A DNA stretch of 42,565 nucleotides, taken from positions 1 through 42,565 of the forward strand of contig CAKZPB010000093.1 of assembly GCA_937138395.1 (NCBI GenBank), written 5' to 3'. Below are positions 1-42,565 of this stretch, piece by piece (the first letter of the stretch is position 1; each line of letters starts with the position of its first letter). Below the pieces are notes generated by a model. That model was not told the DNA's origin, searched no databases, and saw only the letters and a program-made list of their open reading frames with translations. Made by a program: the position numbers and the translations under genes. This DNA comes from an uncultured Pseudomonadota bacterium (GTDB lineage Bacteria > Pseudomonadota > Gammaproteobacteria > Xanthomonadales > Wenzhouxiangellaceae).

Positions 1-63
1 AATGATTTCGAAATACATAGCGTTATCCTAGCCTGATTCAGACAAGGCAGTAAAGAGTAGAGT
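1..63. other. Left edge, no gene seen
   Basis: This short stretch lies just downstream of hemL on the minus strand. I see no coding region, tRNA or convincing terminator hairpin in it. Confidence 0.5.
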
Positions 64-1344
64 TTAAAGTGTAGCGAACACACGACTGGCAGCATCAATC
101 GTCTGTTGAATCTCCTCTTCACCGTGCATGCTGGATACGAAACCGGCCTCGAACGCCGATGGCGCCAGGTACACGCCGGCGTCCAGCATGCCGTGGAAGA
201 AGCGCTTGAAGCGATCGATATCGCAAGCAGCGGCCTGCTCGAAGTGCTCGACCCGGTCAAGCTCGGTAAAGAACAGGCCGAACATGCCGCCGACGGCGAC
301 GCTGGCCATCGGCACGTTGGCCGCGTCAGCGGCCTGCTGGATACCTTCGACCAGGGTTTGGGTTTTCTGGCTCAAGTCATCGTAGAAGCCGGGCTGCTGG
401 ATCAGCTCAAGATTGGCCAGACCGGCGGCCATGGCAACCGGGTTGCCGGACAGCGTGCCGGCCTGGTAGACCGGACCTTCCGGCGCGATTTGCTGCATGT
501 ATTCGACCTTGCCGCCAAACGCGCCGACCGGCATGCCGGCGCCGATGACCTTGCCGAAGCAGCTCAAGTCCGGCTCAACGTTGTACAAGGCCTGGGCACC
601 GCCGAGGGCGACGCGGAAGCCGGTCATGACTTCATCGAACAGCAGCGCAGCACCATACTGATCGCACAGTTCACGTAAGCCCTCCAGAAAGCCCGGACGC
701 GGCGGGATGCAGTTCATATTGCCGGCCACCGGCTCAACTGCAACGCAGGCGATGTCGTCCGGATACTGCTCGAACAGGGCCTGGACAGAATCCAGGTCAT
801 TGAAGCGCGCGTTCAGGGTGAGCGCGGCCAGTTCGGGCGGCACACCGGGCGAGGTCGGCACGCCCATGGTCTGCGCGCCGCTGCCGGCCTTGACCAGAAA
901 ACTATCGGCGTGGCCGTGATAGCAGCCTTCGAACTTGATGAATCGGTTGCGGCCTGTTGCTGCACGCGCCAGGCGCAGCGCGCTCATGGCCGCCTCGGTG
1001 CCGGAGTTGACCATGCGCACGCGATCCAGCCCTGGCACGAGCTGACAGATTTTTTCGGCCATGGTGACTTCATCCGGGTTCGGCGCGCCGAAGCTCAAGC
1101 CGCGGCTGGCTGCTTCCTGCACCGCCCGAATAATCTCGGGATGCGCGTGCCCGCAGATCATCGGGCCCCAGGACCCGATGTAGTCGATGTAGTCCTTGCC
1201 GTCGACGTCGGTCAGATAGGCGCCCTTCGCACTGCGAAAGAACACCGGATCGCCGCCGACGCCATTGAAGGCTCGGACCGGCGAATTGACGCCGCCCGGT
1301 ATTCGGGCCTGGGCTCGAAGAAACAACTCGCTGCTGTGACTCAT
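64..1344 (-). CDS. hemL: Glutamate-1-semialdehyde 2,1-aminomutase
   Basis: This PLP enzyme converts glutamate-1-semialdehyde to 5-aminolevulinate, the last step of the C5 route to tetrapyrroles. It therefore supplies both heme and bacteriochlorophyll. The 426-residue length is normal. Recognisable features are the N-terminal [13 protein letters not shown] signature, [13 protein letters not shown] near residue 58, [15 protein letters not shown] near 113, the [10 protein letters not shown] stretch near 235, and [12 protein letters not shown] with the PLP lysine at K265. The start follows from the family N-terminus. It lies 30 bp downstream of thiE on the same strand, so the two may be co-transcribed. 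Use of the C5 pathway argues against an alphaproteobacterial host, since those use ALA synthase. Product identity is secure. Confidence 0.97.
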
Positions 1345-1374
1345 AACACTTACTCTTTTTCTAGAAACAGTTGA

Positions 1375-2043
1375 TCAATCGACATCTGGCCGTTCATTTG
1401 GATCAATAAAAAAATCGGCATACGCACGGGCGACAGCACCTGGATCACTGGCCTCGAATACATCCGTGATCACCGCAAGGCTGTCGGCACCGGCTTCGAC
1501 GATCTCCGGCGCAGACTGCAGTGTAATGCCGCCGATAGCGACAATGGGTGTATGCAGTGCGCGCGCCTGGCTGATGACTTCGAGCGGACAGTGCACGGCA
1601 TCAGGCTTGGTCGGCGATGGGTAGATACTTCCGAAGGCCAGGTAATCCGCGCCCTGCTCGGCCAGCGCCCGGGCGCGGTTCAGATCGTTATAGCAGGACA
1701 CGCCAATCAATTGCCCGGCATTCAACCGGGCCCTGGCCTGCGCAACGCTGGCATCATTGCGCCCAAGATGAACCCCGTCCGCGTCGATGGACGCGGCCAG
1801 ATCGACATCATCATTGATGAACAACAGCGCTGAATATTGCTTGCATAGTGCCTGGATGGCTTTAGCGCTGCGCGGATCGGCCTGCGGTTTGGCGCGATAT
1901 TGCAGCAACGATGCACCGTTCGAAACCACCGCTTCGACCGCCTCAAGCAGCGCATTGCCGGTAAGACGGGCCGGCGTAATCGCATACAGGCCGTTGACGC
2001 GCTGTCGGCGTTGCGATCTCAACATCTGGGCGTCATGGTTCAT
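1375..2043 (-). CDS. thiE: Thiamine-phosphate synthase
   Basis: ThiE joins HMP-pyrophosphate and thiazole phosphate to form thiamine phosphate in the cytoplasm. The protein has 222 residues and a TIM-barrel fold. Visible motifs are GLYAITP near residue 18, LLQYRAK near 46, FINDDVDLA with the metal and phosphate ligands near 75, DGVHLGRND near 89, GVSCYN near 113, FGSIYPSPTK near 137 and IVAIGGIT near 167. All fit the family. The reading frame can start at 2043 (MNHDAQ) or a few codons later at a second Met; the first is kept because it reaches the short divergent spacer with the rubredoxin gene. The pairing with hemL is a common gammaproteobacterial arrangement and has no obvious link to photosynthesis. 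Confidence 0.95.
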   Translation of the reverse strand: MNHDAQMLRSQRRQRVNGLYAITPARLTGNALLEAVEAVVSNGASLLQYRAKPQADPRSAKAIQALCKQYSALLFINDDVDLAASIDADGVHLGRNDASVAQARARLNAGQLIGVSCYNDLNRARALAEQGADYLAFGSIYPSPTKPDAVHCPLEVISQARALHTPIVAIGGITLQSAPEIVEAGADSLAVITDVFEASDPGAVARAYADFFIDPNERPDVD

Positions 2044-2080
2044 CTACAATTCGAGACCTGATTTCAACGGAAGCGAGTGA

Positions 2081-2263
2081 ATGTCTGAAAGTGCAGAGTA
2101 CAAAAAATGGATGTGCGTCGTGTGCGGCTGGATCTACGACGAACAGGCCGGCGACCCGGACAGCGGGTTGGCACCCGGTACCAAATGGGACGAAATTCCC
2201 GAATCCTGGGTTTGTCCTGACTGTGGCGCCGGCAAAGAAGACTTCGAAATGGTGGAATTCTGA
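2081..2263 (+). CDS. Rubredoxin
   Basis: This is a 60-residue one-iron electron carrier of the cytoplasm. Two CxxC knuckles, C12-x2-C15 and C45-x2-C48, bind Fe(Cys)4. The surrounding sequence (MCVVCGWIYDE, GLAPGTKWDEIP, WVCPDCGAGKEDF) is typical of the rubA/alkG group. It reads divergently from thiE with only 37 bp between starts and converges on the CpdA-like gene, 11 bp away. Its redox partner is not evident in the window. Rubredoxins next to thiE and hemL are frequent in gammaproteobacteria, so proximity to photosynthesis genes need not be functional, although rubredoxin can assist photosystem assembly in oxygenic phototrophs. Confidence 0.95.
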   Translation: MSESAEYKKWMCVVCGWIYDEQAGDPDSGLAPGTKWDEIPESWVCPDCGAGKEDFEMVEF

Positions 2264-2274
2264 GCGCTGATTAC

Positions 2275-3036
2275 TCAGCGACTGCTTGCCCTGGGCAGTG
2301 AAAGCAATCCACTCCGATAGCATCCATTCGGCTCCAGCAGGAACCAACGCGCCATCGGGCCACACGGCCCGGGCGTGAACCGCTCGACATCCGGCAGACT
2401 ATTGACCGCAGTGGACGGTGCCGCAAGGCATTCGATCGACTGGTCCTGAGCCGGTTCCATCCTGCGACGAAACCGTTGGTGAACGTGCCCGAAGGCGACG
2501 AATTTCAACCCGCGATGGCCTGCCAGCGCCTGCCAGAGCCGTTCGGGCTGACGCAGCGGTACGCGATCGATCCAGACCGAGACCGGCACCGGATGGTGGT
2601 GCACAAACACCGCAATCGGCTGGTCCGGATCCAGCCGGGCTAGAGGCTTGAGCCGTGCGGCATCCAGCTCGCCATCCGGCCGACCCGGCCAGGCGGAATC
2701 CAGCAGCACAAGCTGCCAGCCATGCAGCTCCAGTATCGGCCCCGGTTCGAACCCGGCATGGTCCATGATGGGCTGCATCACGCTCCGGTCGTCATGGTTG
2801 CCCGGCAACCACGCCACCGGCAGCTCGAACTGCTGCGCCCAGTCAATCAGGCGCCGATAGCTTTCGGACGACCCATCTTCCGACAGATCGCCGGTCAGCA
2901 TTAACTGGTCAGGTGAAAAGGCGCGCACGGCCTCGGCAAAACGCGCCAGATTCCGATCGGCGGACTGGCCGCGATAGGCTTTGTGCGGTTCAGCCGAAAG
3001 ATGGCAATCGGACAGCTGCAGCAAGCGCAGGCTCAT
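2275..3036 (-). CDS. cpdA: CpdA-like 3',5'-cAMP phosphodiesterase
   Basis: This 253-residue protein belongs to the calcineurin-like metallophosphoesterases, class III cyclic-nucleotide phosphodiesterase branch. Metal-binding motifs are in the correct order: LSDCH (D10, H12), GDLSEDG near residue 49, GNHDD near 79, HHHP near 145 and GHVH near 183. CpdA hydrolyses cAMP and so dampens CRP signalling. Specificity for cAMP rather than another phosphoester is inferred from overall resemblance. Its start codon overlaps the stop of the upstream lipoprotein gene by 4 bp, implying translational coupling. Confidence 0.85.
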   Translation of the reverse strand: MSLRLLQLSDCHLSAEPHKAYRGQSADRNLARFAEAVRAFSPDQLMLTGDLSEDGSSESYRRLIDWAQQFELPVAWLPGNHDDRSVMQPIMDHAGFEPGPILELHGWQLVLLDSAWPGRPDGELDAARLKPLARLDPDQPIAVFVHHHPVPVSVWIDRVPLRQPERLWQALAGHRGLKFVAFGHVHQRFRRRMEPAQDQSIECLAAPSTAVNSLPDVERFTPGPCGPMARWFLLEPNGCYRSGLLSLPRASSR

Positions 3037-4262
3037 GGCCTGCGCTTGTCAACAATATCCAGGAACATCTCTGCATCGGCCGAGTACGGGTGACTGGGCC
3101 CGGCTTCCAGCACGTGATTGAGATGCTGGTCGGCCAGGTCCAGATTGTTCTCGAGTATGTACTGCTGGCCGAGGAAATGATGCGCACTGACCTTGGGCAG
3201 AATCTCGATGCTGTTGTTCAGCATCTCGATGGCCTGGTCACGTCGCTTCAGCTGCGCGTGGGCCCAGCCCCAGTAGTAGTCACCGTGAATGATCTCGCCA
3301 TGATCGGCCTCGATGCGGCGAAAAATTCGTTCTGAATAATACGGGTGCAGGTTATGCAGATCCAGTTCAGCCTGCAGCAACGAAGTCTCGTAGGTGCGCC
3401 CGAGTTCGCGCATGGCATCCAGGCTGGCACGATAGGCCAGGATGAGTTCGCCAAGACTGATCTGGCGACGCACTTCGGCGAATCGCTCATAGCCGAAGCG
3501 ATTGTTGTAGTGATCGATCAGCAATCGAGCCCATTCCGGATCAATGCGGTTCTCTTCGTTGGCCGCAATGGACCCGTCGATCCCCGTGCGTTCAAGCCAG
3601 GGCGCTAACGGCCAGGCCTGCTGCAGTTGCCCGGCCAGCGTGCTCAGTGCGGCGGGCTGGTAACCGGCCGCTTCGAGCAGCGGCTGCACGACGCTAGAAC
3701 AGTCGGCCGATCCACAGCCTCGCAGCACGGCCTGATTGAACAGGCTTGCATTGGCATTCAAGCGATAGTCGATATAACGCGTCATCAATTCGCTGTTTTC
3801 TTCAAATGCAACCAGTTGCTGGCGATCACGCTGACGCCAGGATTGGCTCGCAGCAGCACATTGATGCAGGGCGATCGCCAGCACGCCCGCCATCTCGTCT
3901 GCATTTTCAATCCAGGACAGCAGGCCTTTGGAAACAAACAGGCGCCCGCCTGCAATGCAGCCGGCATCGGCATCGGGCTCTGCGGTCACGACCAACGTAA
4001 ACGGACGCTCGGCAGCATCCGGCAGGAACTGCGCCGCGAGATTATCAAGCACACCGTCCATCAATTGCTGAAGTTCAGGCTGCAGTTCGATTGGCGCTGC
4101 ATGCGCCAGGTCAAAGCGGGGGTACAGGCTGTCGATGGCGGCAGCCTGGTCTTGTTCACTGAGCACGATGCGCTGGGCCTGATCCGACTGGCAGGCGGCC
4201 ATGAAGGCAGCCAGCAACAGGATCAGCAACCAGATCGTGGCTCTGCTCGTCGGTGATTTCAT
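3033..4262 (-). CDS. Lipoprotein with degenerate M48-like domain and TPR-like C-terminus
   Basis: The chosen start (MKSPTSRATI) gives a signal peptide ending in FMAAC, a plausible lipobox with Cys24, so the protein is probably a periplasmic lipoprotein of 409 residues. A longer reading starting 39 bp upstream is possible but would spoil the signal peptide. Residues around 95-130 (GGRLFVSKGLLSWIENADEMAGVLAIALHQCAA) resemble the region before the HExxH zinc motif of M48 peptidases such as BepA. Here the expected AHEIGH reads ALHQCA, so the zinc site is lost. The last 120 residues contain helical pairs with TPR character (YYWGWAHAQLKRRDQAIEML, then NNLDLADQHLNHVLE). It is coupled to the cpdA-like gene by a 4 bp overlap. 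A non-catalytic outer-membrane quality-control or scaffold role is possible; no function is proven. Confidence 0.7.
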   Translation of the reverse strand: MKSPTSRATIWLLILLLAAFMAACQSDQAQRIVLSEQDQAAAIDSLYPRFDLAHAAPIELQPELQQLMDGVLDNLAAQFLPDAAERPFTLVVTAEPDADAGCIAGGRLFVSKGLLSWIENADEMAGVLAIALHQCAAASQSWRQRDRQQLVAFEENSELMTRYIDYRLNANASLFNQAVLRGCGSADCSSVVQPLLEAAGYQPAALSTLAGQLQQAWPLAPWLERTGIDGSIAANEENRIDPEWARLLIDHYNNRFGYERFAEVRRQISLGELILAYRASLDAMRELGRTYETSLLQAELDLHNLHPYYSERIFRRIEADHGEIIHGDYYWGWAHAQLKRRDQAIEMLNNSIEILPKVSAHHFLGQQYILENNLDLADQHLNHVLEAGPSHPYSADAEMFLDIVDKRRP

Positions 4263-4369
4263 GCGAACGAAAGGCCTCGGTAGATTTGAAACATTAGACA
4301 CGGGTCATCAAGTGGACGTTCATTTGGACTATTCTAGAACCATTGTTCTTTCAGCAGGAGCGTGAACGC

Positions 4370-4600
4370 ATGATTCTAAAACCGGTCAAGAAATTTCTCG
4401 AAAAACGCCGGTTCCCAACGCTGCTGATGATTGCTGCTGGCCTGTTGGGTATCAACCTGTTCATCGCCGATCCGCTGCCGTTTATTGACGAGCTGCTGAT
4501 GTTGATTGCCACGCTGCTGATTGGCAGCCTGAAAAAGCGCAAGCCCGATCAGTCCGACGAGACGCAAGATGAGTCCGGGCAGGACTCAGGACTGGATTAA
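4370..4600 (+). CDS. Small two-helix membrane protein (DUF6116-like)
   Basis: This 76-residue protein starts at an ATG preceded by a good AGGAG site about 9 bp upstream; an in-frame TTG at 4343 is less likely. It has a basic N-terminus (KPVKKFLEKRRFP), a hydrophobic segment (TLLMIAAGLLGINLFI), a conserved-looking ADPLPFIDELLM hinge, a second hydrophobic segment and a charged tail. The pattern resembles small inner-membrane proteins annotated DUF6116 in gammaproteobacteria; that link is from memory. It converges on the sbtB-like gene and their ends overlap by 15 bp. Function unknown. Confidence 0.7.
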   Translation: MILKPVKKFLEKRRFPTLLMIAAGLLGINLFIADPLPFIDELLMLIATLLIGSLKKRKPDQSDETQDESGQDSGLD

Positions 4601-4921
4601 CAAGGCAAACTTGTCCTGCCGGAGAATTTCCACCTCTTCCAGGTAGGTAATGCCGGAGTAGTGATCGAAAAACCGCTCGGTGACCTCATCGGCAATGCGG
4701 TTGGCCGCTTCCTTGCTGCCGGTGATGACTTCGATCTTGACGTTGCTGAACCCGTCGATGACGGCGGCACGGCCGGTTGAACGTACGCCGCGACTGCCCT
4801 TGCCACCGGCCGGCGTCACCGTATAGCCACGGGCTCCGGCGTTCTCGATCAAGTGCGCGACCTGATCGAGAATCATCTGTTCGGTGATGATGACGACTTT
4901 GGTTGCTTTGAAGTGATCCAT
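4586..4921 (-). CDS. sbtB: SbtB-like P-II family regulator
   Basis: The protein has 111 residues and a P-II ferredoxin-like fold. ATKVVIITEQMILDQV at the start and GGKGSRGVRSTGR near residues 39-51 match SbtB, the cyanobacterial P-II protein that binds cAMP, other adenyl nucleotides and c-di-AMP and regulates the bicarbonate transporter SbtA. Its position 71 bp downstream of sbtA on the same strand supports this. It ends in KFALLIQS and lacks the C-terminal CGPEGC redox loop known from many cyanobacterial SbtB proteins, so the redox-controlled nucleotide hydrolysis reported there should be absent. It is probably cytoplasmic and docks on SbtA. Confidence 0.85.
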   Translation of the reverse strand: MDHFKATKVVIITEQMILDQVAHLIENAGARGYTVTPAGGKGSRGVRSTGRAAVIDGFSNVKIEVITGSKEAANRIADEVTERFFDHYSGITYLEEVEILRQDKFALLIQS

Positions 4922-4992
4922 GGTGTTACCTCAGTAGCATACGGCTGAGTATTGTGAATACGGCATCGGCAGGGCTGGCAGCACGACAGGTG

Positions 4993-6000
4993 CTACAGGC
5001 CGAAGACGGCATCGGCCAGCGCAATGTAGAGCGGTACGCCAATGACAATAGCGACCGGCGTGCCGACACTGGTCGATGAGCCGATATAAGCCGATGGATT
5101 GGCCGACGGGATCGCCGCGCGCAACGTTGGCGGTCCTGAAATATCCGAACTCGAGCCCGCAATGACCGCAAGAAGAATTACGCCACCCGGACTGAATCCG
5201 GTCAACTCATGGGCAATATACCCAAGGCCAAAGGCCAACAGGCCATGCATCAGCGGCGCAATTGCGCCATACACGATGTACCAGTGTGCGACGCGCTTCA
5301 TCTCGCTCAGGCGAGTCCAGGCTTCCATGCCCATGGTCAACATCAATACCGACAAAAAGCCGCGAAACAGCGGGTCGTAGAAGCTTTCGAATACGCGTTC
5401 GGGGTGGGTCAGCAGGCCCAGCAGCAGGCCCAGCAACAAGGCTGATAATGCAGCGCTCCTAAGGCTGTCGGTGATAATCGATTTGACCTGGACTTTCTCA
5501 CGCTTGCTGCCTTTCTGTTTGGCCAGGTAGATATTGGCCAGCAGGATGGCGATGATCAACGCCGGGATATCCATGAACGGATACAAGGCAGGCACCCAGG
5601 CCTCGTAGAACACGTCCTGTTCTTCCAGCAGGGCCATGGCGACGGCTAGCGTGGATGCGCTGACCGCACCAAACAAACCGGCCGTGGCAATACCGTCCTC
5701 GGTGTTGACGCCGGGCAGTCTTGCCAGGGTCAGGCGGCCGACAATTACAATCGCACAACCCAGGAAGATCGAAATCACGGCAGGCAGAATCATGGCGCTC
5801 AGATCGGCCTCGCGAATGGCCATGCCGCCTTCCAGACCTATCCGCATCAGCAGCATGAATACGCAGAAACGGTAGATTGAATCAGGAATGGTCAACTTGC
5901 TGCCGCAAGCCGCCAGCAGCATACCGCCCATCAGAAACGCCAGTGCCGGCGACTGAAACTGCGTCAACAGGCGGCTGAAAAATTCCAGCGCTAGCTCCAT
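4993..6000 (-). CDS. sbtA: SbtA-type sodium-dependent bicarbonate transporter
   Basis: This 335-residue polytopic membrane protein of the SbtA family (DUF897) has about ten hydrophobic segments in two inverted halves. Family-like stretches are IPDSIYRFCVFMLLMRIGLEGG near residue 38, DGIATAGLFGAVSASTLAVAMA near 100, PFMDIPALI, and the GSSSDISGPPTLRAAIPSANP segment near 285. SbtA imports bicarbonate together with sodium. The gene follows the methyltransferase by only 18 bp, so transporter and photosynthesis-type carrier may share a transcript. No carbon-fixation gene is present in the window; imported bicarbonate could serve anaplerotic carboxylation or a Calvin cycle encoded elsewhere. Confidence 0.88.
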   Translation of the reverse strand: MELALEFFSRLLTQFQSPALAFLMGGMLLAACGSKLTIPDSIYRFCVFMLLMRIGLEGGMAIREADLSAMILPAVISIFLGCAIVIVGRLTLARLPGVNTEDGIATAGLFGAVSASTLAVAMALLEEQDVFYEAWVPALYPFMDIPALIIAILLANIYLAKQKGSKREKVQVKSIITDSLRSAALSALLLGLLLGLLTHPERVFESFYDPLFRGFLSVLMLTMGMEAWTRLSEMKRVAHWYIVYGAIAPLMHGLLAFGLGYIAHELTGFSPGGVILLAVIAGSSSDISGPPTLRAAIPSANPSAYIGSSTSVGTPVAIVIGVPLYIALADAVFGL

Positions 6001-6018
6001 GATGCAAGCCTCATGTAC

Positions 6019-6924
6019 TCAAACCTCATAGCGGAAACAGCCGAGCATGAATCGCCTCAATACGGGCAGCGGTTGATCCAGATCGGGCCATTCCTGTTGA
6101 GCCAGCGCATCCAGCCGCTGCATGGTTTCTGTCAGTACATCATCAGGCAGCACCCAGCTTTCGGCGTCGTCGCGCGAACGGATGCCGTCCAGCACCTGTC
6201 GCGGACTCAGTTCCGTGGTCCATTCGGCAGCCACCAACTCACCCTCACCCGTGGGTACAGCACCCTGCTGCACCAGCGTCTTGACAATGGCTGCACCGCC
6301 GCTCGGCGCGGCCGCGGCACTCGCACCGGGCGGCAGCATTTCAGTGCCGACTTCGACCACGGTCTTGCGGAACGCGGTCCGTATCCTGCCCGAAAACGAC
6401 TCCGGATCAACCCAGTCCCGACCCAGCACCAGCACGCCGCCAGGACGTACCATTCGACGGACCTGATCGAGCACCTCGGCCCAGCTCGAGACCAGGTGCA
6501 GCACATGCACCGCCATGGCGCCATCAAAACCGCGGTCGATAAAGGGCGGTGCCGTAATGTCGGCCTGAACCAGTTCAATATCATCCAGCGTGTGCTGCCG
6601 GATACGCGCGGCCAGCTCGCCCAGCATTTCGGCGGATACATCCATGCCAACCACTTGACAGCCGGCTTGTGCAACCGGCACCGCGATTCGACCCGTGCCA
6701 ACACCCAGTTCAAGCACTCGGGCCGAAGACGGCATCTGCGCTGCAATCGCCTGGCCAATCTCGCGCGCGACCTCCGGTGGATGGCCACGCAGCGAATCGT
6801 AGTCGGACACCACGCGCCGATCGAAACTGAAGTCCAACCCGCCAGTGGTGCCCATCTTCAAAGCCAGGAAGAATGAGGAAGGATCAAGACAGGCCGGAAG
6901 CAATGGGCATCGATGCGCCTGCAT
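6019..6924 (-). CDS. Class I SAM-dependent methyltransferase
   Basis: A Rossmann methyltransferase of 301 residues. Motif I is VLELGVGTGRIAVP (about 90-103), motif II VVGMDVSAEML, the acidic motif VQADI, and FDGAMAVHVLHL follows, as in UbiE-like enzymes. The substrate is unknown. It is not a convincing BchM or BchU. The annotated start lies 10 bp after the stop of the BCH-family carrier gene, with a weak AGG site. An internal Met (MGTTGG, start 6855) matches the conserved part better, so the first 23 residues are doubtful. Its place between a pigment-carrier homologue and sbtA suggests a task in tetrapyrrole or lipid modification, but this is inference. Confidence 0.78.
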   Translation of the reverse strand: MQAHRCPLLPACLDPSSFFLALKMGTTGGLDFSFDRRVVSDYDSLRGHPPEVAREIGQAIAAQMPSSARVLELGVGTGRIAVPVAQAGCQVVGMDVSAEMLGELAARIRQHTLDDIELVQADITAPPFIDRGFDGAMAVHVLHLVSSWAEVLDQVRRMVRPGGVLVLGRDWVDPESFSGRIRTAFRKTVVEVGTEMLPPGASAAAAPSGGAAIVKTLVQQGAVPTGEGELVAAEWTTELSPRQVLDGIRSRDDAESWVLPDDVLTETMQRLDALAQQEWPDLDQPLPVLRRFMLGCFRYEV

Positions 6925-6934
6925 GAACCTGACA

Positions 6935-8314
6935 TCATGACCCCGATGTGCTGCCGGCCGTCAGCGGTGCTTCTGCATCCGAAGCCTGTTTGGCCATTTG
7001 GCTGGCATTGGCCGCAAACTGGCTCAAGCTGATCCTGTAAAGAATGTAGCCGGCCAGAACCAGCCCGACCGCTTCCAGCACAAAAATGCCAAAGTAGGCG
7101 AATCGAGGGCTCAACAGGCCGCTGTCGATCAACAGGGTGTGCAGCGCGCCGCTGGCGAATGACGACACACCCATGCCCAGCGCCTGGGCCGTGCCCCACA
7201 GGCCCATATACAGGCCGGTGGCGTTCGGAACGGTCATTTCCATCATCAGCGCCAGCGCGCCGACATTGAACATGCCGATGAACAGGCCCATCACCATCAG
7301 GCTCGGCTTGAGCACCGGTTGAATGACCAGCAATGAAGACAGGGCCAGCGTCATGAATGCAATGGCTGCACCGCACACGCCGACAATGACCAGCCGCTTG
7401 CGCGAAACCTTCAACACCGCGCTGAGCACGCCGGTCAGGATCATGCCGATCAAAACGCCACCAGCCCAGAAGCGCTGCAGCGTCGAGGTTTCGGTGATCG
7501 TCATTGAAAAGACTTCTGCGCCGAATACCTCCACGATATTTTCCTGCAGAAAAATCGAGAAGATGGCTAAAAAAATGAACGCAAAGAACGCCCGGGTATG
7601 AGGATTTTGCCGCAGCAGCGTCAGCGCTGAAGCGAGCGGGTTTCCGGGGGGCGCCAGGGCTCGGGCCTTGAGTCTTGCCTCTTCGAGCTGCTCAGGGTTC
7701 ATGCGCCGTTCGATGCCGAGAACGCCCAGCAGGGTGCTACCGATAACAATCAGCGGCGTCAGGTTGTACAGATTCTGCATCGCTTCCGGCGTGAACTCCG
7801 GACGCACGATATTCATGACGACGGTCGCCATGATGGTGCTCATGATCATTACCACCCAGACGACGGAAATCACCATGCCGCGCGTTTCGGGCGTGGTGAC
7901 CTCGGCAATCAGCGAGTGGTAGGTGTCTGCAATGACGGCCATCGACAGGCCAAACAGGGTAAACAACAATATTGCAGCCAGCATCGACAGCGCCGACCCT
8001 TCGCCCATACCCATGGCAATCGTTGGCAGGGCCAGGAACAACAGGCTGGCCATGATGCTGCCCATCAGCAGATACGGCGTGCGCCGATAGCCAAGAATCG
8101 GCATGGTATCGGCAATGCGACCCACAACGACCTGGAATGGCGCCATGAAATAGTGAATCGACAACAATGCCGTGACCACAATCGCGGCGATGCCCAGTTC
8201 AAAGATCGCCACGCGATTGAAGTCAATCGTCAGCAGGGCAAACATCCAGCCCACTGCAACTTTGGGCAGTGCGATCCGGAGCGTCCAGAACATGACACCA
8301 ATGGTTTTGAACAT
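6935..8314 (-). CDS. BCH/PucC-family MFS carrier
   Basis: A 459-residue, roughly 12-helix membrane protein resembling the PucC/BCH2 branch of the major facilitator superfamily (pigment delivery or antenna assembly). Family-like stretches are TIDFNRVAIFELGI near residue 28, APFQVVVGRIADTMPILGYRRTPY near 60, ADTYHSLIAEVTTPETRG near 133 and the GLWGTAQALGMG stretch near 380. It is clearly more divergent than the other two paralogues here (lhaA and pucC) and looks closer to forms I associate with cyanobacteria and some proteobacterial phototrophs. It heads the leftward group with the methyltransferase and sbtAB. A chlorophyll-delivery role is likely from the family; the exact client is not evident. 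Confidence 0.82.
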   Translation of the reverse strand: MFKTIGVMFWTLRIALPKVAVGWMFALLTIDFNRVAIFELGIAAIVVTALLSIHYFMAPFQVVVGRIADTMPILGYRRTPYLLMGSIMASLLFLALPTIAMGMGEGSALSMLAAILLFTLFGLSMAVIADTYHSLIAEVTTPETRGMVISVVWVVMIMSTIMATVVMNIVRPEFTPEAMQNLYNLTPLIVIGSTLLGVLGIERRMNPEQLEEARLKARALAPPGNPLASALTLLRQNPHTRAFFAFIFLAIFSIFLQENIVEVFGAEVFSMTITETSTLQRFWAGGVLIGMILTGVLSAVLKVSRKRLVIVGVCGAAIAFMTLALSSLLVIQPVLKPSLMVMGLFIGMFNVGALALMMEMTVPNATGLYMGLWGTAQALGMGVSSFASGALHTLLIDSGLLSPRFAYFGIFVLEAVGLVLAGYILYRISLSQFAANASQMAKQASDAEAPLTAGSTSGS

Positions 8315-8462
8315 CAGAGGGGAACTCCCCGAAAACAGTGCTTCAATCTAGTACAGCCATCGGCACAAATCAAGTCGAACGCCTGCACACAGCACGGGCT
8401 GCGTGCAGGCTTACCCTCATACGGATACACGACTGAACCGACCTTGGCCAATACTCTTCCGG

Positions 8463-11147
8463 TTATCGACCGGCGCCAAAGCGATAGATCATACGGACAC
8501 CGGCTACGCGCGGCTCCGGCAGATAGGCAATGACGGCTCGACCTGGCGCAAAGCCTTCCGGACGACCCGGATCCACGTTGCGCTGTGCACTGCGGATGGT
8601 GTCATCGTCGGTCAGGTTGGTAATGAAGCCGATCACGCTGAGCCGATCGAATTCGAGACCTGCCTGCAAGTCGTAGTTGGTATAGCTCGGCATGAAGGCC
8701 AGGTTGTCCTCACTGAGGAAACGCTTCGAGCGATATTGGCCCAAGACCTCAACAAACCAGGTGTGTCGAGTACTGAATAGCGGCGCGCGATACAAGGCAC
8801 CGAAGTTGAGTGAATGCTTAGGATTCTTGGCGACGCGGTTGCCCGAGAAATCGGCACAGGCATTGCCCGCTTCGGCCCGAATCTGGGGTGACGAGGTCTG
8901 CCCGTCCGGCACACCGCAGGCGGCAAATGAATCGGGACCTGCCGTTGGGCTGGGACCCTGAACGTAGTCTCCGAACGTGGCGTCGGTGTAAGCATAGGCA
9001 ACATTCAGGTTCAGGCGATCGGTCGGAAACCAGTCTGCGGCAATCTCGAAGCCTTTCGATTCCACTTCACCGGCGTTGGTGATGCCCGGTACGGCAACGA
9101 TGGTATCGCCGGCACCGGACTGGTTGAGCTGCACACCAATCTGCTGATCGGTGTAGTCGTTGTAGAACAACGCAGCGTCAACAACCAGATCAATATCCTG
9201 CCAGAAGCTCTTGAAACCGATTTCATAGGCGTCGACAAACTCGGGCTGGTAGTCCTGGCCCTCGAAATCGATCAATTCGTTGACGTTGAAGCCACCCGGC
9301 TTGAAGCCGCGCGCAACGTTGCCGTACAGCAACAGATTATCGTTCAGCGCCCAGTCGATCGTGACTCGCGGTGTCCATTCGTCGTAGGACAGGCTGGCCG
9401 ACTGCGGGCATGCCTGCACGGTGCCCGGTGGCGGCACATCGGGTCCGGGAACGCCCATGAAGATCGCACCCTGCTCGATACCCGGCAGACATACCGGCGA
9501 CAGTCCACGCAGCGAAATATCCTGCAGACGCCAGCCCGGCACATCAAAATCGATCTCTTCAGAGTTGTAGCGTGTCTCCAGGCCCAAGCGCACCGCATCG
9601 GTGATCCGCCAGGTCAGCTTGCCGAATACGGCGCTGTACTCAGTGTCACGAGAGATGCGAACCGGGAACGCGGTTTCGGTCTGCTGTGTCCTCAGAAAAA
9701 ACGGCGGACCGCCCAGCGGTGATTCCGGATTTCGCACCCAGAAGCTGGAACTGTTGACCAGCACCGAGTCTTCTTCAAGGTATTGCGCGCCAACCAGAAA
9801 ATCGAAATTGCCGACCGAATGATTCCAGAACAGATTGTGGTCCATGCGCTCGTCCTCGTAGTCGAGGATCTGGAACGCCGACAGTGAAAACACGAATCCT
9901 GGCGGACCATCGAAATTGGTGAAATCGCCGTCGGCCTCGATCGCGCTTTCGTCATCAACCCAGCCAAACGTATAGCGCAGCGTGCCGAAATCGGTATCCC
10001 ACTTCACGTCGGTCGAAAAGATCTGCTGATCAAGCTCCAGACCCGCCGGCGGTTCACCGGTCAGTTCATTGAAGCCCATTTGGACATCATCGATATCAGC
10101 CCGAATCGCGCCCACATAAGTACCGCGGGTACAGGCCTGAAACACGGGCGGTGGCTGGCCGGTCAGGTCAGCCGGACAAGGCAGCGACGGTGATCCCGGC
10201 GGCCCGGCTGTAAAGGTGCCGTCTGGAACCGGCAGGCGGGTATTGGCCGGAAGCTGCGCGGTTGGATAATCGGAATTCTCGGTCGAACTGACTTGATAAC
10301 GCAGATTGATATCCCAATTCGTGCCGGGCGTCAACCGCAGTGCACCGGCAAAACCCTGAAACTCTTCAGCCCCCAACGGACCACCGTTGACCGGATTGGT
10401 CCAGAATCCGTCGCTCTCGCGAACGGCTGCATTGATGCGGTACGACAACAGGCCGTCGACGATCGGGCCACTCAACATTCCGGCCGCACGGCGCTGGCCG
10501 AATTCGGCGCCTTCCAATTCAAGCCGGCCTTCAAAGTAATCGGTTGGCTTCTTGGTGATGTAATTGATGGCACCGGCAAACGCATTTCGGCCATACAAGG
10601 TCGTTTGCGGGCCCTTGACGATTTCAATTCGCTCGAGGTCAACCAGGTCGGAAACGACCCCGGCCCCACCGCCCGAAATTGCCAGGTTTTCGCCGGACAG
10701 GTCGAGCCCGTCGATCATGATGGCCACACTCGGTCGGCCACGTTCCGCCTGCATGCCGCGCACGGCCGGACGCGTGTCATTCGGGAAACCACCGATATCA
10801 AACGTGACGCCGGGTGTCAGGCGCGCAACGTCCTCGATTGTTGTCACGCCCTGACGAAGAATCTGCTCTTCATCAATGACGCGGATGGACAGCGGGACGG
10901 TCGACTCGACTTCTTCGATGCGTCGGGCGGTCACAATGATGTTGTCCAACTCCAGGGCCGATTCTCCCTCGGTTGCAATTTCTGTGTCGGCGTCGGCCTC
11001 ATCGTCCTGCGCCCATGCCATGGAAAAAAGGCTTGAACCCATGGCCAATGTTCCAAAAAGTGCCAGTGCAATTCCGCGATGAAGCCGGGACTTTGGATGG
11101 TGTTCAATTGAAACGGGTTGAGTGGTTGAACCTAGATGAGTACTCAA
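8463..11147 (-). CDS. TonB-dependent outer-membrane receptor
   Basis: An 894-residue outer-membrane receptor. The start is a TTG with AGGAG about 8 bp upstream. A signal peptide is visible (hydrophobic stretch ending MAWAQ, about residue 46). A TonB-box-like LDNIIVTARR follows a short acidic region, then a plug domain (IRVIDEEQILRQGVTTIEDV, RGMQAERGRPSVAIMIDG, GPQTTLYGRNAFAGAINYITK) and a long beta-barrel ending in an aromatic strand (GVRMIYRFGAGR). It belongs to the broad iron-siderophore-like group, but substrate cannot be read from sequence. Position inside a photosynthesis cluster makes metal, cobalamin or porphyrin uptake conceivable. Its own upstream region of about 300 bp suggests independent transcription. 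Confidence 0.9.
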   Translation of the reverse strand: MSTHLGSTTQPVSIEHHPKSRLHRGIALALFGTLAMGSSLFSMAWAQDDEADADTEIATEGESALELDNIIVTARRIEEVESTVPLSIRVIDEEQILRQGVTTIEDVARLTPGVTFDIGGFPNDTRPAVRGMQAERGRPSVAIMIDGLDLSGENLAISGGGAGVVSDLVDLERIEIVKGPQTTLYGRNAFAGAINYITKKPTDYFEGRLELEGAEFGQRRAAGMLSGPIVDGLLSYRINAAVRESDGFWTNPVNGGPLGAEEFQGFAGALRLTPGTNWDINLRYQVSSTENSDYPTAQLPANTRLPVPDGTFTAGPPGSPSLPCPADLTGQPPPVFQACTRGTYVGAIRADIDDVQMGFNELTGEPPAGLELDQQIFSTDVKWDTDFGTLRYTFGWVDDESAIEADGDFTNFDGPPGFVFSLSAFQILDYEDERMDHNLFWNHSVGNFDFLVGAQYLEEDSVLVNSSSFWVRNPESPLGGPPFFLRTQQTETAFPVRISRDTEYSAVFGKLTWRITDAVRLGLETRYNSEEIDFDVPGWRLQDISLRGLSPVCLPGIEQGAIFMGVPGPDVPPPGTVQACPQSASLSYDEWTPRVTIDWALNDNLLLYGNVARGFKPGGFNVNELIDFEGQDYQPEFVDAYEIGFKSFWQDIDLVVDAALFYNDYTDQQIGVQLNQSGAGDTIVAVPGITNAGEVESKGFEIAADWFPTDRLNLNVAYAYTDATFGDYVQGPSPTAGPDSFAACGVPDGQTSSPQIRAEAGNACADFSGNRVAKNPKHSLNFGALYRAPLFSTRHTWFVEVLGQYRSKRFLSEDNLAFMPSYTNYDLQAGLEFDRLSVIGFITNLTDDDTIRSAQRNVDPGRPEGFAPGRAVIAYLPEPRVAGVRMIYRFGAGR

Positions 11148-11455
11148 GAATATTTCTCCTTGCTGAAATTTGATCAGGCATGTCAGAACAATCAGAATTA
11201 CCGATGCGGCCGTATTCTTACATTACCCAGCCCCGTAAGCTCGACTACAGATTTTGGCCTTCAAGCTACTGATTCAGGCTGGGCCAACGTGACGCCAGCC
11301 AAATAATGTGTCGTTGGATAGAGCGCCAACTGTCCAGTGAATGGGATGTTAGGCCCAGTCGTCTTGCATGTAGTATTTTAAATGCAAACGAGTTTCATTT
11401 GCTCGACTTATACCATTGGCATTTACCATAAACGGCTACGCCCGGGAGGTATTTG
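11148..11455. other. Intergenic region between TonB receptor and a small ORF
   Basis: These 308 bp separate the divergent receptor gene and the small membrane ORF. The last 60 bp are AT-richer, and a GGGAGG ribosome-binding site stands just before 11456. I found no FNR-type palindrome, no TGT-N12-ACA PpsR motif and no Fur-like box that I would defend. Confidence 0.5.
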
Positions 11456-11608
11456 ATGCAGGTCATTTTTCTGGAATTAATTTTGGTGCTCGGTGCTGTG
11501 CTTGGGCTGGGAATCTGGCAACTGCTTGACGTCAACAAGGCGCTCAAAGACGACGAAAACCCTGCGGCTACCGATCAATCAGGCGATGCTGATCGCAATC
11601 AACGCTGA
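11456..11608 (+). CDS. Small single-pass membrane protein, 50 residues
   Basis: The frame opens with ATG at 11456, 6 bp after a strong GGGAGG ribosome-binding site, and ends at TGA 11606-11608. It encodes 50 residues: a hydrophobic helix (about residues 3-24, VIFLELILVLGAVLGLGIWQ) and a charged, Asp/Asn-rich tail. It converges on the leftward membrane gene that ends at 11633. I do not recognise a family. The clear ribosome-binding site and clean membrane-plus-polar-tail layout argue that it is real. A small assembly or stabilising subunit is possible given the location, but that is a guess. Confidence 0.55.
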   Translation: MQVIFLELILVLGAVLGLGIWQLLDVNKALKDDENPAATDQSGDADRNQR

Positions 11609-11632
11609 GGCACAGATGAATGCGTGCCTGGA

Positions 11633-11944
11633 TCAGGATTTGGATCTGGGCGATACCATGCGCTGTTCGCGCTCGTGCGCGGCCCGGGCACGCATCAGCA
11701 CATCCGCGCTGTGCGCCAACAGGGCCACTGTCAGCCAGGCCAGAATCATGTACCAGGGCTGTTCATAAACGACCGAACGCATGACCAACAGCAGGCTGGC
11801 ACCGGCTAGCAGATTCAAGCCTGTAGTCATCAGGCCAAGCCGGACTCGATGCAGCTTGACCAGCAGCCCGATGAGTAGCGCCTCGAGCACGATCAGGACC
11901 AGAATCCAGTCGATGAAATGGCCACGTTCGATCCAGTCCGTCAT
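11633..11944 (-). CDS. Small membrane protein coupled to bchO
   Basis: This 103-residue protein has three hydrophobic segments (IDWILVLIVLEALLIGLLV, LGLMTTGLNLLAGASLLLV, WYMILAWLTVALLAHSADVL) and a charged C-terminus. Its start overlaps the bchO stop by 4 bp, so it is translated as the last gene of the bchG-bchP-tspO-bchO group. I do not recognise a named family. The tight coupling suggests a role connected with magnesium chelation or bacteriochlorophyll handling, which is inference from context only. Confidence 0.75.
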   Translation of the reverse strand: MTDWIERGHFIDWILVLIVLEALLIGLLVKLHRVRLGLMTTGLNLLAGASLLLVMRSVVYEQPWYMILAWLTVALLAHSADVLMRARAAHEREQRMVSPRSKS

Positions 11945-12891
11945 CGTGCGTTGTCCTGCTGACTACCGGCGTGAGGTTCATCAGCGACGGCAAGTACCGA
12001 TGAACACGAAAGGATTGCGGCCAGCACCGCCTGAGCATCTTCTTCATGGGCCAGATGGCCCAGCCCGGGCAGTGCGTGAAGCTGAGCCTGTGGCAGCAGG
12101 CGCTGGATGCGCTGTGCATCACCGGGTGGTACTGCAAGATCACGCGCTGCGCTGATCAGCTCCAGCGGCTGCTCGAACCGGGGCAGTTCGCGCCTGAATC
12201 GGTGCAGATCCCAATTCGCCATCATGCCGAGCGTTGCAGCCACGTGTGCCGAATTGGAAAACAGGCGCGCATACAAATCAATGCCCTGGCTGTCGAGCTC
12301 GGATCCAGTGCCACGGATCAACCGGATGACCCGATCACGATTGGCTGCGCTGCGCGCAAGCAGGCGTGGGGCCAGCGGGTTGACGAACAACAGCTTGGCC
12401 AGCGGTGGAAACAATACGCCTGCAGCGCCGCGAAAGGGCATCAGTGCACCGTTCAGGCTGATCACAGATTCGGGATTGATGCGTTGATCCAGGCAGCAGC
12501 GAATCAATATGGCCACGCCGGCCGAGTGGCCAATGGTCAGCCTGGGCTTGAATTCGAGCTGCTCCAGCAAGGCTGCCAGCGCCGAGGCCATATTCGGCAA
12601 GGACAGTGTCTTGCCGGGAATGCGTTCGCTGAATGCATGGCCGGGCAGGTCCGGGGCAAGTACGGTGTAATGCTTCGCCAACAGCGGCATCAGACTTCGC
12701 CATGAATGAGTCGAAGCACCAGTACCGTGCACCAGCAGCAGCGGCGGGCCCTGGCCCATGGTCTGGATGTGCCAGCGAAAGCCGGCCGCGCTAACAAATC
12801 GGCTGTATTCCGCCTGCGGCCAGTCCGCGCCTTCGGTCGACCAATCCAGCGCAGCCTGGGCCGGTTGCTGCATTTCAGGGCCGCTGTCCAT
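11941..12891 (-). CDS. bchO: BchO-type alpha/beta hydrolase (Mg-chelatase accessory)
   Basis: BchO is found beside the magnesium chelatase genes in many purple bacteria and is thought to help magnesium insertion; its reaction is unproven. This 316-residue protein has the alpha/beta-hydrolase oxyanion stretch LLVHGTGAS near residue 52, DLPGHAFSERI near 81, and a nucleophile elbow GHSAG with S123. LNGALMPF and FPPLAKLLF in the cap region are typical of BchO. I chose the ATG at 12891 over a GTG 9 bp upstream. bchD and bchI, its usual neighbours, are absent from the window, so bchO is separated from the chelatase here. Confidence 0.88.
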   Translation of the reverse strand: MDSGPEMQQPAQAALDWSTEGADWPQAEYSRFVSAAGFRWHIQTMGQGPPLLLVHGTGASTHSWRSLMPLLAKHYTVLAPDLPGHAFSERIPGKTLSLPNMASALAALLEQLEFKPRLTIGHSAGVAILIRCCLDQRINPESVISLNGALMPFRGAAGVLFPPLAKLLFVNPLAPRLLARSAANRDRVIRLIRGTGSELDSQGIDLYARLFSNSAHVAATLGMMANWDLHRFRRELPRFEQPLELISAARDLAVPPGDAQRIQRLLPQAQLHALPGLGHLAHEEDAQAVLAAILSCSSVLAVADEPHAGSQQDNAR

Positions 12892-13031
12892 GCGGTGCAC
12901 TGGCTACTTGATACGACCGATGCTGCCCGAATTGACGGCTGCGATATCCGGTCGGCCAGGCCGGCAACATCAACCGCTCAATGATCTCAACCACCGGTGT
13001 CACTGCAACTATCGATGTGCGCATCAACCGA

Positions 13032-13523
13032 TCAAAATTCCGGGTTCAGTTGAACCACGGCCAGATTCAGCGCAGCAGCAAACGTCACCCAGCCCAGATA
13101 GGGCAACAACAACCACGTCGTCGTTTTTGAATAGGCGCGCAGGCCAATGATCAGCGCAACAATCGACAGCCAGAGCAGAAACACTTCGGCCAACGCCCAA
13201 TCAGGTCGATGCAAACGAAAAAACAGCAGGCTCCAGAACACGTTCAGAAACGCGTTCAGCGCAAACAGCCCGAGAATCCAGTAGCGATCCGACGATGCTT
13301 TGGTGTTTTGCCATGCCAGCGCGCCGGCCAGGGCAGCCAGCGCATAGATCAGTGTCCAGACCGGCCCGAACAGCCAGCCCGGCGGCTGCCAGGGTGGCTT
13401 GATCAGGTTCTGGTACCAACCATCCAGATCGGTTGCCAGAAAACCCATCACCGCAACCACGACTGCCGCGATGGCTGCCAGATGAATTGGAGACCACCTG
13501 GATTTGTCTTTGCCCGGGCTCAC
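13032..13523 (-). CDS. tspO: TspO/MBR tryptophan-rich sensory protein
   Basis: A 163-residue, five-helix, tryptophan-rich membrane protein. Characteristic stretches are WYQNLIKPPWQPPGWLFGPVW near residue 32, NVFWSLLFF near 94 and the final WVTFAAALNLAVVQLNP. TspO binds and helps dispose of porphyrins. In Rhodobacter sphaeroides it restrains photosynthesis gene expression in response to oxygen, and it lies in the photosynthesis cluster there too. The start overlaps the bchP stop by 4 bp, so it is co-translated with bchP. An outer-membrane or envelope location is known for the Rhodobacter protein; here it is inferred. Confidence 0.93.
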   Translation of the reverse strand: MSPGKDKSRWSPIHLAAIAAVVVAVMGFLATDLDGWYQNLIKPPWQPPGWLFGPVWTLIYALAALAGALAWQNTKASSDRYWILGLFALNAFLNVFWSLLFFRLHRPDWALAEVFLLWLSIVALIIGLRAYSKTTTWLLLPYLGWVTFAAALNLAVVQLNPEF

Positions 13524-14746
13524 TTCACCGGCGCAAAGCCGAGCAGGTGTGCCATGTCCTTGAAGAAGATACGCACGTGTGCCATCGGCTTGGCTTTGAC
13601 CAGCCGTTTGTGCATATAGGCCTCCCAGGTCAACTCCTGAACATCAGGGTCCCGACAGATGCTGACAAATCGTTCGCGCCGCTTGTCGCTGTTGTACCAG
13701 AAACGCTGCATGATGCCGAGGATCCAGAAAACGCGGCCGTGTGCCTTCATGAACCGTTTGCGTGACTGTTTCAGCGCGCGCGGATTGCCTGTGCGGCAGA
13801 ACGCCTCGGCGGCTTCTGCAGCGAGGCGACCGGTGAGCATGGCGTAGTAGATGCCTTCTCCGGACGCCGGTGCCACGGCCCCGGCCGCATCGCCAGCCAG
13901 CAGCACGTCGCGGCCGTTGTCCCAGCGCTTCAGCGTCTTCAGCGGGATCGGCGCGCCTTCCCGCCGGATGGTTTCATTGTCGGCCATGCCGGTACGCTCA
14001 CGCAACTTGGTAATTGCTGCGCGCATTGAAAAGCCCTTGTTGGCCGTGCCGACGCCGACGCTGGTGCAGTCGCCGTGCGGGAAGATCCAGGCATAGAAAT
14101 CGGGCGAAAGCTCGCCCTGGTAATACACGTCACAACGTTGACCGTCAAACTCATGGTCGCCCTGCTCTGGCGAGCGGACGATTTCGTGGTACGCGGCAAC
14201 AAACGGAATGTCTTCAGCACCCGGGATAGACTGCCTGGCTACCTCGGAGCGCGCGCCATCGGCACCAATCACGAGCCGGGTCGTCACGCGCTGTAATTCA
14301 GCACCGGCGCCATCGTGAGCGCTGGCGCCAATCAGAACAACAGGCTGGCCGTCCGGATCATGCTCGAGCTTCTTGAATACACCGGTGCGGCGCACGGCGC
14401 CGGCCTGATCAGCGCGTTCGCGCAACCATTCATCGAAATGTTCGCGATCGACCATGCCGACAAAACCATTGATCGGCATATCGACCGGCGTGGATTTGGG
14501 CGAGATCATGCGGGCACAATGAGCCCGCGCCACCAGCTGTGTTTCTGGCACCTCGAATTCTTTCAGGAGAATCGGGGGCACGGCACCACCGCAGGGCTTG
14601 ATGCGCCCGCCACGATCCAGCAGCAGAACCGATCGGCCCTGCTGGGCCAGTTCCCGGGCTGCGGTAGCGCCAGCCGGTCCACCGCCGACCACGACAACAT
14701 CAAAATGCTCGACTTCAGACGAGTGCTGCTGTGTTTCTGACTGCAT
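13520..14746 (-). CDS. bchP: Geranylgeranyl-bacteriochlorophyll reductase
   Basis: BchP reduces three double bonds of the geranylgeranyl tail to phytyl on bacteriochlorophyll a. The 408-residue flavoprotein starts with a dinucleotide-binding motif VVVGGGPAGATAARELA (about 18-34), then LDRGGRIKPCGGAVPP, typical of this family, and a GD motif (LLAGDAAGAVAPASGEG, near 283). It lies between bchG and tspO in the same direction. The C-terminus (KDMAHLLGFAPVK) matches BchP more than archaeal lipid reductases. Confidence 0.96.
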   Translation of the reverse strand: MQSETQQHSSEVEHFDVVVVGGGPAGATAARELAQQGRSVLLLDRGGRIKPCGGAVPPILLKEFEVPETQLVARAHCARMISPKSTPVDMPINGFVGMVDREHFDEWLRERADQAGAVRRTGVFKKLEHDPDGQPVVLIGASAHDGAGAELQRVTTRLVIGADGARSEVARQSIPGAEDIPFVAAYHEIVRSPEQGDHEFDGQRCDVYYQGELSPDFYAWIFPHGDCTSVGVGTANKGFSMRAAITKLRERTGMADNETIRREGAPIPLKTLKRWDNGRDVLLAGDAAGAVAPASGEGIYYAMLTGRLAAEAAEAFCRTGNPRALKQSRKRFMKAHGRVFWILGIMQRFWYNSDKRRERFVSICRDPDVQELTWEAYMHKRLVKAKPMAHVRIFFKDMAHLLGFAPVK

Positions 14747-14821
14747 AGTGATCCTTTAATTCGTATTCAAACGATACACCCGGGTTGTTGCAACCGCAAG
14801 CGATCCAATGGTCGTGTTCAT

Positions 14822-15697
14822 TCAACTCAAACCGCGCACGGCGAAGGCCGATACCAGCATGCCGATCACGTACAGCGATGTACCTGTGGCGTTGTACCAG
14901 GGGGCACGATCTCTGGGCTTTTCAATCCAGTTCATCATCAGCATCATCTGCACGGCCAACAGGGTGACAACCGCGATGGCATGGTACGGACGGTCCCAAC
15001 CGAGCAACAAGGCAATGACGACCAGCTGAGGGACGATCATCACGACGCAGGCCAGGCGGGCAGCACGCTCGACCCCGAGCTGGACCGGTAGCGAGGCCAC
15101 GCCCATCTGTTGGTCACCTTCGACCGCCTTGAAATCGTTCAGTGTCATGATGCCGTGCGCTCCCAGGCTATACAACAGGGCCAACAGCAGGATCGATTCA
15201 CCGGGCAGCGCAGACAGCATGGCCGCAGCACCGGTAAACCAGGCAAGACCCTCATAGCTGATCCCGACGGCCGTATTGCCCCACCAGCCATTCTGCTTGA
15301 GTCGAAACGGCGGCATGCTGTACATCCAGGCCAGCACCAGCCCAATCGAAGTTGCAATCAACACCCAGATCCCAAGCAGCGCGGCCACCAGCAGCGACAA
15401 GGCACAGCCGATCAGGCTGATATACAGCCCCCATCGGCCCGGGATCCGACCCGATGGAATCGGCCGGTTGGGTTCGTTGATGGCATCCACATGACGATCG
15501 AACCAATCATTGATGGCCTGGCTTGTGCCGCAAACCAGCGGCCCGGCCAGCACGATCCCGCCCAGGGCAAACAACCAGCGATCCTGTAAAGAAACGCCTG
15601 CCGAAACGATGCCGCAGCCGTAAGCCCACATCGGCGCGAACCAGGTCACAGGCTTGAGCAGTTCAACAACGGATTTCGGCGACATGGCTTGTGTCAT
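14822..15697 (-). CDS. bchG: Bacteriochlorophyll a synthase (UbiA family)
   Basis: BchG attaches the geranylgeranyl or phytyl chain to bacteriochlorophyllide a in the membrane. The 291-residue protein has about nine hydrophobic segments and the prenyltransferase signature NDWFDRHVDAINEPNRPIPS (from residue 63), with the second aspartate region at LNDFKAVEGDQQMG. The DAINEPNRPIPSG form is specific to chlorophyll and bacteriochlorophyll synthases. It is the first gene of the leftward bch group. A FNR-type palindrome is placed correctly for a promoter about 230 bp upstream of its start. Confidence 0.96.
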   Translation of the reverse strand: MTQAMSPKSVVELLKPVTWFAPMWAYGCGIVSAGVSLQDRWLFALGGIVLAGPLVCGTSQAINDWFDRHVDAINEPNRPIPSGRIPGRWGLYISLIGCALSLLVAALLGIWVLIATSIGLVLAWMYSMPPFRLKQNGWWGNTAVGISYEGLAWFTGAAAMLSALPGESILLLALLYSLGAHGIMTLNDFKAVEGDQQMGVASLPVQLGVERAARLACVVMIVPQLVVIALLLGWDRPYHAIAVVTLLAVQMMLMMNWIEKPRDRAPWYNATGTSLYVIGMLVSAFAVRGLS

Positions 15698-15935
15698 TTA
15701 GGCCTGGATACGGTCTGCAGGATTCGCATCGTAACAGTGGATAGAAGGGATCGGACCGGATAGCGGATGCAGAACAATGCGATCACAGGCTCGAGTTGAA
15801 ATGCTGGATGCCACGCCCGGTCGGCCTGACATGATCAATTACCCATTCCTAACGCAAACTCCGATCAAGCGCATCATCGCCTTCCAGGTCGGCGGCATGT
15901 TTTCAAGCTCAAGCTGCTTGCACTGAGCCAGGTTC

Positions 15936-15977
15936 ATTGTAGTTTCTCATTTGCGCACCGGAATTGACCTGGATCAA
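15936..15977 (-). promoter_or_regulatory. FNR/FixK-type box with -10 hexamer for bchG, divergent with lhaA
   Basis: TTGACCTGGATCAA (15964-15977) matches the FNR/FixK consensus TTGAY-N4-RTCAA. Reading leftward, a TACAAT hexamer (15941 to 15936) begins exactly 29.5 bp from the palindrome centre. This is the spacing for an activator centred at -41.5, giving a predicted start near 15929 and a leader of about 230 nt before bchG. For rightward lhaA, TATACT at 16006-16011 is a good -10 but lies about 6 bp too far for this geometry, so control of lhaA-puh by the same site is less certain. The regulator is not in the window. Confidence 0.6.
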
Positions 15978-16073
15978 TGCGGCAAACACCGCCGCACTGC
16001 TACTCTATACTCCTTAAAAAGGAATAGGTGGGGAATCGGAATCGAACATCGATTCACCAGCAGCACCGCGACA

Positions 16074-17513
16074 ATGAAATCCAAGCAATCAACCATAGCA
16101 TCGGCATGGACCCGTTTCGGTCCTGAACTGCTGCCGTTCGCCGATGCGGCCAGTGATCAACTGCCGCTGGGCCGATTGTTGCGATTATCCCTGTTCCAGG
16201 TTTCGGTTGGCATGGCCGTCGTGTTGCTGACCGGCACACTGAATCGCGTCATGATCGTCGAGTTGGGCGTATCCGCCTGGCTCATAGCGCTGATGATTTC
16301 TCTGCCGCTCGTGTTTGCCCCACTGCGCGCATTGATCGGTTTTCGCTCTGATGTATACCGCTCCGTGCTTGGCTGGCGCCGCGTACCGTTTATCTGGTTC
16401 GGCACGCTGATGCAGTTTGGCGGCCTGGCCATCATGCCGTTCGCTTTACTGGTGCTGTCCGGCGACGGTCAGGGCCCGGTCTGGATCGGCGTTACCGGCG
16501 CTGCGCTGGCCTTTTTGCTGACCGGTGCCGGCATGCATACTGCACAAACTGCCGGTCTGGCTCTTGCCGGAGACCTGGCACCGGCACAGACCCGCCCACG
16601 GGTCATTGCCCTGCTGTACGTGATGTTGTTGCTTGGCATGGTCTTCAGTGCGCTGATTTTTTCACTGGCACTGGCCAATTTTGACCAGGTGCGACTGATC
16701 CGCGTCATTCAGGGTGCGGCGCTGGCCACGATGATTCTGAACTGTCTCGCGCTGTGGAAACAGGAACCACGTCGACCCGCTGCGAACGAAACCAAGCGCC
16801 AACGGCCCAGTTTCCGTGCGGCCTGGCAGCAACTGGTTCAACAACCGGGTATGCGTCGATTCCTGGTCGTGGTCGGGCTTGGCAGTATCGGGTTCAGCAT
16901 GCAGGACATTCTGCTCGAGCCGTATGGCGCAGAAGTGTTGGGGCTCGACGTGAGTGCCACGACATTTCTGACCGCGTTGCTGGCTGGCGGTGCGTTATGC
17001 GCATTTGCCCTCGCCGCTCGGCGACTCAGTCGTGGTGGCGACGCACATCGACTTGCCGCGCTGGGCTTGATAATCGGCATCGTCGCCTTCACCGGGGTGT
17101 TGCTGGCTGCGCCACTGGACTCCGGGCTGCTGTTCCGAATCGGGACTGCCTTGATCGGGTTTGGTGGTGGCATGTTTGCTGTCAGCACGCTGACGGCCGC
17201 GATGAACATGGCGGGCCAAAGTGATCATGGCCTGTCGCTGGGCGCCTGGGGGGCCGTGCAGGCAACCGCGATTGGTGGCGGTGTTGCGCTGGGCGGCGGA
17301 TTGCGTGATCTGGTCAGTAGCCTGTCCAGTCAGGGCTATCTTGGCGCTACGTTGAGTGGCCCTGCCGTAGCCTACGGTTTTGTTTACCAACTTGAAATTA
17401 TTATATTATTTGTCACACTGGCCATTGCCGGACCATTGGCCAAACCGTGGCGTCGGGAATCCAAACAAGCATCCCCGAACCAATCGTTTGGTCTGGACCA
17501 AATGCCGGGTTGA
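16074..17513 (+). CDS. lhaA: LhaA-type LH1 assembly factor (PucC/BCH family)
   Basis: LhaA helps LH1 assembly and probably delivers bacteriochlorophyll to it. The chosen ATG (MKSKQSTIAS) gives 479 residues; the frame stays open 123 bp further upstream, but the family N-terminus (GPELLPFADAASDQLPLGRLLRLSLFQ) begins soon after this Met. About 12 membrane helices are present. Family stretches include TGTLNRVMIVELGVSAWL, WRRVPFIWFGTL, GAGMHTAQTAGLALAGDL and SLGAWGAVQATAIGGGVALGG. It is a close paralogue of the puc-linked gene at 34964-36415. The position directly before puhA is the classical lhaA-puhABC arrangement, which decides LhaA over PucC. Confidence 0.93.
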   Translation: MKSKQSTIASAWTRFGPELLPFADAASDQLPLGRLLRLSLFQVSVGMAVVLLTGTLNRVMIVELGVSAWLIALMISLPLVFAPLRALIGFRSDVYRSVLGWRRVPFIWFGTLMQFGGLAIMPFALLVLSGDGQGPVWIGVTGAALAFLLTGAGMHTAQTAGLALAGDLAPAQTRPRVIALLYVMLLLGMVFSALIFSLALANFDQVRLIRVIQGAALATMILNCLALWKQEPRRPAANETKRQRPSFRAAWQQLVQQPGMRRFLVVVGLGSIGFSMQDILLEPYGAEVLGLDVSATTFLTALLAGGALCAFALAARRLSRGGDAHRLAALGLIIGIVAFTGVLLAAPLDSGLLFRIGTALIGFGGGMFAVSTLTAAMNMAGQSDHGLSLGAWGAVQATAIGGGVALGGGLRDLVSSLSSQGYLGATLSGPAVAYGFVYQLEIIILFVTLAIAGPLAKPWRRESKQASPNQSFGLDQMPG

Positions 17514-17535
17514 ACCGGCTGAAAGGAGAAACGTC

Positions 17536-18339
17536 ATGCCGATAGGTGCATTTACCGAATATATGAACGTCGCACAGATGGTGCTGTATGCGTTCTGGAT
17601 CTTTTTTGCTGGACTGATCATTTATCTTCGTCGTGAAGACAAGCGCGAAGGCTATCCGCTGGAGTCGGATCGTAATGATCGTTCCTCCCGGGTGGATGTC
17701 GTCGGCTGGCCCAAGCCACCAGCGCCGAAAACCTTCAAACTGCCGATGGGCCAGGGTTCGCGCCTGGCACCGCACGAAGAAACCATCATGGCCGAGATTC
17801 CCGGCACCAAGCCCGCTCGGCCAGCACCCGGTTCGCCACTGGAACCCACCGGCAACCCCATGCTCGACGGCGTTGGGCCGGCCAGCTACGCACAGCGTGA
17901 TCCACTGCCTGACCTTGCGATTGACGGTCGTCCCAAAGTGCTGCCGCTGCGGATAGCAACCGACTTCATGATTGAACATAACGATCCCGATCCGCGCGGC
18001 ATGCAGGTCGTCGCCGCAGACGGTCAGGTCGCCGGCACGGTAACCGATCTCTGGGTCGACCGCTCGGAGCATCGCGTCCTGTTCTTCGAGGTTCAATTGA
18101 CGCCGCACGGTGAGCATGATGAATCAGGCCAGAACGTGCTGCTGCCGTATGGCTTTGCCAGCGTCAAGTTCGGCAGGGGACAGATCCGCGTTGTTTCGAT
18201 CACGGCCGATCAATTCCACCATGTACCGCGCACTGAAACGATGGAACAGGTCACCCGCCTGGAGGAAGACAAGATTACCGCGTACTTCTCCAGCGGTCAT
18301 CTGTATGCAAACTCGGCGCGGCAGGAGCCTTTGATTTGA
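17536..18339 (+). CDS. puhA: Photosynthetic reaction centre subunit H
   Basis: PuhA caps the L/M core on the cytoplasmic side and guides protons to the secondary quinone. The start at 17536 has AAGGAGA 6 bp upstream and yields 267 residues, the usual length. One N-terminal membrane helix (MVLYAFWIFFAGLIIYL, about residues 11-28) is followed by a large soluble domain with PRC-barrel features: PLRIATDFMIEHNDPDPRGMQV, AGTVTDLWVDRSEH and LLPYGFASVKFGRGQIRV. It lies 22 bp after lhaA and its stop overlaps the puhB start. Confidence 0.97.
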   Translation: MPIGAFTEYMNVAQMVLYAFWIFFAGLIIYLRREDKREGYPLESDRNDRSSRVDVVGWPKPPAPKTFKLPMGQGSRLAPHEETIMAEIPGTKPARPAPGSPLEPTGNPMLDGVGPASYAQRDPLPDLAIDGRPKVLPLRIATDFMIEHNDPDPRGMQVVAADGQVAGTVTDLWVDRSEHRVLFFEVQLTPHGEHDESGQNVLLPYGFASVKFGRGQIRVVSITADQFHHVPRTETMEQVTRLEEDKITAYFSSGHLYANSARQEPLI

Positions 18340-18980
18340 GCGAAACGATCCGCGTCAAGGAACTGAAACCGTTTCCCGAGCCGCTGCCCGAAGGCGAGCA
18401 CGTGCTGTGGCAGCACTCGCCGACCTGGCGACCTTACGCTCGACGTGTTTTTCAGCTCGACAGAATTGCGCTGTACTTCCTGTTTATCGTCGCCTGGGTC
18501 GGCCTGTCTGCCTTCTTCAATGGCGGCATGGTTGCTCTTCTGAAGGCGATGTCCTGGTCGATCCCACCGGCGCTGGGTGTACTGTTGATACTGGCCTCGA
18601 TTGCCTGGTTGTATGCCAGGACGTCGGTCTACACCATCACCAACAAGCGCATTGTCATACAGTCCGGCCTGGCTTTCGAGACGTTCACCAACCTGCCGTT
18701 CAGCAAGGTCAGTAGTGCCGATTTGAAAACATTCAAGGATGGCACCGGCGACATCGAGTTGACCATCACCGGCCACCGGCTCCTGTACAGCATGCTGTGG
18801 CCGAATGTCCGGTTGTTACGTCTGAAGCGCCCCGTGCCGATGATGCGCGCATTGCAACAGCCACACCAGGTGGCCGAGACTCTGGGCCGGGCATTGAGCA
18901 ACGACCAGCCGGGCGAAGCGATCAGCAAGCAGGACAAGCAAGCGCTCGATCACGGCATGCCAACCAATGCCACATCCTGA
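18336..18980 (+). CDS. puhB: Photosynthetic complex assembly protein PuhB
   Basis: A 214-residue protein with a PH-like (bPH2) region and two to three membrane helices (IALYFLFIVAWVGLSAFF, PALGVLLILASIAWLY). The stretch ARTSVYTITNKRIVIQSG is typical of bacterial PH domains. PuhB assists reaction-centre assembly in Rhodobacter capsulatus. The start is a TTG overlapping the puhA stop in TTGA, the best explanation for the tight coupling since no ATG fits the conserved N-terminus (PFPEPLPEGEHVLW). Confidence 0.93.
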   Translation: MSETIRVKELKPFPEPLPEGEHVLWQHSPTWRPYARRVFQLDRIALYFLFIVAWVGLSAFFNGGMVALLKAMSWSIPPALGVLLILASIAWLYARTSVYTITNKRIVIQSGLAFETFTNLPFSKVSSADLKTFKDGTGDIELTITGHRLLYSMLWPNVRLLRLKRPVPMMRALQQPHQVAETLGRALSNDQPGEAISKQDKQALDHGMPTNATS

Positions 18981-19470
18981 TGCAGCGATGAACGAGCAGA
19001 CTCAACATCCTGATCATCATGGCGTTGTAGTACCAACCGGCGTATTGATCGCAGCGGGTCTCTTGCTTTCTTTCACCATCGTCATGGTGCTGGGTTTCCG
19101 CTTGTCGGGCCAGGAGCCAACCGCACAGATTCCTCAGTATGAACAGTCGCTGATTTCGCGCGCCTTGCGCTTTGAAGATGGACCCAACGGCAGTGTGCAG
19201 GTGTTCGAGGTGCATGCAGACCAGGATGAAAGCCTGGTGCATATCGTGCAATCCGGACAAGGAGGCTTCATCCGGGGCGTGCTGCGCAGCATGGCGCGGT
19301 CACGCAACGCGCACGGTATTGCACCGGAGCATCCGTTTGTACTGAACCTCGAGCCCAGCGGCACGCTGGTGCTTGAAGATCCGCAAACCGGGCAGCGCAT
19401 CGACTTGAAAGCGTTTGGCCCGGACAACATCGACTCATTTCGCGCCATGCTGGCCAGCGAAGAAGCCTGA
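18967..19470 (+). CDS. puhC: Photosynthetic complex assembly protein PuhC
   Basis: PuhC is needed for full assembly and reorganisation of the reaction-centre-LH1 core. The protein has 167 residues with one membrane helix (TGVLIAAGLLLSFTIVMVLGF, about 24-44) and a soluble domain containing GGFIRGVLRSMARSR followed by LEPSGTLVLEDPQTGQRIDL, both typical. The first ATG overlaps the end of puhB by 14 bp; a second Met at 18988 is an alternative start. Confidence 0.92.
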   Translation: MPHPDAAMNEQTQHPDHHGVVVPTGVLIAAGLLLSFTIVMVLGFRLSGQEPTAQIPQYEQSLISRALRFEDGPNGSVQVFEVHADQDESLVHIVQSGQGGFIRGVLRSMARSRNAHGIAPEHPFVLNLEPSGTLVLEDPQTGQRIDLKAFGPDNIDSFRAMLASEEA

Positions 19471-19643
19471 GAACAGGCCCGCGCCTTGCGCATGAATCAC
19501 AATAGCCGGCAGGCAGGAATTGCAGCGATGGGTCTGACCTTCGTTTGTTTTCATTCATGTTCTGGCCATCCGCTGTGCGCACATCCATTGTCCGGTGGGC
19601 CGTCGCTAGCCAATCGTTCAGACCGCTACTTCGAGTCCTCAGC

Positions 19644-20501
19644 ATGCAGCTGATGCTAACGGCGATTGTCTTCTCCACGTTTCTCTGGTGGTTCAGCACC
19701 GGCATCATTTTTTACCTGAACGCTCGACCTGTGCATACGTTTCGATGGAGCATGCTGGCAGCAACGCTGGTGCTTGCCGCAGCGCTGTATGGTCTCTGGG
19801 CCAGCGCGGCGTCCACCACTGTGTCCTCTGCATTTGTGTCCTTCAGCTGTGGATTGCTGATCTGGGGCTGGCACACCATGAGTTACTACATGGGCATCGT
19901 CACAGGACCCAGAAAGGCACCCTGTCCGGCGTCCTGTAGCGGCTGGATGCGATTTGTCTATGCAGCCTCGACGGGGCTGTATCACGAGCTGGCCATCATC
20001 GTTACCGTGATCCTGATGGCCTGGCTGACCTGGGACCAGCCCAATCAGGTCGGGCTCTGGAGCTTTATTCTTCTATGGCTGATGCACGTCAGCGCAAAAC
20101 TCAACGTGTTTCTTGGCGTACGCAATCTGAATATCGAATTCATTCCCAAGCGCCTGCAATATCTGACCACCTATTTCCGTCAAGCACCGATGAATCTGCT
20201 GTTCCCTTTTTCAGTCACTGCCGGAACGATCATCACGGTACTGCTGACGCAGCAGGCGATGAACGCCGAAGCCGCTTCATTTTCTGAAGTGGGCTTCATT
20301 CTGCTGGCATCACTGCTGGCTCTGGCTGTGATCGAGCACTGGTTCATGATTCTTCCGATTCCCGCAGAAACCCTGTGGCGCTGGAGCCTGAACTCTTCCA
20401 AATCGTCAGCGGTTAGCCGGCCTTCAAGCGACACGCTGTCCAGCAGCCGCCGTCGTGATGCTGACCCTGCCATCACATCCTTACCCGAACATCAAGGCTG
20501 A
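19644..20501 (+). CDS. puhE: Photosynthetic complex assembly protein PuhE
   Basis: PuhE (DUF3623, photosynthetic complex assembly protein 2) is a polytopic membrane protein that modulates bacteriochlorophyll production in Rhodobacter capsulatus. From the ATG at 19644 it has 285 residues. The family start VFSTFLWWFSTGIIFYLNARP, the TFRWSM motif, the TGLYHELAII helix and KLNVFLGVRNLNIEFIPKRL are clear. The frame is open a further 99 bp upstream, but those residues are polar and unlike the family. The 170 bp gap after puhC holds no gene. No puhD or acsF follows; an alpha/beta hydrolase does. Confidence 0.9.
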   Translation: MQLMLTAIVFSTFLWWFSTGIIFYLNARPVHTFRWSMLAATLVLAAALYGLWASAASTTVSSAFVSFSCGLLIWGWHTMSYYMGIVTGPRKAPCPASCSGWMRFVYAASTGLYHELAIIVTVILMAWLTWDQPNQVGLWSFILLWLMHVSAKLNVFLGVRNLNIEFIPKRLQYLTTYFRQAPMNLLFPFSVTAGTIITVLLTQQAMNAEAASFSEVGFILLASLLALAVIEHWFMILPIPAETLWRWSLNSSKSSAVSRPSSDTLSSSRRRDADPAITSLPEHQG

Positions 20502-21477
20502 TTCTTTGCCTTCCAGCCCGACGCTGGAACCCGGAGCGTTTGTTCGCATGACCACTTCCGAAACCGGACTGCCCGAGGTTCTACCCGGCCAACGGCGCAG
20601 CCTTCAAGACCAACAAGCAGGCCTGGTCAGCTTCTATGTGCTCGGCCCGGAAGCATCCAGCAGCAGTGACCAGACAGCACCGCCTATGCTGCTGATCCAC
20701 AGCATCAATGCTTCGGCTTCAGCGCATGAAGTCGAACCGTTGTACAAGCAGTTCAGCCAGAGTCGCCGGACCTATGCGATTGATCTGCCCGGGTTTGGCC
20801 ACTCGGAGCGTTCCGAGCGAACCTATGATCAGGACTTGATGGTCAATGCCATCATCGCGCTGATTGATCAGATTCAACGGGACAACAACCGCCAGGCCCT
20901 TGACGTGCTGGCGGTGTCGTTATCCTGCGAATTTCTGGCCAAAGCCGCACTGCGCCGACCGGATGCGATACGCAGTCTGGCATTGGTCAGCCCGACCGGG
21001 TTCGCGCGCTATGCCGAAACCAAGGGCCCTCCGGAAGCGAATTGTGGCCGCCCGGGCGTACTGAAGTTTTTCAAGCTGCCGGTGGTTGGATCGCTGTTGT
21101 TCAAGTTATTGACCAGTAAAGTCAGCATCCGTTTTTTTCTTCGGAAAACCTGGGGCAGCAAGCATATCGACGAGTCGTTTTTTCAAACTTCGCTGAGAAT
21201 GCGCAATCATCCAGGTGCCGAACATGCCCCTTTCCACTTTATTTCAGGTTATCTGTTCAGCGCTGATATTCTGACCAGCTACCTTGAACTGCAGCAGCCG
21301 GTCTGGTTGGCGCACGGCACGCGCGGTGATTTCAACGATTACTCGCGCAAGCAACCCGTGGAAAGCAAAGGCAACTGGCAAATCAGTGAATTCGATACCG
21401 GAGCACTGCCCTACTTCGAAATTCCGGATGAATTTCTGCAGCGCTATCGTAGTTTTTTGAAGACCGCCGAAACCTGA
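20458..21477 (+). CDS. Alpha/beta hydrolase downstream of puhE
   Basis: A roughly 339-residue alpha/beta-hydrolase fold protein. Visible parts are the oxyanion stretch LLIHSINASASAHEV (about 79-93), DLPGFGHSERSERTY (about 109-123), and the nucleophile region LAVSLSCEF with Ser156. The elbow reads S-L-S-C-E instead of G-x-S-x-G. WLAHGTRGDF and the C-terminal GALPYFEIPDEFLQR fit the fold. The gene overlaps the end of puhE in another frame if it starts at 20458; an ATG at 20548 (MTTSETGLPE) would avoid the overlap. It is not BchO, which is present elsewhere in the window. Substrate unknown; a pigment or quinone ester is a possibility only from its position. Confidence 0.78.
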   Translation: MLTLPSHPYPNIKADSLPSSPTLEPGAFVRMTTSETGLPEVLPGQRRSLQDQQAGLVSFYVLGPEASSSSDQTAPPMLLIHSINASASAHEVEPLYKQFSQSRRTYAIDLPGFGHSERSERTYDQDLMVNAIIALIDQIQRDNNRQALDVLAVSLSCEFLAKAALRRPDAIRSLALVSPTGFARYAETKGPPEANCGRPGVLKFFKLPVVGSLLFKLLTSKVSIRFFLRKTWGSKHIDESFFQTSLRMRNHPGAEHAPFHFISGYLFSADILTSYLELQQPVWLAHGTRGDFNDYSRKQPVESKGNWQISEFDTGALPYFEIPDEFLQRYRSFLKTAET

Positions 21478-21496
21478 AAACACGCAGACAAGAAAA

Positions 21497-21527
21497 AACC
21501 CTCAGCACGCCAAAGTCGCTGAGGGTT
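21497..21527 (-). terminator. Rho-independent terminator of the puf operon
   Basis: A perfect 10 bp stem (arms 21497-21506 and 21518-21527, sequence AACCCTCAGC and its complement) with an 11 nt loop. Read leftward it is followed by a run of six T. It lies about 85 bp beyond the pufC stop and ends the leftward puf transcript. On the plus strand there is no T-run, though the stem may also protect the 3' end of the hydrolase transcript. Confidence 0.85.
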
Positions 21528-21574
21528 CAATTCCGGTCATGCGATCTCGATGCCACTGACTGGCTGCCCAGGCG

Positions 21575-21596
21575 GGGTATCCCAAATTGGATACCC
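21575..21596 (-). repeat. Hairpin just after pufC
   Basis: An inverted repeat with 8 bp arms (GGGTATCC and GGATACCC) and a 6 nt loop, 17 bp after the pufC stop and before the main terminator. It has no T-run. A role in stabilising the 3' end of the puf message is plausible. Confidence 0.55.
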
Positions 21597-21612
21597 GGGG
21601 GACAGGGTCGGG

Positions 21613-22725
21613 TTATTCGGTATCGCTCAGCTCCACTGCAGCCAGTGCAGCTTCGACATCCTGATCGCTCAGAGACGATACCTGTGTGCCGCCTGAGGGT
21701 CCCAGCAGGGATGGATATTGCTCGGCCATCTGTAACCCACCCAGCGGTTTGTTGACCCCCTGGTGACAGGTTTCACAGTTGATTTTCTGACCTTCCCCGG
21801 TTGGCCCGAGTCGATGAGGCGGCAGTTCGCTGGACAGCGGTGCTACGTATTCCGTGTTCAGATTCTGAGCCATTTGAATGCCATACCAGGACGTGACACG
21901 CTGTGGCGTGCTCTGATCCCAACTGCCAAAATTACGGCTGTTGTGGCAATAGGTGCAGGTCACATTCAGCGAAGTCGACATGTGCATCATCAGTGCATAG
22001 GTTTGTTCGGTTGTCTGAATGCTGGTACCGACCTCACCGGGCATCGGCAATGCCGTATCCCCGATCACGCGGATCTGACCGGAATCTTCGAGCTGTTCGG
22101 TAAACGGGTCTTCCGGCATGGACGTCAAACCCACCTGCTCGGTGGCCCTGTTTTGGCCGTTTCGCCAGCCGGTCAACCCGTCGGCAGCGGTATTGGCCGG
22201 ATCAGCATTGAACCAGGTGTATTGCGGCACTGCCTGGCCCCGGTGGCAGGTATAGCAGGTGACACCGGTAGCGCCCACATGACTGGCCCACTGGCTGTTG
22301 ACGGTCTGCGTCATCTGAATCATGCGGCGTGCAACCCGGTATTGATACTTCGAGTCATCGGCCAGGTTGTTCAGGTTATGGCAACCGGCGCAGCCCTGTT
22401 CCGGGTAAATCCATGAAGCCATGGATTGCATCACGCGGTTGAAGCGGACCACCGACAGATCGCCCAGTACCTGAACGTTCTGGTAGATATCTCCAGCGCT
22501 CGGTCCGGGCGTATCGGGTGGTAGCGGCGACATATCAGGCACCTGAGCCAACTGGGCTTCCAGCCTCGGTGGATCGACACGGGGGTTGTTGATTTCGACC
22601 ATGCCGGTGCCACGAAAGCCGGTTTGTGCCGACTCAATCGGAGGGCGTTCCCAACCGGCCGTAAACAGCATGAAGCCCGTCAGGATCAGTGCGGCAACGC
22701 CGCCGAACCAGAATACAATTTTCAT
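21613..22725 (-). CDS. pufC: Reaction-centre tetraheme cytochrome c subunit
   Basis: PufC sits on the periplasmic face of the reaction centre and re-reduces the special pair. The start at 22725 overlaps the pufM stop in ATGA and gives 370 residues. Four CxxCH heme motifs are present: CAGCH at 112-116, CYTCH at 157-161, CTYCH at 257-261 and CETCH at 317-321. Axial methionines are likely in the helices RMIQMTQ and YALMMHMS and the segment MAQNLN. The N-terminus ([20 protein letters not shown]) is a membrane anchor with no lipobox cysteine, unlike the lipid-anchored Blastochloris subunit. Confidence 0.97.
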
Positions 22726-23699
22726 TGCCCACCTCCCGGTACTGGCAATGATGCCGGGTCCACCACACCGGAATTCGGATACGGCGGTACCAGACCATGC
22801 TGGATACCCCACAGGTACCAGTTTTCAACCACGGTGCCGGTCAGCAATATTCCAATGCCACCGGTCAGTGGCGTCAATACCGCGAACCACCAGGCCCAGC
22901 GGTGAATGGATTCTGCATTGGCGCAGAAGCCCATCGTCCAGCGCCAGAACAATGCGCCGCGCTCGAATGCTGTGCCGCGGTCAAAGGCCTGCTCGATCTC
23001 GCGTTCAGCACCGAACCGGCTGGTCGCCATCACCGTGCCACCGTGCATTGCAAACAACAGCACAGAGCCATACAAGAAGGCAATCGACAGCATATGGAAC
23101 GGGTTGTAGAACAGATTGCCATAGCGAATCGAAAATGCGGCCGTCCAGTCCAGGTGCGGGAAAATGCCAAATGGAACGGCTTCACTCCAGCTACCCATTG
23201 CGATCGGGCGGATAAAGCCCAGCACCAAGTACAGCCAGATTGCCGCCATGAATGCCCAGGCCACGTGCGTGCCCAATCCGTGTGCGCGGGCGCGTCGATA
23301 CACGCGAATCCACCACAGGAAGATCGAGGCCGTCAGGAAGAAGCCGGCCATCAGCCACCAGCCACCCTCGTTCAGCGGTGGCAGGCTCAGGCCGTATTCC
23401 GGTGGCGGTGGTTCCAACGCCAGCCACGGCAATTGACGCACGAATTCGATCGGATCCCATCCGACCGAAGCCCACATGTTCAGGCCGATAATCTGGATTG
23501 CAATAAACCCGCAAAGCAGCGAAGCGATGCCGAAAGCACCGAGATAAATCGGGCCAATCTGTGCATCGCCAATCTTGCCCATCCAATAGGATTTGATCGG
23601 CGTACCGATGCGGTCAAAGTCACCTTTGGCCAATGGCGTACCGTAATCGGCCGGGCCATGCACCTGGGCACGAGTAAAAATATTGGTGTTCTCAATCAT
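22722..23699 (-). CDS. pufM: Reaction centre subunit M
   Basis: PufM with PufL binds the special pair, accessory bacteriochlorophylls, bacteriopheophytins and quinones. The 325-residue protein has five membrane helices. Pigment and iron ligands are seen at [19 protein letters not shown] and the ESIHRWAWW stretch; the tyrosine in [14 protein letters not shown] matches the functionally important M210 position. It is 11 bp after pufL and overlaps pufC by 4 bp. The longer C-terminus ([18 protein letters not shown]) is typical of species whose reaction centre carries the cytochrome subunit. Confidence 0.98.
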
Positions 23700-23710
23700 T
23701 GAGGTGACTC

Positions 23711-24535
23711 CTAGGACCAGATCGGCAGCTCAAGCCACCAGTTCCACCATTCAGGCCAGCCACGTGTCCAGAAAGGACCGCTGATGACAATACACAGTGC
23801 GCTGAACAAACCTGCCGCAATGGCAAGAAACAGACCCAGTCGATGAATCCCGAGCTCGCCGATGGAATAGCCCTGGATATCGCGGAAAAAACTATTGATG
23901 TGTTCGGCCGTACCCACCGGCTTGTCTTCACCGGGATTCAACACCGACAGAACGGCACCGCCATGCAGCGCCAGAGCAAACGTCGTGGTGAAGAAAAACG
24001 TCACCGCCAACATATGCGCAGGGTTGTAGTGAAAGTGCAGGTATTGATAGCCGACGTTTGATACCCAGTCCAGATGACTGAGAATGCCGTACGGAAATCC
24101 GTGGCCCCAGGCGCCCATCAGCACCGGGCGAACCACCACAAGCGTGATGTAGGCTGCGATGGCAGCACTGAACGCAATCGGCACGTGATAGCCCATACCC
24201 AGCTTGCGACAGATTTCAACCTCACGCAGTGCCCAGGACACGAATGCGCCGATCGCACACACGGTCACGATCTGCCAGATGCCGCCCTCTTTGAGGGGTG
24301 CAAGGCCAAGTCCGTAACTCAAGTCCGGCGGCGCAATGTTGATCTGCCATAGATTCCAGGTCGGACCAATCGCTGCGCCGTAAACCAGCATCAAGGTGCC
24401 GACAACGGCAAAAAATATCGTGGTGACGCCAAAGAAACCGACGTAGAACGGACCAACCCAGAAATCAAACAGGTCGCCGCCCAACAGAGTGCCGCCACGC
24501 ACGCGATATTTTTTCTCGTAACTCAGCATCGACAT
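23711..24535 (-). CDS. pufL: Reaction centre subunit L
   Basis: The 274-residue L subunit has the expected N-terminus ([25 protein letters not shown] shortened here in description), five helices, the HLDW accessory-pigment region, HFHYNPAHM with the special-pair histidine, ALHGGAVL with an iron ligand, and GIHRLGLF with the second iron ligand. It follows the pufA-pufL hairpin spacer of 73 bp and precedes pufM by 11 bp. Confidence 0.98.
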
Positions 24536-24575
24536 GACTGCACCTCAATAAACGTGTTCATTGTTGACCGATCAA

Positions 24576-24596
24576 GCGGGGAGCCGTCCTCCCCGC
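24576..24596 (-). repeat. pufA-pufL intercistronic hairpin
   Basis: A GC-rich stem-loop with perfect 8 bp arms (GCGGGGAG and CTCCCCGC) and a 5 nt loop in the spacer between pufA and pufL, without a T-run. In Rhodobacter capsulatus a hairpin in this very position blocks 3' decay and makes the pufBA message longer lived than pufLM, setting the LH1 to reaction-centre ratio. The same role is inferred. Confidence 0.8.
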
Positions 24597-24608
24597 CGAA
24601 CGGAGACA

Positions 24609-24821
24609 CTACGCCCAATGATCTTGAGCGGTTTCTTCGCTGTAGGGCTGCGTGACGGCACTCATGGTTTGCTCACTGGCAGCGCCGGAAGGCCCTTCCA
24701 GCCAGTTGAAGCGATCGGTGCTCAGCAGTACAAAGTGAATCACCAGTGCCAGAACGAACAAGAATGTGAACAGTGCAACAAGCACTCTCCGAGGATCAAA
24801 TAAAAGCCAAATACGCCACAT
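24609..24821 (-). CDS. pufA: LH1 antenna alpha subunit
   Basis: The 70-residue LH1 alpha polypeptide starts with [18 protein letters not shown], has one membrane helix with the bacteriochlorophyll ligand His29 ([10 protein letters not shown]), and then the family motif DRFNWLEG with Trp40 close to the pigment. The polar C-terminal tail of about 27 residues is likely on the periplasmic side. A strong AGGAG lies 7 bp upstream, and only 10 bp separate it from pufB. Confidence 0.97.
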
Positions 24822-24831
24822 ATGATTTCTC

Positions 24832-25056
24832 CTAGCTTATTGATGAAATAAAAGAACTGACAGCCGAGCTCGCGGAATCAATCATCGCGTAACCCTCAGG
24901 ACCTGGAATCCAGGGCCGCCATTGCCAGGCCAAAATGTGGGCAACAATTGCGATCAAGGTAAACGCAATAAAGCTGACCACAAAGATTTTGTGGAACTCC
25001 TTGGCCTCCTTCTCGCTCATGCCGGATATCGACTGCTTGTGATCATGGTTGTCCAT
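24832..25056 (-). CDS. pufB: LH1 antenna beta subunit
   Basis: The 74-residue LH1 beta polypeptide contains [17 protein letters not shown], a membrane helix with ligand His40 ([14 protein letters not shown]) and the second conserved His22. After [10 protein letters not shown] it carries about 18 more residues rich in Ser and Ala, longer than the shortest LH1 betas. AAGGAG lies 7 bp before the ATG. It is the first puf gene after bchC, and a FNR-type box and -10-like hexamer precede it. No pufQ is visible. Confidence 0.97.
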
Positions 25057-25154
25057 AGTGCTACTCCTTAGCTCCTCTCAAATGCCCTGTTCGGACGGTT
25101 CCGCGAATCGGCCCCACGGCGGGCTTTCCCGACAATACGCCGAGGAATAGACTA

Positions 25155-25196
25155 TTAATACACCGATCGCGAGCCCGGGCATTTGATATGCATCAA
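25155..25196 (-). promoter_or_regulatory. FNR-type box and -10 hexamer upstream of pufB
   Basis: TTGATATGCATCAA (25183-25196) has perfect FNR arms TTGAT and ATCAA. Leftward, TATTAA (25160 to 25155) begins 29.5 bp from the centre, which places the box at -41.5 and the start near 25148, giving a 92 nt leader before pufB. This would give puf its own oxygen- or redox-controlled promoter inside the crtF-bchC-puf group. The binding protein is not identified. Confidence 0.68.
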
Positions 25197-25274
25197 TTTA
25201 GACCGAAATCGCATGTGTGGAACGTTCTGGATCGAGCGGCCCGCCGGCTTCTGATTCGACCCGGGAACGCTGAG

Positions 25275-26234
25275 TTAGTGGAAGGCAGACCAGTCCAGAA
25301 TCACCTTCAGACTGGCTGGATTGTTGAACGCCTGCTCATAAGCCGACCTGGCTTCATTGGCCGGACAACAATCCGTGATCAGATTGTCCAGCGATAGCTG
25401 GCCGGAGCGGATCAACCCGGCCACGGCTTCCAGCTGCTCGGGCTGCCATTCTGCCGCGACCCGCAGCCGCAGCCGGCGCATGAATGCCGGCGGAAAATCG
25501 AACTGAACAGGCTGTTGGTAAAATCCAGCCAGCACGATTTCGCCACCCGGTGCCAATCGAGCAATCAGCGTATCCAGCAGGCCATCGGCACCACTGACGT
25601 CGACAATCACCCGGTAATCCTGCCGTTCATCCTGGTCAGGCGCCGTGACCTGATAGCCCGTGGTCGAATCCCGCCGCGCCGGATCAATCTCCCATACCGA
25701 GGGCGCAGCACCGCCCAATGCCAGCGTCAGGCGCGCAATCAACCGACCCAGCACTCCGTGACCGACGATCAGATCAGGCAGTCTGAACTCCCCTTCCGGC
25801 GAACACACCGCGCTGTAAGCGGTTGCGGCCAGCGCCAGTAGAACGCCCTGTGGTCCAATGCTGGATTGAACCGCCAGTGTTCGGGCACCCGGCAGCACCA
25901 ATCGCGCGGCAGCGCCGCCGAATAACCCGTGGACCGGACCGAAGCAGCGCGCGCCGGGGACAAAAACGGTCTGCCCGATTTCGCGGCCGGATTCGGGCCC
26001 GGCATCAACAATACGGCCGACCGATTCATAGCCTGGAACCAGCGGATAGCCCATGCCCGGGAATGCCGGCATGCGGCCCGTCCACAGCAATCGTTCAGTG
26101 CCGGTGCTGATCCCGCTGTAGCTGATCTCGACGACCACATCGTCAGGCCCGGGCGGCGTCAGCTCCAATTCTTGGAGCTCGAGCGCACCGGGCGAAGTCA
26201 TGACCACCGCATGCGTAGTAAGCCGGGCTACCAT
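25275..26234 (-). CDS. bchC: Bacteriochlorophyllide a dehydrogenase
   Basis: BchC oxidises the 3-hydroxyethyl group to 3-acetyl in bacteriochlorophyllide a synthesis. The chosen start (MVARLTTHAV) gives 319 residues; a longer frame adds ten residues. It is a medium-chain dehydrogenase-like protein: VEISYSGISTGTERLLWTGRMP, PGMGYPLVPGYESVG, and the BchC-specific FVPGARCFG and LIVGHGVLGRLIARL nucleotide-binding stretch. It sits between crtF and pufB, but bchX, bchY and bchZ, which normally follow it, are missing here. Confidence 0.94.
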   Translation of the reverse strand: MVARLTTHAVVMTSPGALELQELELTPPGPDDVVVEISYSGISTGTERLLWTGRMPAFPGMGYPLVPGYESVGRIVDAGPESGREIGQTVFVPGARCFGPVHGLFGGAAARLVLPGARTLAVQSSIGPQGVLLALAATAYSAVCSPEGEFRLPDLIVGHGVLGRLIARLTLALGGAAPSVWEIDPARRDSTTGYQVTAPDQDERQDYRVIVDVSGADGLLDTLIARLAPGGEIVLAGFYQQPVQFDFPPAFMRRLRLRVAAEWQPEQLEAVAGLIRSGQLSLDNLITDCCPANEARSAYEQAFNNPASLKVILDWSAFH

Positions 26235-26417
26235 GCGCGCAGGCCGTTGCCAACTGCACAACATCCAACGGCATGATGTCCAGCTGCATAAAACCCGGCC
26301 AGGTGCTGCGAATTCGAGGCCAGGCTGTTCGTCAGATCATTTTGTAGCACGGGAACCCCACAGTAGAAAAGCTTGCACTACAGCTTGACACGACCTGCGA
26401 TGGCCGAGTGCACTCGA

Positions 26418-27536
26418 TCAAGGCCGGGCGATCAATACGCGAGCCAACAGCGGTGCCGTCGTACGCTTGGGTTGGACATGCCTGAAGCCGGCCTCGCGCA
26501 GAAACTGCGTCAACGTTGCAGGGCTGCGTGGACGACCCTGGCCCATCGCCATCAGGTAAAACGCAAAATAGGCAGCGCCGACGGGTTCGGCACCCCGAGT
26601 CTCCAGCATCGGCTCGGCAATCAGCAGTACGCCATCTTCTGGAATCGCCTCTCGAATCGCACGCAACAGGTTTTTGACCGGCTCATCGTCATGGTCATGC
26701 AGCACCCGAATCAGGGAAATGACGTCATGCCCCCGGGGCAAGGGGTCATTCAGAAAATCACCGCCGATCACCCGGCCACGATCGGTCAGTCCGTCGTCTT
26801 CGAACCGCTGCTGCGCCAGCGCGCCGACTGCCGGCAGATCGAACACGGTGGCGTTCAGTTCAGCATGCGCTTGCATCGCGGCCGAAGCAAATGCGCCTGC
26901 ACCTCCGCCAACATCCAGCAGTTGTCGATGAGCGCGCAGCGAATAGGCCGATAACACCTGATCGGAAATCATGACCTGAGAGGCAGCCATCAGTTGGCTG
27001 TAGTCCCGCGTCTGTTCATCGGCCAGTGAAGTGGGATCAGCATTTCCGGAATAGCCCCAGTACTGCGCCAGATCATCGCGCCTGGACGCGCCGCGCAGCA
27101 GCGCAACCGGGTCGATCAGGTCGGTATACAGGGCATGGTGATGCTCGATCATCATGCCAACCGATGGGTTACCCAGCAAGGCGGCACCCAATGGTCCCAA
27201 TCCATAGCGCTGCGCACTGCGCGCTTCAAGCAGGCGGAGCGCCACCGCGGCATCCAGCAACTGGCGCATCGCAGGCGGCGGGACTGCCAGCGAATCAGCC
27301 AGCTGATGCGCAGTCTGCGCTTGCTGACCCAGCGTTTGAAACAGATCCAGGCGCACGCAAGCGAATAACACCTGCGAGTAGACAAAACCACTGCACAGGT
27401 CGAATAAAGCGCGCATGCGGCGGCGTGCAATCCAGCGGGAAACCGGAAAGCGCAGCGATTTGCGCTGGAAGTCAGGGTTGCTTAACAGCCGATCACGCCA
27501 GTTCAGAACGGCTTCAATCCAACGCTTCGAACTCAT
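26418..27536 (-). CDS. crtF: Hydroxyneurosporene/demethylspheroidene O-methyltransferase
   Basis: CrtF methylates the tertiary hydroxyl that CrtC introduces into acyclic carotenoids. The 372-residue protein has an N-terminal helical dimerisation region (FDLCSGFVYSQVLFACVRLDLF) and a SAM domain with LDVGGGAGAFASAAM (about 210-224), ATVFDLPAV, GGDFLNDPLP and ISLIRVLHDHDD, as in the plant-like O-methyltransferase family. Start at ATG 27536. It faces crtD divergently across about 265 bp and is upstream of bchC in the same direction, the classic crtF-bchC order. Confidence 0.94.
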   Translation of the reverse strand: MSSKRWIEAVLNWRDRLLSNPDFQRKSLRFPVSRWIARRRMRALFDLCSGFVYSQVLFACVRLDLFQTLGQQAQTAHQLADSLAVPPPAMRQLLDAAVALRLLEARSAQRYGLGPLGAALLGNPSVGMMIEHHHALYTDLIDPVALLRGASRRDDLAQYWGYSGNADPTSLADEQTRDYSQLMAASQVMISDQVLSAYSLRAHRQLLDVGGGAGAFASAAMQAHAELNATVFDLPAVGALAQQRFEDDGLTDRGRVIGGDFLNDPLPRGHDVISLIRVLHDHDDEPVKNLLRAIREAIPEDGVLLIAEPMLETRGAEPVGAAYFAFYLMAMGQGRPRSPATLTQFLREAGFRHVQPKRTTAPLLARVLIARP

Positions 27537-27802
27537 GGCTCAGAGTCCCGGATGTCAGCACGGATCAGCCATTCAACAATTGCGGTGGATAATGACGGCA
27601 GCATGGCTGTCCAAATGTTTGCGCAAATAATTGGGCGGTGTAGCGAATTGGATGGATCTGTAGAAATCAATGCGCGTTCAGCCGTGCCCTTGAGCTCATG
27701 TAGACTACTGGCAGCATTGAGCGCGCGTCAACAAGTTTTGATTCCATCCATAGCGTCCGAGATGATACACGTACCTTCAATTCAATCCTGACAGGCTATT
27801 GA

Positions 27803-29347
27803 TTGAACACTTCCACACGCTTGCACCAACCTAAAGCAGTCGTGATCGGCGCAGGGATCGGCGGTTTGGCGACCGCACTCGATCTGGTCAGCCGTGGCCT
27901 GGATGTATGCGTGTATGAATCCGGTAATGAGCCTGGCGGCAAGATGCGTCAGATCAGCATTGAGGGACAGGCCATCGATTCAGGCCCTACGGTGTTGACG
28001 ATGCGCGGTATCTTCGATGAACTGTTTCGCGATGCAGGCAGCCAGCTCGAAGCGCATCTTCAGCTCGAACCCTGTCAGATTCTGGCTCGACACGCCTGGC
28101 CTCAAGGGGGCGTACTCGATCTGCATGCAGACATTGATCAATCCGCCCATGCAATTGCCGAATTTTCTGACCCGGCCGAGGCGCGTCGATATCGGGACTT
28201 TTGCAGCAAAGCACAGCAGGTCTATCAGACGCTGCAGGATTCGTTCATGCGCCGCCAGCGACCGAGCCCGCTTTCGCTGGTGCGCAGCCAGGGGCTGGCA
28301 GGGCTGACTGACCTCTGGCGCATCAAACCGTTTCAATCGCTCTGGCGCAGCCTTGGTCAGACATTTCGCGACCCGCGGTTGCGAGGCCTGTTTGCACGCT
28401 ATGCCACCTACTGTGGTTCGAGTCCGTTGCTGGCTCCGGCCACGCTGATGCTGATCGCGCACGTCGAACAAGCCGGTGTCTGGCAGGTGCGCGGCGGCAT
28501 GCAGCGACTGGCAGAATCCATGGCCGACTTGGTTCAGCAAAAAGGTGGCCGAATCGTCTATGGTGCTCCGGTCGACGAAATACAGGTTCAGGCGGGCCGG
28601 GCGACGGGCATCGTGCTCAAAGACGGGATGAGAGAATCAGCCGATATCGTCGTGGCCAATGCCGATGTGCAGGCCATCCAGCAGGGATTGCTCGGCCAGC
28701 ATTTGAGCAAGGCAGTCCGATCGTCCCGCGGCAGCGGCCATGCTTCGCTGTCGGCCATCACGTTCTCGCTGTTGGCCCGCCCCTCCGGCTTCGAGCTCGA
28801 GCATCACAACGTATTTTTTCCGCCAGACTATCCGCAGGAATTCATCGATATCTTCAAGCAAGGCCAGGTACCGTCCAATCCGGCGGTGTACATCTGTGCG
28901 CGTGATCTTGAATCCAGGCCCGGCGGGCAACAGCAGGCCCACTCAGGCCTGAAACGATTGTTCATGATTACCAACGCACCTGCAGTCAAACCTACAAACG
29001 CAGCGCCTTGCCTGTCGGATACGCCGCTCGATTCGACCTGGCAAGCGGTAACCGGCTTGTTGGATCAATGCGGACTCAAGCTGGACGTGGAAGCGGCGCA
29101 TCGAGTGGGCACTACACCGGCTGATTTCGCGCATCGATTTCCCGGATCAGGCGGCGCCCTGTATGGTCCGCCTTCCCATGGCTGGCGAGCCTCATTCACG
29201 CGTTCAGGCGCCAAAACCCGGATCAAGGGGCTGTATCTGGCCGGTGGCAGCGTTCATCCGGGCGCGGGTATACCCATGGTCGCGATCTCCGGACGACTGG
29301 CTGCTGAAGCAGCGGCCATGGATTTTGGTCTGGACAAGTCTGCATGA
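27803..29347 (+). CDS. crtD: Hydroxycarotenoid 3,4-desaturase
   Basis: CrtD (CrtI family) introduces the 3,4 double bond into 1-hydroxycarotenoids. The frame of 514 residues opens at a TTG just upstream of the FAD-binding motif VVIGAGIGGLATALDL (about 13-28). EPGGKMRQI and DSGPTVLTMRGIFDELF are characteristic of CrtD rather than phytoene desaturase. The C-terminal GLYLAGGSVHPGAGIPMVAISGRLAA is the family signature. No ATG fits the start, so the TTG is accepted with some doubt. It is followed by crtC after 20 bp. Confidence 0.94.
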   Translation: MNTSTRLHQPKAVVIGAGIGGLATALDLVSRGLDVCVYESGNEPGGKMRQISIEGQAIDSGPTVLTMRGIFDELFRDAGSQLEAHLQLEPCQILARHAWPQGGVLDLHADIDQSAHAIAEFSDPAEARRYRDFCSKAQQVYQTLQDSFMRRQRPSPLSLVRSQGLAGLTDLWRIKPFQSLWRSLGQTFRDPRLRGLFARYATYCGSSPLLAPATLMLIAHVEQAGVWQVRGGMQRLAESMADLVQQKGGRIVYGAPVDEIQVQAGRATGIVLKDGMRESADIVVANADVQAIQQGLLGQHLSKAVRSSRGSGHASLSAITFSLLARPSGFELEHHNVFFPPDYPQEFIDIFKQGQVPSNPAVYICARDLESRPGGQQQAHSGLKRLFMITNAPAVKPTNAAPCLSDTPLDSTWQAVTGLLDQCGLKLDVEAAHRVGTTPADFAHRFPGSGGALYGPPSHGWRASFTRSGAKTRIKGLYLAGGSVHPGAGIPMVAISGRLAAEAAAMDFGLDKSA

Positions 29348-29367
29348 ACAAGCAACACTAAAGCACC

Positions 29368-30291
29368 ATGATTCCCGTTTTTGACCAGCACATAGAACAC
29401 GATGGATACGCCTGGTGGTATATCGATGCCATCAGCAATGACGGTCAACACGGGCTGACGATCATTGCGTTTATCGGCAGCGTATTTTCGCCCTACTATT
29501 TCTGGACCCGGGCTCGCGGACCGGCGAATCCGCTCGATCATTGCGCAGTCAATGTGGCGCTGTATGGCCCGGGAGGACGATGGTGCATGACCGAACGCGG
29601 CAAAGGCGACGTCCATCGCAGCGCACACTCGCTGCAGATCGGCCCCAGCAATCTCAATTGGGATGGTGATGCGCTGACCATCGACCTCGACGAATGGACC
29701 GCACCGCTACCGCGGCGCGTGCGCGGTCAAATTCGAGTACGTCCAAAGGTCAGTAACCAACAGGGGATCGATCTGGATCCGGACGGGCGCCATCGTTGGA
29801 CACCGGTCTGGCCGTCAGCACAGGTCGAGGTGGTTTTGAATCAACCACAACTGAGCTGGCAAGGCTCAGGCTATCTGGATCACAATACCGGCCTCGAACC
29901 GCTGGAAAACCAGTTCGAACAGTGGTTCTGGTTACGCGCATCGACAACTCAGGGACCGGTTGTGCTCTACGACACGCAGTACGTGAACGGAGGCCGCAGC
30001 TCGCTGGCGCTGCATTTCGACAGGAACGGTCACCTCAATACCCTGCCTGCACCCGAGCGCGTGACGCTGCCGCGCAGCCGCTGGCGGGTCGAACGACCCA
30101 CGCGATCCGAGGATGGGCAAGCCGAACTGCAGGCCGTGTGGGAAGATACGCCGTTCTATGCACGGTCTCTGGTGAATACGCAGCTATTGGGAGAGCGCGT
30201 AACGGCCGTGCATGAAAGCCTGTCGCTGCAGCGCTTCGCCTCGTTCTGGATTCAACAAATGCTGCCGTTTCGCATGCCGCGTCGCAAATGA
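29368..30291 (+). CDS. crtC: Carotenoid 1,2-hydratase
   Basis: CrtC adds water to the terminal double bond of neurosporene or lycopene. The 307-residue protein has the typical VFDQHIEHDGYAWWYIDAISNDGQHG-type opening (seen from residue 4), FIGSVFSPYYFW, HCAVNVALYGPG, RWTPVWPSAQVEV, GSGYLDHNTGLEPLE with conserved acidic and histidine residues, and FWLRAST. Lipocalin-like beta fold is known for the family. It is placed directly after crtD, as expected. Confidence 0.95.
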   Translation: MIPVFDQHIEHDGYAWWYIDAISNDGQHGLTIIAFIGSVFSPYYFWTRARGPANPLDHCAVNVALYGPGGRWCMTERGKGDVHRSAHSLQIGPSNLNWDGDALTIDLDEWTAPLPRRVRGQIRVRPKVSNQQGIDLDPDGRHRWTPVWPSAQVEVVLNQPQLSWQGSGYLDHNTGLEPLENQFEQWFWLRASTTQGPVVLYDTQYVNGGRSSLALHFDRNGHLNTLPAPERVTLPRSRWRVERPTRSEDGQAELQAVWEDTPFYARSLVNTQLLGERVTAVHESLSLQRFASFWIQQMLPFRMPRRK

Positions 30292-30409
30292 TGCGAGCCA
30301 TTGCCCTACGCTGCACAAACCGGCATGCTTTCAAGCGAAAGCTGGCAGCACGCCCTGCATATCATTATTGCTTCCAATTTGATCCAGCCTAGAAGGAGCC
30401 TCGTCCAAC

Positions 30410-30841
30410 ATGCCCAGTTTTCTTCAGCGCGCCGGTAGGACATCGACATCTGTAGCAGGCGATATCGGACTCTGGATCGTGCTTGCCGCGACCATCATCG
30501 CCGCCAGCATCGAAGTGCTCAATATGGTCGAAGCGCGCACCGTGCTGCTGACCGACATCCTGATGCTGTTCATCTATCTGGAAGTCATGAGCATGATCGA
30601 CGTGTATTGGCGGACGGGCCGGTTGCCGGTGCGCATGCCGCTGTATATCGCCATGGTGGCCAAAGCACGCTACATCATTCTCGAGGCCGGTGAGCAGGAT
30701 ATCTGGTACACCATCGGCCTGTCTGGAGCCATTCTGATTCTTGCCCTTGCGGTGCTGGTGGTGCGCTACGGCCATTTGAAACTACCCTACCCTGAAACCG
30801 AGAGCCGCGACCGTATGAAACGTGATGAGACCGTCGAATAA
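30410..30841 (+). CDS. PsiE-like membrane protein
   Basis: A 143-residue protein with four hydrophobic segments resembling the phosphate-starvation-inducible PsiE family. DILMLFIYLEVMSMIDVYW, GRLPVRMPLYIAMVAKARYIIL and ILILALAVLVVRYGHLK are typical. An AGAAGGAG site precedes the start. Role unknown. It lies between crtC and crtY in the same direction, a position that may only reflect insertion into the carotenoid group. Confidence 0.8.
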   Translation: MPSFLQRAGRTSTSVAGDIGLWIVLAATIIAASIEVLNMVEARTVLLTDILMLFIYLEVMSMIDVYWRTGRLPVRMPLYIAMVAKARYIILEAGEQDIWYTIGLSGAILILALAVLVVRYGHLKLPYPETESRDRMKRDETVE

Positions 30842-30939
30842 CTCACCTTTACCGGCTGCAGATCGACTCGTCCTGGCCAGGCCCTGATGATTCTGCATTT
30901 CACGTCGAGTAGTCACACCAATTACTGCACAATAGGCGC

Positions 30940-32112
30940 ATGAATTCATCTGCACCTCATCTGATACTGGCCGGGGGCGGTCTGGCCAGTTGCCTGATCG
31001 CATTGAGGGTCGCACAAGCACATCCTGATACCCGGATCAGTATCGTGGAATCGGGGCCTGAAATCTGTGGCAACCACACCTGGTCGTTTCATGAAGATGA
31101 CCTGAGCGCAGACCAGCATGAATTCATATCGCCGCTGATTCAACATCAGTGGCCGGCACAGGAAGTTCGATTTCCCAGCTATACCCGTCAGCTCAAGGCG
31201 GGCTATTTCAGCATCACCTCGGACGCATTACGCGAATTCGTCGAGGCCAGGAACATCGAACTCCAGACCAACACTGAAGTCACTGATCTTGGCCCGGCCC
31301 ATGCTGTCCTGAGCGACGGGCGAACACTGGAAGGCAGCGCGGTCATTGATGGACGTGGCCAGGCCAGGGCCGATGGTCTGGTGCTGGGTTTTCAGAAATT
31401 CCTCGGCCGCGAGGTCACCACGCGCGAACCCCATGGCATCCGGCATCCAGTGATCATGGATGCCACCGTGTCACAGGCCGACGGCTACCGCTTCATCTAC
31501 CTGTTGCCGTTCGATGCGCATACGCTGCTCATTGAAGATACGCGCTACAGTGATGGTGCCGATCTGGACGACAGTCAACTGTCAGCAGCCATCGATGACT
31601 ATGCGGTCGAGCATCACTGGACGATCGAAAACACCCTGCGCGAAGAGCGCGGCATTCTGCCGATCTTGATGGCCGGTCGTTTCGATCAATTCTGGCCGCG
31701 AAATGCCGGCATCGCGCGTGCCGGCTTACGCGCTGCCTTGTTTCATCCCACCACGGGCTATTCGCTTCCGCAAGCCATGACCCTGGCCGATGCCATTGCG
31801 AGCCATTGGCCAATGGACGGCGCAGCACTGGCGACGTTTACGCGCAATCATGCGCAGGCGTTCTGGAACGATACCGGGTTCTTTCGACTGCTGAATCGCA
31901 TGCTGTTTCGCTGCGGCGTGCCGGAGAAGCGCTACACGGTCATGGAGCGCTTCTACAAGCTGTCGGACTCATTGATCGAAAATTTCTACGCCTCCGATCT
32001 GACGCTGCTGAACAAGGCGCGGTTGGTGACCGGCAAACCGCCGGTGCCGTTTTTTGAAGGGCTATCGATGATCGGTGAAGAAAAATTCCTGCGCGCAGAG
32101 TACGCGGAATAA
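30940..32112 (+). CDS. crtY: Lycopene beta-cyclase
   Basis: CrtY makes beta-ionone rings at lycopene ends. The 390-residue flavoprotein begins with HLILAGGGLASCLIALRVA (about 6-24), then ESGPEICGNHTWSFHEDDL, a CrtY hallmark, followed by DGRGQ near residue 137, YRFIYLLPFDAHTLLIEDTRYSD, EERGILPI, and FHPTTGYSLPQAM. FRLLNRMLF and FEGLSM near the end also fit. A beta-cyclase is unexpected beside the acyclic-pathway genes crtC, crtD and crtF. The gene is followed by a strong hairpin. The start has no strong ribosome-binding site. Confidence 0.95.
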   Translation: MNSSAPHLILAGGGLASCLIALRVAQAHPDTRISIVESGPEICGNHTWSFHEDDLSADQHEFISPLIQHQWPAQEVRFPSYTRQLKAGYFSITSDALREFVEARNIELQTNTEVTDLGPAHAVLSDGRTLEGSAVIDGRGQARADGLVLGFQKFLGREVTTREPHGIRHPVIMDATVSQADGYRFIYLLPFDAHTLLIEDTRYSDGADLDDSQLSAAIDDYAVEHHWTIENTLREERGILPILMAGRFDQFWPRNAGIARAGLRAALFHPTTGYSLPQAMTLADAIASHWPMDGAALATFTRNHAQAFWNDTGFFRLLNRMLFRCGVPEKRYTVMERFYKLSDSLIENFYASDLTLLNKARLVTGKPPVPFFEGLSMIGEEKFLRAEYAE

Positions 32113-32138
32113 CCCTGCATGCCGCTTGGCATGCAGGG
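32113..32138. terminator. Hairpin between convergent crtY and azurin-like gene
   Basis: Perfect 11 bp arms (CCCTGCATGCC and GGCATGCAGGG) with a 4 nt loop immediately after the crtY stop. The T-run is weak, so it may be a terminator or a 3' stabiliser usable from both directions. Confidence 0.65.
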
Positions 32139-32161
32139 ATTGTCGTCTATCAACGCATCAA

Positions 32162-32809
32162 TCAACGCACCGTCATGATGCCGTTCATGATGCCGAAATG
32201 GCCCGGGAAGGTACAGACGAACGGGTAGTCACCCGGCTCGCTGGGCGCGGTGAATGAAATGGTGTCCGACTCGCCACCGCCGATCAGGCTCGTATACGCG
32301 ATGGTTTCGGCCCGCATGCTTTCCGGCAGGTAGCCATTGTCGACCGAACCCCCGCTATTCACGACCTGCTGACTGAATGCAACGTAATCACCGTCCGTCG
32401 GCAAGATCACCATGTTGTGACCCATCACGTCAATAGGCAGTTCACCTTCGTGTACCAGGGTCAGCTCGACCTGCTGGCCGGCGTCGACTTCGAATGCGTT
32501 GACCGTGTATTGCATCAGGTCCGTGCTGCCAATCGTGACCTGTGCCGTGCCATCGGCATTGACAGTGACCGGATTTGCGCTGGTATCAGGCTCGGCAGCC
32601 GGCATCTCGTCCATGTCGGATGCCGAGTCGGTCTCAGCCGATTCCGTCTCGACCATGGGCTCGGGCTCGGGTTCGGGCTGTGGATCGGGATCGGTTGTTA
32701 CAGCAACCGGCTCAGCTGCGGGCGCCGATTCGGGCTCGCCACCGCCACAAGCCACCAGCAATACTGCAACCAGCAGCAATGTACAGAAATAATACAAACG
32801 TCGAATCAT
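32162..32809 (-). CDS. Membrane-tethered azurin-like blue copper protein
   Basis: A 215-residue lipoprotein. The signal peptide ends LLLVAVLLVAC (Cys21), followed by a roughly 60-residue Pro/Glu-rich acidic linker, then a cupredoxin domain. Type-1 copper ligands fit azurin: His131 in MGHNMVIL, Cys199 and His204 in FVCTFPGHFG, and Met208. Azurins are periplasmic one-electron carriers. The lipid anchor plus flexible acidic linker recalls auracyanin-like tethered donors. Its location next to photosynthesis genes suggests electron delivery to the PufC hemes; a general respiratory or stress role is the alternative. It has its own upstream region. Confidence 0.88.
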   Translation of the reverse strand: MIRRLYYFCTLLLVAVLLVACGGGEPESAPAAEPVAVTTDPDPQPEPEPEPMVETESAETDSASDMDEMPAAEPDTSANPVTVNADGTAQVTIGSTDLMQYTVNAFEVDAGQQVELTLVHEGELPIDVMGHNMVILPTDGDYVAFSQQVVNSGGSVDNGYLPESMRAETIAYTSLIGGGESDTISFTAPSEPGDYPFVCTFPGHFGIMNGIMTVR

Positions 32810-33199
32810 GTTTTTTCTCCAAAATAAAGCGTTGGAATTATCTTACAACAAGCCACAGGTTTGGTCATTGCTTTGAGGCTTTGCAAGACCCGCATTCACG
32901 GGTGCAACGCTCCAGTACACAACAACGATCAGCACCGTCGAGCCCATCGGGATGCAACAAGAAATCATCGACTTGCACATGGCCTGCCGGGCCAGGCCGC
33001 GCACTGATCAACGGGCCTGAGTTCAACGCCGCGGTTGAGCTATCGTGCTCGCCTTTGCTGGTGACGATCGCATCGCAGTAATGCCCGAAAGCTGGGCACT
33101 GCAGATCATACCCGGTGAGGCGAACCCGGTCTGGCCTACGCTGCTACAGAAACGTGCCATGAACGGGTTGCGGCTGAAATCGGGAAGCTGAACCCCAGG
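32810..33199. other. Intergenic region, no convincing gene
   Basis: This 390 bp stretch lies between the azurin-like gene and the end of the COG0170-type kinase gene. A 36-codon rightward frame (33080-33190, ATG CCC GAA AGC ...) exists but has no ribosome-binding site or recognisable domain. It may hold remnants of a lost gene. No FNR-type box is present. Confidence 0.45.
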
Positions 33200-33883
33200 C
33201 TAGACCAGCGGACCCAGCGCCGATCCAATCAACAGCACCAGTATCGAGGCGATGGCGATCAGGATATTGTCGTCAATCGGACCAAACTCGTAGCGTTCCA
33301 CGACCGTAGCAACCAGCGCCGCGATCACGGCCCACACCGGCAAGGCCGGATCAGCCTGAGCGCCAACGAACCAGGCCAACGGCACGCTAACCAGCGCCAT
33401 GAATAGATTGCCCAGCACATGCTTGCTGCGACGGCGAATGAAGTAGTTTCTGACCACGCCGGTAACCCCGTCACCAAACGATAGGAACAGCGCAGGCAGG
33501 ATGGCCAGCCAGGGGTCACCAAGCAGCCACCACAGCAGTGCGACCGACACCCACCACATCAAGGCGAAGGTAACGTCATTGCGATTTTCTTCGAGCTGAA
33601 ACCAGTACAAGCGGCGGCCGGATGCATGCGTGAAATACAGCAAGATGGCCAGCAAAAAACCGCCAAGCATCGGATAGATCCAGTGCGTGAAGACCAGCGG
33701 AACGAACAAGGAAGGCACGCCGGCAGCGGCCATGTGGATGATTTTCCGGCAGTAGTAGACCGCGCGAATGGGCTGCATGCCTTTCGCCGTCATCCAGTGG
33801 TAGGGGAATCGAGTCAGAAACACGATGGCCAGCACGTAGATCGCCAGCAGCAGAGTCCACAACAACTGATCCGTCATTACCAT
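33200..33883 (-). CDS. COG0170-type lipid/isoprenoid kinase or CDP-transferase
   Basis: About 227 residues and seven hydrophobic segments. RKIIHMAAAG near residue 42, ENRNDVTFALMWW, SFGDGVTGVVRNYFIRR and KHVLGNLFMALVS match the dolichol/phytol kinase and phosphatidate cytidylyltransferase superfamily, where the GD and KxxxGN motifs bind the CTP. The start at 33883 (MVMTDQ) is chosen over an upstream TTG. Phytol or geranylgeraniol phosphorylation would recycle bacteriochlorophyll tails, a plausible but unproven role beside this cluster; ordinary lipid metabolism is the alternative. Confidence 0.72.
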   Translation of the reverse strand: MVMTDQLLWTLLLAIYVLAIVFLTRFPYHWMTAKGMQPIRAVYYCRKIIHMAAAGVPSLFVPLVFTHWIYPMLGGFLLAILLYFTHASGRRLYWFQLEENRNDVTFALMWWVSVALLWWLLGDPWLAILPALFLSFGDGVTGVVRNYFIRRRSKHVLGNLFMALVSVPLAWFVGAQADPALPVWAVIAALVATVVERYEFGPIDDNILIAIASILVLLIGSALGPLV

Positions 33884-34003
33884 CCAGTACCTGTCAGTCA
33901 CCAATGGGATGGCTCAGATTAACCGAATTGGTTGTCGTAAATTGGAACGCTGCATTCACCGGCCGATGGGAAGATGGTCGAAAACCAATACCAATGACAC
34001 GTT

Positions 34004-34396
34004 ATGAACCCTGTACTTTTTATCGGCGCGCTGCTCGGTTTTCTTTCGGTCGCCATCGGCGCATCGGTCGAGCACTTGATCCGGCCCAACGTCGAGCCTG
34101 AAGTATTTCGCTGGACCATGACCGCTATTCGCTATCACCAGATTGGCGCCCTGGTGGTGTTGGCTCTGGGTCTGGCGCTGGTCGCCGGCGTTCCCCATCA
34201 ACTGGCCAAATGGCTGAAGATTTCTGCCGGGCTGTTTGCGCTGGGAACCGTACTGTTCAGTTTCAGTATTTATGCCGCGGCCATCACCGGTATTGAACAG
34301 CTGACCTACATCACGCCCGTTGGCGGCAGCGTGCTGATGCTGGCCTGGATCAGCGCAGCCTGGGGTGCGTTGCGCTACGCCACTGACAGGAATTGA
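34004..34396 (+). CDS. DUF423 family membrane protein
   Basis: A 130-residue, four-helix membrane protein. MNPVLFIGALLGFLSVAIGASVEH, FRWTMTAIRYHQIGALVVL, FALGTVLFSFSIYAAAITG and YITPVGGSVLMLAWISAAWG are the DUF423 (YgdD-like) pattern. Function unknown. It converges with the peptide deformylase gene; a small hairpin overlaps its 3' end. Confidence 0.85.
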   Translation: MNPVLFIGALLGFLSVAIGASVEHLIRPNVEPEVFRWTMTAIRYHQIGALVVLALGLALVAGVPHQLAKWLKISAGLFALGTVLFSFSIYAAAITGIEQLTYITPVGGSVLMLAWISAAWGALRYATDRN

Positions 34397-34415
34397 ATGC
34401 CACCCGGCTGGCATT
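34396..34415. terminator. Small hairpin between convergent genes
   Basis: Seven bp arms (AATGCCA and TGGCATT), 6 nt loop, lying between the convergent DUF423 and deformylase genes. No clear T-run, so only a weak terminator candidate. Confidence 0.4.
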
Positions 34416-34431
34416 GCTGCCTGTAGACCAG

Positions 34432-34929
34432 TCAACGCGCTTGTTTTTGCGCCAGTGCTTTTCGTAACTTGCGCCGCTTGAACCAGTTGATCCGGTCAGC
34501 CAGCAGCTTGCCGATCAAGTGATCCATCTCATGCAGCAGGCAAACGGCCGGCATGCCTTCCAGCTCACGCTCTGAAAACTCGCCGTGAATATCTGCCGTT
34601 CGGATCTTGATCTGTGTTGGTCGAAACACCATGGCCTTGATATCGGGTACCGACAAACAGCGCTCTTCAACAAAGCCGTACCGTCGCTTGCTGAGCACAA
34701 CGGGGTTGATAAACACCTCGGGTGAAGACTGGTCCTGGGAGTGATCCATCACCAGAATCTGGCGGCGATCATCAATCTGTGGCGCACTCAAGCCAATTGA
34801 ACGGGAAGCGTGCAGCGTATCGATCAAGTCTTCAGCTGCCCGGGCGACGGTGGCATCAAATACATCCACCGGCGTTGATTGTTCGCGCAGTCGCGGATCA
34901 GGGTATTCCAGAATCGGTTTGATGGCCAT
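34432..34929 (-). CDS. def: Peptide deformylase
   Basis: Removes the N-formyl group from nascent proteins. The protein has 165 residues with the three catalytic motifs: SIGLSAPQ (44-51, usual GxGLAAPQ), EERCLSVP with metal ligand C91 (usual EGCLSVP, here Arg replaces the Gly before Cys), and HEMDH (H133, E134, H137). The fold is therefore intact but variant. It follows pucC by 34 bp on the same strand, suggesting it is expressed with it. It may be a second deformylase; the usual def-fmt pairing is absent here. Confidence 0.88.
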   Translation of the reverse strand: MAIKPILEYPDPRLREQSTPVDVFDATVARAAEDLIDTLHASRSIGLSAPQIDDRRQILVMDHSQDQSSPEVFINPVVLSKRRYGFVEERCLSVPDIKAMVFRPTQIKIRTADIHGEFSERELEGMPAVCLLHEMDHLIGKLLADRINWFKRRKLRKALAQKQAR

Positions 34930-34963
34930 ACGTTTTTTTCCAGCAGCGCGATCGAGACTACGC

Positions 34964-36415
34964 TCAATCTACCGTTGCAGACTCGTTGATCGATGCGCGT
35001 GAGCCAAGTGAACGCTTGCGGTTCTGACCCTGCATCAGCGGGAACGTCGCAATCAGCGTAATGCACAGCAAACTGATCTCAATCGTATACACCGTAAAGT
35101 AACCCATCGCCACCCCAGGCAAGCCCCAGAGCCCGTCCGAACTGCCCCATAGCCAATTGACCAGATCGCGAATGGCGCCACTCATGGCCATGGCGACGCC
35201 GACGGCCGTGGCCTGGACCGCGCCCCAGGCTCCCAGTGCAAGACCTGCCTGTTGCTCGGGCGCGCGATTCATGGTCGAAGTCAGGGTGCCATGCGCAAAC
35301 AGGGCTCCACCGAAGCCAACCAGGAAGTTACCGGCCAGAAACAGCGAAGTCATTTGCGTAGGGGCCGAGATCATGACCAACGCAAAAGCGGGCAATCCGA
35401 TCATGGCCCCATGCTGGGAAATCTGGTACGGATCAGCACCGCGCCCAACCTGACGGGAAGCCCAGCCAAATCCCAGCAAACCACCAAACGCCAGCAAGGC
35501 CGTCAATTGTGTAGTGGACGCAACCGACATCGACAATACCTGGCCACCGAAGGGCTCCAGCAGTACGTCGGCCATGCCAAAGGCCATGGTGCCAATCCCG
35601 ATGATCAGCAGCCGTCGACGGGTGTGGTCACCCTTGCAGAATTCAGCCCATGACTCACTGAAGGTTGGATCCTGCTGCATCTGCACGCGCCCGCGTGGCG
35701 GATCTCGCGTTTCCTGTTTCCACATCGCAATCAGGTTGAATACGATGGTAATCAGCGCCGCGCTTTGGATGACCTGGACCAGGCGACCCGGCGTAAAGTC
35801 CTGCAGTGCTGCACCAAACAGCAGCGCACTGACCATCATGCCCAGCAACAGCATGACATACATCAAGCCGACCACTTTGGCGTGAGATTCCTGCGGCGTC
35901 AGGTCGGTCGCGAGTGCGAGCCCGGCAGTCTGAACGGTATGCAGTCCGGCTCCCACCAGTAGAAACGAAAGCGCCGCCGCAGAATGACCAATCCACGCAG
36001 GCGCCGTGCTGGCTTCGCCCTGTCCCGCCAGCACGAGCAGCGCAAACGGCATGATCGCAAAACCGCCGAATTGCCATAAGGTGCCCTTCCAGATGAACGG
36101 CACGCGACGCCATCCAAGCTCACACCGATGGGTATCGGATTTATGTCCGATCAGCGCCCTGAACGGCGCAAACACCAGAGGTAAAGCCAGCATCAAGCCA
36201 ACCAGCGAAGCCGGCACGTCGAGCTCGACGATCATGACCCGATTCAAGGTGCCGACCAGCAAGACCAGCGCCATGCCGGTGGTCACTTGAAACAGGGACA
36301 GTCGCAGCAAGCGTCGTAACGGCAGGTCCGGCGTTGCTACATCAGCAAACGGCAGATACTTGGGGCCTAGCGAGACCCAGACATTGGTTACTTTCTGTGT
36401 GAACTGACGGATCAC
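34964..36415 (-). CDS. pucC: PucC-type LH2 assembly factor (BCH family)
   Basis: A 483-residue MFS-like protein, close paralogue of LhaA in this window. The N-terminal GPKYLPFADVATPDLPLRRLLRLS, LVGTLNRVMIVELDVPASL, WRRVPFIWKGTL, GAGLHTVQTAGLALATDL and LGAWGAVQATAVGVAMAMSG are shared. PucC is required for LH2 formation in Rhodobacter and related species. The location 250 bp downstream of the pucBA-repeat-gene unit, on the same strand, supports the PucC name. A terminator lies between, so it may have its own promoter. Confidence 0.9.
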   Translation of the reverse strand: MIRQFTQKVTNVWVSLGPKYLPFADVATPDLPLRRLLRLSLFQVTTGMALVLLVGTLNRVMIVELDVPASLVGLMLALPLVFAPFRALIGHKSDTHRCELGWRRVPFIWKGTLWQFGGFAIMPFALLVLAGQGEASTAPAWIGHSAAALSFLLVGAGLHTVQTAGLALATDLTPQESHAKVVGLMYVMLLLGMMVSALLFGAALQDFTPGRLVQVIQSAALITIVFNLIAMWKQETRDPPRGRVQMQQDPTFSESWAEFCKGDHTRRRLLIIGIGTMAFGMADVLLEPFGGQVLSMSVASTTQLTALLAFGGLLGFGWASRQVGRGADPYQISQHGAMIGLPAFALVMISAPTQMTSLFLAGNFLVGFGGALFAHGTLTSTMNRAPEQQAGLALGAWGAVQATAVGVAMAMSGAIRDLVNWLWGSSDGLWGLPGVAMGYFTVYTIEISLLCITLIATFPLMQGQNRKRSLGSRASINESATVD

Positions 36416-36581
36416 TGGTTTACGTCATCGTCTTTGAATTACGGATTGAATCACGAGCCAGCATCCTGATTCCCACAGACCGGATACCAAACGGCAGCGT
36501 ACCGATGCGAACATGGCCTGTCAAAAGCTTGATCTGCATGGCGTCTAAGAACGTCGCAAGGAGGTCACCGAGTCAAAAAAA

Positions 36582-36601
36582 GCGACACCCTGGGGTGTCG
36601 C
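36582..36601 (-). terminator. Rho-independent terminator after the puc-linked repeat gene
   Basis: Eight bp arms (GCGACACC and GGTGTCGC), 4 nt loop, with a 7-A run on the plus strand that becomes a T-run read leftward. It lies about 60 bp after the end of the repeat protein gene and closes the pucBA-repeat-gene transcript, upstream of pucC. Confidence 0.85.
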
Positions 36602-36662
36602 CTATGCACATCTATAGCCATCCGGATTCAGTCATCGCGCCTGAAGGGAATGGATCATTGAA

Positions 36663-37346
36663 TTAGCGGCGCTTACTCAGCACCGGTATACCAAACAATG
36701 ACGAAAAAGGCGCAGGATTTCCTGACATGCGTTCGACCGATGAACCACTGGCCTTTGAACCCCGTCGACCGGAAAGAAGCTTCAGGCCCAGCAACGACGA
36801 CAATGGCGACGGGTTACTGGACATGCGTTCAACTGACGAGCCCTTTGCAATAGAACCACGCTTGCTGGACAGTAGCTTCAAACCGAAAAGCGAAGACAAC
36901 GGCGCCGGATTATTCGACAGCATCTTGAAGCCAAACGACGTGCTCGAATTGAAACCGGCTAACTGAGTCTGAGGTTTGCTGTGGCTCAACAGCGGGATCC
37001 CGAACAAATCGGAAAACGGTGCGGGATCACTGGGCATGAAGTCCGGCAGACTGTCTGCCTCGATTGCGCCGGCCGAGTTCAGGATGACTTCAGCATGACT
37101 GCTCCAGCCATAATCGGCAACCACCGAAACAATCGACCGTCCTCTGGCAAGTGCATTCTTGATAGCGCGTCGGTGGCCTTTCATGCCACCACCGTTATCA
37201 ATCATCGAATCAACTTGTTCAGCTGCATTCGGCGCAGAAGAGTAAATCACGAATTGGTTTCGGATCGGCACTTCAGACCTGGCTAGCGTATCGAGTGCTT
37301 CCCGGGCTGCGTGCTCTGTTTCGTAAATGCGAGTTACTGGGAACAT
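36663..37346 (-). CDS. Puc-linked protein with NPAP-type repeats
   Basis: A 227-residue protein. Residues 1-95 look like an alpha/beta domain (VTRIYETEHAAREALDTLARSEV, IVSVVADYGWSSHAEVILN), loosely resembling small general-stress domains. From about residue 103 the protein is built of four copies of a motif close to NPAPLSSLFGLKLLS (PSDPAPFSDLFGIPLLS, NPAPLSSLFGLKLLS, NPSPLSSLLGLKLLS, NPAPFSSLFGIPVLS). The middle copies repeat with a 32-residue period, joined by basic GSKRG/GSSVERMS linkers. A GAGG site precedes the ATG at 37346. It follows pucA, separated by two hairpins. I recognise no named family. A membrane- or antenna-interacting role in LH2 assembly is an inference. Confidence 0.85.
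   Translation of the reverse strand: MFPVTRIYETEHAAREALDTLARSEVPIRNQFVIYSSAPNAAEQVDSMIDNGGGMKGHRRAIKNALARGRSIVSVVADYGWSSHAEVILNSAGAIEADSLPDFMPSDPAPFSDLFGIPLLSHSKPQTQLAGFNSSTSFGFKMLSNNPAPLSSLFGLKLLSSKRGSIAKGSSVERMSSNPSPLSSLLGLKLLSGRRGSKASGSSVERMSGNPAPFSSLFGIPVLSKRR
36725..36916 (-). repeat. Two 96 bp direct repeats inside the repeat protein gene
   Basis: The DNA segments starting at 36725 and 36821 (both beginning acatgcgttc) are diverged 96 bp copies encoding the 32-residue unit of the puc-linked protein. Many differences are synonymous, so the duplication is old and selected at the protein level. Confidence 0.8.
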
Positions 37347-37369
37347 GATGAAGATCCCTCATGAAGATG

Positions 37370-37409
37370 GATGCTATGCAACAGCTGAAAAGGCCGGTTG
37401 CATAGCATC
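37370..37409 (-). repeat. Long hairpin in the pucA-repeat gene spacer
   Basis: Perfect 13 bp arms (GATGCTATGCAAC at 37370-37382 and its complement at 37397-37409) with a 14 nt loop. Together with the neighbouring hairpin it fills the spacer after pucA. No T-run follows, so it is more likely an RNA-decay barrier or attenuator than a strong terminator. Confidence 0.8.
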
Positions 37410-37418
37410 AGAATTAAC

Positions 37419-37439
37419 CGTGTCCGGGGGCCGGACACG
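37419..37439 (-). repeat. GC-rich hairpin 30 bp after pucA
   Basis: Perfect 9 bp arms (CGTGTCCGG and CCGGACACG) with a 3 nt loop, 30 bp beyond the pucA stop. Position and stability resemble the pufA-pufL hairpin and suggest protection of an abundant pucBA message. Confidence 0.8.
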
Positions 37440-37469
37440 AAGCTTGGGTACAACCCTGAAGGCGAATTT

Positions 37470-37613
37470 TCAGCCGCCCCAGAACGCTGCAAACCAAGAC
37501 GTATTGTTCAAAATGGCAAAATGTACGGTGAAGGAAATCAGCGCAACTGCTCCGAGAAACAGTGGCAGTCCTACCGTAGGATTCACAACACACCAAATTC
37601 TTCCCTGATTCAT
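37470..37613 (-). CDS. pucA: LH2 antenna alpha subunit
   Basis: The gene encodes only 47 residues. It starts [15 protein letters not shown], as in LH2 alpha, with ligand His31 in SFTVHFAIL and the C-terminal [16 protein letters not shown] lies 6 bp before the ATG and 10 bp separate it from pucB. At the positions that hydrogen-bond the 3-acetyl groups of B850 (alpha 44 and 45 in Rhodoblastus acidophilus numbering, which aligns directly from Met1) it has Phe44 and Trp45. Tyr44 is thus replaced. The short tail lacks the extra residues after the final WxGG of many homologues. Confidence 0.95.
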
Positions 37614-37623
37614 GCTGGTCTCC

Positions 37624-37785
37624 TTATCCTAGCCACGGCGTGAACATAAACGCCAGTAAGTGAGCAACCAATGACAGCACAAAGAACACGCGTGCGCCAT
37701 CAATTACATGTTTATGGAGCTCTTCAGACTCCTTGATCGTCAAGCCGGTGGGCCAGACGCGATCTGGATCGTCCAGGTCAGCCAT
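37624..37785 (-). CDS. pucB: LH2 antenna beta subunit
   Basis: The 53-residue beta polypeptide carries [17 protein letters not shown], the ligand His42 in [15 protein letters not shown], the His24 near the B800 site and Arg32 (DGARVF), equivalent to the residue that hydrogen-bonds the B800 acetyl. The start at 37785 has an excellent GAGGAGAGGA ribosome-binding region. An upstream extension of the frame to 37866 is unlikely. It is the first gene of the puc unit. Confidence 0.95.
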
Positions 37786-38042
37786 ACTTCCTCTCCTCTT
37801 CTTTGGGGTCGCAAGACCCACTCGATAAACGTCATCGGCAAATGCCACTTGACGCACCAGTATCAAATAAAACTGAACCGGTGATTACACCCTACTCCTC
37901 GCGTTCACAGATGTCAACGCTGGCTCGGAGCATGCGATGCCGTACTGACAACATCCAATGGCACGGTCGGTGGACCTTGCCCATCTTCGGCGCAGCAACC
38001 CGACATCGCATTTCGGGCAGCTTGTGCTTTTGGCACGAATCC
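37786..38042 (-). other. puc leader region
   Basis: About 250 nt between the predicted puc start near 38036 and the pucB ribosome-binding site. No gene is seen. A long leader of this kind may influence message stability or translation; no riboswitch is recognised. Confidence 0.4.
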
Positions 38043-38084
38043 AGTCTAGGCCACCTGCAATCACTGCCAATTGACGTACGTCAA
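38043..38084 (-). promoter_or_regulatory. FNR/FixK-type palindrome and -10 hexamer upstream of pucB
   Basis: TTGACGTACGTCAA (38071-38084) is a perfect 14 bp palindrome matching the FixK/FNR consensus. Leftward, TAGACT (38048 to 38043) begins exactly 29.5 bp from the centre, the class II -41.5 geometry. The predicted start is near 38036. It is the third site of this kind in the window, after those before bchG and pufB. Confidence 0.68.
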
Positions 38085-38459
38085 ATTTTGGAAAGGGCTG
38101 CCAGCTCTATGAAAATCATTCTATTGAGGTGAGACTCAAGTACCGCTAGGCAAAGATATCCAGAGGTAACAGAACCCGTGCGCTTCTTATCCGGGAGACA
38201 TGGCTTCGAGGACACGCTGTCGTCGAAAGTGAATTCAACAGCTTCAACCACCCATGTCGACCATGCAAAAGGGGATCGGGACAGCAAGCAGTCGTTCGAA
38301 AGATTGAACGTTGAAGCCGTTCAGCCGATGACTGACCGATGCCGCAGCGTAGCTCACGCTCATTCTGCGAATGGACAGGCCTGAATCAGTGTTCATGCCT
38401 GGCACAAGCTGTCTGTTTCTCACTCGGCTAAGGGGTATTGGGGCGCATGTAAATGCAAG
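38085..38459. other. Intergenic region between the puc promoter and a monooxygenase-like gene
   Basis: These 375 bp hold no convincing gene. A loose inverted repeat (TTGAG with CTCAA, 6 nt apart) lies near 38123; its spacing does not fit FNR. Nothing else stands out. Confidence 0.4.
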
Positions 38460-38780
38460 TCATCGTTCAACGGCATCGAACTCTGCAAACATTTGCTGAG
38501 CCTCTGCCAGCTTGTTGAGTGGCGTGTACTCACAGACCGCACTAAACTCAGCCCACAGCGCCTGTACGGAAGGATTGTCATGCGCTTGCTCGATGGCTTC
38601 TGGTGATCGCCATTCAAAAACCTCAACGATGGTACCGTCGCCCGCGCGCATGACATACGCTGGATTGTCTGTAACAAGCTGCTCGGTCTGCAGAACGCGC
38701 AAGTGCTTGTCGACAGCGGCCAGAAGCCCTTGCTCCATTCCTGGCTTTGGTGTGTATGCAACGATTACAAAGCGACCCAT
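38460..38780 (-). CDS. Antibiotic-biosynthesis-monooxygenase-like (dimeric alpha/beta barrel) protein
   Basis: From the ATG at 38780 (GGAAT about 7 bp upstream) the protein has 106 residues. FVIVAYTPKPGMEQGLLAAVDKHL, TIVEVFEWRSPEAIEQAHDNPSVQALW and the short length fit the ABM/NIPSNAP-like dimeric alpha/beta barrel fold. Such proteins range from quinol monooxygenases to heme-degrading enzymes. Function cannot be set from sequence. A longer frame starting 90 bp upstream is unlikely. It is not obviously part of the photosynthesis unit. Confidence 0.7.
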   Translation of the reverse strand: MGRFVIVAYTPKPGMEQGLLAAVDKHLRVLQTEQLVTDNPAYVMRAGDGTIVEVFEWRSPEAIEQAHDNPSVQALWAEFSAVCEYTPLNKLAEAQQMFAEFDAVER

Positions 38781-39238
38781 AGCTGATTCCTTATATAGTG
38801 ACGTCCTGGGTGAGCCATCCAGGCACCGCACATGACGAGATTGAATAGATTGCCATTCGATTCGATGCAAGATATTGGCCGCGCTCGCACACTACGCCCT
38901 TTTCCTTCGAATCGTGCAATTGCCATGCAGGGGAGTCAGGACGCTGCCAAAATCAATCCAAGGCCTTTTTCCGGTCATTCAGGAATGATGGCGTGCAGCG
39001 CACCTTGATGTATTTCAAGACCTCCTGGTCCGCCTATCCTACGCCCGGTGCCTGATAGTTATCAGTCTCATTATCGAGTGTTCCAGCAATCATTACCGGC
39101 TTCGACACATTGGGTGGACATAATGCCGATGCCTGATCATGCAGCATCAATAAAGAAAGGACGCCAGCTGCAGGTCTTGCTGAGTGATCTTGATTGTTGG
39201 CGGCAATGCTTATTTGCACCCACCGCCAGAATGTCCAG
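38781..39238. other. Intergenic region, no convincing gene
   Basis: About 460 bp with no frame supported by a ribosome-binding site or recognisable domain. A leftward open frame at 39034-39291 overlaps the cupin gene end and has unlikely composition. I see no repeat or regulatory site here. Confidence 0.4.
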
Positions 39239-39733
39239 TTAGGCTTTTTTGCCAGCTTCGGGTGCGGATAGGTCCGCAAAGTCAACGACATTCCAATCTA
39301 AACCCTGATTGCGGAAAATACGCTTTTTTTTACGAGGATAGTCGCCGACATCATGGTCAAGTCGCTGGCCAACCACAATGCACTTGAGTACCGACTGGCC
39401 CGTGTTCCAGAGTTGATGCGCTTCACCACCAGCACGATAGCCAATGAAATCACCGGCTTTCACCTGGTACTTCGCTTCCCCAATTGTTGCTTCGGCCTGC
39501 CCTTCAAGGACGAAGATGCATTCATCTTCATGGTAGTGCTTATGCAGTTCAGTCGATTCATGGCCTGGCTCCACTTCGATGATATGGAACCCAAATCCGG
39601 TGATCCCAGTAAGATCACCTAAAGACTTGTTAATTCGGCGAGCGTTTTGATTGAGGAAATGAGACTTTCTTACGCCTTTATGCGCCCTAATTTCCTCTTT
39701 CGTAACAATGTATTTTTGCACCGTATTCTCCAT
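39239..39733 (-). CDS. Cupin-domain protein
   Basis: A 164-residue protein with a single cupin barrel. Motif 1 reads TELHKHYHEDECIFVLEGQAEATIG (metal ligands H65, H67/68, E71-type positions), and motif 2 reads AGDFIGYRAGGEAHQLWN with the final histidine. Such proteins bind a divalent metal or small ligand; the substrate is not predictable. The N-terminal lysine-rich region and the extra C-terminal RLDHDVGDYPRKKKRI stretch are shared by a subgroup of uncharacterised cupins. No link to neighbours is evident. Confidence 0.82.
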   Translation of the reverse strand: MENTVQKYIVTKEEIRAHKGVRKSHFLNQNARRINKSLGDLTGITGFGFHIIEVEPGHESTELHKHYHEDECIFVLEGQAEATIGEAKYQVKAGDFIGYRAGGEAHQLWNTGQSVLKCIVVGQRLDHDVGDYPRKKKRIFRNQGLDWNVVDFADLSAPEAGKKA

Positions 39734-39873
39734 GCGGCCAAGCGAATGATTTCAACAGCATTCTAGTCTTTGCCTGTTATTAATACTGCAAAAAGAGCAG
39801 CGTGACTCTAGTTCGTTGCAACAATGCATTCGAGGCCGTGCTAAAAAATCAATAATCTAAAGGCTGACATTCA

Positions 39874-40647
39874 TTACGCCTGAGATGGCTGGAATTGTGA
39901 ATAATTTCTTGTACTATCAGCAGCCAATCGATTGCGCCATTGTATGAGATCGTCAAATTCTTCAGCCAACTCGTGATCGTGCCAACACCGCTCAGTATTC
40001 GGACCCAACGGTGGCTCAGTCCTAGCGATCGGCGCTATGACTTCGAGTACGACCGCCATCGTGATGTCGGCATAGCCGAACTCACCTAGCAGGTAGTCGT
40101 TGCTCGATTCGCTCAAACCGTTCCGTGTGACTTCCAACGCATTTCGTATGGCCCCCGGCTGGTAGAGGTGGGCGTACTTCTTATCCAGCCGTTTCGCCGC
40201 ATCACGCGCAAGAAAGCGCAGCGAACTACGCATCGATTTTGGAACGAATGGAGGGAGGGCTTCCTCCAAGGCCGATTGGTTATTAAGAACAGCCCTGACA
40301 ACCCGGGTCCGACCTTCTGCCAGAGCGGCTTCACTCAGCTTGTCCCAAGGTTCAATTAGGTTCATATCTCCCAGAGGTGCGTTTCCTGCCGTGTGATTGG
40401 CATAGGAAACGATTTCCCATGAGCTCCGCAAGACACGTCGACCAACGAATAGCACAGGAACAGACACAGTTCCGGACCATTGCCGCATACGCAAGCGCAA
40501 TCCCGGCTCGCTGAGTGTTGGAACGTATTCCTCATACTCATAGCCAAGCGCGCACCGCTCAATTCCCCAGCGTGCCTTCTTGGTCCACGGTGAAAATGAT
40601 TCGCCAACGAATGTTGGATTATTTCGCGGTTTCATCTTGTACAACAA
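39874..40647 (-). CDS. Glutathione S-transferase-like protein
   Basis: A 257-residue protein with a thioredoxin-like N-terminus (FVGESFSPWTKKARWGIERCALGYEYEEY, VPVLFVGRRVLRSSWEIVSYAN) and an all-helical C-terminal half, the GST layout. The SxW serine or adjacent residues could serve glutathione binding. The C-terminal part is unlike well-known GST classes. The start can be at 40647 or at an inner Met 12 bp later. Substrate unknown. Confidence 0.72.
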   Translation of the reverse strand: MLYKMKPRNNPTFVGESFSPWTKKARWGIERCALGYEYEEYVPTLSEPGLRLRMRQWSGTVSVPVLFVGRRVLRSSWEIVSYANHTAGNAPLGDMNLIEPWDKLSEAALAEGRTRVVRAVLNNQSALEEALPPFVPKSMRSSLRFLARDAAKRLDKKYAHLYQPGAIRNALEVTRNGLSESSNDYLLGEFGYADITMAVVLEVIAPIARTEPPLGPNTERCWHDHELAEEFDDLIQWRNRLAADSTRNYSQFQPSQA

Positions 40648-40780
40648 GCGACCTCATCAAAGACACGATGAACAGAATAACGTCTTCAATGGCGGCCATT
40701 GCCTGGACCAGCGCGTAGTGTTCGCTGTCCCGGCCCTGTTTTGCGCCAGGCAAGCAATGCATTCTCAAGGTTGCAAGCAT

Positions 40781-40984
40781 TTATTGGCCTTTATGCTTGT
40801 CATCCATGCCGGCGCCTATGGCGATACCCACCCCAATGCCGATTGACAGACCAACAGCAATATTGTCCATCGCAACGCCCAGCGCAACACCTAATCCGAC
40901 GCCGATTGCGATGCCGGAGCCGACTTGATGATTTCGCTTGGAAGATCCATCGTGCCCGCCACTATCTTTGTCATAATCTGGCAC
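40781..40984 (-). CDS. Small glycine-zipper membrane protein
   Basis: A 67-residue protein that appears to start with GTG (no ATG fits). A polar N-terminus is followed by a long Gly/Ala/Ile-rich region (GSGIAIGVGLGVALGVAM and LSIGIGVGIAIGAGM) with GxxxG spacing, typical of glycine-zipper membrane proteins. It has no good ribosome-binding site and lies directly after a half attC-like motif, so it may be a cassette gene. Function unknown. Confidence 0.55.
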   Translation of the reverse strand: MPDYDKDSGGHDGSSKRNHQVGSGIAIGVGLGVALGVAMDNIAVGLSIGIGVGIAIGAGMDDKHKGQ

Positions 40985-40989
40985 TTTTG

Positions 40990-41008
40990 AGTGAATTGTT
41001 AGCCACTA
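40990..41008 (-). other. Half attC-like motif
   Basis: Read leftward, TGGCTAACAATTCACTCAA starts 3 bp after the DUF1801 stop and resembles the 5' half of integron attC sites (RYYYAAC followed by an AATTC-type L box). The complementary 3' half is not evident, so the site may be truncated. Confidence 0.45.
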
Positions 41009-41386
41009 TCAGCATCCAATATCTTCACCTTCTTTTAGTAGAACCACCGCACGCTCAATAAATTCCGCAATCCGGGTTTTAGAAATAGTTTTTGATTTGG
41101 TAAACCGGATGCAGCCTTTTCCAATGCTCAACCCGGCTAGCAAAGCTCCATCAGGGTCAATTTTCTTCGTATTGCCACAGTAAAGACTTACGTAGGCGCT
41201 TTGGGCGTTGAGATGAAAGAGGACGGAATCATTCAACTTGAAACAGAGCATTTTATAGTTGATGGTTTCCTGAATCGCCGGGTCTTGTTGAAGGATGATA
41301 TTTCTCAGTTCTTTCAGCCTATCTTTTCTCCAGTCTGAATCTAGCGATTCCATATACTCTGCAGGACTACTCACATCATATTGCAT
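41009..41386 (-). CDS. DUF1801 domain protein
   Basis: A 125-residue protein with the DUF1801 (YdhG-like) pattern: SPAEYMESLDSDWRKDRLKELRNII, PAIQETINYKMLCFKLND, HLNAQSAYVSLYCGN and GCIRFTKSKTISKTRIAEFIERAV. Function of the family is poorly known. It stands between two attC-like sites on the same strand, a common setting for this family in gammaproteobacterial cassette arrays. Confidence 0.8.
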   Translation of the reverse strand: MQYDVSSPAEYMESLDSDWRKDRLKELRNIILQQDPAIQETINYKMLCFKLNDSVLFHLNAQSAYVSLYCGNTKKIDPDGALLAGLSIGKGCIRFTKSKTISKTRIAEFIERAVVLLKEGEDIGC

Positions 41387-41471
41387 TCAAGCTTTCCTTA
41401 ATTGCAGAACTATTTCCATCATCAATGAATGCCGAAAACAGCGTCTATTCAGTCTGATCAAGGCCAATACG

Positions 41472-41550
41472 TATAACGTCCATAGCTAAGCGGCGCGAGC
41501 TTTTCCACGTCCGAGTGAGCGCAGCGAGCAGCTTGACCAGTTTGTTAGGA
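41472..41550 (-). other. attC-like recombination site
   Basis: Leftward, the segment begins CCTAACAAACTGGTCAAGC and ends CGCTTAGCTATGGACGTTAT about 75 bp later. The CTAAC and GTTAT ends, the TCAAGC/GCTTA pair and the hairpin-prone middle are the layout of an integron attC. The CTAAC end contains the TAA stop of the upstream small gene, typical of cassettes. The 3' core (GTTATAC) deviates by one base from GTTRRRY. Confidence 0.6.
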
Positions 41551-41751
41551 GCCGTTTGATTCAGGGATCCGGCGCTTTGAACGCACAGTAATCGTAAGAC
41601 CGATGCACATGAACACGAGCCACACGATATAGATCGGCAGCCAAACCGACAAACTTGCACTGCCTGATAGCAAAGCTACGGCCATGTGCAGCACGCCTGT
41701 GATGAAAAAGGCCACCGACCCAATGATTAAAAAAGGATGCATTTTCTTCAT
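41545..41751 (-). CDS. Small two- to three-helix membrane protein
   Basis: A 68-residue protein from the ATG at 41751 (MKKMHPFLII); an upstream GTG would add five residues. Hydrophobic segments are FLIIGSVAFFITGVLHMAVALL and LSVWLPIYIVWLVFMCIGLTITV, with a charged tail. The stop lies inside the attC-like site. No family recognised. Confidence 0.65.
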   Translation of the reverse strand: MKKMHPFLIIGSVAFFITGVLHMAVALLSGSASLSVWLPIYIVWLVFMCIGLTITVRSKRRIPESNGS

Positions 41752-41872
41752 AAAACAATCACCCACAAAGGTTTCAATTAATAAACCAATATACGGACGC
41801 CTCTTTAAAGCCTCTATCTTGCTTTCGGCGCAGTTCCAAACTGCAACAATCTAAGTCTACAGCAATTATGGC

Positions 41873-41935
41873 GCATAACTTAGAGCTAACCGGCGCCGCG
41901 CGGCTCTATCGCGCGGCGTCCAACGATTGAAGGCA
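41873..41935 (-). other. Second attC-like site
   Basis: A leftward segment with a very stable stem (arms CGCCGCGCG and CGCGCGGCG around a 7 nt loop) followed by GGTTAGCTCTAAGTTATGC. The TTAGCTCTAA and GTTATGC end recalls attC 3' halves. The 5' half is weaker. It lies between the stops and starts of two same-strand small genes. Confidence 0.5.
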
Positions 41936-41953
41936 GCGAGGCTGAGCGCCATA

Positions 41954-42331
41954 TCAGGCAAGCCCCCATAAACCAAGTAAGCCAACGGGAACCAATAACG
42001 CCCATTGCGGTAAACGGAAAAGCGCCCCGGAATTTGCGAAGCCGAGTGTGACCACAAGAAACACGGCTCCAAACATGAGCCACATGATGGAGACAAATGC
42101 GACCGTTTCCGGTGAATTGTAAAAACCAGCACCATGCCCGAGCAAGGCGATTGAAGAGAGAAAAAGCGCAACAGACACAAGATGCCAGCACGCATACAGG
42201 GTCAGCTTTACCACTTCGTCAACTGATCCCGCCAGCAATGGGCGAGCAATGTCCTTTCCACCCGCAATCACGTGAATTAATGCAGTGATGCCTGCCAAGA
42301 TTCCTGCCGATAAAACGAACCAGTTTGTCAT
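41954..42331 (-). CDS. Small four-helix membrane protein
   Basis: A 125-residue hydrophobic protein with four helices (FVLSAGILAGITALIHVIAGG, LTLYACWHLVSVALFLSSIALLG, VAFVSIMWLMFGAVFLVVTLGF, WALLVPVGLLGLWG). Start ATG 42331 lies 7 bp after a perfect GTTAGGC core, as expected for the first codon of an integron cassette. No known family; related small proteins occur in cassette arrays. Confidence 0.7.
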   Translation of the reverse strand: MTNWFVLSAGILAGITALIHVIAGGKDIARPLLAGSVDEVVKLTLYACWHLVSVALFLSSIALLGHGAGFYNSPETVAFVSIMWLMFGAVFLVVTLGFANSGALFRLPQWALLVPVGLLGLWGLA

Positions 42332-42338
42332 GTCGATT

Positions 42339-42345
42339 GCCTAAC
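42339..42345 (-). other. GTTAGGC cassette-boundary core site
   Basis: The heptamer matches the integron core consensus GTTRRRY exactly. It lies 7 bp before the start codon of the downstream gene, where attI or attC boundaries normally fall. Confidence 0.5.
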
Positions 42346-42371
42346 TAATAAATATCTGGCAAAAGGTTGCA

Positions 42372-42464
42372 ATATTCAGTATTCGAGCATTTTGCTTCAT
42401 AGCAATCCATTTGCATACCTCGTTGTATTCAAGTGGCTGTATTGATTAGATAATTACTGAATAT
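42372..42464. repeat. Inverted repeat near the right edge
   Basis: Arms ATATTCAGTA (42372-42381) and TACTGAATAT (42455-42464) are exact complements, 73 bp apart, in an AT-rich region. It could be part of a long attC next to the GTTAGGC core, or an unrelated palindrome. No gene is seen from 42346 to the window end. Confidence 0.4.
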
Positions 42465-42565
42465 CCCGCGTTAATATCTTGCACTTCTGCAACATAGCAT
42501 GAAACTTTCAGAGTAAAACTCGGGTGGTTTTCTGATTTACTACTGCACTTGAATCATCAATGCTG

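Follow-up and report, generated by a model that had tools for sequence, protein, structure and literature searches.

In the window, that is, the whole stretch of 42,565 nucleotides that was analysed, an open reading frame for a protein of 227 residues (36663-37346, minus strand; coordinates, strand and frame are exact), here called X, lies in a puc unit of the antenna complex LH2 (Table 1). The gene stands in the middle, behind pucBA (37470-37785) and ahead of pucC (34964-36415), all on the minus strand. This bears out the earlier note, made from the letters alone, which had placed X third in the puc unit and ending at a terminator; the latter is a terminator-like 10-pair stem with a T tail at 36603-36580. 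The hairpins between pucA and X folded with a z of -5.7, which none of 200 shuffles reached, and among six relatives that were folded the hairpins after pucA gave z of -2.6 or lower in four and not in the other two. Pfam and NCBIfam models gave no match to X at E up to 1, and Rfam gave none to the window. Besides pucC and a PUCC-family gene at 15951-17513 (plus strand), the window holds a third PUCC-family gene (6935-8314, minus strand), a gene for a plastocyanin-like putative lipoprotein (32162-32809, minus strand) and one of the Na+-dependent bicarbonate transporter family (4993-6000, minus strand).

Table 1. Features of the puc unit and of the X protein in the window
Feature	Positions	Strand	Basis or remark
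pucB, LH2 beta, 53 aa	37624..37785	-	Pfam LHC 1.1e-8
pucA, LH2 alpha, 47 aa	37470..37613	-	Pfam LHC 1.4e-11; stop read from sequence
Terminator-like hairpin directly 3' of pucA	37418..37440	-	Hairpin folding
13-pair hairpin, pucA-X gap	37370..37409	-	Hairpin folding
X, putative belt-type repeat protein, 227 aa	36663..37346	-	ORF and homologues
X N-terminal domain, residues 1-98, predicted ferredoxin-like	37053..37346	-	Model pLDDT mostly 91-98
Unit 1, DPAPFSDLFGIPLLSH	36981..37028	-	23 residues ahead of the registered array
Unit 2, AGFNSSTSFGFKMLSN	36912..36959	-	First of six in 16-residue register
Unit 3, NPAPLSSLFGLKLLSS	36864..36911	-	In register
Unit 4, diverged, KRGSIAKGSSVERMSS	36816..36863	-	Ser at the bacteriochlorophyll-ligand position of gamma
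Unit 5, NPSPLSSLLGLKLLSG	36768..36815	-	In register
Unit 6, diverged, RRGSKASGSSVERMSG	36720..36767	-	In register
Unit 7, NPAPFSSLFGIPVLSK	36672..36719	-	In register
Intrinsic-terminator-like site 3' of X	36580..36603	-	10-pair stem and T tail, about 60 bases past the X stop
pucC-type LH2 assembly factor	34964..36415	-	Pfam PUCC 8.4e-144

The separate N-terminal domain supposed in the earlier note reappears in the fold model, where about 98 residues are confidently predicted as a ferredoxin-like fold and the repeats behind them mostly as coil with low confidence. With residues 1-97, Foldseek gave no match at E up to 0.001; in a fold comparison the best Z was 8.4 (2uuv, rmsd 3.2, 89 aligned), with PII and ACT domains near Z 6. 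The fold matches point only to a common ferredoxin-like arrangement, and we draw no function from them. With an E limit of 0.1, the YflT model (PF11181) matched 8 of 35 relatives, the best of them at 1.1e-5; it did not match the window X, and the 16-residue tail lies outside the YflT domain.

The tail of the window X is built of 16-residue units: a registered run of six, of which two have diverged, and a further one at residue 116. Their cores are centred on residues 116, 139, 155, 171, 187, 203 and 219, of which 171 and 203 belong to the diverged units. The repeats noticed earlier are therefore real and more regular than described, and the 32-residue repeat of that description is two 16-residue units, the second of which has diverged to GSSVERM. 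On the other hand, the proposal that the units are amphipathic was not borne out, the tail being modelled almost only as coil at low confidence. The repeat copies differ mostly at third codon positions, so they are not a recent duplication of DNA; a repeat at the DNA level was also rejected, as no direct repeats were found. Basic residues outnumber acidic ones in the tail by 15 to 5, which fits the expectation for the cytoplasmic face of the membrane.

The same period was found throughout the family, for which we used 84 proteins: 80 from the 77 loci described below, the window X and three from further genomes. A tail holds on average 4.1 copies of the core [FLMIVW]Gxxx[LIV], versus 0.6 in shuffles. 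Spacings between cores are exactly 16 in 139 of 267 cases and 15-17 in 60%, versus 4% in shuffled tails, and the hydrophobic autocorrelation over lags 1-49 exceeds 0.06 at 16, 32 and 48 only. It is evident that the 16-residue period is more than chance. The strict core is absent from 4 of the 84 proteins; the longest in-register run has five or six steps in 46 and at most two in 18, as scored with a matrix for which these units were also the training set and under which the diverged units of the window fall below the threshold. Relative to the central glycine (G0), the consensus is P-6, L/F-5, S-4, S-3, F/L-1, P+2 and L+4, where position -1 is constrained by the core pattern and was recounted with free anchors.

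To find LH2 loci, genome contigs were searched with a pucB alignment alone, which favours pucB like that of the window, and X was sought by profile in the best 80 of the 167 relatives. A homologue of X lies beside puc genes on the same strand in 77 of these 80 loci; in the remaining three the contig breaks off, L060 and L122 stopping inside pucC or at its end and L090 starting 312 bases before pucB. The link to LH2 supposed in the earlier note is strongly supported by this result, and what that note had named as speaking against it, homologues mainly in non-phototrophs or no linkage to puc, is not the pattern of these pucB-selected loci. The neighbourhood is usual and not invariable, with seven multi-antenna genomes without X and a paralogue away from puc (see below). 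The N-terminal domain, the 16-residue tail and the place beside pucBA or pucC, which together define the family as proposed here, were all found for the window X. The gene orders of the 77 loci are BA-X-C (31), BA-C-X (30) and X-BA-C (15), with one locus cut. Among these best 80 loci, the hosts of X include alphaproteobacteria, gammaproteobacteria, Gemmatimonadota and Myxococcota (both represented by bins) and one Anaerolineae bin, whose X nearly equals that of an alphaproteobacterial bin and may be misbinned. Named isolates with X include Salinarimonas rosea, Rhodothalassium salexigens, Aestuariivirga litoralis, Bradyrhizobium BTAi1 and Pseudohaliea rubra. Searches of genome contigs with X as a single protein, of plasmids with two X proteins and pucB, and of viral contigs with the pucB alignment gave no match.

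Unit number varies among X proteins, and 2 of the 80 loci have two or three X genes. An Acetobacteraceae bin carries three in tandem (L114:12074-15092, plus strand), the middle one of which (434 aa) seems to have two N-terminal domains. The X of Wenzhouxiangella (L066:2769-3362, plus strand) groups with that of Gemmatimonadota and the window X with that of Woeseiaceae; this split suggests that the puc unit was acquired separately within one family.

LH2 is a model antenna and has been described as a ring of alpha-beta pairs. In Rps. palustris, a further polypeptide, LH2-gamma (UniProt Q6N9P5; PDB 7ZCU, 7ZDI, 7ZE3, 7ZE8), was found in 2022 and, according to the accessible parts of the report, forms by cryo-EM an extended ribbon near the cytoplasmic side around six of the nine alpha-beta pairs, with six repeats, in each of which a Ser ligates one bacteriochlorophyll; BLASTp was reported to find it in Rhodopseudomonas only (PMC9618040). 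X and gamma share six registered 16-residue units with conserved G0, P+2 and L/I+4, a gene beside puc genes, and a tail without regular secondary structure (by structure in gamma, by model in X). On the other hand, gamma is a chain of 97 residues made only of repeats, whereas X has an N-terminal domain, and gamma has Ser at -1 in every unit, where X mostly has F or L. Because both the ligand Ser and the repeat-only chain are missing, X was not classed as LH2-gamma.

The direct match between the two is weak. A profile of 35 X proteins placed gamma second among 177,635 PDB sequences, behind a ribosomal protein and at an E of only 0.14. With a six-row profile the PDB search gave three chance matches and not gamma, and with the window X alone one match, set aside as chance. 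A firmer bridge came from the BTAi1 family sample (248 genomes, X being tested in the 36 with antenna genes), in which 19 of the 36 have gamma-type matches and all 19 also have an X match. In 18 of them a gamma match follows that of X within 14-107 bases, the nineteenth (G906) lying at a contig edge. We call these genomes Rhodopseudomonas by inference from gamma itself, whose identity ranges from about 60% to 100% (G964). The genes of G964 stand in the order pucB-pucA-pucC-X-gamma, with gamma identical to the PDB letters and the X orthologue directly upstream of it. The X-family profile matches this orthologue over 2-224 of 228 positions (7e-31), and the profile of the N-domain (8.6e-13) and that of the tail (1.7e-15) each find it when used alone. 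Behind its N-terminal domain come a DAAPFSNLIHAPVLL unit, units of gamma type, for instance GPYKSFSGTPLLL, and at the end one of X type, STPFSSWLGLPVLL; the last five cores follow in 16-residue steps and the first steps are 15 and 13. Gamma of Rps. palustris has five steps of 16. Of six gamma-type proteins, all but that of G955, which steps mostly by 13, contain six units spaced by exactly 16 residues. Full shuffles of the six gamma-type proteins never scored as well (0 of 500 each); permutations that keep the period reached the real score in 15, 5, 5, 0 and 2 of 1000 for five of them. These comparisons, above all the orthologue with both unit types, argue for homology of the X repeats with those of LH2-gamma. 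In a tree of the N-terminal domain, with few columns and many forks unresolved, the gamma-bearing genomes supply seven rows, which group together (100/99) within a 38-row BA-C-X clade (99/89), in which the L195 row is so labelled though no pucC was found beside it. The nesting suggests that gamma-type units arose within the wider X family, and gamma looks like a derived offshoot of it. Further tandem paralogues in G972 (L198:2960-3511, plus strand) and G770 (L197:7168-7620, minus strand) have about nine 16-residue units, mostly of gamma type with an X-type unit last, a count that equals the alpha-beta pairs of an LH2 nonamer.

Judged from sequence, X is probably a belt polypeptide of LH2, gamma-type, on the cytoplasmic rim of the ring. 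Its tail, in extended form, would run along the outer rim on the cytoplasmic side, and every 16-residue unit would dock onto a single alpha-beta pair. With six units in register, the array would thus reach over six adjacent pairs, the number that LH2-gamma covers in Rps. palustris, and the ferredoxin-like domain would remain in the cytoplasm. Docking, its place and its stoichiometry we infer by analogy, from homology and from the period shared with gamma. Multivalent contact with LH2, as the earlier note had imagined, here with one unit per subunit, would accordingly be the best reading of the repeats, because the homologous gamma repeats make such contact in a solved structure.

We do not extend bacteriochlorophyll binding from gamma to X, since Ser or Thr at -1 is rare (5 of 190, 7 of 210 and 6 of 270 units with three anchors) and the ligand Ser of gamma is not conserved. 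It is rather doubtful that the belt nevertheless holds additional monomeric bacteriochlorophylls, liganded by Ser at -3 or -4 or, in diverged units, by that at -1; as a special case of the belt, this reading shares part of its probability. It would agree with Ser or Thr at -5 to -2 in 319 of 343 units and with the window X itself, where Ser stands at -1 in the diverged units 4 and 6 only; it has to face a known ligand position that is hydrophobic in nearly all units, and unrelated reasons make Ser frequent in tails of this kind.

Alternatively, X might be a transient assembly factor or template that gathers alpha-beta pairs in number or order at ring closure together with PucC and then leaves mature LH2; gamma would in that case be a later paralogue that remained attached and acquired pigment ligands. 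X adjoins pucC in 61 of the 77 loci (BA-X-C and BA-C-X), the hairpins in the pucA-X gap suggest that X is made in smaller amounts than alpha and beta, and the ligand Ser is absent. Moreover, the extra LH2 band of Rps. palustris is the 10-kDa gamma, and the accessible parts of the report describe only this one and mention no larger band (PMC9618040); in the paper that gives the gamma sequence, gel bands were, from its accessible parts, excised from 10 kDa down and whole complexes also analysed (PMC9897067). We consider this role unlikely, because the one relative of known structure, gamma, is described in the accessible text as a stable subunit (PMC9618040), and two or three X genes in some loci and a varying unit number fit a fixed ruler poorly.

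The belt would also be consistent with the distribution of X among genomes with different numbers of antenna pairs. In the order sample (398 genomes, 11 with antenna genes), X was found in all five genomes with four antenna matches (two pairs) and in none of the six with two (Fisher 0.002), nor in any of the 387 without antenna genes. In the BTAi1 family, 20 of the 25 genomes with more than two antenna matches have X at E up to 0.001, G906 by partial matches only, versus 1 of 11 with two (Fisher 0.0001); X was not found in G774, G818, G844, G865 and G898, which have more than two. The class sample (369 genomes) has nine with an antenna match, of which G673 and G734, with one weak match each, were left out and six besides that of the window were tested. 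G653, with four antenna matches, has X adjoining its second pair, and X was not found in G502 (four matches), G716 (ten) or G421, G503 and G515 (two each). Together, seven multi-antenna genomes of the BTAi1 family and class samples are without X.

In the phylum sample, 23 of 369 genomes match the X profile, that of the window included. Among the other 22, six have four antenna matches and an X match at most about 2.1 kb away from the second pair (four of these loci were read); the window-type tail occurs in one of the six (G1024), and the other five, all of one family, have diverged tails, which the tail profile matches weakly in G1311 (1.7e-4) and G1231 (5.8e-4) and not in G1178, G1202 and G1303. 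The remaining 16, six with two antenna matches and ten with none, were set aside as matches to the N-terminal domain only or to a repeat ORF of G1017. That ORF (L217:2391-4010, plus strand) is long, unrelated and tandemly repeated, in a genome without antenna matches, and the tail profile finds it at 3e-25; by itself, a match to this profile is therefore no proof of X.

The two parts were found together beside puc genes; the only departure seen was a G964 paralogue at 5.23 Mb (L194:4707-5249, plus strand) that lies far from the four antenna pairs and near PRC-barrel and alpha-amylase genes. A second X-like paralogue of G964 away from antenna genes (L202:4077-4691, plus strand) matches by the N-terminal domain. 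Such a paralogue with both parts, and the N-terminal domain alone, which is common to proteins of genomes without antenna genes, would suit a protein that acts elsewhere in the antenna membrane (on membrane shape, on LH2-LH1 contacts or in a stress response through a YflT-like domain), with a merely convergent likeness to gamma. We regard this as quite improbable in view of the puc link of X and of the two unit types mixed in one orthologous protein adjoining gamma.

Thus, linkage to puc, co-occurrence with two antenna pairs, the mixed array of G964, the shared 16-residue period and the coil model of the tail speak for the belt. Against it stand the single 10-kDa extra band in the accessible description of Rps. 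palustris LH2, the weak direct match to gamma and the absent ligand Ser, as well as the multi-antenna genomes without X, the X proteins without a strict core, the one gamma-type protein stepping by 13, the period-keeping permutations that score as well (up to 15 of 1000) and the strong match of the tail profile to an unrelated repeat ORF. On balance we hold that X probably works like LH2-gamma and is homologous to it.

PucE of R. capsulatus is a 14-kDa LH2-associated protein. LH1-gamma of Blastochloris viridis is an extra antenna polypeptide outside the ring, as proposed for X, and is likened here by the description in the accessible parts of its report; unlike X it is part of LH1, where it occurs in 16 separate copies (PMC10214105). 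In the open-licence literature we found no description of the X family, nor of gamma outside Rhodopseudomonas, and papers on such groups mention LH2 or puc without an X-like protein in their accessible parts (PMC12817894, PMC11762602, PMC10576062, PMC12700997, PMC12654162).

Finally, it is conceivable, at slightly less than even chances, that LH2 of many purple bacteria and of phototrophic Gemmatimonadota and Myxococcota has a third, belt subunit from the puc operon, of which Rhodopseudomonas gamma is a late, pigment-binding offshoot, and that the nine-unit belts in certain genomes with gamma would go all the way round the ring. If so, a question left open in the accessible parts of PMC9618040, namely that gamma is long enough for part of the ring only, would become testable across belts of differing unit number. 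If LH2 operons in several phyla carry the parent family of gamma, the descriptions of many LH2 complexes may lack a subunit.
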